Positions 1 through 64,000 of a stretch of DNA of 64,000 bases are shown here, one piece after another. The DNA is from a virus: positions 1-64,000 of IMG/VR virus record IMGVR_UViG_3300017917_004441; one strand, written 5' to 3'. Made by a program: the position numbers and the translations under genes. Within the stretch, counting starts at the first letter, position 1. Every line of letters begins with the position of its first letter. The notes under the pieces were generated by a model. That model did not search any database. It worked only from the letters and a program-made list of their open reading frames with translations, and was not told the DNA's origin.

Positions 1-1
1 C

Positions 2-121
2 AACTTTACTCCTATCAAGGGTATCATGACACGTTACGCTAAGAAAATGGTTAACAACCGTTTCTACGGACGTATCACAGTTGATGGTGTTAGAACATTC
101 AACTTGGACGAATTGAGATAA
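2..121 (+). CDS. C-terminal fragment of an unidentified protein (5' end outside window)
   Basis: Reading from base 2, 39 codons are open and end at TAA (119-121), followed by a second in-frame TAA. The visible residues are basic and end in the sequence FNLDELR. Codon choice (cgt, ggt, aac, ttc, tac) resembles the tail sheath gene further along rather than the average gene here, which suggests a highly expressed, perhaps structural, protein. A strong intrinsic terminator follows 21 nt later, so this gene closes a transcription unit. I do not recognise the family from this fragment; a capsid protein is possible but unproven. Confidence 0.75.
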   Translation, partial: NFTPIKGIMTRYAKKMVNNRFYGRITVDGVRTFNLDELR

Positions 122-142
122 TAATCTCAATTATTACACTAA

Positions 143-168
143 GGGAGGGTAGTTTACCCTCCCTTTTT
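143..168 (+). terminator. Rho-independent terminator after the first gene
   Basis: A 9-bp perfect stem (GGGAGGGTA at 143-151 with TACCCTCCC at 155-163) has a 3-nt loop and is followed by TTTTT. It separates the first gene from the fibre genes that start at 201. Confidence 0.9.
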
Positions 169-179
169 ATTTTAACGGA

Positions 180-187
180 TATTTATA
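180..187 (+). promoter_or_regulatory. TATTTATA box (putative late promoter)
   Basis: Exact TATTTATA, 13 nt before the ATG at 201 and just after a terminator, which is where a new promoter is needed. It belongs to the recurrent octamer set described in the findings. Confidence 0.6.
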
Positions 188-200
188 GGAAAAGTAAATA

Positions 201-527
201 ATGTCCACAGCTTGTGTTTGTAGAAGGGTAGGTATACAAAATTTGATGCCATCAAAAACTTTGGTGATCAACTATAGTCGTTGCTCAGATGAATTAGTGG
301 TTTCTAATTACCCTATAAGACCAGGCGAAACAAGGGATATATGGTATATAGTCGGTACTTTTAGTACCGCATCACCACCATCATCCTACCAAGAAATTGA
401 CTACACGTTATGGCCTGAGGGTTGTGACGTTACACCTACACCTGAAGTCATTACCTATTTCATATTGTACGAAAATGGTAACATTATGACAGCGCAGAAT
501 AACAATGGTATAGAATACCAATATTAA
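201..527 (+). CDS. Small probable virion-associated protein, unknown function
   Basis: The protein has 108 residues. The start is ATG, with a TATTTATA box 13 nt upstream and no Shine-Dalgarno. The N-terminus carries a Cys pair (CVC at residues 5-7) and a later Cys; a short TPTPE run sits near residue 85. That run resembles the Thr-Pro linkers of the large fibre proteins in this window. The first of the fibre-type genes after the terminator, it is followed 14 nt later by the collagen-like fibre gene, so the two are probably co-transcribed. The predicted character is beta-rich with no signal peptide or membrane segment. I do not recognise the family; a fibre or tail accessory role is inferred only from position. 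Confidence 0.65.
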   Translation: MSTACVCRRVGIQNLMPSKTLVINYSRCSDELVVSNYPIRPGETRDIWYIVGTFSTASPPSSYQEIDYTLWPEGCDVTPTPEVITYFILYENGNIMTAQNNNGIEYQY

Positions 528-541
528 AAATTATTATTACA

Positions 542-2938
542 ATGGCAAACCAAAAAATTTCACAATTACCAATATATTCAGGAAGTACTGCCGGTACTTG
601 GTTGGTTTTGAATGATTCTTCAGAAACAACCACCTACAAAGTTTTGACCACAGACATTGCTGGTACTTCAGGAACAAGTGGTACCTCAGGTTTGTCAGGT
701 ACCTCGGGTAGTTCTGGTACTTCAGGAACTTCGGGTATAAATGGTACTAATGGAACAAGTGGTTCTTCAGGTACTTCTGGTGTGTCAGGTACTTCAGGTA
801 GTTCTGGCTCATCAGGTACTTCTGGCTCATCAGGTACATCAGGTGTGAATGGAACAAATGGGACAAGTGGTTCTTCAGGTACTAATGGTACTTCGGGTTC
901 ATCAGGTAGTTCAGGTACATCCGGTCTGTCAGGTACTTCAGGTAGTTCTGGATTTTCGGGTACTTCAGGTGTTAATGGTACGAATGGAACAAGTGGTTCT
1001 TCGGGTACTAACGGTACTTCGGGTTCATCGGGAACTTCAGGTTCTTCGGGTTCATCAGGAACGAATGGTACATCTGGATCAAGTGGAACATCTGGTTCGT
1101 CAGGTTCATCAGGGACAAATGGTACTTCTGGATCAAGTGGAACCTCTGGGTCTTCTGGCACATCTGGCTCTTCAGGTTCTTCAGGTTCTTCTGGTTCATC
1201 AGGTACAAATGGTACCTCCGGTTCTAGTGGGACATCGGGATCCAATGGTACTTCAGGATCTAGTGGGTCCTCTGGAACCAGTGGGACATCAGGATCTTCG
1301 GGTAGTAGTGGATCGTCAGGTACAAATGGTACTTCAGGTTCTTCAGGTTCATCAGGAACTTCAGGTTCTTCAGGTACTTCAGGATCATCAGGCATCAATG
1401 GTACTTCGGGATCAAGTGGTACATCAGGAAGTAGTGGTTCATCAGGTACAAATGGAACTTCAGGATCAAGTGGATCTTCAGGGACTTCAGGTTCATCAGG
1501 AACCTCAGGTTCCTCGGGTACTAATGGAGTGAATGGAACGAGTGGTTCATCTGGTACTTCAGGTTCGAGTGGTTCATCTGGAACTAATGGTACTTCTGGA
1601 TCTAGTGGGACTTCAGGTTCTTCTGGATCATCAGGTTTGAGTGGAACTTCAGGTTCTTCTGGATCATCTGGAACATCGGGATCAAGTGGTTCGTCTGGAA
1701 CTAATGGTACATCAGGTTCGAGTGGAACTTCAGGTTCATCAGGAACAAGTGGAACTAGCGGTTCATCAGGTATAAATGGTACCTCGGGTACATCCGGGTC
1801 TAGTGGTTCATCAGGAACCTCAGGTACTTCAGGATCAAATGGTTCTTCAGGTACATCAGGTTCATCTGGTGCTAATGGTACAAGTGGTACAAGTGGTTCA
1901 TCAGGTGCAAATGGTACAAGTGGTACCAGTGGATCCTCAGGATCAAGTGGTTCTTCAGGTACATCAGGTTCATCTGGTGCTAATGGTACAAGTGGTACCA
2001 GTGGATCCTCAGGATCGAGTGGTTCTTCAGGTACATCAGGTTCATCTGGTGCTAATGGTACAAGTGGTACCAGTGGATCCTCAGGATCAAGTGGTTCTTC
2101 AGGTACATCAGGTTCATCTGGTTCTTCAGGATCTTCAGGATCTTCTGGAACATCAGGTTCAAGTGGAACAAGTGGATCGTCAGGTTCAAGTGGTTCTTCA
2201 GGAACATCAGGTTCAAGTGGTTCTTCGGGTGTGAACGGTGCAAATGGAACTTCGGGTTCTTCAGGGTCTAGTGGTTCCTCAGGGACTAGTGGTACATCGG
2301 GATCAAGTGGTTCTTCAGGGTCTAGTGGTTCCTCAGGTGTGAACGGTGCGAATGGAACTTCAGGTTCTTCAGGTTCTAGTGGATCGTCAGGTTCTAGCGG
2401 AACATCAGGATCGAGTGGATCTTCAGGATCCTCAGGTGTTAATGGTGCTAATGGAACTTCAGGTTCCTCAGGGTCTAGTGGGTCATCAGGTACAAGCGGA
2501 ACATCAGGTATTAACGGTCAATTTGTGGGTAATCCATATGATGGAATTGCAATAAATGCAATACCAGCAACTAAAACTTATTCGAGTTTTATCACAAACA
2601 ATTCAATTACCGATGCGTTTGTTGTAATTCCGAGCGATCTTGATGGTTGGTATGTTGTCTATGTTATCGCTTCATTCGGTGAGGGAGTTTCAAGCGTGAA
2701 TTGTGACATGGAAATTGAACAAAGGAATCAAAGTTTTGCTGTAACGTCTTACATTCCTTATGTCCACACATCAGGTGATAGGGTAGTTGGTTTTGCTTGG
2801 CCACAAGGAGCAGAAAGTCCTTTTCAGGTTACAGTGGGAAATACTTTGAATGTAAATGTTCAACAAGGAGGTGTAGCACCTGGCGGTGAAGCTGCTGGAT
2901 ATACTGTTACATTAACTTTAGCTGAAAGTCCCTCTTGA
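542..2938 (+). CDS. Collagen-like (Gly-X-Y) fibre protein
   Basis: The 798-residue protein has three parts. Residues 1-40 form a short head (ISQLPIYSGST...TYK) that recurs in the fibre at 36808. Residues 41-658 are 206 uninterrupted Gly-X-Y triplets, where X is mostly Thr or Ser (sometimes Leu, Val, Ile, Ala, Phe) and Y is Ser or Asn. Residues 659-798 form a non-repetitive, beta-rich domain. Regular Gly-X-Y of this kind is known from phage fibres and is expected to form a trimeric rod, here about 170-180 nm long if fully extended at about 0.29 nm per residue (inference). The triplets contain no Pro or Lys, so it lacks the hydroxyproline stabilisation and hydroxylysine sites of animal collagen. 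The dense Ser/Thr could accept O-glycans. DNA repeats inside the gene suggest length variation. Confidence 0.85.
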   Translation: MANQKISQLPIYSGSTAGTWLVLNDSSETTTYKVLTTDIAGTSGTSGTSGLSGTSGSSGTSGTSGINGTNGTSGSSGTSGVSGTSGSSGSSGTSGSSGTSGVNGTNGTSGSSGTNGTSGSSGSSGTSGLSGTSGSSGFSGTSGVNGTNGTSGSSGTNGTSGSSGTSGSSGSSGTNGTSGSSGTSGSSGSSGTNGTSGSSGTSGSSGTSGSSGSSGSSGSSGTNGTSGSSGTSGSNGTSGSSGSSGTSGTSGSSGSSGSSGTNGTSGSSGSSGTSGSSGTSGSSGINGTSGSSGTSGSSGSSGTNGTSGSSGSSGTSGSSGTSGSSGTNGVNGTSGSSGTSGSSGSSGTNGTSGSSGTSGSSGSSGLSGTSGSSGSSGTSGSSGSSGTNGTSGSSGTSGSSGTSGTSGSSGINGTSGTSGSSGSSGTSGTSGSNGSSGTSGSSGANGTSGTSGSSGANGTSGTSGSSGSSGSSGTSGSSGANGTSGTSGSSGSSGSSGTSGSSGANGTSGTSGSSGSSGSSGTSGSSGSSGSSGSSGTSGSSGTSGSSGSSGSSGTSGSSGSSGVNGANGTSGSSGSSGSSGTSGTSGSSGSSGSSGSSGVNGANGTSGSSGSSGSSGSSGTSGSSGSSGSSGVNGANGTSGSSGSSGSSGTSGTSGINGQFVGNPYDGIAINAIPATKTYSSFITNNSITDAFVVIPSDLDGWYVVYVIASFGEGVSSVNCDMEIEQRNQSFAVTSYIPYVHTSGDRVVGFAWPQGAESPFQVTVGNTLNVNVQQGGVAPGGEAAGYTVTLTLAESPS
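1904..2119 (+). repeat. Three near-identical 72-bp tandem repeats inside the collagen-like gene
   Basis: Copies start at 1904, 1976 and 2048. Each encodes 24 residues beginning GANGTSGTSG and ending GTSGSS. They differ by one or two silent bases (gca/gct; tcaagt/tcgagt), which points to recent slippage or recombination within the rod. The rest of the rod is degenerate at the DNA level although the triplet rule is kept. Confidence 0.9.
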
Positions 2939-2969
2939 TTTTTATTGAGAAAACCCGAATATATATAAT

Positions 2970-4082
2970 ATGAGAACAGTATTTGCAAAAAACTTCATCC
3001 CACCAACACCATCGGTTACACCAACTCTGACGGTGACACAAACCCCTACACCTACAACACCCTTAGCACTGTATGAGATTGAGGTTTGTGGTAGCCGTAC
3101 TACGTATGTTGTAAACAGTCCGTTTATCAATTTGGGACTTGGCGGAGGGGTTTATGCATTACAATTTGGTTTGGGTGTTGTACCGAATGGATGTTATACA
3201 ATACTTGGTCCATCAGAATCTGCAACATATGATGCAACTGTAAGAGGTGCTACTGATTACAGTGATTCGGAGAATCCATGTCTTGATTGTCAAGGTGGTG
3301 CGACGCCCACACCAACACCAACAAGAACAGCTACACCAACTAGAACACCAACAGTTACACCCACCAAAACTGTCACACCAACAATTACTGTAACTAGAAC
3401 AAAGACACCAACACCAACTCCAACTCCGACTGGTGCATGTAGTTGTAATAGTAGTATCCCATGTAACCCAGGGAGTGGATATAATTTTACCATCAAACAA
3501 GTGATTGGCGGTTCTACGTCAAATGCTTTGTGGCAGAATATTTCCGAATGGGAAACATGGCTTGGTTGGAGACCATGGAGTTTTGGTGGTGGTGAAATTT
3601 GTCCTAGCAATCCAGGTGGTATTGCGTTTATTAGTCAGAATAAACCAAATACAAATACTGCTAATGGAGTTGAAGAAATCACCTCATCAGGCACCTATTA
3701 TAATAGATGTTTTCTTGTTGTTGTTGGGTTTAGATATGTACAAGCCGGTGCTACTCCAAGTAGTAACCTAAGACTTTCAGTTGGTACTGGTTATGGTGAC
3801 TGTAGTTATGGAGTGTTTAACATCCCAACACCAGTTAGTGGTCAGTACTATTCATTCCAATGTCAGATACCTAACATGACAGCAGCTAATCTTGTAATCG
3901 GACTATATACACCTATTTATAGCCCATATAATCAATGTTTTTCGCCTGGTTCATTATCTTGTTGTTATACAACCGCTCAAGGTTCTACGAACTATGTTTG
4001 TCCTCCCGGTATATGTTTTACAAGCCCGACTGGTTGTGACCCAAATTGGCAAGGTTTTTGTCCTTTAGGTGACGGGTGTTAA
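2970..4082 (+). CDS. Thr-Pro-rich, Cys-rich fibre/adhesin-like protein
   Basis: The protein has 370 residues. Residues 1-31 are a Thr-Pro-rich leader (PTPSVTPTLTVTQTPTPTTP), followed by a compact domain up to about residue 108. A second Thr-Pro linker spans about residues 110-153, and a larger Cys-rich C-terminal domain follows (around 14 cysteines, several in CxC, CC or CxxC spacing). Alternating mucin-like linkers and small Cys-containing beta domains are shared with the giant proteins at 29742 and 33592, so a tail-fibre or capsid-fibre adhesin is likely. The start is ATG; the upstream sequence (atatatataat) is AT-rich but lacks an exact TATTTATA box. The specific ligand is not recognisable. 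Confidence 0.7.
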   Translation: MRTVFAKNFIPPTPSVTPTLTVTQTPTPTTPLALYEIEVCGSRTTYVVNSPFINLGLGGGVYALQFGLGVVPNGCYTILGPSESATYDATVRGATDYSDSENPCLDCQGGATPTPTPTRTATPTRTPTVTPTKTVTPTITVTRTKTPTPTPTPTGACSCNSSIPCNPGSGYNFTIKQVIGGSTSNALWQNISEWETWLGWRPWSFGGGEICPSNPGGIAFISQNKPNTNTANGVEEITSSGTYYNRCFLVVVGFRYVQAGATPSSNLRLSVGTGYGDCSYGVFNIPTPVSGQYYSFQCQIPNMTAANLVIGLYTPIYSPYNQCFSPGSLSCCYTTAQGSTNYVCPPGICFTSPTGCDPNWQGFCPLGDGC

Positions 4083-4092
4083 GGTGGTAATA

Positions 4093-4100
4093 TATTTATT
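4093..4100 (+). promoter_or_regulatory. TATTTATT box (variant late promoter)
   Basis: One mismatch to TATTTATA, 4 nt before the ATG at 4105. The short gap would give a leaderless transcript. Confidence 0.4.
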
Positions 4101-4104
4101 GTTT

Positions 4105-4464
4105 ATGAAAAAAATTTGGAATTTTATAAAAAAACTTTTTGGTCTAAAGTCAAAGATGACAACCACAACTACAACTCGTTGGATTGTATATCCTCAACCG
4201 ACACCACCAACTTTGGATAAAGTATATTCACACAATGTCAATGGGGTTGAGGAAGATTTGGGTAAAATCTGTAGTACTGGTGTTATAAGTATTTATTCTG
4301 ATTGTAAAACACTAAATATGGGTTGTTTCGTTTGTGCGGATCCACAGGCGAATGACTTTACAACTTTAGCAGGTAAGTATTTCCACGATTATTCAAATGA
4401 CGTGGTTTACTACGTACAGGAAGTCGACGGAATGATTTTTAACGTAGGAAGTTGTAATTTATAA
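4105..4464 (+). CDS. Small Thr-rich protein, probably fibre-associated
   Basis: The protein has 119 residues from ATG at 4105. An upstream in-frame GTG at 4069 lies inside the previous gene and is less likely. A basic, amphipathic N-terminus (MKKIWNFIKKLFGLKSK) is followed by a Thr/Pro segment and a small globular domain with four Cys. The basic, aromatic N-terminal helix could bind a membrane or nucleic acid, but no signal peptide cleavage site is convincing. If that helix is not translated, a second Met at residue 18 would give a shorter product. The gene ends 6 nt inside the convergent gene at 4459. I do not recognise a family. Confidence 0.6.
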   Translation: MKKIWNFIKKLFGLKSKMTTTTTTRWIVYPQPTPPTLDKVYSHNVNGVEEDLGKICSTGVISIYSDCKTLNMGCFVCADPQANDFTTLAGKYFHDYSNDVVYYVQEVDGMIFNVGSCNL

Positions 4465-4671
4465 TTTCCGAATAAGTCGAGAAACCATCTCACTTTCTAA
4501 TAAATTCAGACATCCTCTCCTGTGTGCGGATGCTAATGCCAAAGTTGTAATATACTTTACTTGTTCAGGTGAAAGGTTGTCAAAAAGATTGTTAATATCT
4601 TCTTCGTTAGTAAATTGTATTGTGTCGAATAATTCTCCGATAATTTCTGTGTTTTTTTCTTGGTTTTCCAT
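4459..4671 (-). CDS. Small acidic helical protein, unknown
   Basis: The 70-residue protein is acidic and predicted mostly helical (IGELFDTIQFTNEEDINNLF, then EQVKYITTLALASAHRR), resembling short regulatory or chaperone-like phage proteins in character only. It starts at ATG with no Shine-Dalgarno, in divergent arrangement with the gene at 4717. Its stop overlaps the stop region of the plus-strand gene ending at 4464. The family is not recognised, and expression is supported only by ORF integrity and tight packing. Confidence 0.55.
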   Translation of the reverse strand: MENQEKNTEIIGELFDTIQFTNEEDINNLFDNLSPEQVKYITTLALASAHRRGCLNLLESEMVSRLIRKL

Positions 4672-4691
4672 AACAATAAGGTCTGTTGCTC

Positions 4692-4699
4692 TATTTATA
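4692..4699 (+). promoter_or_regulatory. TATTTATA box in divergent intergenic region
   Basis: Exact octamer, 17 nt before the ATG at 4717 on the plus strand. Read on the minus strand it is TATAAATA, 20 nt before the start at 4671, so the same site could in principle serve both genes. Confidence 0.5.
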
Positions 4700-4716
4700 G
4701 CAAGTATCGTAAAAAA

Positions 4717-5283
4717 ATGGAAAAAAACAACTTACAACAAAGAATAAAAGAAGATTTGGCGGTTTGGTTTGGTACCAAAAAGAAACCCAAAGGTAGTAAG
4801 CAACCTAAGGGTCCATGGGTTAATATTTGTCGTAAGGTAGATGGTAAACATCCACCATGTGGAAGAGATAACACCGATAAGGGCGGTTATCCAAAATGTC
4901 GTGCAGCAGGAGTTGCGGGTAAAATGTCCGATTCACAAAAAAAGGCCGCTTGTGCACAAAAAAGAAGAGCAGAGAAAAAAGATACCCAAACAGGTAAGGG
5001 TCAAAAACCTGTAATGACATCATATAAACCCAAGAAAAAAACTAACGAAGGAATGAGACAACTAATTAAGTCCATTCTCAAAGAAACTGTTGAAAAAAAT
5101 GATATGATAGATTTAGGACGTTTGGTAGAATTGGAACATACCAACGATCCTAAAAAGGCAGAACAAATCGCTGCTGATCATCTTAGAGAAAATCCAAGAT
5201 ACTATTGTGTGTTATTTAGAATCGGACTAATCGATGAGAAGGACGCAGAACAACTAGCCTCTAAGATTTGCCCCTCAATCTAA
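4717..5283 (+). CDS. Lys-rich protein with DUF5872-like Cys/Gly domain
   Basis: The protein has 188 residues from ATG at 4717; the in-frame TTG at 4660 lies upstream of the TATTTATA box and is rejected. Residues about 20-85 carry a basic domain with spaced Cys and Gly-Tyr-Pro-Lys-Cys (GPWVNICRK, then PPCGR, then GGYPKC). I associate this pattern with the DUF5872-type domain seen in phages and algal viruses (from memory, not searched). Around residues 111-123 a helix reads MRQLIKSILKE and ends in LxE, resembling a T4 prohead protease site. A folded acidic C-terminal segment follows. The high positive charge fits a DNA-contacting internal head protein (inference). Confidence 0.65.
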   Translation: MEKNNLQQRIKEDLAVWFGTKKKPKGSKQPKGPWVNICRKVDGKHPPCGRDNTDKGGYPKCRAAGVAGKMSDSQKKAACAQKRRAEKKDTQTGKGQKPVMTSYKPKKKTNEGMRQLIKSILKETVEKNDMIDLGRLVELEHTNDPKKAEQIAADHLRENPRYYCVLFRIGLIDEKDAEQLASKICPSI

Positions 5284-5682
5284 ATTTACTGAAATATCCC
5301 GTAGGGAATGTTTGATGTTGGAGGATATTTCATCCTCCATTTTTTTTCTTTGTTTTTCCACGGTGGAATTAAAAACGTCCGTAACATCTTTGATTGACTT
5401 ATCGGACATTGGAACCACATAAGAATATTTGTGATTGATCACCTTAATTAGGTTACCCTCAATTGTAATGAAAATACCCATACTGTCATTTTTGATATAT
5501 CTCTTGTTTGACAATGGTGTAAGTAAAAGTGTTGAATCTGAACGTTGAATGAGTTTTTTACAAATCTTCAAACAATCAAGTTCGTATTCACTTTGTTTTT
5601 CACGACCATAGTCAATTGCCTTGATAACGTAAATGACATACGACTGTAACCAACGACGGAATTTATGGGAGATAGATTTCAT
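5275..5682 (-). CDS. Basic protein of unknown function, leaderless
   Basis: The protein has 135 residues from ATG at 5682 (MKSISHKFRRWLQ). A longer reading from TTG at 5697 would begin inside the promoter and is rejected. The N-terminus is basic and helical, and the C-terminal third looks coiled-coil (STVEKQRKKMEDEI). No known domain is recognised. Unlike the other genes it has a Bacteroidota housekeeping-type promoter 4 nt before its ATG, so it may be transcribed by unmodified host RNA polymerase early in infection. Its end overlaps the plus-strand gene by 9 nt. Confidence 0.65.
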   Translation of the reverse strand: MKSISHKFRRWLQSYVIYVIKAIDYGREKQSEYELDCLKICKKLIQRSDSTLLLTPLSNKRYIKNDSMGIFITIEGNLIKVINHKYSYVVPMSDKSIKDVTDVFNSTVEKQRKKMEDEISSNIKHSLRDISVNLD

Positions 5683-5686
5683 ATTG

Positions 5687-5717
5687 CAAATATACAACTA
5701 ATTCTGATTAATACAAA
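5687..5717 (-). promoter_or_regulatory. Bacteroidota-type promoter (TTTG - 19 nt - TATATTTG)
   Basis: On the minus strand TTTG (5717-5714), a 19-nt spacer and TATATTTG (5694-5687) match the Bacteroidota -33/-7 consensus TTTG and TAnnTTTG. The ATG at 5682 follows 4 nt after the box, implying a leaderless or nearly leaderless mRNA. Confidence 0.7.
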
Positions 5718-5725
5718 TAAATAGA

Positions 5726-6217
5726 TTATTTTCTATTTAGTAGTAACTCCAAAAAATTGGTCCACGTCTCAATATCATTTTCATTACGGCCAATATTAGC
5801 TGAATAAGATGATAAAACCACATTTCCTTTAATGTATCCCAAATTACGATCTAATCTATCTAATGATGGTTGTTGAGGATGTTTTTTATTTTGAGACACT
5901 ACTAGTGGTACTTTATACCAATAGCATAGTCCATTTTGTTTTTTAAACATTTCATCAATATCTGACAGAGTCAAAGTATTTTCAAAACCTCGGTATTTTG
6001 AATCATGTAGTAAGGTGTTTTGCCACAGCCTAACCCTTCGTTCTTTTTGTTTTTTTGACTCTAATTGTCTGAATTCAGGATTTTTTCTACAATTTCTTTT
6101 ATAGTCTCTCGTTTGTTGTAAAAAACATTGTTTACAAGTGTTACCCCTTTGACTTTTATAAAATTCATCTTCAGATTTCTCCAAACCACATTTATTACAT
6201 TTTTTTTGTTTTCCCAT
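5726..6217 (-). CDS. HNH endonuclease with N-terminal zinc finger
   Basis: The protein has 163 residues. Residues 8-33 form a CxxC...CxxC zinc finger (CNKCG ... CKQC). The C-terminal half is an HNH-type nuclease core: GLCYWYKVPLV, then PSLDRLDRNLGYIKGNVVL, a form typical of phage HNH proteins. In this family the core nicks or cleaves DNA with a divalent metal. Such free-standing genes usually behave as homing endonucleases and insert between phage genes. It sits among small unrelated genes and overlaps neither neighbour, consistent with insertion. A TATTTATT box lies 3 nt before the ATG. Confidence 0.8.
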   Translation of the reverse strand: MGKQKKCNKCGLEKSEDEFYKSQRGNTCKQCFLQQTRDYKRNCRKNPEFRQLESKKQKERRVRLWQNTLLHDSKYRGFENTLTLSDIDEMFKKQNGLCYWYKVPLVVSQNKKHPQQPSLDRLDRNLGYIKGNVVLSSYSANIGRNENDIETWTNFLELLLNRK

Positions 6218-6220
6218 ACA

Positions 6221-6228
6221 AATAAATA
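6221..6228 (-). promoter_or_regulatory. TATTTATT box before the HNH gene
   Basis: Minus-strand TATTTATT, one mismatch to the consensus octamer, 3 nt before the ATG at 6217. Confidence 0.35.
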
Positions 6229-6268
6229 TACGGGAAAACTTAAAAATAAAAAAAGGTTTCCCTTTTTA

Positions 6269-6736
6269 TTAACAATACGACCCTGAACAACGTTTTTTTC
6301 CGTCATTACCTGGCATCTTTCCTTTACAAACTTGTACGGCATACCCATTTGAATATGCTGAGGGATATACGTCATATTTGGCTTTTGCCGCCGCTACACC
6401 TCTTGCACAAAGTTTGTTTTTCTTTTTCTTTTTGGCTTCCTCTATCTCTTCAGATTCGGATAGTGTTTCTTCAGAGGATAGTTCATTCATGAAAAACTCG
6501 TAGACATGATCTAAATTTTCTTTAGCCTTTGAAATATGATCGTCAGCCCAATCGTGTCCATTTTGAATTAGTTGATCAATGTACTCAGGTTGAATACTCA
6601 TCAAATCATCAATTTGTCTTTTCATCTGTTCCAAATTTCCAAAGAACATGTAGTTTTCGGTTTCTCTTTGTTCTACTAATTTTTGTTTGATCAATTCAAG
6701 TAGATCGGATTCTTTCAGTTTAATTACTTTTCTCAT
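6269..6736 (-). CDS. Small protein with N-terminal targeting-like helix and C-terminal Cys domain
   Basis: The protein has 155 residues. The N-terminus (MRKVIKLKESDLLELIKQKL, then VEQ) resembles a short helix seen at the ends of many T4-like marine phage proteins, and its LVE at residues 20-22 fits the (L/I)xE rule of the T4 prohead protease (inference). An acidic middle is followed by a Lys run and a C-terminal Cys-containing module (LCARGVAAAK, DVYPSAYSNGYAVQVCKG, CSGSYC) that I have seen in other phage proteins but cannot name. The start overlaps the preceding gene's stop as ATGA, implying translational coupling with the baseplate gene at 6733. Confidence 0.65.
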   Translation of the reverse strand: MRKVIKLKESDLLELIKQKLVEQRETENYMFFGNLEQMKRQIDDLMSIQPEYIDQLIQNGHDWADDHISKAKENLDHVYEFFMNELSSEETLSESEEIEEAKKKKKNKLCARGVAAAKAKYDVYPSAYSNGYAVQVCKGKMPGNDGKKRCSGSYC

Positions 6737-8193
6737 TTTGAATTTACTATTTGGAACATCAATACTCTCTTATAAGTATCTTTCTCACCACTGGAATTCA
6801 CTTGAATGTCCACGTAGTATTGATTGGGAATCTTATCTCTTGTGTCAAATATGAAATAATACTCGTTTGGAGTTCTGTTAATTGGTGTCCAATCTTGGAC
6901 AATTACCTCTGTTTGACCCTCTCTGACATAAACACGATAGAAGGCTTCAATATTCTGAAGAACAAACTGTGAAGTATATGCCTTCTTAATCGTAACCATT
7001 ACCTTTCTTACATCAGTGTTGTATATCTTTTCATTTTGTTTGATACCACTGAAATCAAATCCGTAAAGGACAGGATCTTTAGATTGAATACCTATGGTAT
7101 AATAAGACGAGCTGTTCTGTAGAATAAAGTTGTTCTCAACATCAGGTAAAGCATTTCCATCTTTTACTAATGATGTCCAAACATCTGAGAACTGACATGG
7201 AGTTGAGAAACCTGTTAAAGGAGGGACCGATACCTCATAAACTCCTTTGGTTCTAAGACAAGTAGTCAATCCTGTTGCATATGGAATTGGAAGTCCATCA
7301 GGGTCAAGAATATCAACCACGGGATTACTATCCAAATTTACAAAGTCTCCATTAGCAAAGGCGTATAAATAAAGTTTGTTTGTTCTGTTCACAACAAAAG
7401 TGTTACGATCATCCTCAATCAAATCATCGTAATCTGTTTGTAAGAAAGGTTGATAGAATGTTTGAGTATGTCTTGTAAAATATCCTACTGAGTAGGTCTC
7501 AGTCAAACCTGTAATATTTTCAATCTCAGGTACATAAGCAATACCCCACCCCGTAGTTCCCGTTAATCCACTGAATAGAATTGCGTTTATTTCGTTTGTC
7601 ATGTCAAACTCAATGTCTTCATTACCAAACTCAAAATGTTTTCTGTCTACAATCGTAAGACCCGAATAGTTTAGTGATGAAGTTGGACTCAAGTTTCTAT
7701 TACTGTAGGTACCAGGTTCAGGCCAATCTGTTATGGTAGTAGTTTGATACCAGTTAGAAGGTCTTGTACTAAAAGCTCTGTTATTTGAAAACTGAGCAAT
7801 GGCTAAATCATCTACAAAATCATAGCCAACACCCTCATCCCATGTTTGTCCTGTCAAAGGAATACGATAAAGGACAAGATCAAATGATGTTGCTCTTCCT
7901 GAACCATCAGACGCGTTGGTGTTGAGTAACTCTTGATCAAAACTACTTGTGTTAGTCATGACCAAAGTGTGTGTCATACCTGATGTACAACCTGTAGCAA
8001 TTTCAGTTGTCGCTAATTTTTGTCTTAGTAAACCCAAGTCCAAATCAAAGATAAAACGTGTAAAACCATTTGGGGTTGATATGTTTAAACCTTGACCGAA
8101 AAATAATTGTGTCACGGGGTTTCTCCCCGTGTTCACAAAACTGTTGAACTCAATAGTATTGTTCTTGCTAAAATATGACCTGAGTATAGACAT
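6733..8193 (-). CDS. Probable baseplate/tail structural protein
   Basis: The protein has 486 residues, is beta-rich and Thr/Asn-rich, with no membrane segment. The middle part (about residues 270-345) looks like an Ig-like strand pattern (NKLYLYAFANGDFVNL ... VYEVSV). The C-terminal 100 residues read like a second beta-sandwich domain. It is first in line after a TATTTATA box 13 nt upstream and directly follows the OB-fold hub-like gene, so a baseplate or tail role is likely. No specific T4 homologue can be named from sequence alone. The C-terminus overlaps the next gene by 4 nt. Confidence 0.6.
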   Translation of the reverse strand: MSILRSYFSKNNTIEFNSFVNTGRNPVTQLFFGQGLNISTPNGFTRFIFDLDLGLLRQKLATTEIATGCTSGMTHTLVMTNTSSFDQELLNTNASDGSGRATSFDLVLYRIPLTGQTWDEGVGYDFVDDLAIAQFSNNRAFSTRPSNWYQTTTITDWPEPGTYSNRNLSPTSSLNYSGLTIVDRKHFEFGNEDIEFDMTNEINAILFSGLTGTTGWGIAYVPEIENITGLTETYSVGYFTRHTQTFYQPFLQTDYDDLIEDDRNTFVVNRTNKLYLYAFANGDFVNLDSNPVVDILDPDGLPIPYATGLTTCLRTKGVYEVSVPPLTGFSTPCQFSDVWTSLVKDGNALPDVENNFILQNSSSYYTIGIQSKDPVLYGFDFSGIKQNEKIYNTDVRKVMVTIKKAYTSQFVLQNIEAFYRVYVREGQTEVIVQDWTPINRTPNEYYFIFDTRDKIPNQYYVDIQVNSSGEKDTYKRVLMFQIVNSK

Positions 8194-8206
8194 TGATACT
8201 TTTAAA

Positions 8207-8214
8207 TATAAATA
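8207..8214 (-). promoter_or_regulatory. TATTTATA box before the gene starting at 8193
   Basis: Exact octamer on the minus strand (TATAAATA on plus), 13 nt before the ATG at 8193 and immediately after the stop of the preceding gene. Confidence 0.6.
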
Positions 8215-9717
8215 TCAATTCACACGAATATTTGTATTTAAGATTTTGTTCGCGGCATTTCGTATCTCAAACAATATTTGTTCGGATCTTACACCATCTA
8301 ATCCTACAGGTATAGGTGCTGCGCCAGGAACGGGGTGGACGTGTGTTATAAGGAATCTAACGATCAAATTCAGTAGGTCTAATAGTTCTTCCCCTCTGAC
8401 TGTAGATGATGTAAATGGAAGGATATTTTCCTGTATTTGTTGTTGAGTAAATCCATAAATTGAATTACTCAAATCTGTTTGTTTGTTTGACTTGTGCGAA
8501 AGTAAAAATATTTCAGTTCCACCAATCAAAACAGGTGTTGAAACTTCCTCTGTTACCTCTTTCGTGGTGATTTCTTGTAGATTTACCTTGATAGGTTTTC
8601 CTATTTGATCTTTGGTTCTTACCAATCCAAATTTGTAACTCGCAGGACCAAGTCCAGCATTCAATGTAATTGCATTCACAAACCTCAATCCATTGGAATA
8701 TTGTGTCGCTAGAATGGATGACGGAGAGTTTGGATCTATACCACCACTTTCTAAAATTGTCCTAACAGACGCTACTGGTCTATATGCAAATGGAAACTGA
8801 TCAGTAATTCTTGGACCATCGATAATTTTACCTGAGTTTACACCCTTGATGAAATTATTGATTTTTTCTACAGTCTGTTCAAATGTGAGACCGAAAAAGT
8901 CCTCATAATATTCAATATTGATGACGTTTGCCAAATCTGAGTCGTATTGGATACTATCAGTGAAAGTTGTATTCAAAGGCTTGAGACTATATAACCTAAT
9001 TTGACCTGTGAAAGCATTCTGCGTATTCTCCAAGTTTTGTACATCCCATTCAATTAACTTTTTGGTGGGCACATTTACTTCCTCTGTTTGAATTGAAAGT
9101 TTTTTTGGACCTTCATTTATCTTGGTGTTGAAACCTGATATTTGAATAAAAGACCTTCTGTCATTTGGAATTGGAAACCTTTTGATGTTCAAGTCATTGG
9201 TTTTTGCGGCTCTGAGTAATACGGTATCTTTCTTTACTACAACATCGGCAAAACCACGACCCAAAAGTGCGTTGTCACCAGGTTGTGGGAATATTCCAAA
9301 TGATTTGGAGTTTTTGAAACTACCATCATTGTTTTTGAGTCTCAACAAACCCTCAACTCTGTCACCTAAAGATGTAAATTTGTTTGATTCCTCAATGTTG
9401 GAATATGGTAAAGACATTGGGGATGGGAATGATCCTTGAACATAATAAACATCTTGGTAAGGATATTCATGGTTTTGATAAAAAAGATTTACTCGTTCTT
9501 TGGCTTCAGGTACCTGTGATATGAACTGAGGTAAAAGCGGTAAAACAACGAAAGGGTCTTTATCAGTCCAAGCGTCTTTTGGTTGGAAGGCAAAACCCTC
9601 TAACGTTGCACGAATATTTCTATCAAGAGGATGTGCTCTGATTCTACCCAAATTCATTGGGTCTTGATTGTCTATAACCTCTGCAGGATATATTATCTTA
9701 CTTGCTAAACTGCCCAT
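8215..9717 (-). CDS. gp5-like baseplate hub/spike protein (N-terminal OB-fold)
   Basis: The protein has 500 residues. Residues 8-33 (IYPAEVIDNQDPMNLGRIR) carry the hallmark of the gp5/VgrG OB-fold domain found at the top of contractile-tail spikes (VxDNxDPxxxGRIR). The rest is long, beta-rich and without a visible lysozyme domain, unlike T4 gp5 (575 residues with lysozyme). Near the C-terminus is a HVHPVPG segment of a kind seen in phage baseplate proteins. The start overlaps the small gene at 9698, so the operon is tightly coupled. The hub identification rests on the OB motif and context; the distal spike tip must be encoded elsewhere or in the C-terminal part. Confidence 0.65.
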   Translation of the reverse strand: MGSLASKIIYPAEVIDNQDPMNLGRIRAHPLDRNIRATLEGFAFQPKDAWTDKDPFVVLPLLPQFISQVPEAKERVNLFYQNHEYPYQDVYYVQGSFPSPMSLPYSNIEESNKFTSLGDRVEGLLRLKNNDGSFKNSKSFGIFPQPGDNALLGRGFADVVVKKDTVLLRAAKTNDLNIKRFPIPNDRRSFIQISGFNTKINEGPKKLSIQTEEVNVPTKKLIEWDVQNLENTQNAFTGQIRLYSLKPLNTTFTDSIQYDSDLANVINIEYYEDFFGLTFEQTVEKINNFIKGVNSGKIIDGPRITDQFPFAYRPVASVRTILESGGIDPNSPSSILATQYSNGLRFVNAITLNAGLGPASYKFGLVRTKDQIGKPIKVNLQEITTKEVTEEVSTPVLIGGTEIFLLSHKSNKQTDLSNSIYGFTQQQIQENILPFTSSTVRGEELLDLLNLIVRFLITHVHPVPGAAPIPVGLDGVRSEQILFEIRNAANKILNTNIRVN

Positions 9718-9925
9718 TTACCCTGTTTTCGTATTCTGTAAGAATTTTATTGTACAAACCTTCAATGTTGTCTAAATGGTTTGTTAGATCAATAATCATA
9801 GATTTTGTTTCGTTAAAATCGTCCGTTAAAAAATCCATGGCTTCCGACAAATCTTTGTTGGACGAGGAGTCAATATCTCTGATAATTGACTGTAATTGTT
9901 CCAATGTGAATTCTTTTTTTATCAT
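9698..9925 (-). CDS. Small coiled-coil protein in baseplate operon
   Basis: The 75-residue protein is strongly acidic and helical (SEAMDFLTDDFNETKSMI, then LTNHLDNIEGLYNKI). It overlaps both neighbours: an ATGA overlap with the 658-residue gene upstream and 20 nt with the hub gene downstream. That marks it as a translationally coupled member of the baseplate operon. Size and helicity would suit a baseplate assembly factor or chaperone, but no family is recognised. Confidence 0.65.
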   Translation of the reverse strand: MIKKEFTLEQLQSIIRDIDSSSNKDLSEAMDFLTDDFNETKSMIIDLTNHLDNIEGLYNKILTEYENRVNGQFSK

Positions 9926-11898
9926 GATGGTACTGAATCAAATCTTTCGGGCATCGTTATACCAATTGGTAATACTTTTAAGGCCGGAAGTATACCCTGA
10001 TTTCTTCCATTTTCAGTGCGTTCTGCTTCAACACCTGTAATTTGAGATTGAATTGATAAAAGCCAAAGGTTTGGACTACCATCTGGCATCGGTCCAGTTG
10101 GTATTCCTTTCTTTTGTAATTCTTCAATTACACTCAACATTGCTCTCGTGTCAGAAAATCCGGCTCTAAACTTGGCAAAAAACAATGCCGTTGCGGGTGT
10201 ATCGTATCTTGTACCCCTTAGTGATAATTGAATGAGATCCACAATTGAGTCAACAACGCTCTTACACTTTCTATAGTTAGGTATTACTTGAGTAACCAAA
10301 ATACCCAAACTCAGAAGTGATTTAGTTTGAAGAAGTCTCTTATTCTGAGCTTCTTTTCTTAGATTACGGATAATACCCCTCAATAATTTTCTTAGATCTC
10401 TTTTTATTATCTCCGTAAGAATTCTAGTAAATTCTGCACCAATTAGAGAGATAACCTCAACATTGAAAGTTTTGAATGTTTTCATAAAACTTTCTAAGTT
10501 GTAAACTTTGTTCAGTATAGAGTTTTGAATATTTTGTTGATCGTTCTCCAAAGCTTTTACCATAATCATCATTGGTAGTAAAACTTTTGGACTATAAATG
10601 GCGGCAATCAAGGCTTTGGGTAAATTGTCAATGATATCATCATCAATCGCCAATCCCAACTGAAATTTAGGTCCCAAAGTTTTGTCTTTTACTGACTCTA
10701 TAGCTTCGTTTAGAATTCTAGTGTTTTCTGCGACATTATCATCATCAACAAATAACATTTGATTCAAAGTATTTTGTACTTCGTTACTGTTGTAAGGTTG
10801 TTTAATCGTGGTACAATCCAAATACTCAAAAACACCTTGTTTGATAAGTGATATCTCAGATTCAATTTGTCTTAGATCAATATCAGTTAGTTCAAAAAAA
10901 GACTCTTCAATACCATCCAAAGGGGCTACTTTAGCAATACCACTCACGTCAATTTCTTCTCTTGCATCAAAACACAATCCCAAAATCCTTGCAATAATTT
11001 TGTCAAAATATCCGTTATCTTGAATGGAATCAACACCAGCATTTACTTGAATTGAAACGTGCCCAAACAGGTATTGAAATAACTGAATGTATATGTTTTT
11101 TGTGTCAACAATTCTGATTGTCTTTAGATAGTCAGTTATAAACTGTCCGACTAAGTTTTGGCTTTGTGTAAGACTACTATCTTGTCTATTCTTCAGAGAA
11201 ACTTTGTAGAAACTTCCAGTGTTACCGGCACCGTCTTGTGTTACATATTCAAAGTCAAATAAAGGTTGTTTTGATTTTCCCAAATAACTTTGCCCATATT
11301 GTGATTGATAAGACAAGTTGGAATTTTGTGTTCGTTCGTACAGTTCCTTATTCATAGGGAACGGATCGTTCTGAATCGTAATAGTATTTGATTCATAGAA
11401 AAAGGCTGTAATAGGATTTGAGGGGGGTTCTTTTAGTAACCCAAATAAATCTATTGAGGATACAGGAATGTAAATTCCCGAGGTGTTATTCAAAACTGCA
11501 TTATCGTAGGTCTGCTCTTGAGAACATCCCAACTCCTTCAACATTTGATCGGCAATTATTTGGGGTATCTTGCTTTTGATTTCGTTCAGAGCTTCGGAAA
11601 AGGAGTCTTTCACAAAATTTGACATACTTGTTGTGGTGTCTCCCGATCTTATTTCGTTTGAAATAAGTTTTGCTATTTGTAATAGTTTTTTTGTTTGACT
11701 GTTAGGTTGTCTTTGATACCTCTTTTTTTGTTTAGCTAAGTCAGTAGCTGGACTTACCGTATCAACTACATTTTCTTCTAATGATGATTGTTGTTGGTTA
11801 GTAAGTAACGGAGTAGCCGAACTTATCTCATTGAACGTGTCAATTGCTTTGAGATTGGCTGTAAGAAAATCATATTGTTCATTGAGATCAATTGCCAT
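9922..11898 (-). CDS. Large probable baseplate or tail protein, unknown fold
   Basis: The protein has 658 residues. The N-terminal 100 residues are Gln/Ser/Thr-rich and likely flexible. The middle has a few hydrophobic stretches, and residues about 480-560 are helical and basic (EIIKRDLRKLLRGIIRNLRK). The C-terminus reads as a small domain with GIPTGPMPDGSPNLWLLS. There is no signal peptide and no recognised enzyme motif. Position between the small gene at 11903 and the coiled-coil and hub genes, with an ATGA junction downstream, points to a structural tail or baseplate role, but the family could not be named. Confidence 0.6.
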   Translation of the reverse strand: MAIDLNEQYDFLTANLKAIDTFNEISSATPLLTNQQQSSLEENVVDTVSPATDLAKQKKRYQRQPNSQTKKLLQIAKLISNEIRSGDTTTSMSNFVKDSFSEALNEIKSKIPQIIADQMLKELGCSQEQTYDNAVLNNTSGIYIPVSSIDLFGLLKEPPSNPITAFFYESNTITIQNDPFPMNKELYERTQNSNLSYQSQYGQSYLGKSKQPLFDFEYVTQDGAGNTGSFYKVSLKNRQDSSLTQSQNLVGQFITDYLKTIRIVDTKNIYIQLFQYLFGHVSIQVNAGVDSIQDNGYFDKIIARILGLCFDAREEIDVSGIAKVAPLDGIEESFFELTDIDLRQIESEISLIKQGVFEYLDCTTIKQPYNSNEVQNTLNQMLFVDDDNVAENTRILNEAIESVKDKTLGPKFQLGLAIDDDIIDNLPKALIAAIYSPKVLLPMMIMVKALENDQQNIQNSILNKVYNLESFMKTFKTFNVEVISLIGAEFTRILTEIIKRDLRKLLRGIIRNLRKEAQNKRLLQTKSLLSLGILVTQVIPNYRKCKSVVDSIVDLIQLSLRGTRYDTPATALFFAKFRAGFSDTRAMLSVIEELQKKGIPTGPMPDGSPNLWLLSIQSQITGVEAERTENGRNQGILPALKVLPIGITMPERFDSVPS

Positions 11899-11902
11899 CC
11901 CA

Positions 11903-12271
11903 TCACATTTTATATTTGTTATTTGATTCTACAGATTCAAGATCTTTTTGTATCAATGACTGTAGCATTTCATCATCAATATCTGTAAGATTCATATTAT
12001 CCTCATTGACTTGTGACTTTTCCCAAATAGAAGATTGTAATTTGGCTAAGGTCAACTTTTTTTCTACAACGTCATTGATAATCTTTTGTTGTTTTTCTAA
12101 CACAGGACCAATCTCTCTCATGTCTTGTGGATCCTTCAGAAGGGCTAACATCTTATTTTGTACTCTAAGAGCAGTTGATCTTTGTTCAACAAGTTCATTG
12201 TAAACTTCTTGAAGTAATGAAAGTATAGAATCTTTACTAAGATTTATCTCTTTTTTCTTCGGTCTTGACAT
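11903..12271 (-). CDS. Small helical protein in baseplate operon
   Basis: The protein has 122 residues from ATG at 12271 (MSRPKKKEINLSKDS). A TTG at 12301 would place the start upstream of the promoter box and is rejected. The N-terminus is basic; the body is helical with heptad-like spacing (LLQEVYNELVEQRST, then VLEKQQKIINDVVEKK), so a coiled coil is likely. It precedes the 658-residue gene by 4 nt. The role is unknown; a small assembly or scaffolding factor is one possibility. Confidence 0.65.
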   Translation of the reverse strand: MSRPKKKEINLSKDSILSLLQEVYNELVEQRSTALRVQNKMLALLKDPQDMREIGPVLEKQQKIINDVVEKKLTLAKLQSSIWEKSQVNEDNMNLTDIDDEMLQSLIQKDLESVESNNKYKM

Positions 12272-12274
12272 ACC

Positions 12275-12282
12275 TATAAATA
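12275..12282 (-). promoter_or_regulatory. TATTTATA box before the gene starting at 12271
   Basis: Exact octamer on the minus strand, 3 nt before the ATG at 12271. The spacing equals that of the leaderless gene at 5682, implying transcription starts at or next to the ATG. It separates the sigma factor gene from the baseplate operon. Confidence 0.55.
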
Positions 12283-12297
12283 CTTTGGTATCAAAAA

Positions 12298-13038
12298 TCA
12301 ATCAATCATGTCATTTATAAGTGTGAAATACAATTTCTTGTATTTTTTCATAGCACTTCTAATTTCTTTAGTTGATAAATTGGTCATCTCTCTAATTGAT
12401 AGAAGGATGATGTTTTTATTGAATTTATTATTATCGGTTCCCATGAATATTGTTTTGTAATTTTCAAACAACTCCATCAAGGCAATACCAAGTTTTCTTT
12501 CATTTGAATTCAGGTTTTCAGAATCCAAAGTTTGTTTGAGTTGTTTTATGAATTCCAATATGACAGTATCCGCATCTGTTTTTTCATGTTCAATATAATA
12601 AATCATATCAGGTCTTGATTCTAACTGAGATGTGATGTCTTCGTAAGAAATCTTTCGGTTAGTTTCCTTCTGATCTTTGATTATTTGACCCATCAAATAA
12701 TTTTTACAAATGGTTCCAAAATATGAATATGCTTTTTTGTTTTTGTCAGGTTTGAACTTGTCTACCTTGGTCATCAAAAAAGAGTGTGTATCTGTATGAA
12801 TATCCGAAAAATCCATGTCCTTTCTGTATAATTTATATCTTCTAATAATTGAAGATATCATCTTATCCAAAGGACCTCTCAGGAACTCATTGTAAATCTT
12901 ATTTTTTTCTTCAAAAGTTGTGGCTGTGAGATATAATCTTACAGCGTTTTCTTCCGCAACATCAAAATAGTTTGTTTGTGTTGGTTTTCTCCCTCTTTTT
13001 AGAGTTGTGGAAGTAGTGGTTGTTGAAGAGAACGACAT
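12298..13038 (-). CDS. gp55-like late transcription sigma factor
   Basis: The protein has 246 residues. Residues about 55-120 match sigma-70 region 2 in its phage form: a helix (KMISSIIRRYKLYRKDM), an acidic stretch with DTHSFLMTKVDKF, then KKAYSYFGTICKNYLMGQII, closely paralleling the FAYYTQTITNSF segment of T4 gp55. Region 2 contacts the RNA polymerase clamp and the -10 element. The Ser/Thr-rich N-terminus (1-14) and a C-terminal helical region are phage-specific. No region 4 is evident, as in gp55, which needs a sliding-clamp coactivator. The gene shares a TAATG junction with the glycosyltransferase upstream. It is the natural candidate to read the TATTTATA boxes (inference). Confidence 0.75.
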   Translation of the reverse strand: MSFSSTTTTSTTLKRGRKPTQTNYFDVAEENAVRLYLTATTFEEKNKIYNEFLRGPLDKMISSIIRRYKLYRKDMDFSDIHTDTHSFLMTKVDKFKPDKNKKAYSYFGTICKNYLMGQIIKDQKETNRKISYEDITSQLESRPDMIYYIEHEKTDADTVILEFIKQLKQTLDSENLNSNERKLGIALMELFENYKTIFMGTDNNKFNKNIILLSIREMTNLSTKEIRSAMKKYKKLYFTLINDMID

Positions 13039-13844
13039 TAAGCATTTTCTACTTCATACTTTATGTTTCTGTCTTCGGTGAAAAAATACTCTTTCTTCGC
13101 GGTAGAAATCCAAAACTTTACTTCACTCTCGGTCATGACATCAGAACCATTTTTGTAGTTCCAAAAAATGGATCCTTCTCTTAGTGTAGTGTGTTTGTAA
13201 CCTAACTTCGGTATAGTCATAATACGAAGTGAGTTGTAAGTCATTCTAAGAAGGAATTCGTAAACAAATGTAAGTTTCATAGAAGGTTTGAATGAGCCAA
13301 ATTCTGTCAATCTCTCTTTTTTAATAATCATACCTGATGTTTGGAAGTTTTGGTAACTCAACAATGTTTCATGGGTTAGGAATCCCATCTCTTGAGTAAA
13401 GTTGGCGGCAAATGTGGCTTCGTTAGTAAACCCAACAAAAGTACCTTTTTCATCAACATCAACCACAATTGGTAAGAATGCGTCAATTTCAGGGTAATGT
13501 TCCATGTACGTTTTTACATTTTCAAACCAAATGTTCGCGTACTCATCATCAAATTCAAAAAACGATACCCAACTAGATGATGCACTTTCAATTCCAAGAT
13601 TCATTTGTGTTTGAAAGTTTGCCTCACCTTCAAAGGGTACGAGTTTTACGTTCAATCCATCAAAATCTGTGGTATTCAATTTATTTACAAGGGTTTCTTC
13701 TAAAGTGTGTACGATGACAAGTTCGGAGAAACCAACTTTTTGACTTTTCAGTGATAAGATACAACGATCAAAATACTCACTAAAGTCTCGTGCTAAACCT
13801 GATTTTATAGGTAGAATTACGGATAGGTCTAAATTATTTTCCAT
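13038..13844 (-). CDS. Family 2-like (GT-A) glycosyltransferase
   Basis: The protein has 268 residues. The N-terminus reads DLSVILPIKSGLAR, the first strand of a GT-A fold. Around residue 117 FFEFDDEY is the likely acidic metal-binding motif (DxD-like). The remainder contains aromatic and charged residues typical of acceptor-binding segments. GT2 enzymes transfer a sugar from an NDP-sugar to a glycan or protein; the acceptor cannot be told from sequence. It is the last glycosyltransferase of the minus-strand island and joins the sigma gene by TAATG. Confidence 0.75.
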   Translation of the reverse strand: MENNLDLSVILPIKSGLARDFSEYFDRCILSLKSQKVGFSELVIVHTLEETLVNKLNTTDFDGLNVKLVPFEGEANFQTQMNLGIESASSSWVSFFEFDDEYANIWFENVKTYMEHYPEIDAFLPIVVDVDEKGTFVGFTNEATFAANFTQEMGFLTHETLLSYQNFQTSGMIIKKERLTEFGSFKPSMKLTFVYEFLLRMTYNSLRIMTIPKLGYKHTTLREGSIFWNYKNGSDVMTESEVKFWISTAKKEYFFTEDRNIKYEVENA

Positions 13845-13847
13845 TTT

Positions 13848-14900
13848 TTATACTGTTTCTGGATTCAATTGAGCTTCAAAAGCTTCTTTACGTTTATTTG
13901 AAAAGTCTGAGAAAATCTCTAAAACTTTGTTTTGGAATTTTTCTTTGTCTGAGTACTTTTCTGCGGTGTTTGCTGCTTCAACATACAATTCTTTAAGAAT
14001 ATTATCTTCTAACCAAGTTTGAATTAAGTCGGCAATAATGTCAACCATCATAATTTGGTTATCAACCCAAATACCATTTTTTTCTTCTAACCATTCGGGT
14101 TTAAGATTTGGTTTCAGACCCAAAACAGGAATTCCGACTTTCATACATTCTAATGGGAATGTACCAAATCCTGAGGTTGGATCAATCCAAACCCCCAAGA
14201 ATGCGTCTTGTAGTGCACTTGAGAACTCATCCATAGACACACCACGTAGATCTCTAAAAGTGAAGAATCGGTATTGAGGGTATCTTAGGTAAAATTGTTT
14301 GATCAAGTTGATTCCATCACGTTGATCACGAGTGTGTACAGCAATAATTGGTTTTGCAGGATACTTCTGTTTTTCAAATTTTTCAGAAATTACAGGAGGT
14401 ATTACGTCAATACTAACTCTTTTCATCAATCTTTCAATCTGAGCTTTTTGAGTCTCAGATGTTGTGATACATTTGTAAAAACCTAATTGTCCCCATGAAG
14501 TACCTGGTGTAAGTGTTTCCAAAACATGATCGTAAGCCTGAGTGATAACAATTTTACCACAAGGTAGGTTTTTGATTTGTTCCATGATGAAACCGAAAAT
14601 TTCAGGAACCACCATAATATCTTCAGGTGCAACCTCAAGATTTGTACCCTCAATACACTGATGTGTGAGTTCGTCATATTTTAGATCACTCCACTCAGAA
14701 ATTTTGGTGAAATCAGGTTTTTCATGTAACATAATTACTGTATATCCTTCCTTGTGTAGGGTGTAGGCCATGTCATAAAGATAGATCAGAGATGCTTTTG
14801 CATTTCCACGAGTATCTTGAACAAAGAAAAATATTTTATTTTTCTTATTCTCAATTCTTTCAATAGATTGAGAAATTTTTTCTTTTAATTCTGTATCCAT
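13848..14900 (-). CDS. GT-B fold glycosyltransferase
   Basis: The protein has 350 residues from ATG at 14900; an upstream in-frame TTG at 14918 is less likely. The C-terminal half carries the nucleotide-sugar site of GT-B enzymes: LGVWIDPTSGFGTFPLECMK, with Glu in the ExMxxGxPV pattern (ECMKVGIPVLG). The N-terminal half has alternating beta strands with KNKIFFFVQDTRGNAKASL, resembling the acceptor domain. The nearest functional class is GT4-like, but the exact donor is unknown. It lies 3 nt from the next glycosyltransferase. Confidence 0.7.
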   Translation of the reverse strand: MDTELKEKISQSIERIENKKNKIFFFVQDTRGNAKASLIYLYDMAYTLHKEGYTVIMLHEKPDFTKISEWSDLKYDELTHQCIEGTNLEVAPEDIMVVPEIFGFIMEQIKNLPCGKIVITQAYDHVLETLTPGTSWGQLGFYKCITTSETQKAQIERLMKRVSIDVIPPVISEKFEKQKYPAKPIIAVHTRDQRDGINLIKQFYLRYPQYRFFTFRDLRGVSMDEFSSALQDAFLGVWIDPTSGFGTFPLECMKVGIPVLGLKPNLKPEWLEEKNGIWVDNQIMMVDIIADLIQTWLEDNILKELYVEAANTAEKYSDKEKFQNKVLEIFSDFSNKRKEAFEAQLNPETV

Positions 14901-14904
14901 TTTT

Positions 14905-15171
14905 TTATAGTTTTTCAATTAATTTATACCTCAACAAAGTGTTCCAAGCCAATTTGAATGGTATATTTAGTTTTTCGGCTCCTTTAGTACCTAATTTATC
15001 GTCAACATCCTCTGTTTCAGAAAAAACGACATCAATCATAATTTTTATCATTTCGTATTTGATTACAGAAATGTGTTGATTCTCCGTCTGACCTGATTCA
15101 GGTTCTAAATTGACAAATTTGTCAATATTTGGTAAGTTAAGGTGGTAATTTTCACCAAATACTTCTATCAT
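14905..15171 (-). CDS. Small protein of unknown function
   Basis: The 88-residue protein is acidic at the N-terminus and helical (IKYEMIKIMIDVVFSETEDV), with a C-terminal segment FKLAWNTLLRYKLIEKL. It sits one base after the HAD-like gene at 15173 and 4 nt before the glycosyltransferase start at 14900, so it is surely in the same operon. No family is recognised. The C-terminal helix is hydrophobic-basic rather than a clear membrane span. Confidence 0.6.
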   Translation of the reverse strand: MIEVFGENYHLNLPNIDKFVNLEPESGQTENQHISVIKYEMIKIMIDVVFSETEDVDDKLGTKGAEKLNIPFKLAWNTLLRYKLIEKL

Positions 15172-15172
15172 C

Positions 15173-15763
15173 TTATATTATTTGTTTCAACGTTGATTCT
15201 AACTCTTTCAAATTAGTTATTGTATGATTTACATCAATATTTGAATTATAAGTTCTTTCGTATTTTATTGTAGGTTTGATATCACTATTACCTAATAAAT
15301 TTGGTGAAGCCGCGATCAATATATCAAACTCATTCCAAATATTATCCAAGGTTTTTTTGTTGAAGAAAAGGACTTTGTCAACATCACAACCAAATTTAGA
15401 AATAAAAAATAGAGTTGCAGGTTTTGTCTTACCAATTTGTTCGGATATCAAAACCCACTCTATTTCATTTTGATATGTTATTTGAAGATCTTTAAGATCC
15501 ATAAAGGTTGTCAACTCAGTTGAGGGTGAGTGTCCAAAAATTTCCATCGCAAATTCCTCAAAAACAAACGTGAAGTACTCATCTTCGGTTTTGAACACGA
15601 AGTGGTTTCTGAAATCTTTAGTATCGTATGGTTTTTTTATTTCAAATTTGAAATCCTCATCAACTAACTCAAGTTCATCTATCAAATACTTTTGATAAAT
15701 TTGCTCTAGCTTAGTAAAAGTGTCCCTCAAGACACCATCTATTTCTATAGCGACACGTTTCAT
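15173..15763 (-). CDS. HAD-superfamily-like phosphatase or nucleotidase
   Basis: The protein has 196 residues. The N-terminus (VAIEIDGVLRDTF) resembles HAD motif I with the first Asp replaced by Glu (E-I-D rather than D-x-D), so catalysis is uncertain. Later strands include EWVLISEQIGKTKPATLFFI (motif II/III region, Lys about 117) and DILIAASPNLL. It resembles 5'(3')-deoxyribonucleotidase-type proteins in phages. The Asp-to-Glu change suggests altered activity, or a sensing rather than catalytic role. The stop codon lies one nucleotide from the next gene's start. Confidence 0.6.
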   Translation of the reverse strand: MKRVAIEIDGVLRDTFTKLEQIYQKYLIDELELVDEDFKFEIKKPYDTKDFRNHFVFKTEDEYFTFVFEEFAMEIFGHSPSTELTTFMDLKDLQITYQNEIEWVLISEQIGKTKPATLFFISKFGCDVDKVLFFNKKTLDNIWNEFDILIAASPNLLGNSDIKPTIKYERTYNSNIDVNHTITNLKELESTLKQII

Positions 15764-16491
15764 TCCTCGTACTTTTTCAAAATTTTACTAATGATTGGAT
15801 TTCTGACAATGTCAGACTCTTCAAAAGAAAAAGTACCAATTCTATCTACATTTGTAAACTTTTCAATAGCGTCCCATAAACCTGAATGAGTTTTGTCTTT
15901 GTAACGATCTGTTTGTTCTAAGTCACCCGATATAAAAAACTTACTATTGAAACCTATTCTTGTAAGTAGTAATTTCATTTGTTTAGGTGAACAATTCTGA
16001 GCTTCCTCAAAGATCAATATTGAGTTGTCAATATTCATACCTCTCATGTAAGCTAAAGCGAAAACTTCTATCGCTTCAATTTCTTTCAGTTGTTCTCTTT
16101 TTTCTTTTCCAATAATCTTGTTCAAAAGATAGTAGGATGGGAAAATGTAAGGATCTAATTTTTCCTCAACATTACCGGGTAGAGATCCAAGTTTTTCCTC
16201 AGCTTCCACAGCTGGTCGTACAATGATAATTTTTTCATAAGGAGTTGTAGGATCCACTAACAAATCCACAGCGGCTTTCATTGCAACATAAGATTTACCA
16301 ACACCCGCAGGACCCGAACAAATAGTTATTTCACTATCTCTAAGTAAATTATAATATTTTTTTTGATTTTCACTAAGGAATTTCTCTCTTGTTTTATTTG
16401 GTACTATTTGTGATATAATATTCTTCTTTGAAAGATTTCTTTGATTTGAATTTTCAGTAAGTCCTGAAATTTTCGGATTTTTTCTTGGCAT
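15760..16491 (-). CDS. phoH: PhoH-like P-loop ATPase
   Basis: The protein has 243 residues. Walker A is GPAGVGKS at residues 60-67; Walker B is SILIFEEAQNC, followed by KQMKLLLTRIGF and FISGDLEQTD, all in the order of PhoH family proteins. PhoH is common in phages; its role is still debated (RNA/nucleotide metabolism, phosphate response). The basic N-terminus (1-40) is longer than usual. The gene overlaps the HAD-like gene at its 3' end by 4 nt and follows the sugar kinase by 10 nt, placing it within the nucleotide-sugar operon. Confidence 0.85.
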   Translation of the reverse strand: MPRKNPKISGLTENSNQRNLSKKNIISQIVPNKTREKFLSENQKKYYNLLRDSEITICSGPAGVGKSYVAMKAAVDLLVDPTTPYEKIIIVRPAVEAEEKLGSLPGNVEEKLDPYIFPSYYLLNKIIGKEKREQLKEIEAIEVFALAYMRGMNIDNSILIFEEAQNCSPKQMKLLLTRIGFNSKFFISGDLEQTDRYKDKTHSGLWDAIEKFTNVDRIGTFSFEESDIVRNPIISKILKKYEE

Positions 16492-16501
16492 TTTATATTA
16501 A

Positions 16502-17254
16502 TTAGGGTGTTGAGACTCCTTTTTTTGATACGACAATTGATGACATTTCGTTAGCAAAAATCAGAGATTTTTCTATGTCGTTTGTTTCCAAATATTTGAT
16601 TCCAAACGATGCGACAAACGTATCACCAGCACCTGACACGTCAATTGTTTCTTGGGGTCTTGGTGATGGGTAAATATTTCCATTATGTTTACACCCCTTA
16701 GATCCCAAAGTGATAAGGAACTTTTCAGGGTATTGTTCTACTAAATCTGTATTGTTTTGATATTCATATTCATTCAATTTTATAAAGGTAACATCCTTTA
16801 TAACATCTTCAGTCAATTTTTTCTTGGTATCTAAGATTGTAAGTTTACCCATGTTTGAAATCTTGGATATCATCTCGGGTATCAAATAACCTTTGTCATA
16901 ATCACTAAGAATGATCATGTCAGATTCTTGAATGGTGTCCACATTTCTCGGTGACAATAGTAATAAAGGACTGATCGGATTCAGTTCACCATCGTCAATT
17001 CTAACCAACATTTGATTACTACGATCCTCAACAATTCGTGTTTTGGTGATTACTTCGGGTTGGTGTAAGTGAACGATATCTGCTTGGGGGTCCAAAGCTT
17101 TGAGATTCTCAACCACATTTCCTGCCATACCGGGATTACGAACCTCTTTTACTGGGTTGAACACTGGTACGGGAGCTTCAGGGCAAATTCTTTTTACTTG
17201 ACCATACACAAACACATCCTCACCTAACTCACCTATTACTAATATTTTTTTCAT
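16502..17254 (-). CDS. PfkB/HldE-type sugar kinase
   Basis: The protein has 250 residues. The N-terminal strand ([17 protein letters not shown]) and the C-terminal motif [13 protein letters not shown] (anion hole plus catalytic Asp) mark a ribokinase/PfkB enzyme. Internal [11 protein letters not shown] and [12 protein letters not shown] match the heptose-7-phosphate kinase branch (RfaE/HldE N-terminal domain). The reaction in that branch is ATP phosphorylation of a sugar-7-phosphate at C1. It overlaps the nucleotidyltransferase gene by 26 nt, with the transferase translated first, the reverse of the HldE fusion order. The substrate here is inferred from the family only. Confidence 0.8.
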
Positions 17255-17654
17255 ATTCTAAAATGTTTGTTGTGGAAAACCCATCAAGTTTATCAAAGAA
17301 TAGAACCTGTTCAACCAAATGTGAACCTATTACTCTTTTATCTTTGTAATCACTTCCCACAATCAAATATTTGGGTTTCCATTCTCTGATTGCATCTTCT
17401 AATTCTTCGTCACTACCAAAAGGGACTACACTGTCCACATAAGTGATACTTTCCATCAAAAATTTTCTATCTGAAAATAAATTATAAGGACGGTTATCTC
17501 CCTTCAAAGATTTCACTCTCTCATCAGTATCAATACCCACTCTAAGTCTACCAAATTTAGAGGCGTACTTGAGTAGTTCAATATGTCCTCTGTGAAGAAC
17601 ATCAAAGGTCCCATTGACCCAAACCTTTACTTGGGCTGACTGTCTCCCCTCCAT
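17229..17654 (-). CDS. HldE-C/RfaE-type nucleotidyltransferase
   Basis: The protein has 141 residues. Residues 15-24, [10 protein letters not shown], are the nucleotide-binding signature of the cytidylyltransferase-like superfamily. Further on, [17 protein letters not shown] and [16 protein letters not shown] match the heptose-1-phosphate adenylyltransferase (HldE C-terminal) and glycerol-3-phosphate cytidylyltransferase group. In HldE it activates sugar-1-phosphate to an ADP-sugar. It overlaps the cupin upstream (28 nt) and the kinase downstream (26 nt), so the three proteins are translationally linked. ADP versus CTP specificity cannot be settled by eye. Confidence 0.8.
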
Positions 17655-18016
17655 ACTCGGTAAGAATCAGAATCAAAGTGTTGTGTTGATACCTCATAGA
17701 TGGTTCCATCGGTTAGAGCTTCAAGTTGGTGTGGTTGACCTGGTAGTTGTCTTACAGAATCACCAACAACCAGTTTTTGTTCAATAACTTCAGCGGTTTC
17801 TGTGTCAATCCATCTATACAAAAACTCTCCCTCTTGTACATACCAAGTCTCATCCTTGATCATGTGGTAGTGCATGGAAAACTTACATCCCTTCTTGAAG
17901 ACAAGCAATTTTCCACAATATAACTCGTTGTTCTCAAAGATGACCTCATGTCCCCAACCTTTGGGAACATTACAACTCGGGCACTCAAGTGCGTTTATAA
18001 CAATTGGTTTTTCCAT
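17627..18016 (-). CDS. Cupin, sugar isomerase/epimerase-like
   Basis: The protein has 129 residues. A single cupin barrel is clear: [18 protein letters not shown] supplies the metal-binding HxHx(4)E-type motif, and [11 protein letters not shown] the second His. This resembles the C-terminal domain of mannose-6-phosphate isomerase type II or stand-alone sugar cupins. Two Cys near the N-terminus (ECPSC) are unusual. It is translated between the epimerase and the nucleotidyltransferase, supporting a role in making the NDP-sugar. The reaction is not identifiable. Confidence 0.7.
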
Positions 18017-19137
18017 TATAGTAATACTCTTTCTTGTTTACCAAACTCACGTTTGTAGATTGTTTCTCCTTTGTCGGGACTTTCATAGATATAGACCTTT
18101 TCTGACTTGTCTTTTTCTACTTGTTCTTCAATCCATTTATATGTCTTTTCCATACCTTCTCTTAGAGTTAGTTTTGATTCCCAACCCACTTTTTCACGAT
18201 ATAATTTGTTATCGGAGTTTCTTCCTCTAACACCAAGTGGACAAGGGAATCCATATTTATTTAAGAATTCTTCACCCTCAATATTTTTGATTTTGATATC
18301 TTTTCCCGATAGATCGATTGCGATCTGAGCGAGTTCGTTGATGGTTACCATTTCTTCTGATCCGATATTCACAGGACCTGTGAAATCACTCTCCATGAGT
18401 CTTAGAACCGCCTCTACACACTCATCTACATATAAAAATGAACGTGTCTGTTGTCCATCACCCCAAACCTCTAATTGATATTCGGGTCTTGGTTGACCAG
18501 GTACTTTATCCCAATCGTTTACCTCGGCGGCTTTTCTACACATAGCGGCAGGTGATTTCTCTTTTCCACCCTTCCATGTACCTTGAGGTCCGAAGATATT
18601 GTGGAATCGTGCAATTCTCACATCCAACCCGTAGTTTCTATTGAATGCCAAGAATAATCTCTCAGAGAATAGTTTTTCCCAACCATACTCTGAGTCGGGG
18701 TTTGCCGGATATGCTGAGGACTCCTCACAGTTGGGGTTATCGGGGTTGAGTTGATTGTGTTCGGGGTACATACACGCAGAGGATGAGTAGAATACCTTAC
18801 CAACTTTTTTCTTTACACACTCGTGAGAGACGTTGAGGTTTATCAACGCAGAATTGTGCATTACGTTGGCGTCATTCTCTCCCGTGAAGATATAACCAGC
18901 TCCACCCATATCGGCAGCCAATTGATAAACTTCATCAATGGTATCGTCAATAACTAAAGATACCACGTGTGGATCACGTAGATCTCCAACAATAAATTCA
19001 TTACAGATCTCGTCTTGTGAGAAGTATTCGTGTCTTTTGATATCACAAACTCTAACCCAGTTACCTTCGGTTTTTAGTCTCTTGGCCAAATGTCCGCCAA
19101 TAAAACCACCACCACCAAGAACAACAATTTTCTTCAT
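18016..19137 (-). CDS. GDP-mannose 3,5-epimerase-like NDP-sugar epimerase
   Basis: The protein has 373 residues, the length of plant GDP-mannose 3,5-epimerase (GME, about 377). The NAD site is GGGGFIGG (8-15). AADMGGAGYIF, SSSACMYPE (Cys122), the SDR pair Tyr151/Lys155, RFHNIFGPQGTWKGGKEK (Lys194), MWGDG-like VWGDGQQTRSF and VNIGSEEMVTINE follow the plant enzyme almost motif for motif. Cys145 and Lys217 of the plant enzyme correspond to Cys122 and Lys194 here, so the 3,5-epimerase chemistry (C3 and C5 inversion giving GDP-L-galactose or -gulose) is plausible. A related NDP-sugar could be the real substrate. It heads the sugar operon with the cupin sharing one base. Confidence 0.8.
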   Translation of the reverse strand: MKKIVVLGGGGFIGGHLAKRLKTEGNWVRVCDIKRHEYFSQDEICNEFIVGDLRDPHVVSLVIDDTIDEVYQLAADMGGAGYIFTGENDANVMHNSALINLNVSHECVKKKVGKVFYSSSACMYPEHNQLNPDNPNCEESSAYPANPDSEYGWEKLFSERLFLAFNRNYGLDVRIARFHNIFGPQGTWKGGKEKSPAAMCRKAAEVNDWDKVPGQPRPEYQLEVWGDGQQTRSFLYVDECVEAVLRLMESDFTGPVNIGSEEMVTINELAQIAIDLSGKDIKIKNIEGEEFLNKYGFPCPLGVRGRNSDNKLYREKVGWESKLTLREGMEKTYKWIEEQVEKDKSEKVYIYESPDKGETIYKREFGKQERVLL

Positions 19138-19180
19138 AGTTTTTTTCTAATAATAATAAATCTAAACAAAGTTGTATAGA

Positions 19181-20182
19181 TTATAAAGGGAGAACATAAC
19201 CCTGAACTGAAGAACCTTTTTTGTAAAATTTGATTTGTTTTCCAAAATCTTTGGACATCTCCAAGGGATTTTTTCCCCTGATGAATTCCTCTTCCTCAAA
19301 TACAATCACAGAGTATCCCAACGATATAATTTCTTTGATGACTTGGTATTTGTTGTAATCCACAAGATTGGATTCAGAATAACAAAGACCGTCGATAACA
19401 ATATTGGTTGTCTTCGGGGTTTCAGATTTTAGGAATTCTTCCACCACAAAATCTGTGTTCTTTTGTTTTTCCATCACCACGTTTTTGGCTACATTATTTG
19501 GTAGTTTCTGTAGATCAATGTATTTGGATAGAACTTCGTTTCTCAGTACATCCTCTTTGTATTCAACTTGTGGTTTGTGATCCAAGAAAGATTCAAATAG
19601 TGAATATTCTTCCATAACTGAACCACGAATCAACGTATTCTTGTAGTTAACGAGAGATAAATTTTTAGATAACTTCTCTTGTGATAAACCCAAGTTCAAT
19701 AATTCCACACTCAAAGAATTCATACTAAAAATGTGAACGTTTTTGAAGAAGAATTTATTCAGAAAATCCGATACCTGAGACACCACCCATGGGTTCAAAG
19801 TTCCGATCGGTATACGTGGGGGGATAATGTTGGTGTTGTGTATTGGTAAAAAACATACGTTGATATTCATGGGATTTAGAATCTCATGAATCTTTTTTGT
19901 CTGACCAGGATTTACGTCACAACAAATAACAAATATCTTATTATCTACAGAGATCCCATTTTCAAAACAGTATCCCCATAGTTCAACCATCTCATCCAAC
20001 TTTTTGGTTTCAAACCATCCTTCCGAAGACAAAATGGAATCTTGAAAAAATAGAACAATATCGTTTTCTATTATTGAACTTTCAGTTTCGTGGAAGTTTA
20101 CGGTATAACCTCTCTCAAGTAACTCAAAAACGTACTTTCCTTTGAGTGGGGAATCTCCCCAAATGACAACTTCCTTATTCAT
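19181..20182 (-). CDS. Possible degenerate nucleotide-sugar dehydrogenase-like protein
   Basis: The protein has 333 residues. KEVVIWGDSPLKGKYVFELL suggests a Rossmann-like start, and CDVNPGQTKKIHEILNP resembles the VxPGT segment of UDP-glucose/GDP-mannose dehydrogenases. The C-terminal NIVIDGLCYSESN ... GYSVIVFEEEEF resembles their UDP-binding domain. The classical GxGxxG and the catalytic Cys of this family are not evident, so it may be inactive or a different enzyme. It sits between a methyltransferase-like gene and the epimerase, which supports a sugar-related role but does not prove it. Confidence 0.4.
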   Translation of the reverse strand: MNKEVVIWGDSPLKGKYVFELLERGYTVNFHETESSIIENDIVLFFQDSILSSEGWFETKKLDEMVELWGYCFENGISVDNKIFVICCDVNPGQTKKIHEILNPMNINVCFLPIHNTNIIPPRIPIGTLNPWVVSQVSDFLNKFFFKNVHIFSMNSLSVELLNLGLSQEKLSKNLSLVNYKNTLIRGSVMEEYSLFESFLDHKPQVEYKEDVLRNEVLSKYIDLQKLPNNVAKNVVMEKQKNTDFVVEEFLKSETPKTTNIVIDGLCYSESNLVDYNKYQVIKEIISLGYSVIVFEEEEFIRGKNPLEMSKDFGKQIKFYKKGSSVQGYVLPL

Positions 20183-20187
20183 GTATT

Positions 20188-20781
20188 TTATTTCTGATAG
20201 TTGCGATTTTTTAGAACTGTAAGTCCGTTATTGTTCTTATAGATTTTGTGAATCTCCCAAGATTTACCCAAATCAGTTGTTAGGAAATCTTCAACGGCAG
20301 TCATAAGTCCTTGTTTTTCTGATTTTTTGGTTTTTATAATATCACTGGCGTGGTTATAGATATTTTCATCGGTTCTACCGAAGTATTCTGTGTCGTGTAA
20401 TGCGATGTATTTTGAGACCTTTGATGAGTGTAATCTGAGTTCTTCAGTGAGTTGATCGTAGGTATGGAGTGTGTCAATAAAAAGAAACTCTGTGGGTTCA
20501 ATTTCTAATTTTAGGACATCTCTTTCTTCAAATGTATAATTGATTGAATATTCTCTACAGAGATCTATGACTTCATTGATGTTTGGATTTGTTACAATAT
20601 CGTAACTAATCACTTTGTTTGGTCGTGCGTTGACAAAAGCCCAAGTTGATGATACCCACCTTACACCCATTTCAGTTATGTGAGAACATTCCTGACTAAG
20701 TTCATAAAGGGTTATCAAGTGTTCATTTATGTCTGAAGCTTTTGATCTGTGACTATTGAATTTTTCTGTAATTTTTTGCAT
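20188..20781 (-). CDS. SAM-dependent methyltransferase-like protein
   Basis: The protein has 197 residues. CSHITEMGVRWVSSTWAF resembles motif I of class I methyltransferases, with Glu/Gly positions preserved but imperfect. VISYDIVTNPN provides an acidic residue after strand 2, and EFLFIDTLHTYDQLTEEL and YIALHDTEYFG match the FkbM/TylF/CmcI-type group, which methylate sugars or small molecules. The second methyltransferase-like gene at 40945 has the same general form. It lies next to glycosyltransferases, so methylation of glycans is the simplest reading (inference). Confidence 0.6.
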   Translation of the reverse strand: MQKITEKFNSHRSKASDINEHLITLYELSQECSHITEMGVRWVSSTWAFVNARPNKVISYDIVTNPNINEVIDLCREYSINYTFEERDVLKLEIEPTEFLFIDTLHTYDQLTEELRLHSSKVSKYIALHDTEYFGRTDENIYNHASDIIKTKKSEKQGLMTAVEDFLTTDLGKSWEIHKIYKNNNGLTVLKNRNYQK

Positions 20782-20782
20782 T

Positions 20783-21436
20783 TTAACTAACTTGTTTGTA
20801 TTTTATTTCATGTATACGTTTCATAATCACAGTGTCTTGTATTCTCTCTGATTGTTTACATCTGTAATGGTACTGGTTCACGTCAACATTTTCTGTTACA
20901 TTTAGGAATGTTTGTCTTGTTAGATCTCCGATTGGATTTACACCGATTTTATTCATCATTTGTCCCATTGCGACATCATCAATCATCCCGTGATTCCAAG
21001 AATCTTTATTGACTATAACGTGTTGAACCAAATCTTTGGATATAACATATCCAGCTCCACTAGCAAATTTTACTCCGTTGTCTAATCCTACAACACCATC
21101 GTATGTATACTTTTTTTGGTTAAGTTTTTCATATAATTTCGGTAAATCAACGTAGGAGGATAAATTGGTTCTGAAGATGTAATCAAACTCGTAATTATTT
21201 AATAAAAATTCAAAGGCTTGAATGGTTTTTCTACCGATACTATCTAATTTTTCTTCACCTTTTGCATAAAACTTATCACCGTCCAAATAAGGATGTTGTA
21301 TGTCAGGTTTGGAATATAAATAAAAAATTTCCCAGTGTTCACTTTTCAATGAACCCCAAGTTTCACGGATAGTTTGTTCTAAAAATTGATACGTATCCGA
21401 ATTTTCATCACTAATTACCAAAACTAAAAATTTCAT
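20783..21436 (-). CDS. GT31-like galactosyl/GlcNAc transferase
   Basis: The protein has 217 residues. QFLEQTIRETWGS resembles the start of the GT31 beta-1,3-transferase fold. FDYIFRTNLSSYVDLPKL is the region that carries the DxD motif in the family; here it is TNL instead of DDD. FASGAGYVISKDLVQ (ExGxGY-like) and IDDVAMGQMMNKIG (ED-type catalytic segment) are also in order. The metal site is altered, so activity may be changed. The acceptor is unknown. Its C-terminal end has no membrane anchor, unlike Golgi GT31 enzymes. Confidence 0.65.
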   Translation of the reverse strand: MKFLVLVISDENSDTYQFLEQTIRETWGSLKSEHWEIFYLYSKPDIQHPYLDGDKFYAKGEEKLDSIGRKTIQAFEFLLNNYEFDYIFRTNLSSYVDLPKLYEKLNQKKYTYDGVVGLDNGVKFASGAGYVISKDLVQHVIVNKDSWNHGMIDDVAMGQMMNKIGVNPIGDLTRQTFLNVTENVDVNQYHYRCKQSERIQDTVIMKRIHEIKYKQVS

Positions 21437-22158
21437 TTCACTAAATCTTCAATCAATTTATCAATTATCTCTTTATACTTATCGTAAGGTCTGAGTAAGT
21501 GTGAATCAATGTAGTTATCCATTTCTTCTGTATCATATTCCCAAAAAATCCTATCAATTCTCCAATCAGCTTTCCCTGTTGACCATCCTCTGTTTAGTTT
21601 CACTATTCTGTGCTGATCTTTGAATTTGTTGACATATTCTCCAAAAAATAATTCATCAGTGTTCCACCCCTGACCTCTTTTGATCAAAGACCTACAAAAA
21701 CTTTCAAAACTATTATACCGACTTAGTTGAAGCACCTCGTCAAAGGTTTTTCCTTTTGCTGAGATGTAACACATTGGATATCTGTTGATGTAAGGATTAT
21801 AAGCATCTGCACTGTAAATCACCATGGAATTACCCTCAACATCTACCACATTATCTTTGAAGTATTTTTCACTCATAGGAAGCATGTCAATGTCTGAAAT
21901 TAAACAAACCTTTTCTTCAAAAAATTTGGTGATCCACATCCTTGAAACTTGAGATTGAAATCCTGTGTCAATTCCTTCTACTTTCTTGATGTTGAATATA
22001 ATATGGTCACCATAATCAACTACTTCATCCGAATCTCCTATGTTGATCAATATTGGTTTTATCTTTACATGGTTGATCCATACAGGTTTAACAACCTCCC
22101 AAAAATCTTTATAGGTCGGGTTGTCATTTGTACTAACGATAGCGTAATCAATAATCAT
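21433..22158 (-). CDS. GT-A glycosyltransferase-like protein
   Basis: The protein has 241 residues. CLISDIDMLPMSEKYF gives a DxD-like pair (DID) in the context of a nucleotide-diphospho-sugar transferase. The N-terminal strand (MIIDYAIVSTNDNPTYKDFW) and GWNTDELFFGEYVNKF (predicted catalytic or acceptor-side acidic residues) fit a GT-A enzyme. It overlaps the neighbouring transferases by 4 nt on both sides, so this set is translationally coupled. The donor and acceptor cannot be inferred. Confidence 0.6.
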   Translation of the reverse strand: MIIDYAIVSTNDNPTYKDFWEVVKPVWINHVKIKPILINIGDSDEVVDYGDHIIFNIKKVEGIDTGFQSQVSRMWITKFFEEKVCLISDIDMLPMSEKYFKDNVVDVEGNSMVIYSADAYNPYINRYPMCYISAKGKTFDEVLQLSRYNSFESFCRSLIKRGQGWNTDELFFGEYVNKFKDQHRIVKLNRGWSTGKADWRIDRIFWEYDTEEMDNYIDSHLLRPYDKYKEIIDKLIEDLVK

Positions 22159-22826
22159 AACTTATAAAACTGTTGAAGTGCTCTCCAATCTTCTGTTGTT
22201 GGAGTTCCATCAGGGTTTATACGTTCACCAACAAAACGGTAATTTGTACGGGGTGTTGGGAAGGGTTTCCCAGAGAAGAAATCATCATGTTCTAACATAT
22301 CCTCTTGGAAGATTTGATAGATTGTCTTTAGGAAAGTTTGATCCAAACCATATTTGAATTCTTTATCCTTACAGAATCTTTCAATTTGTTGAGTAAATGG
22401 AATTACATTACCTTTTATTCCCCACATTCCAGCTAAAATCCCAATAGAGTTGTTACCGAAAGGTATTCTGTGTGCTGGGTGATCTCTCATCACGTGTAGA
22501 GACTTTTTAGATAGGATCCAATCATTTACGGCATCTACCTCACGTTGACTCAATCTTGAATCACAATCTCTAAAAATTACATACTCACAATCATCAATGT
22601 CAGCGGCAAAAAATCTCCAAAATGGACCGTATTTTACACCATCCATATTGAAGACTAAAGAACCATTATTCTGAATCTCATCAATAATTTCTTTCGGAAC
22701 TGAATTATCGTAATAGAAAATACCTTGCCATTCAGGATAAAATTCTTTTATCTGAAGTGAATTTATAATTGCACCTTTAGTGTACAATTCGTTAGTTCCC
22801 CACAAACTATAACTAACGTATTTCAT
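22155..22826 (-). CDS. Glycosyltransferase with DxD motif (GT8-like)
   Basis: The protein has 223 residues. FFAADIDDCEYVIFRDCDSRL contains the acidic DCD motif of nucleotide-sugar transferases, followed by KKSLHVMRDHPAHRIPFG. The C-terminal half has KYGLDQTFLKTIY, a GxDQxxL pattern that is the family's catalytic or acceptor segment. Overall it resembles small retaining transferases of the GT8 group, but the family call is tentative. One base separates it from the next gene upstream (22828), and it overlaps 21433 by 4 nt. Confidence 0.65.
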   Translation of the reverse strand: MKYVSYSLWGTNELYTKGAIINSLQIKEFYPEWQGIFYYDNSVPKEIIDEIQNNGSLVFNMDGVKYGPFWRFFAADIDDCEYVIFRDCDSRLSQREVDAVNDWILSKKSLHVMRDHPAHRIPFGNNSIGILAGMWGIKGNVIPFTQQIERFCKDKEFKYGLDQTFLKTIYQIFQEDMLEHDDFFSGKPFPTPRTNYRFVGERINPDGTPTTEDWRALQQFYKL

Positions 22827-22827
22827 T

Positions 22828-24246
22828 TTACTTTGACATTAGGGTCCTCAATGAATCGTCCATGTTTACGGCATGTCCTTGGGTTTTATGTGAATCCAAC
22901 TGAAGGTGTTTCAGTAATCCTTGTGTAATGAGTTGTTTTTTCTTTCTCATGTGAGCAAAGAAAGTGATTGATCTCTCATGAGCATGACCACAGGTTTTTG
23001 TATCCTTCAAGTAAGGAATCAAAGGTTCAAACCATTTCATATATTCCTCAAATACATCCGATCTAAAAGTTGTGTTAGATGTTGAGGACCAAATTGCCTG
23101 TGGGTTCTTCTGAACTAATTTGGTAAAATATTGTGGTAAGTCATGATTGTAGACTTCTTTGATTGCTGGTAAGATATACTCAACCCAATCTTTATTTGCA
23201 ATAAATTGAAAATGGTTAATTGGAAATGCAACATATCCAATCATTTCTGTGTTTTGTTCGTAAAACTTTGCGTGTTGTTGGTCAATGTTTGGATCCAAAA
23301 GAACATCATATTCAAACATGTTTACATACTTGGTTTTGATAAGACCATTTTTCCATAGGGCGTACCAACCAGTAAATGATGTGAACAAGGGATATTCTTC
23401 TAAGTTGTGTTCCAAATCCCGTGCAACTATTAGATTCTGCAAGTGAGAAATCTCATCAACAGGTCGGTTACCCAAAAATACGTAAGTGTATTTGTATAAA
23501 CCGTGAAATTTCTTGTTTTCTTCAAACTCCAAAATCAATTTTTGGTCGTGACAGAAAATGAATGTTTCATTTTGATCTTGTGGGAGAATATTGATTGGTA
23601 ATACAGATTGATACTTGTTGGCAAAGTTTTGTCTGTTTATTTCCCATTGTTCGTTTGTTTGTCCTATAGAAAGGTGAGTCACTCTTACCATTGTTGTCAC
23701 TCCAACTTTTACACCATCCAAATAATTTTTTAGGGTAAAACCCAAATCATAAAAGTGAAAACCTGGTATAGATTCATCAAAATTGTGTTTGATTTTTGTT
23801 TTATCCACCGCAATAAAAAGACCGTCAGTAATAACCACATCTTCAAACTTCTGTCCAAGATCATTTGAGTAACTACTCGTCCATTTTTTTCCATCTTTTT
23901 TGTGGTTCACAATACCGTACATAGTTGGTGAAACAGTCCACCATTTGGCCGATTCGGGAAGGAACTTTGTTCCGGCAAGTCCTACAATGCCATAGTCAGG
24001 GTTTTTTTGAAAACCTTTCAACAATTTTTCACCCCAATTTTTGGTATCAAACTCCAAGTCATCGTGTAATAAAACAACGATATTATTTGACGATTCATTC
24101 AGAATCTCATTGTAAACTTGTGATAAAGATTTATCTCCATTGTTTACCTTCTCAATAATTTCTACTTCTTTGAACATACAAGTCTTCTGTATGTAATCAA
24201 TGTAGCTTTGATTATGTTCTCTTGTTGAAAATCCAATTGTAATCAT
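22828..24246 (-). CDS. Two-part glycosyltransferase (GT2 N-terminal, unknown C-terminal)
   Basis: The protein has 472 residues. The N-terminal half (1-215) contains SLSQVYNEILNESSNNIVVL followed by LHDDLEF, the GT2 signature with its DxD-like acidic pair, then GIVGLAGTKFLP and DGLFIAVDKTKI. The C-terminal half (about 240-472) looks like a second transferase or an acceptor domain (YVFLGNRPVDEISHLQNLIV, FTGWYALWKNGL). Two fused domains would let the phage extend a glycan by two steps. No membrane segment is seen. It overlaps the HAD gene by 4 nt at the start (ATGA). Confidence 0.65.
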   Translation of the reverse strand: MITIGFSTREHNQSYIDYIQKTCMFKEVEIIEKVNNGDKSLSQVYNEILNESSNNIVVLLHDDLEFDTKNWGEKLLKGFQKNPDYGIVGLAGTKFLPESAKWWTVSPTMYGIVNHKKDGKKWTSSYSNDLGQKFEDVVITDGLFIAVDKTKIKHNFDESIPGFHFYDLGFTLKNYLDGVKVGVTTMVRVTHLSIGQTNEQWEINRQNFANKYQSVLPINILPQDQNETFIFCHDQKLILEFEENKKFHGLYKYTYVFLGNRPVDEISHLQNLIVARDLEHNLEEYPLFTSFTGWYALWKNGLIKTKYVNMFEYDVLLDPNIDQQHAKFYEQNTEMIGYVAFPINHFQFIANKDWVEYILPAIKEVYNHDLPQYFTKLVQKNPQAIWSSTSNTTFRSDVFEEYMKWFEPLIPYLKDTKTCGHAHERSITFFAHMRKKKQLITQGLLKHLQLDSHKTQGHAVNMDDSLRTLMSK

Positions 24247-24653
24247 TCAAAAACTTCTATGTTAAATTGTTTTTTAGTCATTTTGTTCCACCGACCCTCA
24301 TATCTTGTTGCTCTAACAATATGATTGTCAATCCAATGATAGTTTCCTCCACGTGGTTTATTCATCAAAATATTGTGGTACTTGTACCCATGTTTTTCTA
24401 ACCACTCTTGTGTGACCTGTCTGTGTGAATCTGTTCTTGAGGTAAAAAAAGTGATGATATGACCTTCGTCATACCATTTGTTGATCATTTCAACTGAACC
24501 CTCATATGGTAAACAAGTTTCCATTCTCCAAGGTTCTTCGTTCGGCACATCATCGGTTATAGTACCGTCAATATCAATAAGGTAATTTTTTACTCCATCA
24601 GGTAAGACTGGACTGATAGCATTTCCATTATATTCCTGTTGACCCAAATCCAT
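24243..24653 (-). CDS. HAD-family phosphatase, small (GmhB/capsule-phosphatase-like)
   Basis: The protein has 136 residues from ATG at 24653; an in-frame GTG at 24662 is possible but less likely. HAD motif I is complete: YLIDIDGTITDD (Asp nucleophile plus DxDGT). Motif II is HIITFFTSRTDS (Ser/Thr in strand 2), and Lys follows at EKHGYKYHNILMNKPRGG; the terminal acidic WIDNHIV completes the set. Its small cap-less form resembles sugar-phosphate phosphatases of polysaccharide operons. In a heptose pathway such an enzyme would be GmhB-like, but the sequence does not prove it. It overlaps the dUTPase gene by 26 nt. Confidence 0.75.
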   Translation of the reverse strand: MDLGQQEYNGNAISPVLPDGVKNYLIDIDGTITDDVPNEEPWRMETCLPYEGSVEMINKWYDEGHIITFFTSRTDSHRQVTQEWLEKHGYKYHNILMNKPRGGNYHWIDNHIVRATRYEGRWNKMTKKQFNIEVFE

Positions 24654-25200
24654 TATCTCCACGTTCTTTTTTATTTATAGTTTCTACTTCCGATAGGTGA
24701 ACCCACTTGCCAGCAACCACAGGTGTCAATACGGCTTGACCAATTTTTTGACCTTTGTTGATTTCCACAGGTGTTGCGTTTGTATTGAAGATAATAACTT
24801 TGATTTCACCATCATATCCTTGATCCACGGTACCAGGACTGTTGAGAACCATAAGTCCTTGATTAATTGCCAAACCACTTTTACTTCTTACTTGGATTTC
24901 ATATCCTTCGGGTATATCAAATTTCAAACCAGTTGGGACTAATGATCTTCCAAAACCTGTGATCTTTACATCAGTGGTACTGTATAGGTCAAATCCTGAG
25001 TCTGACGAATAGTTGTATTTCGGATCAATTGCATTTTCCGAGATCTTTGTAAATTTCAATGGAATTTGATGATCTCCACTCATAATTGCTTCATCCATTT
25101 CTTGAATAGGAAGACCATCAAGTTCTTCCTCAAAAACTTCTTCTTCCAAGTTCTTGAGTAACAATTCTAAGTTTCTTGCTAATTCCTCGTTAGTTGACAT
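24628..25200 (-). CDS. dut: dUTPase
   Basis: The protein has 190 residues. The five trimeric dUTPase motifs are present in order: SGFDLYS (68-74), RSKSGLA (105-111), GTVDQGYDGEIKV (123-135), a motif IV region with NKGQKIGQAVL, and RGDNGFGSTG near the C-terminus (about 179-188). It hydrolyses dUTP to dUMP and pyrophosphate, preventing uracil incorporation in phage DNA. An acidic N-terminal extension of about 45 residues precedes the core. It overlaps the HAD gene downstream and touches the exonuclease gene by one base upstream. Confidence 0.93.
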   Translation of the reverse strand: MSTNEELARNLELLLKNLEEEVFEEELDGLPIQEMDEAIMSGDHQIPLKFTKISENAIDPKYNYSSDSGFDLYSTTDVKITGFGRSLVPTGLKFDIPEGYEIQVRSKSGLAINQGLMVLNSPGTVDQGYDGEIKVIIFNTNATPVEINKGQKIGQAVLTPVVAGKWVHLSEVETINKKERGDNGFGSTGI

Positions 25201-25901
25201 TATTGTAGTTCTTTGAATTTTTTTATTACTTCTATTAGTACCAAGACATCTCGTTCACAATATTCTACGATTAAATCAAGTTGATCGTAATCATAAAATG
25301 CTTCGTGTACACGGTTTCCAGTGACTTCACCTTCTTTTGGGGATGGAACACCCATAGCAGCACACATAAGTTCTAATGATGCTAAACCATAATTGTTACC
25401 CATTCTCCAAATATCTAAGGTGTCAACCGCTTTGATCTCCCAAGGTTTAGTATCGTAGTTGGGTAATAGTGGTGATGGTTTGATTCCGTTGATAACCATA
25501 CGTTTGAGTAACATAGGAATATCAAACATCTTGATGTTATGACCACACAACCAAAAATCCATTTTGAAAACCTTGTTCATCAATTCATTCACATCTCTTA
25601 AGAGTTTTTTTTCATCTTTGTCGGAGAATGTCTGTTTGTGAACTTTACCATCAGGAGTAACAAAAGCAAAACTGGCACAAACAATTCTTGAGAATTCAGG
25701 AACCAAAGCAGCTCTGTTCACAAATATTTGTTCGGGTGGTAAATCCTTATCTTCAGGAAAGCGTTTGATGAACCAATCAAAATAGTTTAAAAATTGCTTT
25801 TTCAATTCAGGGTATTCTTTCCCCAATTGTTCATAATCTTTAACAATTCCGATTGTCTCTAAATCAAAAAAGAGAATCTTGCTGATTTGTGGTTGGATCA
25901 T
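25200..25901 (-). CDS. DEDD-family 3'-5' exonuclease
   Basis: The protein has 233 residues. Exo I is LFFDLET (Asp13, Glu15), Exo II lies in FWLCGHNIKMFDIPMLL and Exo III in VEYCERDVLVL (Tyr/Asp, DEDDy type). It resembles the predicted exonuclease related to polymerase B proofreading domains, a family found in phages. The active site and RNase H fold suggest single-stranded DNA or RNA trimming with two metal ions. It is coupled by overlaps to dUTPase and the GT-B gene, and so is co-expressed with nucleotide-metabolism genes. Confidence 0.8.
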   Translation of the reverse strand: MIQPQISKILFFDLETIGIVKDYEQLGKEYPELKKQFLNYFDWFIKRFPEDKDLPPEQIFVNRAALVPEFSRIVCASFAFVTPDGKVHKQTFSDKDEKKLLRDVNELMNKVFKMDFWLCGHNIKMFDIPMLLKRMVINGIKPSPLLPNYDTKPWEIKAVDTLDIWRMGNNYGLASLELMCAAMGVPSPKEGEVTGNRVHEAFYDYDQLDLIVEYCERDVLVLIEVIKKFKELQ

Positions 25902-27112
25902 TTTACTAAAGATTTATAATATTCAGCTCGTGCTTTGGTTACAATATTCAAATCGTAGATTGGTGCGACCGTTTCATAAAGTCGTTCACCTAAGTCCTGT
26001 GCAAAAGATGGGTTGTCAATTAGTTTTTTAGCGTACTTGAACCAATCCGAGTGGTTTCTACCTTCTTTTACCAACAAAGCGTTACCATCGGTGAAATTAC
26101 CATTATCCAAGGAGTGTTTCAAATCAATAGTGTAAGGACCCAAATCAGAAGCAATCAAAGCTTTTTTATAAAAACCAGCCTCAATAACTTTGAGTTGTGA
26201 TTTTACTCTGTTGAAAATGTGGTTCTTGATTGGTGCCATTGATACGTCAAACTTGGAGTAGTTTTTAGCATAACTTTGAATCGGACGTGTCCAAACTCTG
26301 TGATAAAATTCATCAGAGAATTGTGAATCATCAATCTCTTTGAATTGTAGCAAGTGATCTTTATACTCGGGTGAAATCAAAGAATACTTGTTGGTAAAAA
26401 TTGTTTCGTATTTGTACCAAACAGTCTCCAATGGTTGAATTGGGCGTTGTTTTTGTTCACCTGTTCTCTGATTGATTTCAGTTACAGTACCTCTAAGGTC
26501 AAATCCACACAGAAAAACCTGTGCCTTATCCTTCAGTGGGTGGATTTTGGAAAATAGGTTATCCAAAATCATAAGGTCGTGCAAGTGTGAAGAACCACCA
26601 AGCCACCCGAATCTTAATTTATCTGATTGTTGTGTTGGTTCTTTGAACTGTGGTTCATCAGGGTTGATAGCGTTTGGAAATACCTCAACATTTTTATTGT
26701 ATTTCTTAATTTCCTGAGCAAATATTGAAGTTGTGGTGGTAACATGTTGTACGTTTTTGATGTTTCGTACGATTTTCTCATGTAGTTTGTTATTCATGAT
26801 AAGGTCATGAATTGGGTGTTCTTTACCAGGTAACCAATAGTCGTCCAAATCCATTATAGTTATAATACCCATGGATTTCAGTTTGGATAAAAGACCCTCA
26901 ACTAACTCGTAGTTGGTACCAATAGTTCTGTGAAAATGTACTATTTGGTAACCTTTCCATAAATCATCATCATTTATATTGATATCATACATAATATCAA
27001 CGTGAAAATCATCTGGATATAGGTTCTGTAGGAATACGTGTGGATCTAATGATCTAAATTTACCCACACCTGTTCTATCGGAGGGTAATACCAATACTTT
27101 AATTTTGGACAT
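25898..27112 (-). CDS. GT-B glycosyltransferase (GT4-like)
   Basis: The protein has 404 residues. KIKVLVLPSDRTGVGKFRS starts a GT-B N-terminal domain, with YQIVHFHRTIG and GIITIMDLDDYWLPGK typical of the first Rossmann fold. The second domain has KLRFGWLGGSSHLHDL and SQLKVIEAGFYKKALIASDLG (ExxxxxxP-like donor-binding segment with Glu). The donor is unknown. It is the first gene of the minus-strand sugar operon, with no TATTTATA box upstream but an AT-rich hairpin at 27113-27147. The gene runs directly into the exonuclease with a 4-nt overlap. Confidence 0.7.
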   Translation of the reverse strand: MSKIKVLVLPSDRTGVGKFRSLDPHVFLQNLYPDDFHVDIMYDININDDDLWKGYQIVHFHRTIGTNYELVEGLLSKLKSMGIITIMDLDDYWLPGKEHPIHDLIMNNKLHEKIVRNIKNVQHVTTTTSIFAQEIKKYNKNVEVFPNAINPDEPQFKEPTQQSDKLRFGWLGGSSHLHDLMILDNLFSKIHPLKDKAQVFLCGFDLRGTVTEINQRTGEQKQRPIQPLETVWYKYETIFTNKYSLISPEYKDHLLQFKEIDDSQFSDEFYHRVWTRPIQSYAKNYSKFDVSMAPIKNHIFNRVKSQLKVIEAGFYKKALIASDLGPYTIDLKHSLDNGNFTDGNALLVKEGRNHSDWFKYAKKLIDNPSFAQDLGERLYETVAPIYDLNIVTKARAEYYKSLVK

Positions 27113-27147
27113 AAATTCTTTTTTCTAAAATATAGGAAAAAGAATTT
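27113..27147 (-). other. AT-rich intergenic hairpin before the sugar operon
   Basis: An 11-bp perfect stem (27113-27123 with 27137-27147) and a 13-nt AT-rich loop lie between two minus-strand genes. It is not GC-rich and has no flanking U tract, so a terminator is doubtful; a promoter or processing site is possible. The minus-strand loop includes TATATTTT, one base from the Bacteroidota -7 box. Confidence 0.4.
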
Positions 27148-27161
27148 CTAAAAAAAAGGTA

Positions 27162-27734
27162 TTACTTAACTTTCTTGATTTTGGTGATCACTCCTTCAAA
27201 AACATGTTGTCCGACTCTGAATGAAACATGTTCTTTGGTTTTTTGAGATGATTCAGTAATAACACCTTGTTCGGCCAAAACCTCTCTTACAACTTCTTTT
27301 AACATAGTTCTAAGATCAGAGTTATTTGGTATTGACTCGGTGATTACTTGTTTTTTTTGGGTTTGTGGTGCTACCTTTCCACTTGCATCAGTCTTCATTA
27401 GTCTTGAAGCGGCTTCAACTATTTCATCACTCAAGATAGTCTCGGTTCCCATTGCCTTAGGTTGTTCTATTGGGTGTTCAATCATCAACCTCTTGATTTC
27501 ATCAGGTAATTTTGAGTTAAGAATTCTATCTTTAGCGTTGAGGTTATTAGGAACCTGTTTTGGTTGTGGAGCTTCACCTAATAAATCTTGTGGGATATTG
27601 TACTTAGCATTTACAGGTTCAAAAGATTCTACCATAGATCTTCCACCATTTGATGAAGAACCTCTTCCCATGGAGTCTTGTCTCTCCATAATTTTTCTAG
27701 CGACAACTAATTTTTCTAATAATTCTTGATTCAT
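27162..27734 (-). CDS. Small protein with LxE helix and C-terminal OB/KOW-like tail
   Basis: The protein has 190 residues. A flexible Ser/Gly/Pro-rich N-terminal half precedes a helix SDLRTMLKEVVREVLAEQ (about 139-156) whose LAE matches the (L/I)xE cleavage rule of T4-type prohead proteases. The C-terminus (HVSFRVGQHVFEGVITKIK) looks like a small KOW/OB beta unit. No family is recognised. It ends a run of five small minus-strand genes starting at 29695, one of which has a WYL-like domain. The combination suggests an internal head or scaffolding-associated protein (inference). Confidence 0.55.
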   Translation of the reverse strand: MNQELLEKLVVARKIMERQDSMGRGSSSNGGRSMVESFEPVNAKYNIPQDLLGEAPQPKQVPNNLNAKDRILNSKLPDEIKRLMIEHPIEQPKAMGTETILSDEIVEAASRLMKTDASGKVAPQTQKKQVITESIPNNSDLRTMLKEVVREVLAEQGVITESSQKTKEHVSFRVGQHVFEGVITKIKKVK

Positions 27735-28138
27735 TATACCGTTTCTCTTGTATCAAATTTAGCGATGGTAATGATACTTGTCATATCTTTATCACCATCA
27801 AAATTATAACCAGGTCTGGCTTTAGTAAAGTTCTTACGTAAAGGTTTGAACATTGTGGTACGATCAACACGGAATAATCTCCAACCTGGTTTTGGACTAT
27901 GTGGGTCTTGTAAGTATGCGGTATGAGAAGCACCCGCTTGATCCCAAGCCCTGAAAATTAAATTACCTTTTTTTGATCTACCCAAAGCCACGGGCTCAAT
28001 TTCTCTCAATCCTTTACCACCTGGCTCATCACCATCATAGTAAATTGAGCACACTTGTTTTTGGTCTATTGCTTTTCTAATGTCGTCAATAGATGCCGCC
28101 TCTGTGATGAGTTGAGTGAGAGCCTTGAGTAATTTCAT
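27734..28138 (-). CDS. WYL-domain-like small protein with T4-like capsid-targeting N-terminus
   Basis: The protein has 134 residues. Residues about 25-100 match the WYL fold (VCSIYYDGDEPGGKGLREIE, then LGRSKKGNLIFRAWDQAG, then RLFRVDR), a small ligand-sensing domain often found in defence and regulation proteins. The N-terminus MKLLKALTQLITEAAS strongly resembles the capsid-targeting segments of T4 internal proteins, with ITE at residues 11-13 as a possible cleavage site. A WYL domain delivered inside the capsid would be unusual. It shares one base with the next gene. Confidence 0.65.
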   Translation of the reverse strand: MKLLKALTQLITEAASIDDIRKAIDQKQVCSIYYDGDEPGGKGLREIEPVALGRSKKGNLIFRAWDQAGASHTAYLQDPHSPKPGWRLFRVDRTTMFKPLRKNFTKARPGYNFDGDKDMTSIITIAKFDTRETV

Positions 28139-28139
28139 A

Positions 28140-28430
28140 TTAATCTTCTACTCTGTACGGTTTGTTTGGTTGATATGCGTTGAACTTGATATTCATCTTT
28201 CTTTCAAATACATCTGTAGATGTTCCTGCCGCTACGTTGTAGACATCCAAAAAACTACCAGTACCACGTCCTATTTCATCACCATCTCCAATTGCGTCAG
28301 GATTTGTTGATGAATAATTCTGTCCTTGTTGTGTATAGTCATTTTTCACAATGTTCTTTTTTCTTTCAAAATCTGCGATTTCGGTGAGTCTATTCTTTGG
28401 TTGTGAAAAATCTAAAGGTAATTGTTCCAT
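28140..28430 (-). CDS. Small protein of unknown function
   Basis: The 96-residue protein has a short acidic helix near the N-terminus (LTEIADFERKKNIVKNDY) and a Gly/Asn-rich centre (NPDAIGDGDEIGRGTG). The C-terminus (FERKMNIKFNAYQPNKPYRVED) may be extended. The gene is separated by a single base from its neighbours on both sides, so it belongs to the same operon. Nothing in it is recognised. Confidence 0.55.
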   Translation of the reverse strand: MEQLPLDFSQPKNRLTEIADFERKKNIVKNDYTQQGQNYSSTNPDAIGDGDEIGRGTGSFLDVYNVAAGTSTDVFERKMNIKFNAYQPNKPYRVED

Positions 28431-28431
28431 T

Positions 28432-28899
28432 TTATATTCTTCTCATTAATTGGTTTATTCTCTCTAAACTTTCGGTTACTTGTAATCCGTGTTTTTCTAA
28501 AGAGTTTTTCTTTGAATCAAATTTTGAGATATTCATATTTTGATTCGGGCTTTTTGTTTTGAAATCCATATCTACCATACCAGTATCATTTTTGATTTTA
28601 TTGGTACCATTTATGGATTGTCTCGCACCTGATAGAATGGAGTCAACAAAACTTTTCATTTTATTTTCCCCGTTCAAAATAAACGGTGCATCCGTTTGAG
28701 GTCCCTTGAAACTATCAAAAAAATTCTTAATTCGTTTCAATTCAGGATAACTCAAGCTTTGAGTGTTCTGTAACCTCAGGTTTCTATTATACCCCTCAAC
28801 ATTTGCATCAGCATTTTTAACCTTTTGAAAACAAACTTTCATGTGGTTACGCATATCTTGTGGGAAATCCCATCTTTTTCCGTAGAGATCTTTATTCAT
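28432..28899 (-). CDS. Small protein of unknown function, basic
   Basis: The 155-residue protein is basic with a possible DNA- or RNA-facing character (GKRWDFPQDMRNHMKVCFQ, LRLQNTQSLSYPELKRIKNF). The C-terminus (GLQVTESLERINQLMRRI) contains a TES segment resembling those in neighbouring proteins. It overlaps the next upstream gene by 8 nt. A marine phage structural or scaffold protein is possible, but the family is not named. Confidence 0.55.
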   Translation of the reverse strand: MNKDLYGKRWDFPQDMRNHMKVCFQKVKNADANVEGYNRNLRLQNTQSLSYPELKRIKNFFDSFKGPQTDAPFILNGENKMKSFVDSILSGARQSINGTNKIKNDTGMVDMDFKTKSPNQNMNISKFDSKKNSLEKHGLQVTESLERINQLMRRI

Positions 28900-29695
28900 T
28901 TCTGAGTAATTTTATAAGATCAGAGGTTGTCAAACCTTCTTTATCGGCCATTTTTTTCAAAGACTTGATGTTTTTCATCAATACTGATGAAGTTTTAGAG
29001 TCTTTAGATTTGATGTCGTGGTCAGATGACTTTTTTACTAAAAGATCTTCTAACATTCCAATCATTTTTTTTCTCTGAATTTCTTTTACTTCTTTCTCAG
29101 TTAATCTTTCCTGTCCTTTTTCATCTAATTTTGGTGACTTACCAAATGCTTGACATCTTTCCTCAGGATTCTCAACTTCCATTTGTTTCATTTTATCAAC
29201 ACAATCTTCGTAAGTGTCACCTGAAACTACGTCATATCCAAAAGCACCAGTCAAATCTTCTTCTCTCATTACACTTTCTCCATAGTAAACTCGGTAACCT
29301 CTCATTACAGGATCGCCAGCTTGTCTTGTTGAGAATACAGTTTGATCCATAGTTTTTGTTGGAGACATCTTTGGATCGTGAATAGGAATTTTGGAATTCA
29401 ACATTGAACCATCAAAGTCAATTAACTCATCAATTTCTTCTTTTTTGTCTTTCCCCAATTTTGATATCAATTTTTTGATATCATCCTTCTTAAACTTTTT
29501 CTTGGATTTCATAACTTTCTCCACCAATCTAAAAAGTGAGTTTTCTTTATTCACAGGTACGGAAATAATTTCATCCTCAGACCTTGCCTCTGATATGGTA
29601 TTATTTACTGAATAATAAACATCAACATTTTCACCTTTGTTTTTAAGGTAGAAATACACATTATTTGAAAAATATTCGCGACCGTAACTTATCAT
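28892..29695 (-). CDS. Lys/Asp-rich protein of unknown function
   Basis: The 267-residue protein is highly charged, with long helical stretches (KSKKKFKKDDIKKLISKLGK and KDKKEEIDELIDF). A more compact region (YRVYYGESVMREEDLTGAFG, GDTYEDCVDKMKQM) contains two Cys. The abundance of Lys/Asp/Glu helices suggests a scaffold-like or DNA-interacting protein. Start ATG at 29695 lies 14 nt from a TATTTATA box. It heads the minus-strand run to 27162 and diverges from the giant fibre gene at 29742. Confidence 0.6.
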   Translation of the reverse strand: MISYGREYFSNNVYFYLKNKGENVDVYYSVNNTISEARSEDEIISVPVNKENSLFRLVEKVMKSKKKFKKDDIKKLISKLGKDKKEEIDELIDFDGSMLNSKIPIHDPKMSPTKTMDQTVFSTRQAGDPVMRGYRVYYGESVMREEDLTGAFGYDVVSGDTYEDCVDKMKQMEVENPEERCQAFGKSPKLDEKGQERLTEKEVKEIQRKKMIGMLEDLLVKKSSDHDIKSKDSKTSSVLMKNIKSLKKMADKEGLTTSDLIKLLRNE

Positions 29696-29709
29696 AAAGA
29701 ATTTTTACT

Positions 29710-29717
29710 TATAAATA
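29710..29717 (-). promoter_or_regulatory. TATTTATA box for the minus-strand gene at 29695
   Basis: Exact octamer on the minus strand, 14 nt before the ATG. The plus-strand reading is TATAAATA, 24 nt before the ATG at 29742, so a T4-like orientation for the divergent gene cannot be excluded. Confidence 0.5.
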
Positions 29718-29729
29718 CCGCAGTAAAAG

Positions 29730-29737
29730 TATTTATC
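29730..29737 (+). promoter_or_regulatory. TATTTATC box for the plus-strand gene at 29742
   Basis: One mismatch to the octamer, 4 nt before the ATG at 29742. Confidence 0.4.
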
Positions 29738-29741
29738 ACAT

Positions 29742-32700
29742 ATGGCATATCAGAACATCAACCAATACGTCTATAACAAGTGGTATCTAAAACCAGTACA
29801 AGAAGTTTCTGACCTTAGTTTGGCATCGGATGAGAGACAATATAATGAGGAAGTTGTCTTTTCACCAAACCTAATAGGTGAGTTTAATGGTGATGTAATG
29901 CCAATCAAGATTGATCTAAATTTTTCAGGATCAAACCAGGGATTTGTGTTGAATTATCAGAATTATAATCAACAAAACATTCTTATTTCAGAAAATTACT
30001 TCAATCCACTTGATCCTAATTTGGATTGTTATTCCTCAAGAACGATATGTGATATAGGACTGACAGGAACTGACAATGGACTTTTAGAGTGTATGAGTGG
30101 TCAAAGTATTGAGTACACCATGGGTCTTCTACCTGATTCTCAGAAATTTGACAGGTACAAGTATGACCGAAGATTCAAGATGTTCCAAGTCACTGGGCAC
30201 ACATGGTCCCCAAACCACAGATTTTCAGGGGTCACTGCCGGTACTTTGTACAATATTGTATCGTACAACTCACAACAAATAGGACAATACCACGAGTTAT
30301 ACGGTGGTTTTTATCAAGGTTTTTACAAACTATTTGGATACGACTATGAGGTATTACCGACAAGATATCCTAAAGGTTGGACTGTTGAAATGACTTTGAA
30401 ACCAAGACTTGGTAACATATATACACCTCAATCTGGTCAGACTACACTAAACGACTACTATCCCGATAATGCAGGTATTTTCTTTTACATGGGTACTCGT
30501 GCTGAAAACAAATTTTGGCACGACGCAAATGGTAAAAATTTTGGTGATCCAAATTATGTAAGAGTCACGGAATCACTTACAGGGTTAAGTTCTTGTATGT
30601 GTGAAATCCTTAATTCAGGATATACAACAACCTCGTACACCAACATTCCAATTAGAGTTTCAGGGGCAACAATTATAGTTGAACCAAATCTTTTATGGCA
30701 AGCGGGTGATGACGTTTTAGTTTATCATGATTTGTTACAATATATTGAGGGTGTGGTTGAAAGTTATGATCCTGTAGGAGGTCAACTCAAATTTGTTTCA
30801 ACAAAAAATGTTGGTGAAGGTAATTTTCCATATTGGAGAGTTGACAAACCAAACTATTTGGAATATGCCGAATCTTATTGTGTTAAGGTTTACCCTGAAA
30901 CAGGTTACACAAGTGGTAATAGTATAACTTATTGTAGTTGTTGCGTTCCTCCACCTCCAACACCAAAACCAGAACACAATCCTTTATTGGATTCTATGTC
31001 TAATGCCTTAGCCATCAAGTTTAGTGGGGATCCTGCCAATCCAAAAATTTGTGTCAGAACTCTTACCTTCACTGGTGACTGTGCAACAACAGGTGCGTGT
31101 GAAACAATTGGATTTGAAAGTCAGACGGGTTATTCAATAAATAATTACTGTTCTACAAGAGGGATTTATGATGATTGTTTGGGTACCGAATATTTTGGTA
31201 AAGAACATTGGGTTCTCATTGATGCGGTTTTTGAACGATATACTTGGTTGGATTTTTGTGATCTTTATTACCGAGGTGGTTTAGGTGTCATATCTAATTT
31301 GGTGTATACTGCAACTACCGCAAACAATTCAGTATCTCTTATACAACCACCTCTAACCCATAATCAAACTATTCCTGTACAAGAGGAAATTGTTGAACTG
31401 AATTACGATTGGTTACTTGAGGAGTTCTACAGACGTGGTAAATTGAAGTTATACGTAAACGGTAGACATTTTGAGACTTTTGATAATTTTGAAGAAATTA
31501 TTCCAAGAGGACTCTATGGACACAAAGAAACACAAGTTGGTGTACCGTTCAACATATCTTGGGGTGGGGGTACTCAAGGATTACACGAAAACCTAATATT
31601 TTCAGCCATTCCTCAAACATTTTGTGGTGAATATATTCAGGATCCCGAACTATTTCCTGATAATATTCTCAGTGGTACATCGGTGAGTGGATTAACCACA
31701 AATATTCTTTTGGAAAAATACTTTGCAGGTACTTTTGATGGTGGAATATCAACATTCCACATGTATTCTAAGCCACTTTCGGTACCTGAAATACAACACA
31801 ATGCCAGATTGTTATACAATGTATATGACCTTTTGAATCCATATTGTTTGGATTGTAATATAATTGATAATTGTGACTTAGATTGGGAATTTATTGAGGT
31901 TACCAACACACCAACTCCAACAACAAATCCGACCCAAACGCCGACACCAACTCAAACAGTTACACCGTCAGCAACTTTATTACCAAGTCTTTGTCTTTAT
32001 ACCCAATTGTTTGAAACAACTCCTCAAACTCTGCCACCAAGTGGGTATATAAATTCAAGACCTTATTATGTTTATACCGATAGTATTTGTGGAAATGTCT
32101 ATAAGATTTTCTATGATGGGACACAATGGATAACTGAAAATTTCTTTGACAACACAATTTGTGCTACTTTGAATTATCAGGGTTTATATCCTGATACAAA
32201 TTTTGCCTCTTGGGTAATAACTACAGGACTTCCATTGTGTGAATGTGATTGGGTTAGAACCACAACATATCCAGTACCGTGTACAACACCACCACCTACA
32301 CCAACACCTTCAACAACAGCTGGTTGTTGTGAAAGCGTTGAATTCACTCTTCCAGATGACATATGTAGTATGGAGATACTTTATTTGGATTGTGACAATA
32401 ATCTTCAAACAACAGTAATTTCAGGGACAACACCGGTCACTATTTGTATGAAAAACGTGTATTCCAACTTTGAAATATTATCTACTGATTGTCTATCTTA
32501 CGATATTCTTGAACTCGGTAATTGTGATTGTGGGTTGGTACCTACACCAACACCAACTTTGACACAAAGTGTAACACCAACCCAAAGTATTACACCAACG
32601 ATAACCTCAACACCATCTTTGACTCCAACTCAAACACCCTCACCAACATCAGATCCTTGTTGTAGAACTCACGAGGTCAACGTGTTGAGTGGGTCTTGTA

Positions 32701-33590
32701 CTGGTGCAACGATTACTTACGTAGATTGTGATGATGATACTCAAACAATTTCACTTGTGTTGGGTTCAAGCACCCTGATATGTGCTCGTCCAAATTCAAT
32801 TACTCTAGTACCATCAGAAACATCATGTGATATTGAAATAATTGAAACTATAAACTGTGATTGTACCATTCCTGAAACACCAACACCAACTCCAACACCT
32901 ACTATAACAAGTACGGTAACTCCGACTATAACGTTGACTCAGACTCCATCTACAACACCTGATTTTACGCCAACACAAACACCAACCACTACGGTAACAC
33001 CATCAGCAACACCACCGTGTTGTTCAACATATAATTTGTATTCAATGGTACCTGAAACTTACACAATTGTCAATTGCGACGGTACTGTTGATGTTGTTAG
33101 TCATCCGGCATTTTATGCGTTCACAGTATGTGCTTTGAGCGTTACACCATTACAAGGTTACATCTTCCCTGAGTGTGAATGTTGTCTAACTGTTACAGGA
33201 ACATCAATTACCGCAAATGTTTTGGATATTCCGAATGCTAGCTCATATTCACGAGGAAGTGCGACTGTTGGATATTGGAATGGTTCATCATTATTCAATC
33301 CTACTGGTAGTGCCACTAAAGCAACAGGAAATACTTTAGTTACTGTTGGTGGTGATTTAGGTAATGATGATAACTGTCAGAGAGGTGCTATTGAGGTTAC
33401 TGCATTTGTTCCAAGTAGTATTGCTGGAGCGACAGGTTATAGAACACAAATTACAATCACTAAGAATTCTTTACCGATTGGAGTTGTAACAAGTGGACCT
33501 AACCCTACGGGAAGTAACGTGACTCAAACTTTTGATTTTGATAGAAACAACAACGATGTGATTAACGTACAATTCAATAGTATTTTATAA
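29742..33590 (+). CDS. Giant Thr-Pro-rich adhesin/fibre protein with Cys-domain repeats
   Basis: The protein has 1282 residues. The N-terminal ~700 residues are beta-rich and probably contain a concanavalin-A-like fold (FDGGISTFHMYSKPLSVPEI resembles LamG/ConA ends). Four Thr-Pro linkers follow (about residues 725-745, 855-870, 930-965, 1045-1085). Between them lie three related Cys domains, each beginning CC and ending in Cys-rich turns (CCESVEFTLP ..., CCRTHEVNVL ..., CCSTYNLYSM ...). The C-terminal 130 residues are a final beta domain. This architecture fits a host-binding tail or head fibre with mucin-like spacers. The gene is followed one base later by the second giant gene. Confidence 0.75.
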   Translation: MAYQNINQYVYNKWYLKPVQEVSDLSLASDERQYNEEVVFSPNLIGEFNGDVMPIKIDLNFSGSNQGFVLNYQNYNQQNILISENYFNPLDPNLDCYSSRTICDIGLTGTDNGLLECMSGQSIEYTMGLLPDSQKFDRYKYDRRFKMFQVTGHTWSPNHRFSGVTAGTLYNIVSYNSQQIGQYHELYGGFYQGFYKLFGYDYEVLPTRYPKGWTVEMTLKPRLGNIYTPQSGQTTLNDYYPDNAGIFFYMGTRAENKFWHDANGKNFGDPNYVRVTESLTGLSSCMCEILNSGYTTTSYTNIPIRVSGATIIVEPNLLWQAGDDVLVYHDLLQYIEGVVESYDPVGGQLKFVSTKNVGEGNFPYWRVDKPNYLEYAESYCVKVYPETGYTSGNSITYCSCCVPPPPTPKPEHNPLLDSMSNALAIKFSGDPANPKICVRTLTFTGDCATTGACETIGFESQTGYSINNYCSTRGIYDDCLGTEYFGKEHWVLIDAVFERYTWLDFCDLYYRGGLGVISNLVYTATTANNSVSLIQPPLTHNQTIPVQEEIVELNYDWLLEEFYRRGKLKLYVNGRHFETFDNFEEIIPRGLYGHKETQVGVPFNISWGGGTQGLHENLIFSAIPQTFCGEYIQDPELFPDNILSGTSVSGLTTNILLEKYFAGTFDGGISTFHMYSKPLSVPEIQHNARLLYNVYDLLNPYCLDCNIIDNCDLDWEFIEVTNTPTPTTNPTQTPTPTQTVTPSATLLPSLCLYTQLFETTPQTLPPSGYINSRPYYVYTDSICGNVYKIFYDGTQWITENFFDNTICATLNYQGLYPDTNFASWVITTGLPLCECDWVRTTTYPVPCTTPPPTPTPSTTAGCCESVEFTLPDDICSMEILYLDCDNNLQTTVISGTTPVTICMKNVYSNFEILSTDCLSYDILELGNCDCGLVPTPTPTLTQSVTPTQSITPTITSTPSLTPTQTPSPTSDPCCRTHEVNVLSGSCTGATITYVDCDDDTQTISLVLGSSTLICARPNSITLVPSETSCDIEIIETINCDCTIPETPTPTPTPTITSTVTPTITLTQTPSTTPDFTPTQTPTTTVTPSATPPCCSTYNLYSMVPETYTIVNCDGTVDVVSHPAFYAFTVCALSVTPLQGYIFPECECCLTVTGTSITANVLDIPNASSYSRGSATVGYWNGSSLFNPTGSATKATGNTLVTVGGDLGNDDNCQRGAIEVTAFVPSSIAGATGYRTQITITKNSLPIGVVTSGPNPTGSNVTQTFDFDRNNNDVINVQFNSIL

Positions 33591-33591
33591 T

Positions 33592-36500
33592 ATGAGTCAA
33601 TTAGGTATTATAATCAGTAGCGATAACTTCAGCGGACAAACAGGTAGTGTTTTATATAAAAACACCCAAAACCAAGTAATTAGTTTGGGTGATCAAACTT
33701 TACCTTTTGTTTACTCACCTGCCGACGGTGAAGTTCAAGGGTTTTATTTTATATACTTTTCTGCCTCAAGTGAAACATGTGTTGTATTGGTTGATTCACC
33801 TGATCCCACACCAACTCAGACACCAACACCGACAGTAACACCATCGCCAAGTCCTGATTCAGGAATAGTTTATGCTTACATCGGACCAGGTTCCGTTGTG
33901 ATAGATTATGTGGTTGTGTTGGAAAAGGTTGTACCTGGTGACGTATCGTTCGGTTTATCACAACAATTATTTTTTGAACCGAATACAAGTGAATTTATTG
34001 TCACCAACTTTGATTTATTGTCAGGTGCAACTTCTGGTACAACACAAGAAACTTTATCTGAAAAAGATTTCAATCTTATAAAAAGGAATACAAACTTTAC
34101 CTTCTTTGATAAAAACCCAAGTGGTATTATTTTACAAGCCACTCCAATTTTTGCATCAGCAACTCCAACTGTAACACCAAGTCCTACACCTACTCTGACC
34201 CCAACTATTTCAGAGACTCCGACACAGACTCCAACACCTACTATAACAGAGACTCCCACTGTTACTCCAACGGCTACTCTCACGGAGACACCAACCCCGA
34301 CAGCAACGCTTACGCCAACACCAACAATTACCGAAAGTTTAACTCCAACAGTAACTCCTACTGAAACTCCTACTCCTACTGTAACACCAAGCCCAACTCA
34401 GTCTGAAACTCCAACTCAAACACCTACGAATACACCTACTCAAACTCCGACTGAGACACCTACGCCAACTATTTCAGAAACTCCAACACTTACTCCGACA
34501 CCAACAATTTCTGAAACTCCTACTCAGACTCCAACTGAAACTCCTACTAATACACCCACGACAACCCCTACTCCTACTGAATGGTGTATTTTTGAAGATT
34601 GTTATCAATCTTTGATAGTTACATTCACAGCAGAAACTTCAATCGGTGGATATTACTGTACTCCAACTGGACCTGAATATTACTCTACAATTATAAGTGA
34701 AGCAACATATCCGGCAACACAAACATTGACCGCAGAATTTTGTTTTTCAGGTGGAACTTGGAGCGAGCTCTCAGGTAGTTCTATTACATCTTTAACTTAT
34801 AGTGGTAGTTGTTGTAATATAACTCCAACACCTACACCGACTATTTCAGAAACACCAACTCAGACACCTACACCATCGGTGACTGAGACACCTACGCAGA
34901 CCCCTACTCCAACAATTTCAGAAACTCCTACACAAACTCCGACACCGACTATTACTGAAACACCAACAGTTACGCCAACGGCAACATTGACTGAAACTCC
35001 AACACCAACGTCAACTTTGACTCCAACTGTTACCCCGACACAAACTTTGACACCTACTCAAACTGAAACGCCAACCTTGACCCCTACGCCTACTATAACT
35101 GAATCACAAACTCCAACACCAACAATTTCTGAAACGCCAACTCAAACTCCAACACCTTCATCAACAGAAGGAGTTTTCTTGGCACAAGAATCATTGGAGG
35201 GTGGTATACATCCTTTGATTCTACAAGAAGATAACTTCAAGATTATTGTAGAGTTGCCAACTTCAACTCCGACGCCAACTATCACTACAACACCAACAGT
35301 TACACCAACAAATACAATTACGCCAACTACAACTGTAACACCAACATTTACACCCACAAGTACGATTACTCCGACCATCACACCAACAACAGCTCCTATT
35401 ACGTCAGGTCTTATTATAGAACTTGATGCATATAATAGTTCAAGTTATCCTGGTACTGGTACTACAGTTGTAAACTTACAATCACCGGGAACATATAACC
35501 ATACACTGACAAACGCACCTTACACCGAACTAAACACAATAAAATGTTTTGATTGTAATGGTGGTGTCAACACTTTTGTAAGAGTAAATGGTACTGGTCC
35601 TACCTTACCAACGTCGGGATATACCTACATTACTTGGGCGAGAGTAAGAACAAGTTCAGCCGATTATAGAACATTGTTTAGAACTGCACCGAATGACCAC
35701 CCAATATTAGTGGATGTTGCTACTGATAACTTAGGTTTTTATGATAATGATACACCAGCGTTCTTTGATTCGGGGTACGATGTAACCCCTGTTGAGGATG
35801 TTTGGGTACAGTACACCGTGGTCGGAGATAATGTAAGTAGTATATTTTACATAAATGGTACGCAAGTTGGAACAACCGCAAAAGGTGCGGGTGGAAATAG
35901 ACATGATTATTGGGGTTCAATTCCAGGTCAACCATTCGGTTATGTTGCAAACATGTATTACTACAATAGAAAGTTGTCGTTATCTGAAATCCAACAACAA
36001 TATACTTTCTTAGCACCGAGATTCATTGAACCATCACCAACTCCAACGACAACACCTACCTCAACAGTAACTCCGACTTTGACTACAACACCAACTCCGA
36101 CGTCAACTCCCGCAGTCCCTGTCACAAGTAATTTAATTTTATATTATGATCCAAGTAACCCATCAAGTTATTCGGGAAGTGGTACAGCCCTAAATGATTT
36201 GTCGGGAAATGGGTTAAACGGTTCCATGTCCAACATAACATTTACATCACCATACTTTTCATATAACGGAAGTTCTTCACAAGTCACAAGATTGGATAAC
36301 GTGCTATTAGAACCAGGTGCTGGTGATTGGACCATGGAGGTTTGGGTAAACCAAACAAATGCCACTGGTAGTCAGGTGATTTTAGGTAAATTTGACCCAG
36401 GTGGTGGGTCTCAAGATGTCTCTTACGCCATTCGTGTTATTGGGGGAAATGTTAGAGCTGACTTTGGGAATGGATCAACAGCAATGAGTACTGCAAACTA

Positions 36501-36786
36501 TTTGATCACAACTGGTACTTCTTATCAATTAGTATATGTGTTCAATAACGTTGCAAATAATAATGTAATCACATATGTAAATGGGATACAAGTTGCCACA
36601 ACGACACACAGTTTTGCCAGTATATTGAACACCACAACAGCACTTTACTTGGGTAGTTACAATGGTGGAGAATATTCACAATGGTTCAATGGTAAAATTG
36701 GAATCACAAGACTTTATAACGCAGCACTGACTTCATCCCAAGTCTTACAAAACTATAATGCCAATAAATCCAAATATGGATTATAA
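33592..36786 (+). CDS. Giant Thr-Pro-rich adhesin with two LamG/ConA-like domains
   Basis: The protein has 1064 residues. Long mucin-like linkers occupy about residues 187-330, 410-525, 555-603 and 810-842, with frequent ISETPTQTPTP units. Two concanavalin-A/LamG-like domains stand at about 603-808 (SGLIIELDAYNSSSYPGTGT ... FYINGTQVGTT) and 843-1064 (SNLILYYDPSNPSSYSGSGT ... TYVNGIQVATT). Such domains bind carbohydrates or cell-surface glycoproteins. The two copies are clearly paralogous, indicating internal duplication. The gene is directly downstream of the 1282-residue adhesin and upstream of the C1q-like fibre. High Thr content offers many O-glycosylation sites. Confidence 0.8.
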   Translation: MSQLGIIISSDNFSGQTGSVLYKNTQNQVISLGDQTLPFVYSPADGEVQGFYFIYFSASSETCVVLVDSPDPTPTQTPTPTVTPSPSPDSGIVYAYIGPGSVVIDYVVVLEKVVPGDVSFGLSQQLFFEPNTSEFIVTNFDLLSGATSGTTQETLSEKDFNLIKRNTNFTFFDKNPSGIILQATPIFASATPTVTPSPTPTLTPTISETPTQTPTPTITETPTVTPTATLTETPTPTATLTPTPTITESLTPTVTPTETPTPTVTPSPTQSETPTQTPTNTPTQTPTETPTPTISETPTLTPTPTISETPTQTPTETPTNTPTTTPTPTEWCIFEDCYQSLIVTFTAETSIGGYYCTPTGPEYYSTIISEATYPATQTLTAEFCFSGGTWSELSGSSITSLTYSGSCCNITPTPTPTISETPTQTPTPSVTETPTQTPTPTISETPTQTPTPTITETPTVTPTATLTETPTPTSTLTPTVTPTQTLTPTQTETPTLTPTPTITESQTPTPTISETPTQTPTPSSTEGVFLAQESLEGGIHPLILQEDNFKIIVELPTSTPTPTITTTPTVTPTNTITPTTTVTPTFTPTSTITPTITPTTAPITSGLIIELDAYNSSSYPGTGTTVVNLQSPGTYNHTLTNAPYTELNTIKCFDCNGGVNTFVRVNGTGPTLPTSGYTYITWARVRTSSADYRTLFRTAPNDHPILVDVATDNLGFYDNDTPAFFDSGYDVTPVEDVWVQYTVVGDNVSSIFYINGTQVGTTAKGAGGNRHDYWGSIPGQPFGYVANMYYYNRKLSLSEIQQQYTFLAPRFIEPSPTPTTTPTSTVTPTLTTTPTPTSTPAVPVTSNLILYYDPSNPSSYSGSGTALNDLSGNGLNGSMSNITFTSPYFSYNGSSSQVTRLDNVLLEPGAGDWTMEVWVNQTNATGSQVILGKFDPGGGSQDVSYAIRVIGGNVRADFGNGSTAMSTANYLITTGTSYQLVYVFNNVANNNVITYVNGIQVATTTHSFASILNTTTALYLGSYNGGEYSQWFNGKIGITRLYNAALTSSQVLQNYNANKSKYGL

Positions 36787-36792
36787 ACAACA

Positions 36793-36800
36793 TATTTATA
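36793..36800 (+). promoter_or_regulatory. TATTTATA box before the gene at 36808
   Basis: Exact octamer, 7 nt before the ATG at 36808, 6 nt after the stop of the LamG adhesin. Confidence 0.55.
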
Positions 36801-36807
36801 AAATAAA

Positions 36808-37395
36808 ATGCCAAATTTACCCATATCCCAATTACCAAATATTTCAGGTTCAACTTTAGGTTATCTTGGACCTGACGGAGAGTTTGCCGTTGCACAGGAC
36901 GGTGTAACTTACAAGGCTAAATTATCACAAATTCACCCATCAGGATTTTGGGGTAGTTTTGTTTCGTTAGAAAACCAGTATGTTACAAGCACAACTACGG
37001 CCTACTCTATGACAGCAGATACACAAACCTCAGGTAACGGTGTAATTGTTTCTGCGGATACAAGATTTGTAGTTGAATATGCTGGAACTTATAATGTACA
37101 GTTCTCGAGTCAAATTGAATCAACAGGTGGTGGTAATGCACAAACTATGGATATTTGGTTGGCAATAAATGGTGACAATGTACCATATAGTAATACCCAA
37201 GTTGTTGGTAATTCAAATAACGGAAGGAGTGTTGCTGCTTGGAATTTTGTAGAACCGATGAATGCTGGTGACTATTTTGAAATAAAATTCAGAGTAAGTG
37301 ATATACGTTTAGGTTTTGCATACGACGCAGGTCCTTTTATTAACCCACCGAGACCCGACATACCTTCGGTGATTGTCACAGTAACACAGGTCTAA
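36808..37395 (+). CDS. Short C1q-like fibre, collagen-free relative of the 798-residue fibre
   Basis: The protein has 195 residues. Residues 5-36 (ISQLPNISGST ... VTYKAKLSQI) parallel the head of the collagen-like protein at 542 (ISQLPIYSGST ... TTYKVLTTDI). The remaining ~150 residues look like a C1q/TNF-type jelly-roll (FVVEYAGTYNVQFSSQI, NAGDYFEIKFRVSD), a form seen in marine phage virion proteins. So the two fibres share an attachment head but only one carries the 206-triplet rod. It closes the adhesin cluster and precedes a terminator. Confidence 0.7.
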   Translation: MPNLPISQLPNISGSTLGYLGPDGEFAVAQDGVTYKAKLSQIHPSGFWGSFVSLENQYVTSTTTAYSMTADTQTSGNGVIVSADTRFVVEYAGTYNVQFSSQIESTGGGNAQTMDIWLAINGDNVPYSNTQVVGNSNNGRSVAAWNFVEPMNAGDYFEIKFRVSDIRLGFAYDAGPFINPPRPDIPSVIVTVTQV

Positions 37396-37463
37396 ACAAA
37401 TATTTTGTATCTTGTTTTTTTTCGACTTCAATAAATTTACTAAAATATAGAAAATGTAATTCT

Positions 37464-37490
37464 AACCCTCCACTTTTACAGAGGGTTTTT
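37464..37490 (+). terminator. Rho-independent terminator after the fibre cluster
   Basis: A 7-bp stem (AACCCTC 37464-37470 with GAGGGTT 37481-37487), a 10-nt loop and a following T-rich stretch (TTTT, then ATTTT) form an intrinsic terminator 70 nt after the stop at 37395. It isolates the glycosyltransferase cassette that starts at 37514. Confidence 0.8.
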
Positions 37491-37513
37491 TATTTTAGTA
37501 AAAAACTGTTTTT

Positions 37514-38761
37514 ATGAAGATATTTGTGCAAATTGCATCTTATAGGGATCCACAACTTATCCCAACAATCAAGAACATGTTGGAAAATGCAAAAAGACCA
37601 AAAAATTTGAGAATTGGTATTGCAAGACAATTCCACCCTGAAGATAAATTTGACGATCTATCAGAATTTGAAAATGACAACAGATTCAGAATCTTAAACA
37701 TTCCATATCAAGAGGCTGAAGGCGTATGTTGGGCAAGAAACTTAGTTCAACAACTTTATCAGGGTGAGGAATATACACTACAGATTGATTCTCACATGAG
37801 ATTTGCACCCAATTGGGATGACGAAATGATTAAGATGATCAAACAACTTCAGAAGAAAGGACATGCTAAACCATTGTTGACAGGATACGTATCATCATTT
37901 GATCCCGATAACGACCCACAGGGTAGAGTTCAGGAACCTTGGAGAATGGTTTTTGATAGATTTATTCCCGAAGGTGCGGTGTTTTTCCTACCTGAAACTA
38001 TACCTGGTTGGAGAGATATGAAACAACCTGTACCCGCGAGATTCTATTCAGCTCACTACGCTTTTACATTAGGACAGTTCTCAACAGAAGTTCAACACAA
38101 TCCTGAATACTATTTCCACGGTGAAGAAATTTCTATTTCAGCAAGAGCTTACACATGGGGATATGATTTATTTCACCCACATAAGGTTTTGATTTGGCAC
38201 GAATACACTAGAAAAGGTAGAACCAAACAATGGGATGATGATAAAAAGTGGGTTGATAGAAATAACAAATCACACTTGATGAACAGAAAGTTGTTTGGTA
38301 TGGATGGTTTAGAACAAGAAGGACATGATGGACTTTATGGATTTGGACCTGAAAGAACTCTACGTGACTATGAAAAGTATGCAGGTCTGTTGTTTGAAAA
38401 AAGGGCGGTACAACAATATACCTTAGATAAGAACTATCCACCTAACCCTTACAATTACGAGAGCGAAGAAGAATGGAAAAAGAATTTTGCTTCAGTATTC
38501 AAACATTGTATTGATATCAATTACAGTTCCGTACCTGAAAAGGATTACGAGTTTTGGGTTGTTGCATTCCACGGACCTAACGATGAAACATTGTTCAGAA
38601 AGGATGCGGACAAGAATGAAATCCAACGTATCATGAACGATCCAGATGGGTATGGTAAAGTTTGGAGAGAATTCCAAACAGAATCTAAACCAACTTATTG
38701 GGTTGTATGGCCATACTCAACATCTAAGGGATGGTGTGAGAGAATTACAGGAAACTTATAA
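37514..38761 (+). CDS. GlcNAc-transferase-like (GT60/PF11397) protein
   Basis: The protein has 415 residues. The start (MKIFVQIASYRDPQLIPTIK) and EGVCWARNLVQQLYQGEEY with QIDSHMRF (DxD-like DSH) match the GlcNAc transferase family first described for Dictyostelium Skp1, which adds GlcNAc to hydroxyproline or other protein residues. The central YYFHGEEISISARAYTWGYD and the C-terminal half are consistent. These enzymes transfer directly to protein hydroxyls, so the Ser/Thr-rich fibre proteins next door are candidate acceptors (inference). It starts 24 nt after the terminator, so its promoter must lie in or beyond that stretch. Confidence 0.75.
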   Translation: MKIFVQIASYRDPQLIPTIKNMLENAKRPKNLRIGIARQFHPEDKFDDLSEFENDNRFRILNIPYQEAEGVCWARNLVQQLYQGEEYTLQIDSHMRFAPNWDDEMIKMIKQLQKKGHAKPLLTGYVSSFDPDNDPQGRVQEPWRMVFDRFIPEGAVFFLPETIPGWRDMKQPVPARFYSAHYAFTLGQFSTEVQHNPEYYFHGEEISISARAYTWGYDLFHPHKVLIWHEYTRKGRTKQWDDDKKWVDRNNKSHLMNRKLFGMDGLEQEGHDGLYGFGPERTLRDYEKYAGLLFEKRAVQQYTLDKNYPPNPYNYESEEEWKKNFASVFKHCIDINYSSVPEKDYEFWVVAFHGPNDETLFRKDADKNEIQRIMNDPDGYGKVWREFQTESKPTYWVVWPYSTSKGWCERITGNL

Positions 38762-38763
38762 AA

Positions 38764-39474
38764 ATGGTTACATTTGATGGTAAAAAAATTGCGGACATTG
38801 GTTATTTTATCAATTTGGATGAAAGAACCGATAGACGTGAAAAGTTAGAATCACAACTTACTAAATTTAACATTCAGGGTGTAGAAAGGGTCTCAGCAAA
38901 TAAAACTACCGATTCAGGACCAACAAACTGTAAAAGAAGTCACTTTGACTTGTTACAGAAATTAGTTGATTCAGAACATGAGACCTTATTGGTTTTGGAG
39001 GATGATTGTTTGTTTTTGGATTTTCTATTGGAAGAATCTGATGAAATTTTTGATAACATCAACAAAACTCAATGGGATCTATTTTGGTTGGGTTGTAGAA
39101 ACAGAAGAACTCCCTTACTGAAAGAAAATAATTGTTATACGGTTTCTTCAGTTTCCCACGCACAGTCTTATTTGATCAAAAAAGATTTTGCTAAACACAT
39201 CTTGGAAAGATATCCAATATACCCCCACGATAATCATAACAACGTTCCGATTGATGAATTGTTGACTCTGTGTGTTTATGGATACGATGTTGTTGCCAAT
39301 CCAAATAGTGTGAATTTTTACAATTTAGATCAACCTTTGGATGTTCTACCAACACATTACACCGCACTTTGTTATGAGAAGTCTCTAACGACCCAATACT
39401 CCTCATATAGTAATCTTTGGCATTACGAAACCCATTGGGAGGAGTATATAATCAAATCGTTCCCTAAGTGGTAA
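38764..39474 (+). CDS. GT25-family glycosyltransferase
   Basis: The protein has 236 residues. IGYFINLDERTDRREKLESQ and LLVLEDDCLFL are the two hallmarks of GT25 (LPS/collagen beta-galactosyltransferase family): the N-terminal INLDxRxDR strand and the EDD metal-binding motif. AQSYLIKKDFAKHIL and PIDELLTLC follow in the expected order. In animals the GT25 family includes collagen galactosyltransferases (COLGALT); in bacteria, LPS enzymes. Two bases separate it from 37514, and three from 39478. Confidence 0.85.
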   Translation: MVTFDGKKIADIGYFINLDERTDRREKLESQLTKFNIQGVERVSANKTTDSGPTNCKRSHFDLLQKLVDSEHETLLVLEDDCLFLDFLLEESDEIFDNINKTQWDLFWLGCRNRRTPLLKENNCYTVSSVSHAQSYLIKKDFAKHILERYPIYPHDNHNNVPIDELLTLCVYGYDVVANPNSVNFYNLDQPLDVLPTHYTALCYEKSLTTQYSSYSNLWHYETHWEEYIIKSFPKW

Positions 39475-39477
39475 AGT

Positions 39478-40215
39478 ATGAAATTAGTTAGTGTTACTTG
39501 GTCTTATGGAGATGAATCTAATGTGAAGGATACTATCCTTTATAAAAGTTTTATCAAACACAATGATGAGAGTGATTTTGTGAATATTCACTTCAACAGA
39601 TCAAAATATGCGGAATTGGAAAGTGAATTTCAATCTAAATTCGGATATCAATATGAGTTTCTATTGTATAGAATCTTTTTATTATCAGATTGGGTAAAAT
39701 TGATAGATGATGATGTTCTGATTTTTTCTGATACCACTGATGTTGTTTGTCTTGGTAAGTTGAGTGACATTGAATTTAATGGCGGTATTGTTTTCTCAGC
39801 CGAGAGACATCAATATCCAAATGACATTTCAAGTTGGGGACCAGTCAATCGTTACCCACAGGAGAATTTGGATAAGTCTAACTTCCTAAATGCGGGTCTT
39901 CAGATCTCTGAAAAAGGTTTATATTTGGAACTTCTAAGGTCTGTCATTGAGAACGTATTTCCTTTGGAATACAAAACATTTGGTGGTGATCAAGGTGTTT
40001 ATATCTACTATCTTATCAATGAAATTTCACCAAAAATTACTTTAGATATAGACCGTAAAGTGTTTGTTAGTACTTATCTAACAAGCCCTGATTGGTATAG
40101 AGTAGAGAATGAGAAATTATTATATAATCCCACAAACTCACACCCACTTTTTGTTCATGATAATGGTTGGAATTATGGAAGTCCTAAAATAATTGAGAGA
40201 TATAGATTGATATGA
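39478..40215 (+). CDS. PLOD-type (collagen) glycosyltransferase-like protein
   Basis: The protein has 245 residues. The motif order matches the GT domain of lysyl hydroxylases: VKLIDDDVLIFSD (metal-binding acidic cluster), GGIVFSAERHQYP (equivalent of FSAE-CWPE), KSNFLNAGLQIS, GGDQGVYIYYLINE, ITLDIDRKVF and HPLFVHDNG (equivalent of VVHGNG). In animals this domain adds glucose or galactose to hydroxylysine on collagen. The phage lacks an obvious lysyl hydroxylase in this window, so the acceptor would have to differ. It overlaps the next transferase by 4 nt. Confidence 0.75.
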   Translation: MKLVSVTWSYGDESNVKDTILYKSFIKHNDESDFVNIHFNRSKYAELESEFQSKFGYQYEFLLYRIFLLSDWVKLIDDDVLIFSDTTDVVCLGKLSDIEFNGGIVFSAERHQYPNDISSWGPVNRYPQENLDKSNFLNAGLQISEKGLYLELLRSVIENVFPLEYKTFGGDQGVYIYYLINEISPKITLDIDRKVFVSTYLTSPDWYRVENEKLLYNPTNSHPLFVHDNGWNYGSPKIIERYRLI

Positions 40216-40943
40216 AAAATGCTATAATTTCCACCTATTATTGTCTTGGTTGTCAAGAACCCTCAAAGGATGAATGTAGATCACGATTTGCATATGATGT
40301 TGATGATAACGACTTCTATTTGAACTTCAGTAATGATTTCAATCCGTTTGATTTTTCCAACATATCTAATGTTGGTGTGAGTAAACGGAAGGATCTTGTA
40401 TTCGGTAAGATATTCCGATTGAAAACTTTTATGGAAGAAAATATCTTGGGTAAGTACGATAATATTCTTCACATAGACTATTCAGATACGAAGTTTGCAA
40501 GGAGTAGTACGGAGTTGTTTGAGGACTTTATCAAGACAGGTAAAGATATTGTTATATCAACCGAAAAAAACTGTTGGCCATATCTTCACGCAGTATCAAA
40601 CTGGTTTGGCACTGAATTACCTCAGAAAGAATTTTTCTATGTAAATTCAGGAGCCGTTATATCCAAGACAGAAAAGTTTTACGAAATAATAAAAGAACTT
40701 GAATGGATATGTTTGAATTCTAACATAGACTTTTGGGACGACCAAGGTGTTTGGCAATATTACAACATAAAAGAAAATAACCTCAGTAAGGACCTCAACT
40801 CAGAATATTTCTTTTCAACCGCTGAGTTGGATGAGACTTACTATAAATTTGAAGACGGAGTTATCACTACAAAGTTCGGTACTCAACCTTACTTGATTCA
40901 TGATAATTCAAGTTTTTCACTAAACCTAATAAGAAAAATTTAA
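40212..40943 (+). CDS. Second PLOD-type glycosyltransferase-like protein
   Basis: The protein has 243 residues. It shares with 39478 the sequence of motifs: ILHIDYSDTKFA, IVISTEKNCWPYLHA (the CWP of the lysyl hydroxylase GT domain), FFYVNSGAVISKTEKF, DFWDDQGVWQYYN and QPYLIHDNSS. It is more divergent than 39478 but in the same order. The overlap with 39478 (ATGA) shows coupling. Function is again inferred from domain class: transfer of hexose to a protein or glycan. Confidence 0.7.
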   Translation: MKNAIISTYYCLGCQEPSKDECRSRFAYDVDDNDFYLNFSNDFNPFDFSNISNVGVSKRKDLVFGKIFRLKTFMEENILGKYDNILHIDYSDTKFARSSTELFEDFIKTGKDIVISTEKNCWPYLHAVSNWFGTELPQKEFFYVNSGAVISKTEKFYEIIKELEWICLNSNIDFWDDQGVWQYYNIKENNLSKDLNSEYFFSTAELDETYYKFEDGVITTKFGTQPYLIHDNSSFSLNLIRKI

Positions 40944-40944
40944 G

Positions 40945-41553
40945 ATGAGTGTTTCGGGACATTTTGTTTATAAGGGATTGACTATCATGCAACATCCCAA
41001 CGTAGAGAAAGCTTTTGAGGAGCTTTTGATTGATCTAAAACCAACAAAAGTGTTGGAAATCGGTACTTCATCAGGAGGACTTACCCTGATGATTAGAGAC
41101 ATTTTGGATAGAGTTGGTCTATCAGAAACTCGTTTGGTTACCTATGACGTGTATGAACCACAATATCTGAGATATCATGTAAATGATGGTGCAAATATTG
41201 AAATCAAAGTAGAAAACGTATTCAATCACCAATATTCTGACTTGGAGAACGGTCAAGAAATAATTGATTTCATTACTTCAGAGGGAACAACTTTGGTTTT
41301 GTGTGATGGTGGAAGTAAGAAAAACGAATTCAGAATCTTGTCCAACTTCTTGAAAGTCGGTGATGTAATTATGGCTCACGACTATTCTCCTAACGAACCA
41401 TATTTTAGAGAGTTTGTTCATGACACTATTTGGAGTTGGTTGGAAATCCAAGACAGTGATATTGAAGCACCCTGTCAACTCAATAATTTGGAAGGATACT
41501 TTGAAGAAACGTTTAAGAATGTCGTATGGGCATGTAGAAAAAAAATGAAATAA
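40945..41553 (+). CDS. SAM-dependent methyltransferase-like (CmcI/TylF group)
   Basis: The protein has 202 residues. KVLEIGTSSGGLTLMIRDIL is the glycine-rich motif I of a class I methyltransferase, followed by TRLVTYDVYEP (acidic residue after strand 2) and TTLVLCDGGSKKNEF with GDVIMAHDYS. The pattern resembles the cephalosporin hydroxylase/CmcI-type group of methyltransferases. Substrate unknown; O-methylation of sugars or fibres is plausible in this cassette. It is separated by one base from both neighbours. Confidence 0.7.
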   Translation: MSVSGHFVYKGLTIMQHPNVEKAFEELLIDLKPTKVLEIGTSSGGLTLMIRDILDRVGLSETRLVTYDVYEPQYLRYHVNDGANIEIKVENVFNHQYSDLENGQEIIDFITSEGTTLVLCDGGSKKNEFRILSNFLKVGDVIMAHDYSPNEPYFREFVHDTIWSWLEIQDSDIEAPCQLNNLEGYFEETFKNVVWACRKKMK

Positions 41554-41554
41554 A

Positions 41555-43225
41555 ATGAAAGTTACTTTTGTTACAGGTCTTTGGAATATAAAACGTGATA
41601 CCTTAGGTGAAGGTTGGTCAAGGTCATTTGAACATTATTTACAGAAGTTTGAACAACTGTTACAGGCGGATGTGAACTTAATAATTTTCGGTGAAAGTGA
41701 TTTAGAAGAATTCGTTTGGAATCGTCGCAGCCGAGAGAACACTCAATTTATCGTAAGAGATCAAAGTTGGTTCAAATCGGAGTTTTATGACAAGATTCAA
41801 TCCATAAGGACTAACCCTGATTGGTACGGACAAGTAGGATGGTTATCCGAATCAACACAAGCAAAACTTGAGATGTATAATCCTTTGGTGATGTCCAAAG
41901 TGTACTTACTACATGATGCGAAGTTGATGGATCAATTCAATTCTGACTATATGTTTTGGATTGATGCTGGTCTAACTAACACGGTACACCCAGGTTATTT
42001 CACTCACGATAAAGTGCAGGAAAAATTACCAAAGTATTTTGAAAAATTATCTTTCATTTGTTTTCCTTATGAAGCCAACACTGAGATACACGGATTCAAC
42101 TTTGCCAAAATAAATCAACTTGCCGGGTCAAAAGTGGATATGGTGGCTCGTGGTGGGTTTTTCGGAGGTCCAAAACACGCAATATCAGATCTCAACAGTC
42201 TCTATTACAACCTTATGAGTTCTACTTTGAACTCAAATTTGATGGGAACCGAGGAATCTTTGTTTACGATCCTGTGTTACAAACACCCTGATCTAATCAA
42301 TTATTTTGAAATTGAATATAATGGTTTGGTCGGTAAGTTTTTTGAAGATTTGAAAAACGAGACCTTGGTGAAAAAATCAAAAGCGCCCGTACAACCCAAA
42401 AATACAAATTTGGATACCAATAACACGGCATTGTATGTAATAACCTTCAATAGTCCAAAACAATTTGAAACATTGATCACTTCAATGTTGGAGTATGATG
42501 ATGATTTTATCAACAAACCAAAGAAATTTTTGCTGGATAATTCATCAGATCTCTCAACTACTGAAAAATATAAAGAACTTTGTGATCAACATGGGTTTGA
42601 ACATATCAAAAAGGATAATTTGGGAATTTGTGGAGGTAGACAATGGATTGCCGAACATGCTGATGAAAATAACTTTGATTTTTATTGGTTCTTTGAAGAT
42701 GATATGTTCTTTTACCCTAAAGAAGGTTCTGTATGTAAAAACGGATTCAATAGATATGTGAAGGGATTATATAAAATTTCTATAGAAATTGCCAAGAATA
42801 ATAACTTTGATTTCTTGAAGTTGAATTATACCGAATTCTTTGGTGATAACGGTACACAATGGTCTTGGTACAACGTTCCACAATCATTCAGGGAAACAAG
42901 ATGGCCCGAAAAGAGTCAATTACCTGTACACGGACAAGATCCAAATGCTCCGAGAACTCTGTTCAAGAACATCAGAAGTTATAAAGGTGTACCATTTATA
43001 AGTGGTGAAATTTATTACTGTAACTGGCCTCAGGTGGTCACCAAAGAGGGAAATGTAAAAATGTTTCTTACTGAGAAGTGGGCGCATCCATTTGAACAGA
43101 CTTGGATGAGTTACATGTATCAAGAAACAGTTGCGGGTAACTTGAACCCTGGTATGTTACTTATGACACCAACAGAACACGATAGATTTGAATTTTATGA
43201 TGGTAAATTGAGAAAAGAATCCTAA
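41555..43225 (+). CDS. Bifunctional glycosyltransferase (HtrL/YibB-like plus GT2-like)
   Basis: The protein has 556 residues. The N-terminal half (1-280) resembles the HtrL/YibB family (VTFVTGLWNIKRDT ... FIVRDQSWF ... YMFWIDAGLTN). The C-terminal half (about 290-556) is GT-A like, with LYVITFNSPKQFETLI, GICGGRQWI and FYWFFEDDMFFYP, the acidic metal motif. The two domains could build two successive linkages. It is the last gene of the plus-strand glycosyltransferase cassette; the next gene at 43252 has its own TATTTATA box. Confidence 0.7.
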   Translation: MKVTFVTGLWNIKRDTLGEGWSRSFEHYLQKFEQLLQADVNLIIFGESDLEEFVWNRRSRENTQFIVRDQSWFKSEFYDKIQSIRTNPDWYGQVGWLSESTQAKLEMYNPLVMSKVYLLHDAKLMDQFNSDYMFWIDAGLTNTVHPGYFTHDKVQEKLPKYFEKLSFICFPYEANTEIHGFNFAKINQLAGSKVDMVARGGFFGGPKHAISDLNSLYYNLMSSTLNSNLMGTEESLFTILCYKHPDLINYFEIEYNGLVGKFFEDLKNETLVKKSKAPVQPKNTNLDTNNTALYVITFNSPKQFETLITSMLEYDDDFINKPKKFLLDNSSDLSTTEKYKELCDQHGFEHIKKDNLGICGGRQWIAEHADENNFDFYWFFEDDMFFYPKEGSVCKNGFNRYVKGLYKISIEIAKNNNFDFLKLNYTEFFGDNGTQWSWYNVPQSFRETRWPEKSQLPVHGQDPNAPRTLFKNIRSYKGVPFISGEIYYCNWPQVVTKEGNVKMFLTEKWAHPFEQTWMSYMYQETVAGNLNPGMLLMTPTEHDRFEFYDGKLRKES

Positions 43226-43229
43226 CGGG

Positions 43230-43237
43230 TATTTATA
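43230..43237 (+). promoter_or_regulatory. TATTTATA box before the gene at 43252
   Basis: Exact octamer, 14 nt before the ATG at 43252, right after the stop of the glycosyltransferase. Confidence 0.6.
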
Positions 43238-43251
43238 ATAAAATACTATCT

Positions 43252-43653
43252 ATGGATTTTTTCATCAAAAAAAATGCGACCTTACCTCTACTGAAGATGC
43301 AAGTAGTGCAAGACGGTAGAAGTGAGTATCAATCATTTATGGAATCGTTGGCAGATGCTACAATTTCATTCACTATGATAAATGAGGCGACAGGTATCCC
43401 CAAGATCGTTTCTAAACCCGCATACATTGTTGAACTCATCGGACTTGATCCAAATGCTTTACCCGAATATTACGTATATTACAGATTCACCAAAAGAGAT
43501 ACCAACACGGTTGGTAGGTATGTTGGTCAATTTTTGATCAAATACAATCAAGCATTGTTGGGTGGTCCACAAGGGGATTTGATAGTACCCCTAAGGGATG
43601 AACTTTTCATCAATATCCAAGAAAGTTTCATATCTGATTCACCCTGTTGTTGA
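43252..43653 (+). CDS. Baseplate-upper-protein-like small structural protein
   Basis: The protein has 133 residues. FFIKKNATLPLLKMQVVQDG, ATISFTMINEATGIP and the following IVSKPAYIVEL resemble the N-terminal Ig-like domain of baseplate upper protein BppU (a short beta sandwich at the attachment end of phage fibres). It ends with a CC pair. The position before the polymerase is isolated from other tail genes, but it carries the late-type box. It could attach a fibre to the baseplate or head (inference). Confidence 0.6.
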   Translation: MDFFIKKNATLPLLKMQVVQDGRSEYQSFMESLADATISFTMINEATGIPKIVSKPAYIVELIGLDPNALPEYYVYYRFTKRDTNTVGRYVGQFLIKYNQALLGGPQGDLIVPLRDELFINIQESFISDSPCC

Positions 43654-43674
43654 CGGGACTATCCCAAACTTGTA

Positions 43675-43682
43675 TATTTATA
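43675..43682 (+). promoter_or_regulatory. TATTTATA box before the DNA polymerase
   Basis: Exact octamer, 68 nt before the ATG at 43751, giving a longer leader than the other genes; a hairpin lies within the leader. Confidence 0.55.
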
Positions 43683-43701
43683 GTTGAATGAGGAAGACTA
43701 A

Positions 43702-43718
43702 TTCCACACTACGTGGAA
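43702..43718 (+). promoter_or_regulatory. Hairpin in the DNA polymerase leader (possible translational operator)
   Basis: A 6-bp perfect stem (TTCCAC 43702-43707 with GTGGAA 43713-43718) and a 5-nt loop lie 32 nt upstream of the polymerase ATG. T4 gp43 represses its own translation by binding an operator hairpin near its start. The analogy is positional only; the sequence is not that of T4. Confidence 0.35.
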
Positions 43719-43750
43719 GAGAATGTGTCACTCGGTAAATTATACATACA

Positions 43751-46594
43751 ATGATCACAAACGAAGAAATTGAAACGTTTTTACAGGGCAATGACCCCGA
43801 AGAGTTTATAGTCGCAATAGAATTTGACTACGTAACAGACTCAATATATAAAATCAAAGAAATTCCTGGTAAAGGTAAGGCAATCATCAAAGATCACTTT
43901 GTACCATTCGCATGGGTGGGTGATCTACGTGGTTTGAATTTTTACAATGGTTCCAAATTGGAACAGAAAGCCGCAATGTCAAAACATAAGATTGTCATTG
44001 AGAAGTTGGAAACTCACGGTAACGAACGATTAGAGAATGGTTTGACCTATTTGGTAAAGTGTTTAGCAGGTTATAGAGCACTCACTCAATTTTTCCGTGA
44101 AGGTGGAATTGATCCTTGGGGTGATAAAGTCCGTGACTTATTTCTCATGTTACCACCCGTAGAACAATATCTCATTCAAAAAGAAAAACGACTTTTCAAA
44201 GGTTATGAAGAATACAATGATATAACCCGATTTGTATTTGACTTGGAGACCACTTCGTTAGAACCCAAAGATGGTAGAATCTTCATGATTGGAATGAAAA
44301 CTAATACAGGTTTTCACGAAGTTATTGAATGTGATACTGAAGAGAAAGAACGTATTGGTCTAATCAAGTTTTTTGACACAATTGATCATTTGAAACCATC
44401 TATTATCGGTGGTTATAACTCATTCAACTTTGACTGGTACTGGATTTTTGAACGATGTAAAGCACTTGGATTGGACGTGAAGAAGATATGTAAGTCACTC
44501 AATCCACAGAGAACTATTACACAGAAGGAACAAATGCTCAAACTTGCTAACGAAGTTGAGAAGTATCCACAGGTTTCTATTTGGGGATATAACGTTATTG
44601 ATATTCTCCATTCAGTAAGACGTGCACAGGCAATCAACTCCAACATCAAGAGTGCTGGTTTGAAATACATTACCCAATATCTTGAGATTGAAGACAATAA
44701 CCGTATCTACATTGATCACACAGATATTGGTCCTTTCTATGCCAACAAAGAAGAGTTTTGGTTGAATACTGAAAACGGTAAATATAAAAAGGCCGATAAT
44801 CCCAAGTTTGTTGACCTTGATAAGAGATTTCCAAACGTATATGAAAAGGTTACAGGTGATAAGTTAGTTGAGATGTATCTTGACGATGACTTGGAGGAAA
44901 CCCTCAAAGTAGACGATGAGTTCAACCAAGGTTCGTTCCTATTGGCTTCGTTAGTTCCAACAACATATGAACGAGTAAGTACGATGGGTACCGCAACTTT
45001 GTGGAAAATGATTATGTTGGCATGGTCTTACAAACACAATTTGGCTATTCCCGCTAAGGAAACAAAAACAGATTTCGTAGGAGGTCTTTCTCGTCTAATC
45101 AAGGTAGGTTACTCAACCAATGTATTGAAGTTGGACTTCTCTTCTCTGTATCCATCTATTCAGTTGGTTCACGATGTATTCCCAACCTGTGATGTAACAG
45201 GTGCAATGAAGGGATTACTTAAGTATTTCCGTGACACACGTATTTTGTACAAACAATTAGCTGAGGAGTTTTCTGAATCCGACCCCAAAAAGTCTAAGTC
45301 ATACGATAGAAAACAATTACCTATTAAGATCTTCATCAACTCCATGTTCGGTGCATTATCGGCTCCACAGGTATATCATTGGGGTGATATGTATATGGGT
45401 GAACAAATTACCTGTACGGGACGACAATATCTTCGTCAGATGATTTCATTCTTTATGAGTAGAGGATATGAACCTTTAGTTATGGATACGGACGGTGTCA
45501 ACTTCTCAGCACCTAAGGATGTTGAGAACCGAAAGTATATCGGACGTGGTTTGAACTGGAAGGTAAAAGAAGGTAAGGAATACACAGGTGCTGCTGCCGA
45601 TATTGCTGAATACAATGACATCTTTATGAGGGGTGAGATGGCTTTGGATAATGATGGTGTATGGCCATCATGTATCAACTTGGCTCGTAAAAACTATGCT
45701 CTTATGACTGACTCAGGTAAAATCAAGTTGGTTGGTAATACAATCAAATCAAAGAAGTTACCTGGTTATATTGAAGATTTCCTTGATAAGGGTATCAAGA
45801 TGTTGTTGAAAGGTCAGGGTAAGGAATTCGTAGAATACTACTACGAATATTTGGAGAAAATTTACGATCAACAGATTCCACTTATCAAGATTGCTCAAAG
45901 AGCCAAGGTAAAACAAAGTTTGGAGGAGTATAAACTAAGATGTACTCAAAAGACAAAGTCAGGTTCTTTGATGGCAAGACAAGCTCACATGGAACTTGCA
46001 ATCCAACACAACTTGGCAGTAAACTTGGGTGATATCATCATGTATGTAAATAACGGTGAGAAAGCATCACACGGTGATGTTCAAAAAGTACCAGCAAAGA
46101 AATACAGTGAACTCCAAAGAGAAAGACATTTCAAAAAGACCGGTGAAGTACTAGAGGATACTGAATCAAGAATCCAACTGAATTGTTATTTGTTGAATCA
46201 AAGTGAACTTGAAACAAACCCTGATATGACAGGTGATTACAACGTGGCAAGGGCAATCTCAACATTCAACAAACGAATTGAACCACTTATGGTTGTTTTC
46301 CAAGATGAGGTTAGAGGTAACTTACTTGTAGATAATCCTGAAAAACGAGGTATTTTCACATCAAAACAGTGTGAGTTGATCAACGGACATCCATTGTCAG
46401 ATGGTGACCAAGATGATTTGGGAGATGTACTTACGGTGTCTGACCAAGAATTGAACTATTGGGGAAGACGAGGTCTAAATCCGACTTATATGTATGATAT
46501 TGCTGAAGAAGGTTGGGAAAATAAGGTAACCCAATTACCAAATTTTCAATCCATCAGAGGAGAGGATGTACCAACCCTTGTTGATGCTGACTAA
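43751..46594 (+). CDS. Family B DNA polymerase
   Basis: The protein has 947 residues (T4 gp43 has 898). The 3'-5' exonuclease carries Exo I FDLET (163-167) and Exo II GGYNSFNFD (about 219-227). Polymerase motifs are complete: A, LDFSSLYPSI (about 460); B, KIFINSMFGAL (about 526); C, MDTDG (about 577). It replicates the phage genome; proofreading residues appear intact. The N-terminal domain (1-150) and C-terminal clamp-binding part are as expected for T4-like viruses. The gene has a long leader with a hairpin, and its last 20 codons overlap the minus-strand gene at 46535. Confidence 0.95.
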   Translation: MITNEEIETFLQGNDPEEFIVAIEFDYVTDSIYKIKEIPGKGKAIIKDHFVPFAWVGDLRGLNFYNGSKLEQKAAMSKHKIVIEKLETHGNERLENGLTYLVKCLAGYRALTQFFREGGIDPWGDKVRDLFLMLPPVEQYLIQKEKRLFKGYEEYNDITRFVFDLETTSLEPKDGRIFMIGMKTNTGFHEVIECDTEEKERIGLIKFFDTIDHLKPSIIGGYNSFNFDWYWIFERCKALGLDVKKICKSLNPQRTITQKEQMLKLANEVEKYPQVSIWGYNVIDILHSVRRAQAINSNIKSAGLKYITQYLEIEDNNRIYIDHTDIGPFYANKEEFWLNTENGKYKKADNPKFVDLDKRFPNVYEKVTGDKLVEMYLDDDLEETLKVDDEFNQGSFLLASLVPTTYERVSTMGTATLWKMIMLAWSYKHNLAIPAKETKTDFVGGLSRLIKVGYSTNVLKLDFSSLYPSIQLVHDVFPTCDVTGAMKGLLKYFRDTRILYKQLAEEFSESDPKKSKSYDRKQLPIKIFINSMFGALSAPQVYHWGDMYMGEQITCTGRQYLRQMISFFMSRGYEPLVMDTDGVNFSAPKDVENRKYIGRGLNWKVKEGKEYTGAAADIAEYNDIFMRGEMALDNDGVWPSCINLARKNYALMTDSGKIKLVGNTIKSKKLPGYIEDFLDKGIKMLLKGQGKEFVEYYYEYLEKIYDQQIPLIKIAQRAKVKQSLEEYKLRCTQKTKSGSLMARQAHMELAIQHNLAVNLGDIIMYVNNGEKASHGDVQKVPAKKYSELQRERHFKKTGEVLEDTESRIQLNCYLLNQSELETNPDMTGDYNVARAISTFNKRIEPLMVVFQDEVRGNLLVDNPEKRGIFTSKQCELINGHPLSDGDQDDLGDVLTVSDQELNYWGRRGLNPTYMYDIAEEGWENKVTQLPNFQSIRGEDVPTLVDAD

Positions 46595-46870
46595 TTCAAT
46601 ACAAGCACCTCTTTCCAAACTAATTTCATCCCATTCTTCATCAATTCTACCTGAATCAGGTCGGATGATGACATTAGTCATGGCTTTGATTTTAACTCTG
46701 TCAGTTGTATTTGAATTTAATTGAAGATCACAGGAATCAACTCCCCTTACCACTATAGCATACTCACCATTTGTGGTATATTTTCTTTCAGAAACAATTG
46801 CGGACTCGGATGTTCTTACTCTGTTTCCGTTTATAATTTTTTCTACGGGGATTGTTTTGATTATTGACAT
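46535..46870 (-). CDS. Small beta-rich protein, probably virion-associated
   Basis: The 111-residue protein is beta-rich (YAIVVRGVDSCDLQLNSN, VKIKAMTNVIIRPDSGR) and ends WYILSSDGLKIW, a style shared with C-terminal domains of phage fibre or decoration proteins. It follows the neck-like gene with a TAATG junction, so it is probably expressed with it. Its last 60 nt overlap the end of DNA polymerase in the opposite orientation. No precise family is recognised. Confidence 0.65.
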   Translation of the reverse strand: MSIIKTIPVEKIINGNRVRTSESAIVSERKYTTNGEYAIVVRGVDSCDLQLNSNTTDRVKIKAMTNVIIRPDSGRIDEEWDEISLERGACIELVSINKGWYILSSDGLKIW

Positions 46871-47988
46871 TATACAACAGTGATTGGAATGGTCATCGGC
46901 CTATACTTCAACTGAGTATTCAAGTTGGTTGCGATTTCAGCCTCTTTTTTCATTTGGTTTTCAGGACGAAGTCTCTCTAATCTCTGTTGTAATTCAGTTA
47001 CAAGAGTTACTTTTTCATCCTTGGCTTCGGTTTGTAGTGATTGGTAATCCATTTGAACTTCACTATCAGGAGTTTTCAGGTTACCACTAAATTTACCACG
47101 AACACGGGCTAGTGTTTCTTTACAATATGCGGTGAACCATCTTCTTACCCAAACTCTTGCCGGTTCGTTCAAGTCAACCCACATTATTTCACTCAAAGGT
47201 ACATCTGATGGAAGTTTTACGATATCAGGATTATCTTTCAAACAAAGATCTCTTTCATCACCACAAACCTCGTAATACCAATACCAAACTTTACCTCTTG
47301 TAAGTTCAGAATCTCCAAAATCAAATTTACCACCAGGTGTATTGAACAACCATACAGCCTTTTTACCATCAGGTAATGCGGTTACTTGGTATTGTAAGTC
47401 AGGTTGAATCAATCGTCTTTTTACGTTGATATCCTGAAGTCTTGACATAACGTCATACGATGAGAAGAAGAAGTATCCACCACCACCGTAACCTGTTTGT
47501 GCAAAACCACCAGGTCCACCCAAACCACCAGGTCCCCCTAAAGCACCGAAAGCCCAAGGGTCAAACAACATATTGTTTTCTTCAGCTGGTGAATACCACA
47601 AAAGTTGGTTGATTTCTCTACAAGCCGGAATCTCATATATTTGTTGGTTAGGTACCAGTTCAAAATAGTCCCTTTTCAAAACATATGGACCCGCATTTTG
47701 AAGACCGGCAATTTTTGAATAAGCATAGGTATATTGAGTTTCCCAATCCAAAGTTCTTCTGATCAAAGCGTTTGCCAATGATTCAGTTTCTAAGTTTAGT
47801 CCATATAAAGAAGTCCATTGAGATTCAATTAACCAATCTTGTACATACTGTGAATAATCTCCAATTGATAATTCTAATAAAGAATCCATCATCTCATATT
47901 CCAATTCTACAGCTCTGAGAGGTGCTCCCAACAAATTTAAAATTCTATTGTAGAATCTACTTCTTTCTGGTTCAGGGATAACTGCCAT
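46870..47988 (-). CDS. gp13-like neck protein candidate
   Basis: The protein has 372 residues. The C-terminal half (RWFTAYCKETLARVRGKFSG, then KTPDSEVQMDYQSLQTEAKD) matches a conserved pattern that I recall from gp13-type neck or adaptor proteins of T4-like marine phages. A Gly/Pro/Phe-rich stretch (about residues 149-170) interrupts the middle. In T4, gp13 and gp14 seal the portal and join head to tail. The gene has a TATTTATA box 14 nt upstream and is isolated from the other neck-like genes (51389-52947). The assignment is by memory of family patterns, not by search. Confidence 0.55.
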   Translation of the reverse strand: MAVIPEPERSRFYNRILNLLGAPLRAVELEYEMMDSLLELSIGDYSQYVQDWLIESQWTSLYGLNLETESLANALIRRTLDWETQYTYAYSKIAGLQNAGPYVLKRDYFELVPNQQIYEIPACREINQLLWYSPAEENNMLFDPWAFGALGGPGGLGGPGGFAQTGYGGGGYFFFSSYDVMSRLQDINVKRRLIQPDLQYQVTALPDGKKAVWLFNTPGGKFDFGDSELTRGKVWYWYYEVCGDERDLCLKDNPDIVKLPSDVPLSEIMWVDLNEPARVWVRRWFTAYCKETLARVRGKFSGNLKTPDSEVQMDYQSLQTEAKDEKVTLVTELQQRLERLRPENQMKKEAEIATNLNTQLKYRPMTIPITVV

Positions 47989-48002
47989 GTCCGTTTTTTA
48001 TA

Positions 48003-48010
48003 TATAAATA
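48003..48010 (-). promoter_or_regulatory. TATTTATA box before the gene starting at 47988
   Basis: Exact octamer on the minus strand, 14 nt before the ATG. Confidence 0.55.
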
Positions 48011-48018
48011 TCCAATTA

Positions 48019-49536
48019 TCAGAATTGGTACAAAATAGAAGATTCGGGGAAGTAATATGCCCCATCTTTTATTTGGGAATCTTTGTTATCAAAAACTACA
48101 ATATCTTTTCCTCTTTTGACAAAAACCATCCAATCGGTGTTGTATTTTTTGACGTTAGCACTACCCTCTATTTTGAGTTCACCATCTTCATTGATGATTG
48201 AATTGAATGGTTTGATTTGTGCGGTATACACTTTTCCATCAATTCTGATTTTCATATCTACACCCATCATATCTTCCTTACTACCCAATTCACCTATCCT
48301 GTTGATATTTTCAGGACCAAATTTTTCTTTGAATTTCTTCTCAACAAGATCTTCTGTTTTGTTACCTTTCTCTGAGGTTTTTACCAAAATATTGAAAATC
48401 GTTTGAAATGTTTTTGAATTTGGATCAAAGATTCTAAATTTCAGTTGATTCATGAATCCCAACATTCTAGCCATTTCATTAATTTGTTCTTGTTCGTTTT
48501 TTCCCACGAAGTTGATTGGTTCCATATTTGCCCTGACCAAAACCAAATTCAGATCACGCATTAGTGGACAAAAAGCACTATAATTCGTGTTCAAATAATT
48601 GATTATTGATCTACCCGGCTTTTCAAAGTCATACACACCACTACTGGTTCTTGGTGCGTATTCGTTTCTTTCATAATGCTTATCGGCAAACACCTCGGCC
48701 AAAAATTTCATAATAGCGTCTTGATACATTGTCAAAACTGTGAGATTATTGTTGAACATTTCTCTGATTTTAGCCCTTTCTTGGTCGGAACAAGCTTGAA
48801 CTTTAGTCTGTTCTTTCATAATTCTTTTGATGGAATTACTCTCTTGAATATTTTTCTTGGTCAGTCTTTCCAATTCCTCTTCAACAAATTCCCAATTCAC
48901 GACTTTCCAAAAGTTTTTGATGTACTCATCTCTTTTGTTTCTGTACTTTAGATAATAGGCGTGTTCCCATAGATCCAATCCCAACAATGGATGACCACCT
49001 TGTTTTATAACATTCATAAGTGGGTTGTCCTGATTGGCGGTTGTCATAATTTTGAGTGTACCTCTTTTGGTTAGTACAAGCCAAACCCAACCTGATCCGA
49101 ATCTTTTCTTGGCGTATTCTTCAAACTTCTTTTTGAAATTCGCGTAGGATCCAAAGTTGGAATTGATCTTCTTTAGGATACCTTCTTTGGGTTCCATCTC
49201 TGTTGGAGACAACATTTTCCAAAATATCGCGTGGTTGTAAGCCCCACCCGCATTATCCCTTACAGACTTGGAAAACCTTTCAATTGTTTTGATAATTTCT
49301 TCCAACGAAAGATCACCATAATTTTTTCCTTCTAATGCGTCATTGAGTTTGGAGATGTATCCTTTATAGTGTTTGTTATAATGGATGTTCATTGTCTCGG
49401 GGTCAATGAACTGACGTAAGGCTGAATATCCGTAGGGTAATTTCTCTGCTCTGATTTTTTTGGCTTCGTGAAGTTGTTCTTGGTTTTGACGGATACGTTC
49501 TTCTAAGAGTTGTATTTTGTTTTTTATATTTCTCAT
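48019..49536 (-). CDS. Fe/Mn superoxide dismutase fused to a PD-(D/E)XK-like nuclease
   Basis: The protein has 505 residues. Residues 31-230 form a complete Fe/Mn SOD: all four metal ligands are present as His52 (IHYNKHY), His102 (YNHAIFW), Asp188 and His192 (LGLDLWEHAYYLKYRN). After a linker with IKRIMKEQ (about residue 237-243), the C-terminal ~260 residues include a helix TEDLVEKKFKEKFG (Glu) and the pattern GSKEDMMGVDMKI ... YTAQIKPF, i.e. E...D...Q-x-K of the PD-(D/E)XK nuclease fold. SOD removes superoxide; a nuclease partner is unusual. The N-terminal 30 residues are helical. A TATTTATA box precedes it. Confidence 0.85.
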   Translation of the reverse strand: MRNIKNKIQLLEERIRQNQEQLHEAKKIRAEKLPYGYSALRQFIDPETMNIHYNKHYKGYISKLNDALEGKNYGDLSLEEIIKTIERFSKSVRDNAGGAYNHAIFWKMLSPTEMEPKEGILKKINSNFGSYANFKKKFEEYAKKRFGSGWVWLVLTKRGTLKIMTTANQDNPLMNVIKQGGHPLLGLDLWEHAYYLKYRNKRDEYIKNFWKVVNWEFVEEELERLTKKNIQESNSIKRIMKEQTKVQACSDQERAKIREMFNNNLTVLTMYQDAIMKFLAEVFADKHYERNEYAPRTSSGVYDFEKPGRSIINYLNTNYSAFCPLMRDLNLVLVRANMEPINFVGKNEQEQINEMARMLGFMNQLKFRIFDPNSKTFQTIFNILVKTSEKGNKTEDLVEKKFKEKFGPENINRIGELGSKEDMMGVDMKIRIDGKVYTAQIKPFNSIINEDGELKIEGSANVKKYNTDWMVFVKRGKDIVVFDNKDSQIKDGAYYFPESSILYQF

Positions 49537-49561
49537 ATCTCGGGTACTATCATTTATTGAT

Positions 49562-49569
49562 TATAAATA
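49562..49569 (-). promoter_or_regulatory. TATTTATA box before the SOD-fusion gene
   Basis: Exact octamer on the minus strand, 25 nt before the ATG at 49536. Confidence 0.55.
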
Positions 49570-49579
49570 CCCCCACTTT

Positions 49580-51346
49580 TTATCTTCTGCTATTAATTGA
49601 CTTGAGAATTTCTTCTACATAGTCACCACTTGATTCCTTATCACCCATGATAGTTTCAAAAATATCCTTTTTCTTTTTTAGAATATCGTAAATAATTCCT
49701 TCAATTGTGTTGTCAAAAATCGGGTAATAAACCAATACATTGTTTTTTTGTCCGTATCGGTATGCTCTGTCCTCAGCTTGTGAGTGGTCTGATGGAAGGA
49801 ACGATAAATCGTTCATCACCACCGCTTCTCCTGAGGTCAGGGTAATACCAGTACCTGCCGCTTTGATGTTTCCAACAAATACTTTTACTGACTCATCATT
49901 TTGGAACTTGTCAACGGATTCTTGACGTTCTCTTTGGTTCATTGAACCATCAAGTCTCACCGCCTTTTTTCCAAAGTGTTCCAATATCATCTCAAGGGTT
50001 TTGGTAAAGTTGGTAAAGACAATAACCTTCTTGTCTTGTTCAATAATGTTCTCACACAGTTCAATGGTTGAGGATACTTTCTCTTGGGCGATACATTGGC
50101 GAACTTGGGTTAGTTTGGTGAACTGAAGGGTCAGGGAGTCCGCCTCACCACTTTTATCATACCAATCGTAATAGTCCCCCATAAGTTCCTCATATTGTCG
50201 TGAGCGAAGTCTCAGGTATACTGGAGTGATGATTTTATCGGGTAGATCAAGTACGTTTTCTTTTAGTCTACGTAAAACCTGTGGTTTTGTTCTGTCACGG
50301 AGTTCTTCCAAATTGGATGATCCACTGACGTTCCACACTTTTCTTTTTCCCGCTCTGAATTGGAATCCGTTACAGTATCTTTTTACATAAGCCATCCAGT
50401 TCACCGCAACGGGTGAGTCAATCAGGTTCAGAAGATTGTAATAATTGATAGGACGACTTGTGATGGGGGTACCAGTGAGTAACCACAAGCGTTCTACTTT
50501 TGAAGCAAAATCATTTATGAGTTTGGTTCTTTGGGCTTGTTTGTTTTGAATATAATGAGCCTCGTCAATAATAACCAAGTCAAACCCAGAATTAAGAATA
50601 ATTGAATCTTTCCGATTTTTCTCATCGTGGAAATTTTTAATGATATCGTAGTTTATAATTACAAAGTCGGCGTCCTCCCATTTCTTACCTTCAATGATTG
50701 AAGTGGTACGATCGGTGTAATTTTCAATTTCTCTTTGCCAGTTGATCTTCAGAGATGCTGGACAAATGATGAGGATTTTCTTTGACTTTGTCTCAAGTGC
50801 CGCTATGATGGTTGAGGTTGTCTTACCCAATCCCATGTCGTCAGCCAAAATCATTTTTTTGTTCTCACACAACTTTTGGATTGCCTCCTTTTGGTGTTCA
50901 AGTGGCGGACGGTGTGAATAGTTTGAATAGTCAATCTCAACATTCTTTACCGTATTGTCTTTGATAAGGGCAACTTTTGGTAACCAAAAGTCGTGAACAA
51001 AATCTTTTTCAAAAAACTTACCCCAAATATGATATGAGGTATCTTTTTCCACCAATAACTTTTCAATGTAAACTTGTTGGGGTATTGAGGTGAACAGTTT
51101 GTCATCGGCAATCTTCTGTGCGAAATATGGGTCCAAGTCAACCCACTTTTTGGCTACTTTGGGAACCCTTGAATGGAAGTTGATGATGTATTCTGACTGT
51201 GCACGGGTGGGGTAAAACTTTGGATTGTCCAACATTTTGGTTTTCAAACGCAAGATATAATTGTTGGCACCTTCGTATTTTTCCAACAGTTCCAATGCTT
51301 TACGCTCCAAAACGCCTACAGCTGATATGTTTGTCTGTTCTTCCAA
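49580..51346 (-). CDS. SNF2-family (SMARCAL1-like) DNA helicase
   Basis: The protein has 588 residues. Walker A is ADDMGLGKTT (168-177), DEAH at 261-264, LLTGTP motif III, and the C-terminal lobe ends with QAEDRAYRYGQ (motif VI). This set is typical of SNF2 and especially SMARCAL1/HARP-type annealing helicases, which remodel stalled forks. It may fill the role of T4 UvsW, which has a different domain order. No ATG precedes the conserved region: the start is TTG at 51346, or the Met at residue 38. The N-terminal 145 residues are likely specific to this phage lineage. Confidence 0.85.
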   Translation of the reverse strand: MEEQTNISAVGVLERKALELLEKYEGANNYILRLKTKMLDNPKFYPTRAQSEYIINFHSRVPKVAKKWVDLDPYFAQKIADDKLFTSIPQQVYIEKLLVEKDTSYHIWGKFFEKDFVHDFWLPKVALIKDNTVKNVEIDYSNYSHRPPLEHQKEAIQKLCENKKMILADDMGLGKTTSTIIAALETKSKKILIICPASLKINWQREIENYTDRTTSIIEGKKWEDADFVIINYDIIKNFHDEKNRKDSIILNSGFDLVIIDEAHYIQNKQAQRTKLINDFASKVERLWLLTGTPITSRPINYYNLLNLIDSPVAVNWMAYVKRYCNGFQFRAGKRKVWNVSGSSNLEELRDRTKPQVLRRLKENVLDLPDKIITPVYLRLRSRQYEELMGDYYDWYDKSGEADSLTLQFTKLTQVRQCIAQEKVSSTIELCENIIEQDKKVIVFTNFTKTLEMILEHFGKKAVRLDGSMNQRERQESVDKFQNDESVKVFVGNIKAAGTGITLTSGEAVVMNDLSFLPSDHSQAEDRAYRYGQKNNVLVYYPIFDNTIEGIIYDILKKKKDIFETIMGDKESSGDYVEEILKSINSRR

Positions 51347-51373
51347 TACGTAAAAAGATAATGTTTATTGGTA

Positions 51374-51381
51374 TATTTATC
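51374..51381 (+). promoter_or_regulatory. TATTTATC box before the gene at 51389
   Basis: One mismatch to the octamer, 7 nt before the ATG at 51389. On the minus strand it is GATAAATA, so a divergent promoter for the helicase is possible. Confidence 0.4.
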
Positions 51382-51388
51382 AAGTAAG

Positions 51389-51904
51389 ATGATGCAGAAA
51401 CTCGTTCCAATTACAAGATTAGGTAAATTCTTCGGTAGTGAAGATTTTGGTTTGGACATATCCATGGGTCGTGAATGGCTTGATGGGGATATGAATTTCC
51501 AAGTGGTTCTATATAGAGTAGACAGAACTAAAAGTATCAACGATGACGTTTATGGTGAAGTAGTAAAAGATGGAATTCAATTCCTTCCACCTATCTCTAT
51601 AAATGCCTATGTAAGAATTGAAGAAGCAACAGAACAATTCTTGGGTACCAGTAAAGTCATTCAAAACGAACCTGGTGTTCTGAAGTTTAGTGTATATCAA
51701 AAAGAACTTGAAGACTTGGAAGTCAACATCCAACTTGGTGATTATATCGGTTATTGGATTACTGAAGATCAGGTGAGATACTACTCAATCGTGGATGCGG
51801 GTTCACCGAACTATGATAATAAACACACCTATGGAGGTTATAAGAAATTCTACTTCTCTTATACGGCAACCCCTGTTAGTGAAAATGAATTTAGAGGTCT
51901 ATAA
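51389..51904 (+). CDS. Neck or head-completion-like structural protein
   Basis: The protein has 171 residues from ATG at 51389; the upstream in-frame TTG at 51368 lies before the TATTTATC box and is rejected. The central GDYIGYWITEDQVRYYSIVD and DNKHTYGGYKKFYF match a pattern I recall from virion proteins of T4-like phages in the neck region. The protein is beta-rich with acidic patches. Its stop overlaps the next ATG by one base (TAATG), linking it with the tail-completion gene. A gp14-like or connector role is inferred. Confidence 0.6.
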   Translation: MMQKLVPITRLGKFFGSEDFGLDISMGREWLDGDMNFQVVLYRVDRTKSINDDVYGEVVKDGIQFLPPISINAYVRIEEATEQFLGTSKVIQNEPGVLKFSVYQKELEDLEVNIQLGDYIGYWITEDQVRYYSIVDAGSPNYDNKHTYGGYKKFYFSYTATPVSENEFRGL

Positions 51905-52947
51905 TGGCACTTCCAAAAAAACAAATAATTCCAAATATCAATCTTACCCCTGAAAAGATTCTTTATCAGAGGAGAGAACAACTATTGGATTATATCAAAG
52001 ATGACGGAACTTATCTTCCAAAGAGTTTATTACACGCTGATTTGGATAAGGGGTTCTTGGATTTTGTAAAAGAAGATTTACGAACGGTAGTTGAAGGGTC
52101 TGTTATTCAAACCGTTGATATAATTATCACCACACAAAATTGGGCTCAGTTGACTGAGACTTGGAATTTTTCGGATTTAAATGGAAATCCTGAATTACCT
52201 TTTATTACAACAGTAAGAAATCCTGATGTAAAATATGGTAGTAATCCAGCCATCATTTATAACATACCCAATCGTAGAGAATATTTTTATGCCGCGGTTC
52301 CTTCGTGGAATGGTAACGTAAAAGGTTTGGATATTTACAAAATCCCACAACCTGTTCCTGTGGATATCACTTATAACGTGAAAATATTGAGTAATCGTAT
52401 GAGGGAACTCAATGAATTCAATAAAAACGTTATTCAGACTTTTGCCTCAAGACAAGCCTACAGACAAATCAACGGACATTACATTCCTATTATTATGAAT
52501 AATATTACAGATGAGTCTGTCGTTGATATAGGGAGACGTAGATTTTACATCCAAAACTATGAGTTCACGATGTTAGCATTTCTTTTGGATGAGGACGAGT
52601 TTGAAGTTGCTCCCGCAGTCTCAAGAGTATTCAACACCTTTGAGTTAGTGAACAACGTAAGACCTAGTAAGAAAAAATCCTTTCCCGAAAACCCTGACAC
52701 ATTTGAATACTCAATGATCTACCCCCCAAGTGGATTGACTAAATCAATAGTCGTGGATTATACGGGTGACTTATCAATTAACAGAACTGTTAACGTGTCA
52801 ACCTATGACGTGTATATCAACGATGATTTTTACGGGTCTGATGTCAGTTTGATTCAGGTAAATACTAATGAAACTCTAAGGGTTGATATAACCCCCACTG
52901 ACTTGACTCAACCATCTGAGATAGTCTACGGGGTCAAGTTAGTATGA
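51904..52947 (+). CDS. Tail-completion/neck-like structural protein
   Basis: The protein has 347 residues. MRELNEFNKNVIQTFASRQA, INGHYIPIIMNNITDESV and RRRFYIQNYEFTMLAFLLDE follow a conserved pattern I recall from T4-like structural proteins (tail completion or neck). The N-terminal 90 residues are helical (LLDYIKDDGTYLPKSLL), the C-terminal 80 are beta-rich. It stands between the 51389 gene and the tail sheath, the place of T4 gp14/gp15-type proteins. Its end overlaps the convergent small gene by 9 nt. Confidence 0.6.
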   Translation: MALPKKQIIPNINLTPEKILYQRREQLLDYIKDDGTYLPKSLLHADLDKGFLDFVKEDLRTVVEGSVIQTVDIIITTQNWAQLTETWNFSDLNGNPELPFITTVRNPDVKYGSNPAIIYNIPNRREYFYAAVPSWNGNVKGLDIYKIPQPVPVDITYNVKILSNRMRELNEFNKNVIQTFASRQAYRQINGHYIPIIMNNITDESVVDIGRRRFYIQNYEFTMLAFLLDEDEFEVAPAVSRVFNTFELVNNVRPSKKKSFPENPDTFEYSMIYPPSGLTKSIVVDYTGDLSINRTVNVSTYDVYINDDFYGSDVSLIQVNTNETLRVDITPTDLTQPSEIVYGVKLV

Positions 52948-53097
52948 GTCTCCGTAGATGTCCCTTTTTTCCTGACATTTTTCCAAAATAAGGTTCTCTA
53001 AAAACTTATACATTTTCAAACCGTTCTTGTCACAATATTTTTTCAGAACAGAATGCGTCTGAGATGATATCTTTAGATTTTTGATTTCTTTTTTCAT
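52939..53097 (-). CDS. Small ribbon-helix-helix-like DNA-binding protein
   Basis: The protein has 52 residues from ATG at 53097 (MKKEIKNLKISSQTHSVLKK). The pattern of a basic strand followed by helices (TLxISxxxHxxLKxY, then KMYKFLENLILEK) resembles Arc/CopG-type repressors. A longer start at 53130 would lie only 2 nt after a TATTTATA box and across a hairpin, so it is less likely. It is divergent from the tail sheath gene and may regulate the sheath operon (inference). Confidence 0.6.
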   Translation of the reverse strand: MKKEIKNLKISSQTHSVLKKYCDKNGLKMYKFLENLILEKCQEKRDIYGDSY

Positions 53098-53132
53098 AGT
53101 GAGAAAAAAGGCAGAAAAAAAACTGCCCATTT

Positions 53133-53140
53133 TATAAATA
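53133..53140 (-). promoter_or_regulatory. TATTTATA box before the RHH-like gene
   Basis: Exact octamer on the minus strand, 35 nt before the ATG at 53097. In the leader, GGCAG and CTGCC (53127-53110) can form a short hairpin with T tracts, a possible attenuator. Confidence 0.45.
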
Positions 53141-53176
53141 GAAAAGATTAAGTAAAGTTTTTGGGTTTTTGCCGAA

Positions 53177-53184
53177 TATTTATG
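53177..53184 (+). promoter_or_regulatory. TATTTATG box before the tail sheath
   Basis: One mismatch to the octamer, 34 nt before the ATG at 53219, with an A-rich leader typical of well-expressed genes of Bacteroidota phages. Confidence 0.5.
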
Positions 53185-53218
53185 TAATAAAAATAAATTT
53201 TATTGAACCTAAAACAAA

Positions 53219-56200
53219 ATGGCAGTATCAAATAAAATATTCGTATCTCCTGGAGTCTATACTTCTGAAAGAGATTTGAGTTTTGTAGCTCAAAGTGTGG
53301 GTGTAACAACTTTGGGTCTGGTTGGTGAAACACAAATCGGTCCCGCATTTGAGCCAATCTTTATAACAAATTACGATGAGTTCGAAGCTTTCTTCGGTGG
53401 AACTCTTCCGGAAAAATTTGAAAACACACAAATTCCTAAATATGAATTGGCGTACATCGCCAAATCTTACCTACAACAGTCTAACCAATTGTTTGTTACT
53501 CGTGTACTTGGTCTATCAGGTTATGATGCGGGTCCTTCTTGGTCTTTATTGACTGTTGCGAACGTTGATTCTGCCACTGTTGCTTTGAATGGTTTGTCAA
53601 CATCTTTCTCTGTAGGATTCACAGGATGTACTAATGGAACAGGTGTTACTTTTACAGGTGGTGCTTTCGCTCCTCAGATCTTAGGAAATCTAAACAGTCC
53701 TTACCCTATGTTGAATGGTGGTGAGAGTACTATCGCAACTGACGTATCTGATTTCCTTCAAGGAATCATTGACCTACCAGCATCTTCAGGTTACACCGCA
53801 GCTTACTTCGGTACTATTCCTGACGCTAACTTCAATGCTTTGTCACCAACTTATACTGCATCAACAAACGTATTCGGAGTATCAGGTCTTTCTGAATCAA
53901 CCGCTGACTACACTTCACCAAACAACGACTCTTGGTACTACTCTAACTTTGATTTGACAGGTGGAACAGGATATTCAGGTTACTCATTCTTTGGAGTGGT
54001 AACTCAATTGGATGCTTTTGGTCCTTCAGGATGTTTCTCAGGAACAGTATCAGGTACGGTATTCAACTACGCAGGTACTGCATATGATGGTTGGGGAGAC
54101 TTGGTTGTTGCAACTTGGAGATCTCGTGGTATTTCTCTTTATGGTACTGGTCAAGACGGTCCATCTTATGTTGTGACAGGAACTACCGATGTTATCATTG
54201 ACTGTTCAGGAATTTACTCAGGTATCACATTCAATCCATATGCTACTTTCAACCTTTCAGGTGTTACTGCAGACGGTACTGATTTCGCATTTACAACTTC
54301 TATGAACTCAGGTGATCCAAACTACATCACCAAGGTATTCGGTATAACTAACTTTGGTAAACCAAGAAATGAGGTTCCGTTGTTCGTTGAAGAACAATTC
54401 CAAAATATGTTGAACTACGGTTACAACCAAGGATTCATTCGCGGTCTACAATGTGCACCATTGGCACTTCCTGGTTTGAGATATTCTCCTAACACAGCAA
54501 CTATTGCTAACTACGTTGAAAAATACCAAGACGCTGAATCACCATGGGTGGTTTCTGAATTGGAAGGCACAACTGTTGACAGATTGTTCAGAGTTATCAC
54601 TATTGCTGACGGTAATGGAGCAAACGCTCAAATCAAAGTAACAATTGAAAACATCTCTTTCAACAGTGCATCATTTGACGTTGGTGTAAGAAGTTTCTTT
54701 GACACTGACTCAAACCCTGTTTACTTGGAGAAATTTACTCAGTGTACTATGGATCCATCAAGCAACAGTTACATCGGTGTGAAAATCGGTACTGCTGATG
54801 GTGAGTACGCACTTCTTTCTAAGTACATCATGTTGGAGTTGAACGACAAAGCTAACCCTGATTCAGTACCTTGTGGTTTTGAAGGTTATGTTATTCGTTC
54901 ATACGGATCTGCTCAACCACCATACCCTGTTTACAAAACAGCATATAACTACCCTGGTGAAGTTGTAGGTAACCCACCTTTCAACATTCCTTTCGGTCCA
55001 AACCAAATCTTGTCACCTGGTGACAACGTAAGACGTACCTTCTTGGGAATTTCTTCACAAATAGGTTATGACCCTGATTTCTTCCAATACAAGGGAAGAC
55101 AAGCACCAATTAATTTGTGTAACGTTGATTCACTTCCATGGAATTACATCACAAAAGGATTCCACATGGATTCAGGAGCAACTGTTGTAACAATCACCTC
55201 AGGTCCTACCGCAGGTACACCAGCATTTGATTGTGGTGATGCTTCCTTCCAATCTAATCCTACAGATCCAGCTAACCCATACTACACAATCCAAGCTCGT
55301 AAATTTGCATTCTTGGTACAAGGTGGATTTGATGGTTGGGACATTTACCGTGAGTACAGAACTAACGATGACAGATACCAAATTGGTGGTTCATTGTGGC
55401 AGAGAGGTGCTTGTCCATCAACTCGTTACCCACTAGCAGATGGTTGGGGAGCATTCAAATTGATTGACCAAGATGGTTTCTCTGAGTTCTCAACTTCTGA
55501 CTACTACGCATACCTATTGGGTATTTCAACTTTCAGTAACCCTGAAGCGGTAAACATCAACGTGTTCGCTACTCCTGGTATTGACTACATCAACAACTCT
55601 AACTTGGTTGAACAAGCAATTGATATGGTTACATATCAGAGAGCTGACTCACTTTACATCGTGACAACTCCTGACTGTAACGTTCTTATCCCAACAAACA
55701 CGGATAACATTGTTCCTCCAACTGAAGCTGTTGATAACTTGAATAACACAGGTATTGATTCTAACTACACAGCAACATACTACCCATGGATCTTGGTTAG
55801 AGATACTGTAAACAACACCCAAATCTACATCCCACCAACAAATGAGGTTTGTAGAAACTTGGCTCTTACAGATAACATATCATTCCCATGGTTCGCAACC
55901 GCGGGTTACACAAGAGGTTTGGTAAATGCTGTCAAGGCACGTATCAAACTAACACAAGACCAAAGAGATACTCTTTACCAAGGTCGTATCAACCCAATTG
56001 CTACCTTCTCTGACGTAGGTACTGTAATTTGGGGTAACAAGACTCTTCAAATCGCTGACACTGCTCTAAACAGAATCAACGTAAGAAGATTGTTACTACA
56101 GGCTCGTAAGTTGATCTCAGCAGTTGCGGTTAGATTGTTGTTTGAACAAAATGACGCTAAAGTACGTCAAGACTTCCTTGACTCAGTAAACCCAATCCTT

Positions 56201-56380
56201 GACGCAATCAGAAGAGACCGTGGTCTATACGATTTCCGTGTAACAGTTTCTAATGATCCTGCTGATTTGGATAGAAATACTTTGACAGGTAAGATCTACT
56301 TGAAACCTACCAAGGCTCTTGAATTCATTGATATTGAGTTCTTGATCACTCCGACAGGTGCATCGTTTGAGAATATCTAA
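53219..56380 (+). CDS. Tail sheath protein (gp18-type, enlarged)
   Basis: The protein has 1053 residues, against 659 for T4 gp18. The N-terminus FVSPGVYTSERDLSFVAQS and the C-terminus (IRRDRGLYDFRVTVSNDP, then LTGKIYLKPTKALEFIDI) are the conserved ends of contractile sheath proteins. They carry the arms that mesh subunits. The middle (about 100-380) is expanded with Gly/Ser/Thr-rich beta domains that would project from the tail surface. The gene has strongly optimised codons (AAC, TTC, TAC). It is followed by an 8-bp GAAA-tetraloop hairpin and then the HAD gene. Confidence 0.93.
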   Translation: MAVSNKIFVSPGVYTSERDLSFVAQSVGVTTLGLVGETQIGPAFEPIFITNYDEFEAFFGGTLPEKFENTQIPKYELAYIAKSYLQQSNQLFVTRVLGLSGYDAGPSWSLLTVANVDSATVALNGLSTSFSVGFTGCTNGTGVTFTGGAFAPQILGNLNSPYPMLNGGESTIATDVSDFLQGIIDLPASSGYTAAYFGTIPDANFNALSPTYTASTNVFGVSGLSESTADYTSPNNDSWYYSNFDLTGGTGYSGYSFFGVVTQLDAFGPSGCFSGTVSGTVFNYAGTAYDGWGDLVVATWRSRGISLYGTGQDGPSYVVTGTTDVIIDCSGIYSGITFNPYATFNLSGVTADGTDFAFTTSMNSGDPNYITKVFGITNFGKPRNEVPLFVEEQFQNMLNYGYNQGFIRGLQCAPLALPGLRYSPNTATIANYVEKYQDAESPWVVSELEGTTVDRLFRVITIADGNGANAQIKVTIENISFNSASFDVGVRSFFDTDSNPVYLEKFTQCTMDPSSNSYIGVKIGTADGEYALLSKYIMLELNDKANPDSVPCGFEGYVIRSYGSAQPPYPVYKTAYNYPGEVVGNPPFNIPFGPNQILSPGDNVRRTFLGISSQIGYDPDFFQYKGRQAPINLCNVDSLPWNYITKGFHMDSGATVVTITSGPTAGTPAFDCGDASFQSNPTDPANPYYTIQARKFAFLVQGGFDGWDIYREYRTNDDRYQIGGSLWQRGACPSTRYPLADGWGAFKLIDQDGFSEFSTSDYYAYLLGISTFSNPEAVNINVFATPGIDYINNSNLVEQAIDMVTYQRADSLYIVTTPDCNVLIPTNTDNIVPPTEAVDNLNNTGIDSNYTATYYPWILVRDTVNNTQIYIPPTNEVCRNLALTDNISFPWFATAGYTRGLVNAVKARIKLTQDQRDTLYQGRINPIATFSDVGTVIWGNKTLQIADTALNRINVRRLLLQARKLISAVAVRLLFEQNDAKVRQDFLDSVNPILDAIRRDRGLYDFRVTVSNDPADLDRNTLTGKIYLKPTKALEFIDIEFLITPTGASFENI

Positions 56381-56391
56381 TATAAACAAAT

Positions 56392-56411
56392 GGTGGGGGG
56401 AAACCCCCACC
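56392..56411 (+). terminator. GAAA-tetraloop hairpin after the sheath gene
   Basis: An 8-bp perfect GC-rich stem (GGTGGGGG 56392-56399 with CCCCCACC 56404-56411) closed by a GAAA loop, 11 nt after the stop. The T stretch after it is weak (ttagccttt), so it may attenuate or stabilise the mRNA end rather than fully terminate. Confidence 0.65.
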
Positions 56412-56430
56412 TTAGCCTTTAAAATAATTT

Positions 56431-57240
56431 ATGAGTAAAATAATAGAAGAAGGATTTGATGATTTGGGGATGCCAACTCTCAAATACTATGCTTTTGACT
56501 GGGATGACAATTTGATGTTCATGCCGACCAAGATTATTGTTCAGGATGAAGACGGAAAAGAAATCGGTATGTCTACCGAAGATTTCGCGGAACACAGAAC
56601 AAAGATCGGCAAGGAACCATTCAAATACGAAGGTAAGACCATTACTGGTTTTGCATCCGATCCGTTCAGAAACTTCACTACAAAGGGTGACAAACAGTTT
56701 TTGATTGACAGTATGAAGGCAAAACCCGGACCGGCTTGGGCGGATTTCGTAGAGGCGGTAAATAACGGGTCTATCTTCTCAATTATCACGGCAAGAGGAC
56801 ACAATCCAAACACACTAAAAGAAGCGGTTTACAATATGATTGTGTCTGACCATATGGGTCTGAATAAAGATTTATTGATTAAGAATCTTAAAAAATTCCG
56901 TGACTTTGTGGGTGATGGAAAAAAAGGGAAACAAGATATGATCCGTGAATATATGGACCTTCTCAAGTTCTATCCTGTAACCTATGGTGAGGGTTCGGCT
57001 TCTAATCCTGAAGAACTAAAAGTTCAAGCAATGAAAGAATTCATTTCCTATGTAAAGCAACAAGCAAAAGAACTAGGACAGAATGTATTCTTAAAGGACG
57101 ATGTAAAGAACAGATTTATACCTCAAATAGGATTTTCAGATGATGATATAAGAAATGTAGAAGTAATGAAGAAGCATTTTGAAGATGAACCAGTTCTTAA
57201 GACTTATTCTACTGCTGGAGGTGTTAAGACTAGATATTAG
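56431..57240 (+). CDS. HAD-like protein inserted between sheath and tube
   Basis: The protein has 269 residues. TLKYYAFDWDDNLMFMP contains a HAD motif I with D-x-D-D (AFDWDDN). The strand IFSIITARGHNPNTLKEA is motif II (Thr). The C-terminal acidic KDDVKNRFIPQIGFSDDD is consistent with the metal-binding end. The family includes nucleotidases and phosphatases; the role in a tail operon is unclear. It has no TATTTATA box and depends on read-through of the sheath hairpin or an unseen promoter. Confidence 0.7.
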   Translation: MSKIIEEGFDDLGMPTLKYYAFDWDDNLMFMPTKIIVQDEDGKEIGMSTEDFAEHRTKIGKEPFKYEGKTITGFASDPFRNFTTKGDKQFLIDSMKAKPGPAWADFVEAVNNGSIFSIITARGHNPNTLKEAVYNMIVSDHMGLNKDLLIKNLKKFRDFVGDGKKGKQDMIREYMDLLKFYPVTYGEGSASNPEELKVQAMKEFISYVKQQAKELGQNVFLKDDVKNRFIPQIGFSDDDIRNVEVMKKHFEDEPVLKTYSTAGGVKTRY

Positions 57241-57292
57241 AGAGAATAAATTTTTGAAAAACAAAGTAAAGTCAAAAAATTTTAAACGGCAG

Positions 57293-57300
57293 TATTTATA
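57293..57300 (+). promoter_or_regulatory. TATTTATA box before the tail tube
   Basis: Exact octamer, 37 nt before the ATG at 57338, with an A-rich leader like that of the sheath gene. Confidence 0.55.
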
Positions 57301-57337
57301 ATAAACTAAAATAAAAAAACAAAAAAAATAACATACC

Positions 57338-57826
57338 ATGGCAGACTTATTAATGAAAATGCCGGTTCCTTATGAACCAAAAAGAACCAACAGGTTTATC
57401 CTACGTTTTGATTCCACGTTGGGTATTAACGAATGGTTCGTTGAATCAACGGGTCGTCCAAGTATTGACATCAACCCTGTTGAGATTCCATTCTTGAACA
57501 CTTCTACATTTGTTGCAGGAAGATTCAAATGGAATTCTATAAATGTTAAATTCCGTGACCCAATCGGTCCATCAGCAACTCAGGCTCTTATGGAGTGGGT
57601 TCGTCTACACGCTGAATCAGTGACTGGTCGTATGGGTTACGCTGCGGGATATAAGAAAAACGTTGACCTTGAAATGTTGGACCCAACAGGAGTTGTTGTG
57701 GAAAAATGGATTTTGGAAGGAACGATGATTACAAAAACAGCTTGGTCTGAAGCTAACTACTCTCAGGACTCATTGGCTACTTTGGATGCAACTCTCCAAA
57801 TGGATCGTTGTATCTTGGTTTACTAA
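57338..57826 (+). CDS. Tail tube protein (gp19-type)
   Basis: The protein has 162 residues, the length of T4 gp19 (163). RTNRFILRFDSTLGINEWF, the WNSINVKFRDPIGPSATQAL segment and the C-terminal DATLQMDRCILVY correspond to the conserved regions of contractile tail tube proteins. It polymerises in hexameric rings inside the sheath. The gene is transcribed separately (own box) and ends with a strong terminator at 57875-57906. Confidence 0.9.
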   Translation: MADLLMKMPVPYEPKRTNRFILRFDSTLGINEWFVESTGRPSIDINPVEIPFLNTSTFVAGRFKWNSINVKFRDPIGPSATQALMEWVRLHAESVTGRMGYAAGYKKNVDLEMLDPTGVVVEKWILEGTMITKTAWSEANYSQDSLATLDATLQMDRCILVY

Positions 57827-57874
57827 GGTGTTTACTTTTTATTGTTGATTAATAAGCAACTCATGGTATAATTA

Positions 57875-57905
57875 ACACAGGGACAAACTCCCTGTGTTTT
57901 TTTTT
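57875..57905 (+). terminator. Terminator abutting the next start codon
   Basis: An 8-bp stem (ACACAGGG 57875-57882 with CCCTGTGT 57890-57897), a 7-nt loop and eight following T. The T tract ends immediately before the ATG at 57906, so transcripts reaching the next gene must read through or start downstream. Confidence 0.85.
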
Positions 57906-58655
57906 ATGGAAAATGATGTAAAAATGTACGGACAACAAGATTTTTCACTTCCACACGATGTGGTGAAACTTCCGTCTGAAGGAAAATTTTATAAGAATAA
58001 AAAGAAGAGTGTCAAAGTCGGATACCTCACAGCTGCGGATGAAAACATCATTATGGCGGCAAAAGCTGAAGATATGATTATGACACTCCTTAGAGCAAAG
58101 GTCTACGAACCTGACCTTCGTCCCGATGATATGTTGAATGGAGACATTGAGGCAATCCTCATTTTCTTGAGAAACACATCATTTGGTTCTGAATACAAAA
58201 TTCAAGTAACCGACCCCGAGACAGGGAAAAGATTTGCAAGTGAAATCCAATTGGATGAGTTGGATATCAAAAGAGGAGAAGTAGAACCTCAAGAAGATGG
58301 TACATTTTTGGTTGAGTTACCAAAGTCAGGTGTCCAAGTAAAAATTCGTCCTCTAACCTATAAGGAGATTATGGAGATTAACAAACAGGCTGAATCATAT
58401 CCTGTTGGAAGAGTTGCACCAAAAGTAACTTGGAAACTTCAAAAACAAATTGTCTCTGTCGGTGGTGATGAAAACCCATCAACAATTGTCAAATTTATTG
58501 AGGGTCTACCCATAATGGATTCAAAATTCATCCGAAACTTTTTGGATGCCAACGAACCAAGATTGGATCTAAGAAGATCTGTAACCGCCCCGTCAGGAGA
58601 AAGAGTGACCGTTGATGTCACTTTCGGGGCTGAATTTTTTCGCGTTTTCTTCTGA
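57906..58655 (+). CDS. gp26-like baseplate/tail assembly protein
   Basis: The protein has 249 residues from ATG at 57906; the GTG at 57894 lies within the terminator stem and is rejected. VVKLPSEGKFYKNKKKSVKV followed by LTAADENIIMAAKAEDM and LRPDDMLNGDIEAILIFLRN matches the T4 gp26/T4_baseplate pattern (LPSxGxxY, TxxDE, DxxLL.xR). The C-terminal half (IRPLTYKEIMEINKQAE) matches tail assembly chaperone-like proteins. It lies between tube and tape measure, the position of the chaperone genes in contractile phages. Its last 41 nt overlap the next ORF in a +1 frame. Confidence 0.7.
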   Translation: MENDVKMYGQQDFSLPHDVVKLPSEGKFYKNKKKSVKVGYLTAADENIIMAAKAEDMIMTLLRAKVYEPDLRPDDMLNGDIEAILIFLRNTSFGSEYKIQVTDPETGKRFASEIQLDELDIKRGEVEPQEDGTFLVELPKSGVQVKIRPLTYKEIMEINKQAESYPVGRVAPKVTWKLQKQIVSVGGDENPSTIVKFIEGLPIMDSKFIRNFLDANEPRLDLRRSVTAPSGERVTVDVTFGAEFFRVFF

Positions 58656-58794
58656 TTATTCCAAGTACCAATTAGACGAATTCTTTGTCTTGGCAAAACA
58701 ATTGGGTATTTCGTGGACGGAATACCACAAAATACCGACATATGCTCGGAGATATTTGATTGACAAAGTTTTGGAGACAACTAAAAAAGATTGA
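58615..58794 (+). CDS. Overlapping small ORF, possible frameshifted chaperone extension
   Basis: The protein has 59 residues from ATG at 58615. DYSKYQLDEFFVLAKQLGIS, then WTEYHKIPTYARRYLIDKVL is a well-folded, helical sequence in the style of the T part of G/GT tail assembly chaperones. It overlaps the end of the gp26-like gene by 41 nt (the frame is open from 58609), in the +1 frame relative to it. The overlap includes a T run at 58635-58640, a possible slippage site. It may be translated independently or as a frameshift fusion. Confidence 0.6.
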   Translation: MSLSGLNFFAFSSDYSKYQLDEFFVLAKQLGISWTEYHKIPTYARRYLIDKVLETTKKD

Positions 58795-58800
58795 TGATTC

Positions 58801-58808
58801 TATTTATT
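58801..58808 (+). promoter_or_regulatory. TATTTATT box before the tape measure gene
   Basis: One mismatch to the octamer, 18 nt before the ATG. It sits inside a 7-bp hairpin (GATTCTA 58796-58802 with TAGAATC 58808-58814), so the box could also act in RNA form. Confidence 0.4.
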
Positions 58809-58826
58809 AGAATCAGATAAGATCGC

Positions 58827-60662
58827 ATGCAAGCACCAAATCCGAACCCAAATCCTACACCAAACCAAAACCCTAGTCAGATTGCTCAAATTGTTGAGAA
58901 GTTAAGACAGGGTGTTGAGGATGCCTTTTCCACATTGAGTGCCCGTACAGTTGAATTGGAGAGGGACTTTACGACTTTTAATGCAAAGTTTGCCGGTGAA
59001 ATAGGACAAACACAAAAAGCAATTATCGGATTACGCGAGGAGATTGCTGTTGCTACACCTGGTATATCGGGTTTGGGTGGTGATTTACAAGATGTGTTGA
59101 ATATTGAGTTATCAATAGCTCGAGCCTTAGGTACAAACATTATCACATTAGGTGAGACAGTAGAAGACCTGTTCGTGGCGGGTAAAGCTGTTGGTGTTGC
59201 CTCTGATGAAGTTGGTGCCATGGTTGGATACTTCAAAGATGCGGGTATTGAAGCCGGTCTTCTAAGAGACAGAATCCAAGAGACTGTGGATATTTCACGA
59301 AGTATTGGTGTCAACACCACCGCGGTTTTTGAACTCGTACAGAAAAATTTAGGACAACTAAATGAATACGGATTTGAAAACGGTGTTGCGGGATTATCAT
59401 CTATGGCAGCAAAAGCGGTAATGATGAGAACCGACATGAGTAGAATATTCACGTTTGCTGAAAGAGTATTCTCCCCCGACAGTGCCATCAACACCGTTGC
59501 CGCATTCCAGAGGTTAGGAGTGGCTGTTGGTGATTTAGCGGATCCGTTCAGATTGATGTATTTGGCATCCGAAGACGTAGGTGAACTACAGAATCAGGTA
59601 ATCAAGATGACATCAACGATGACATACTTTGACGAGAAAACAAAAGAATTCAAAGTATTCCCAAATGCTAAGAGAGATCTTCGTGAAATCGCTCAAGAAA
59701 CTGGACTTGCTTATGACGATTTGGTGAAGTTCTCAATAGGACAACAAAAACTCAACATGATTGCCAAGGATTTCAGAATTCAAGGTATTGATGAAGAGTC
59801 AAAAATGTTTATCTCAAACTTAGCGACCTACAGTAAAGATAGAGGAGGTTTTGTTGTCAAGATCGGAAAGGATGAAAAACTTGTCACGGAACTTACACAA
59901 GCCGATATTGACCAATTACAACAAGAACCTGTTACTTTGGAGGAACTTGCTAAAGCATCTCTTACTGAGGACGAACTACAAACCGCTTTATTACAACAGT
60001 TGGTGGATACATTTGCAGCCCCAACCGCGGCTTCAAGACTTGCCACTGACCCAAGAGAAGTTGCTCGTGGGATAATGATGGGGGTAAGTACTACAATGGA
60101 TACTGCCATCGGAAACCAAAGAGCTGGTATTGATGCAGTGAACAAATTTGTTGAAAATTCATCCAAAAGTATTATGGACTTATTGAGTGGAGAGGGATCT
60201 CTTTCAGAGTTGTCCCAAGTAATTGGTAAAACCACGATGGATATTGAAGGTGGTTTTACAAGAATTGCTGACACAATAACTAATATGAATTTGGGTGAAG
60301 TTGTGTCTAAGTATACCTCATCAGGAAACATCATTTATGAAGGTGCTGTAAAAGCCTACGAAGGGTTGAATAATCTATATCAAAAGGTAAATAATTTTAC
60401 AGTTGATAATGTAATTACACCAACTGAAAAATTACAAGCGGCACCCACAAAAACTGTAGTAGAATTTGCCGATGTCAAATATCAAGGTAATTTGAATGTT
60501 GTATTATCAACTCCGACAGGAACACCACAGGCAGTTGCCATCACAGATCAGATGGCATATGACTTATTCCAAAACCCGACATTCCAAAAACAAAACCAAG
60601 CCGCAATACAACAAGCATTAGCACAAAACAATTATGCGGCATTACCCAACACAGCGTCATAA
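58827..60662 (+). CDS. Tape-measure-like protein
   Basis: The protein has 611 residues (T4 gp29 has 590). It has an Asn/Pro-rich start, then long alpha-helical stretches (IAQIVEKLRQGVEDAFSTLS; LRDRIQETVDISRSIGVN) and a Gln/Asn-rich C-terminus. The position after tube and chaperone genes is the classical place of the tape measure. No glycine zipper or peptidase domain is evident. It is followed by another TATTTATA box and the large tail gene at 60706. The functional call rests on size, helicity and synteny. Confidence 0.65.
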   Translation: MQAPNPNPNPTPNQNPSQIAQIVEKLRQGVEDAFSTLSARTVELERDFTTFNAKFAGEIGQTQKAIIGLREEIAVATPGISGLGGDLQDVLNIELSIARALGTNIITLGETVEDLFVAGKAVGVASDEVGAMVGYFKDAGIEAGLLRDRIQETVDISRSIGVNTTAVFELVQKNLGQLNEYGFENGVAGLSSMAAKAVMMRTDMSRIFTFAERVFSPDSAINTVAAFQRLGVAVGDLADPFRLMYLASEDVGELQNQVIKMTSTMTYFDEKTKEFKVFPNAKRDLREIAQETGLAYDDLVKFSIGQQKLNMIAKDFRIQGIDEESKMFISNLATYSKDRGGFVVKIGKDEKLVTELTQADIDQLQQEPVTLEELAKASLTEDELQTALLQQLVDTFAAPTAASRLATDPREVARGIMMGVSTTMDTAIGNQRAGIDAVNKFVENSSKSIMDLLSGEGSLSELSQVIGKTTMDIEGGFTRIADTITNMNLGEVVSKYTSSGNIIYEGAVKAYEGLNNLYQKVNNFTVDNVITPTEKLQAAPTKTVVEFADVKYQGNLNVVLSTPTGTPQAVAITDQMAYDLFQNPTFQKQNQAAIQQALAQNNYAALPNTAS

Positions 60663-60681
60663 AAAAAAATATAACTTATCC

Positions 60682-60689
60682 TATTTATA
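60682..60689 (+). promoter_or_regulatory. TATTTATA box before the gene at 60706
   Basis: Exact octamer, 16 nt before the ATG at 60706. Confidence 0.55.
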
Positions 60690-60705
60690 GTAATAAGTAA
60701 AAAGG

Positions 60706-63700
60706 ATGCCAAGTAGCTTATCATTTCTAGCCACCAAAGCGATACGAGAAAAGTTATTGCTGAGAAACCTGAAGCCATACTCCAAACCTGGAGTATTCGC
60801 TCCACAGTCTCAGCCAGCTAGTGGTGAACTTATTCAGAACGATTATAACGTAATTGATTCACCTGATGTTCTGATTGACGCTAACCCATATGCTAATGTA
60901 TTGGGGGTAAAAAACGAGTTTGGACCTAATGGGGGTTATAACTTGGACATCTCAGGACTTATATCAACAGCACAAAACACTCCAAACCGAGGACCCTATG
61001 GTCCATATCCACCCTATACGGATGCCTTGGAAGTATATTCAACCACCTTCCAAAAAAGACAATACATCAAAAACGAGTATGTACCTCAATTTGGGTATCT
61101 AAGATATTACGAAATTGGTGACATTATCAAACCTCAAAGGAATCAAACCTATTGGGAGCCACCAAGTTTCAGACCTTCTATATACTCACCATACTCAATC
61201 TTGATCCAAGAAGACCCAGCCGGTGACGCTGGTGTTGTTTCCCAGGACTCCAGAATGATGCAGATTGCTGCCGAGAGAGCCAAGTACAGTTTCCAACAAA
61301 GAGTAAATCAGAATGTAAGAACCCAAACTATAGGTAGAGTAAACATTCTAAATGGTCTACAAGATCCAGTCAACTTGTCACAAATCCTTGCTGGACGTAG
61401 ACCAATCATTGATAGAGACTGGCAGATCACTACAGGTGGAGGAAATATCCTATCACAAGGACAGGATATTGTTCAAAGAATTGCGGGGTTCACTCTACCG
61501 TTCTCACCTATTCCTGGTGACTACTTTGAACAAGATAATCTACAAAGAGATTTTGATACTACACAATCTTTAGGTGCAGCCGAAGGAGGACTGGCGGCGA
61601 GAATTGTTGGAGGATTATTTGGACTTCGTGGATCAAGACCGAAGTCACCATCACAGGTATTCTTAGATTATACAGGTGCTGGACAAAGAGCACAGTTGAC
61701 ATCCAATTTGGACCTCAACAGATACCGTCCTCAATACAACACCGGTGGGACAGGAATTATTTCAGCACTCGGAAATGCCATCAGAGCGGCATTCGCTGCC
61801 GACAACGGGGCGGGATTCTACTATGTAGGAAGTCCCGAACGTGAACCACAATACTTGGTATCACCTCCTGGTGAAGTACCTATTGATCCATTTGGATCTC
61901 AAATTTTAGCACCTGTTTATGGGCCTGACGTTCTTGGTAAAGAATACGAAGGACCTGAACAAAATTTCCAATTTGGTTTAGCCGGTAGAGCATTTGAAGA
62001 CGATGGTAGTCTATCGGGTGGTTTTACATGGGTAAATGGTAAATGGGCTCCCAACTCAGGTAGAAGACAAAAACCTGGTGGGGATTACACAACCGAAGAT
62101 CCCGATTTCCAACTTATTGCTGGTCCATTTGAGGGTACACAGTCAATTAATTATGAATTCAAACCAGGATCCATACTGGATGATACCCAACGTCTTATTG
62201 ACTCTGTACCAAACACAGGAGCAAGATTCGGACATGTTGGTAACGCCATTGATCAAACATCCAAAGTATTCTTTGACGGTTACAAAGAAATCACCAAAGG
62301 TTCTCAAGTCATCAAATACACCGATGGACAAGAGAACGTTGGGATTGAATATTGTAGAGTCTTTACAAAAGATACTCCATATTACACATTCACTGACCTT
62401 CAGAAATACGAGGGTAACATCAGAAAGTTCAAATACTCAATTCTTGACTCTACATTCAATCTGAACATAACCCCAACCAAAGGGGAGGATTCTACAAACA
62501 TCATTGATGGACAAGTAACCAAATACATGTTCTCAATTGAAAACTTGGCTTGGAGAACAGGTAGTCGTCCTGGATTTAGATACAATGACCTTCCTGTGTG
62601 TGAGAAGGGACCAAACGGTGGTAGAATTATGTGGTTCCCACCATATGACCTTACATTCAGTGAGGATACAACTCCATCATTCAATGAGACGTCATTCTTG
62701 GGTAGACCCGAGCCAATTTACACTTACAAGTCAACACAAAGAAGTGGAACCCTAAAGTGGAAGATCATTGTGGACCACCCATCTATTTTGAATTTGATAG
62801 TACAGAAGGTGTTGGCTAACGAGGGGGACAGACCAAAAGTAGATTCTATTGTAAACTCATTCTTTGCGGGTTGTAAGAAGTACGACTTGTATGAATTAGC
62901 AAAAATTTATAACACGGTTCCACTCACTGAATTACAGGCTTGGCAAGAAGTTATCAATAACCCAAACACAACAAACGAACAGTATAAAGATGCGGTGAAT
63001 TTCTTACAGGGAAATGAAACTGTTGCTCCAACTGGTGGGGGAACGGGACCATCTTCATCTGAAGCGATTTCTGCTGATTTCTTGTCATCGTATGAAAAAA
63101 ATGGATTTTATTTTGATAATGATATTCCTGGCACAAACCCTAATTTGACGACATCAACAAGTTTTGAAGTATTCTATAATTCTTATACATCGGCGGCAAA
63201 CAAACAAGAATATCAGGCTAAAGCCATACAAAAAACTAATGTTGATTTATTTTTCCAAGACACCGTTGAGAGTAATTACACTCAAATTCAAGAACTTGGG
63301 AAAAAAATATATGATATTTTACAACAACCCCAAGCCTCAAAAGTTGTTATTGATTTAGTGGGTAGTGCTTCATCACCACAAGAAGTGGCTTACAATAAGA
63401 AACTTTCATCAAGAAGAATAAGTTCGGTAGAAAATTTCTTTAAGAGTTTTAATTTTCCTGGTGGTGTTTCCCTAAGTAAATTTATTTCGGAGGGTAAAGT
63501 TGTGTTTACTGCAAATCCACAAGGTGAACAAAGTACGGCAACACCAAGAGCAGGTACTACTGCTTTGGGACCATTTTCTTGTACAGAAAATCTTACTGGT
63601 GCAAACAAAATATATTCGGTTCAAGCCATGGCGTGTAGAGCGGTAATAATCAACAAGATTACTATTGAACCAATTGTAGAACAACCTACACCAAACAACG

Positions 63701-64000
63701 TTGGGGTAAATGCACAATTACAACAAGATGGTCAAAAACCACAACCAGTCAAACCAGGAACTGGTAATACACAAGCATTACAACAACCGACACAGTACCT
63801 ATACAAAGGGGCTTCTAAGAAGTTGTTGAGATATCTTTTAAGTGAATGTGATTACTTTGAGGTTATGAAAGCGTCAAATCCGTTTATTTACGACTCAATC
63901 AAAGAAAAAATCAAATACTTCCAACCATCATTCCACTCTATGACACCTGAGGGATTGAATTCAAGATTGACCTTTTTACAACAATGTACAAGACCTGGTG
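60706..64000 (+). CDS. Large tail/baseplate protein with OmpA-like domain (3' end outside window)
   Basis: At least 1098 residues are open to the end of the window, with no internal stop on codon-by-codon reading. The first ~850 residues are a Tyr/Pro/Gly-rich, beta-structured region of baseplate character. Around residues 880-960, VIDLVGSASSPQEVAYNKKL with SSRRISSVENFF resembles the OmpA C-terminal peptidoglycan-binding domain (G...N..LS..R..V). Towards the end, HSMTPEGLNSRLTFLQQCTR is a motif I have seen in tail proteins of contractile phages. If the OmpA-like fold binds peptidoglycan, it would help the tail engage the cell wall during injection. Confidence 0.8.
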   Translation, partial: MPSSLSFLATKAIREKLLLRNLKPYSKPGVFAPQSQPASGELIQNDYNVIDSPDVLIDANPYANVLGVKNEFGPNGGYNLDISGLISTAQNTPNRGPYGPYPPYTDALEVYSTTFQKRQYIKNEYVPQFGYLRYYEIGDIIKPQRNQTYWEPPSFRPSIYSPYSILIQEDPAGDAGVVSQDSRMMQIAAERAKYSFQQRVNQNVRTQTIGRVNILNGLQDPVNLSQILAGRRPIIDRDWQITTGGGNILSQGQDIVQRIAGFTLPFSPIPGDYFEQDNLQRDFDTTQSLGAAEGGLAARIVGGLFGLRGSRPKSPSQVFLDYTGAGQRAQLTSNLDLNRYRPQYNTGGTGIISALGNAIRAAFAADNGAGFYYVGSPEREPQYLVSPPGEVPIDPFGSQILAPVYGPDVLGKEYEGPEQNFQFGLAGRAFEDDGSLSGGFTWVNGKWAPNSGRRQKPGGDYTTEDPDFQLIAGPFEGTQSINYEFKPGSILDDTQRLIDSVPNTGARFGHVGNAIDQTSKVFFDGYKEITKGSQVIKYTDGQENVGIEYCRVFTKDTPYYTFTDLQKYEGNIRKFKYSILDSTFNLNITPTKGEDSTNIIDGQVTKYMFSIENLAWRTGSRPGFRYNDLPVCEKGPNGGRIMWFPPYDLTFSEDTTPSFNETSFLGRPEPIYTYKSTQRSGTLKWKIIVDHPSILNLIVQKVLANEGDRPKVDSIVNSFFAGCKKYDLYELAKIYNTVPLTELQAWQEVINNPNTTNEQYKDAVNFLQGNETVAPTGGGTGPSSSEAISADFLSSYEKNGFYFDNDIPGTNPNLTTSTSFEVFYNSYTSAANKQEYQAKAIQKTNVDLFFQDTVESNYTQIQELGKKIYDILQQPQASKVVIDLVGSASSPQEVAYNKKLSSRRISSVENFFKSFNFPGGVSLSKFISEGKVVFTANPQGEQSTATPRAGTTALGPFSCTENLTGANKIYSVQAMACRAVIINKITIEPIVEQPTPNNVGVNAQLQQDGQKPQPVKPGTGNTQALQQPTQYLYKGASKKLLRYLLSECDYFEVMKASNPFIYDSIKEKIKYFQPSFHSMTPEGLNSRLTFLQQCTRPG

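Follow-up and report, generated by a model that had tools for sequence, protein, structure and literature searches.

The window analysed here is a 64,000-nucleotide stretch of viral DNA (positions 1 to 64,000 of the IMG/VR record IMGVR_UViG_3300017917_004441). According to the ORF analysis of the window, a single ORF of 505 aa on the minus strand fills positions 48019-49536 exactly, while the plus strand is rich in stop codons and closed over the same interval. Its product joins a predicted superoxide dismutase (SOD) to a predicted nuclease, with an SNF2-type DNA helicase gene upstream and a neck gene downstream (Table 1). At nearly all loci, the SNF2 helicase gene is followed by those for SOD-nuclease, head-tail adaptor, w111 and DNA polymerase, in this order.

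Table 1. Coordinates of the SOD-nuclease gene, its predicted parts and its neighbours in the window.
Feature	Position	Strand	Basis or remark
SNF2-type DNA helicase, upstream neighbour	49580..51346	-	phrog_62, E = 5e-116; conserved neighbour
TATTTATA box (gene strand), upstream of the ORF	49562..49569	-	candidate phage promoter or leader element
SOD-nuclease fusion, complete ORF including stop codon, 505 aa	48019..49536	-	one ORF, 505-540 aa in relatives
N-terminal helix, residues 1-24, ending at (L/I)xE (E24); proposed capsid-targeting propeptide	49465..49536	-	conservation, model
Predicted Mn-type Fe/Mn-SOD, residues 30-225; ligands H52, H102, D188, H192; Q169	48862..49449	-	Pfam, PDB, alignment
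Variable linker, residues 226-249, with two (L/I)xE motifs	48790..48861	-	alignment, local conservation, model
E232 codon	48841-48843	-	conserved Glu, linker
E242 codon	48811-48813	-	conserved Glu, linker
Helical domain, residues 250-390, signature GRSxINxLNTNYSxFC; part of the nuclease module	48367..48789	-	conserved
Predicted PD-(D/E)XK (PD-QxK) nuclease core, residues 391-505; E395, D422, D427, Q440, K442	48022..48366	-	alignment, model
Head-tail adaptor (neck) protein, downstream neighbour	46870..47988	-	phrog_211, head-tail adaptor Ad2, E = 3.5e-9; conserved neighbour

Scans of IMG/VR retrieved 112 distinct homologues with the SOD and 13 without it, which were reduced at 90% identity to 64 homologues (56 with and eight without SOD). 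Nearly all relatives carry SOD and nuclease in one ORF. On a single contig (L120:5249-6810), the two lie in overlapping reading frames that switch within the linker, which represents either a sequencing error or a natural split. An assembly artefact or a chance pattern is ruled out by the 112 distinct fusions and the invariant residues: the E-D-QxK and SOD ligand pattern goes far beyond chance, as it is invariant across homologues that diverge from one another by over 10%. The mean conservation is higher in the SOD half (0.80) than in the remainder of the protein (0.53-0.61).

The preliminary description knew of no fusion between a SOD and a nuclease. Neither a phage SOD-nuclease fusion nor a phage virion SOD was described in the literature searched. 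The statement does not stand for the databases: a homologue of 501 aa from an uncultured Caudovirales phage (A0A6J5L953) was already present in UniProt, deposited under the name 'superoxide dismutase' only. Its module is homologous to that of the window protein, with 37% identity and a TM-score of 0.91 for the C-terminal part, and it is the best match among viral structure models; the deposited name omits the nuclease half. SODs, PD-(D/E)XK nucleases and T4-type internal proteins are all known kinds of protein; no description of their combination was found in the searches.

The TATTTATA box is located at most 90 nt upstream of the gene in 61 of the 64 homologues, versus 2.5 expected in shuffles. 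In gene direction, the window contains 17 such sites versus 4.7 expected (for example, at 180, 8207, 36793, 43230, 48003, 49562 and 57293), mostly 11-76 bases ahead of gene starts, those of the neck and tail-tube genes among them. In the leaders of the SOD-nuclease genes, it often falls inside a predicted hairpin (mean z -1.9). The box is a candidate promoter or leader element of the clade.

The window's own record opens in the last codons (3' end) of the major capsid protein gene gp23, with gp21 expected beyond its end, and neither a prohead protease nor bS21 was found in it. Among the relatives, bS21 is present in nine of 17 records and adjoins gp21 on the opposite strand wherever both were found. 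Freshwater myoviruses with bS21 are predicted to infect Bacteroidetes and carry this gene on the strand opposite to the terminase, portal, protease and capsid genes (PMC9723584). From the bS21-gp21 arrangement in the relatives, together with the closest cellular SODs, which are mostly from Bacteroidota, we infer that the window belongs to a T4-like myovirus of freshwater Bacteroidetes. The plus strand (542-2938) also encodes, close to the capsid gene's 3' end, a 798-aa protein consisting mainly of GTSGSSG-type repeats, likely a virion fibre or adhesin.

The dismutase and nuclease halves

Residues 31-220 match the Pfam families Sod_Fe_C (E = 5e-41) and Sod_Fe_N (E = 4e-20), both above the cut-off, and the best PDB sequence match is a Sphingobacterium Mn-SOD (E = 2e-59). 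All four metal ligands are present in each of the 56 non-redundant SOD-bearing homologues. Q169, within the sequence NQDNPLM, is present as well, at the glutamine position of Mn-type SODs. The domain shares all ligands, the fold and 45% identity over ~199 residues with the Mn-SOD of Sphingobacterium sp. T2 (SodA type, PDB 6gsc), and Foldseek returned a TM-score, by target, of 0.86 versus Mn-SOD. Unlike the bacterial Mn-SOD, the phage SODs are fused, bear conserved motifs on their flanks and cluster separately. These data support a complete Mn-type Fe/Mn-SOD, predicted to be catalytic, in line with what the preliminary description had read from the four ligands.

The nearest cellular SODs are about 50% identical and mostly from Bacteroidota. 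In the tree, a branch with a support of 100 parts the phage SODs from the bacterial ones, of which 78 were included, most of them from Bacteroidota; the placement of two short bacterial rows (L304 and L327) is not reliable. A bacterial origin of the fusion is contradicted by this split and by the bacterial SOD loci, none of which (0/80) contains the C-terminal half.

For residues 226-505, searches of Pfam, PHROGs, NCBIfam, PADLOC and the PDB sequences yielded no named family. Membership of the PD-(D/E)XK superfamily does not require sequence similarity to a named family. The E-D-QxK pattern noticed earlier corresponds to E395, D427, Q440 and K442, and D422 is additionally invariant: all five residues are found in 64/64 homologues. 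For residues 243-505, AlphaFold2 produced a model from 64 sequences with a pLDDT of 91.6 and a pTM of 0.84. In the PDB, this model comes closest in fold to the homing endonuclease I-Ssp6803I, to Hjc resolvases and to the restriction enzyme NhoI, all of which are PD-(D/E)XK proteins; the first five matches have a probability of 0.94-1.00, the E-values are weak (0.013-0.1, with 0.013-0.06 for the first five), and the fold alignments show 9-16% identity. In the model of the full protein, a long helix contains E395, a strand begins at D427, and the strand that follows carries Q440 and K442, a placement that fits the PD-(D/E)XK fold. PDB hits to a viral DNA polymerase X are weak, with E-values no better than 0.1, and conflict with both the fold and the motif. 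Fold and motif support the prediction of a PD-(D/E)XK-like nuclease in the C-terminal half. The preliminary description had named structure prediction of this part as the result that could overturn its nuclease assignment; a nuclease-like fold was obtained and, together with the invariant motif, the high model confidence and the superfamily of the best PDB matches, it strengthens the assignment.

The predicted core fold and the E/D/QxK arrangement are shared with I-Ssp6803I, archaeal Hjc and the NhoI/BisI family. The NhoI family forms a PD-QXK subgroup with an Mrr-like catalytic site (PMC11347163). In contrast to all these enzymes, to which the sequence similarity is undetectable, the phage core is preceded by a helical domain of its own. 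The five residues (one Glu, two Asp, one Gln and one Lys) are likewise retained in remote members having the C-terminal module only, namely a protein encoded by a 735-kb phage (L271), the L272 copy and the zinc-ribbon paralogues of L046, L055 and L060 described below. This predicted PD-QxK nuclease family without a name is kept in every homologue examined.

Further copies of the module were encountered. A 295-kb relative carries a second, diverged copy without SOD (L272, G001:178583-178897), and another diverged module without SOD is contained in a marine phage protein of 1113 aa (BFVD A0A8D9CCA0), the second-best match among the viral models. Near the SOD-nuclease gene, three relatives encode paralogues of ~500 aa with the same nuclease module and a zinc-ribbon-like segment at the N-terminus (L055:4121-5629, L046:3939-5432 and L060:4110-5630, all on the minus strand).

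Conserved Glu motifs and loss of the dismutase

Three Glu residues are conserved amid the variable linkers: E24 in 55/56, E232 in 56/56 and E242 in 55/56 of the SOD-bearing homologues. Leu or Ile is located at position -2 in 51, 52 and 54 of the 56, respectively, and a few members have V two positions ahead of E24 and E232. The motifs of the window protein itself read QLHE, NIQE and IMKE, the third having Met instead of Leu or Ile at -2. Within the linker of residues 226-249, the local conservation is 0.45-0.51 and the model confidence drops to 55-59; residues 1-24 are helical in the model, with low confidence. No conserved [LI]xE in a comparably variable context was present in the alignments of eight neighbouring gene families. 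The linker includes the segment IKRIMKEQ (residues 236-243), of which the preliminary description had remarked that it resembles a capsid-targeting or processing segment. Its Glu, E242, ends one of the conserved (L/I)xE motifs, and this conservation among homologues makes the earlier hunch considerably stronger.

The protease gp21 of T4 cleaves behind the Glu of L/I-X-E, and the T4 internal proteins are directed to the head by N-terminal propeptides of 10-19 residues (PMC9026906). A gp21-type prohead protease was detected in seven of the 12 long relatives, in all cases above the Pfam cut-off, these records all being classed as possible fragments. Moreover, the major capsid protein gp23 has a similar site, ...[HYF]LINE|A..., some 60 residues into the chain in all five relatives compared. 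Processing by a head protease at the (L/I)xE motifs is, as a prediction, well supported.

Similar helices occur elsewhere. A small protein of the window (6269-6736, minus strand) opens with an LxE-terminated helix, MRKVIKLKESDLLELIKQKLVE, and its relative at L181:221-697 starts with MKTVRLSETELTNLIKKVLGE; the helix of the window protein is possibly a similar head-targeting peptide. The start of a zinc-ribbon nuclease paralogue, MKIVITESQILTLLE, ends in LxE as well.

The SOD-free forms are nested at two places within the SOD-bearing tree. In one of these, L235 differs from its close sister L163 by an in-frame deletion of the SOD, which starts a little way behind the first motif, ends a little way ahead of the last (INE|MKKIEIEK-LKSIISE|GKSERC) and leaves both motifs in place. 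In the other group, the N-terminal helix is fused straight to the last motif. The nested positions and the leftover SOD N-terminus in L235 indicate losses rather than gains. The nuclease is kept in every SOD-free lineage, and no separate SOD gene was found in the SOD-free records of 308 and 318 kb. The SOD thus behaves as a removable cassette between cut-like sites, and its repeated loss beside a retained nuclease points to two independent enzymes on one delivery chain, not to a coupled enzyme. A redox sensor coupled to the nuclease, as had been proposed in the preliminary description, is disfavoured, because the SOD was lost at least twice while the nuclease stayed, and because conserved cut-like sites separate the halves.

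A putative packaged polyprotein and its alternatives

The (L/I)xE motifs flanking the SOD suggest packaging of both enzymes in the head and their injection when the phage infects. In the interpretation that we prefer, with a probability of roughly 60%, the SOD-nuclease would be a head-packaged polyprotein cut by gp21, both enzymes of which are injected with the DNA. This internal head (ejection) protein would consist of an N-terminal capsid-targeting helix, the Mn-type SOD, a linker, and the helical domain with the PD-QxK nuclease. During head maturation, the gp21-type protease of the phage would cut after E24 and after E232 and/or E242, giving a targeting peptide, free SOD and free nuclease inside the capsid. 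SOD and nuclease would then enter the cell together with the phage DNA. The SOD may serve to clear superoxide, either as infection begins or within the virion, and the nuclease may attack DNA in the newly entered cell, with host DNA as the likeliest target. From sequence we infer that the protein is packaged, cleaved and injected, that its two halves are active, and what they target.

The polyprotein is favoured by the intact active sites, the conserved motifs, and gp21 and the gp23 LINE|A site in the relatives, by the SOD-free forms nested twice and the L235 deletion that leaves the motifs, by the adjoining neck gene and an upstream box common to neck, tail-tube and other genes, and by the precedent of PBCV-1 for the cargo pair. 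It is weakened by the M-K-E of the third motif in the window, by the V at -2 for E24 and E232 in a few members, by a window record that starts at gp23 and by the weak E-values of the PDB fold matches. Furthermore, a nuclease that is active would have to be held in check inside a head full of DNA, be it through metal, specificity or DNA modification.

The single ORF in nearly all relatives and the intact active sites of both halves would also suit an uncut bifunctional enzyme working inside the cell, where the SOD, possibly acting as a redox sensor, shields phage DNA synthesis against oxidative damage, and the nuclease attached to it breaks down host DNA or works against a defence. This is unlikely, as the nuclease was kept through two SOD losses and as such an enzyme would leave unexplained why the disordered linkers flanking the SOD contain conserved motifs.

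Quite improbable, too, is a role of the nuclease in DNA packaging as the clade's junction resolvase or debranching enzyme, a Hjc-like equivalent of T4 gp49 at the portal, with the SOD as an optional rider. Hjc resolvases are indeed among the top fold matches, the nuclease is retained everywhere, and helicase and neck genes adjoin. EndoVII, RuvC, RusA and Hjc are unmatched in near-complete relatives of ~295-322 kb, a search by which other resolvase families were possibly missed. However, a resolvase would account neither for the (L/I)xE motifs nor for the targeting-like N-terminal helix, and the SOD would have no evident role in packaging. Finally, a non-cutting PD-(D/E)XK fold, ejected as a DNA-binding or anti-restriction protein in the manner of T4 IPI, the internal protein known to block a restriction enzyme (PMC9026906), would avoid the hazard of an active nuclease within the head, but it is very improbable, given that E395, D422, D427, Q440 and K442 are kept in all 64 homologues and in the remote paralogues, as a catalytic site predicts.

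Comparison with known packaged proteins

The proposed polyprotein resembles the T4 proteins IPI-IPIII and Alt, which are processed by gp21 and ejected, in its propeptide-like N-terminal helix, its (L/I)xE motifs, the gp21-type protease and T4-like head genes found in relatives, and a likely role early in infection. Unlike these proteins, to which its sequence is unrelated, it has two enzyme domains per chain, with motifs between the domains besides the one at the N-terminus, and its presence in the virion is a prediction. If conserved (L/I)xE motifs in variable linkers do mark such proteins, packaged effectors of uncultured T4-like phages could be recognised by them.

The cargo itself has a counterpart in the chlorovirus PBCV-1, which packages a late-made SOD and restriction endonucleases, the latter thought to begin the breakdown of host DNA within minutes (PMC7019647). 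The pair of a SOD and a DNA endonuclease is the same, but in this virus of eukaryotic algae, the enzymes are separate proteins and the SOD, a Cu/Zn-SOD, is of an unrelated fold class; furthermore, packaging has been shown for PBCV-1, whereas it is predicted for the phage SOD-nuclease. Certain phages are sensitive to the oxidative stress of the host (PMC8540345). A virion-borne SOD, if confirmed, would make it directly testable whether superoxide at infection limits phages, and an antioxidant and a nuclease would be joined in one delivery chain. On balance, we lean towards a payload of Mn-SOD and PD-QxK nuclease, cut from a polyprotein in the capsid, as an independently evolved counterpart of the packaged chlorovirus enzymes.
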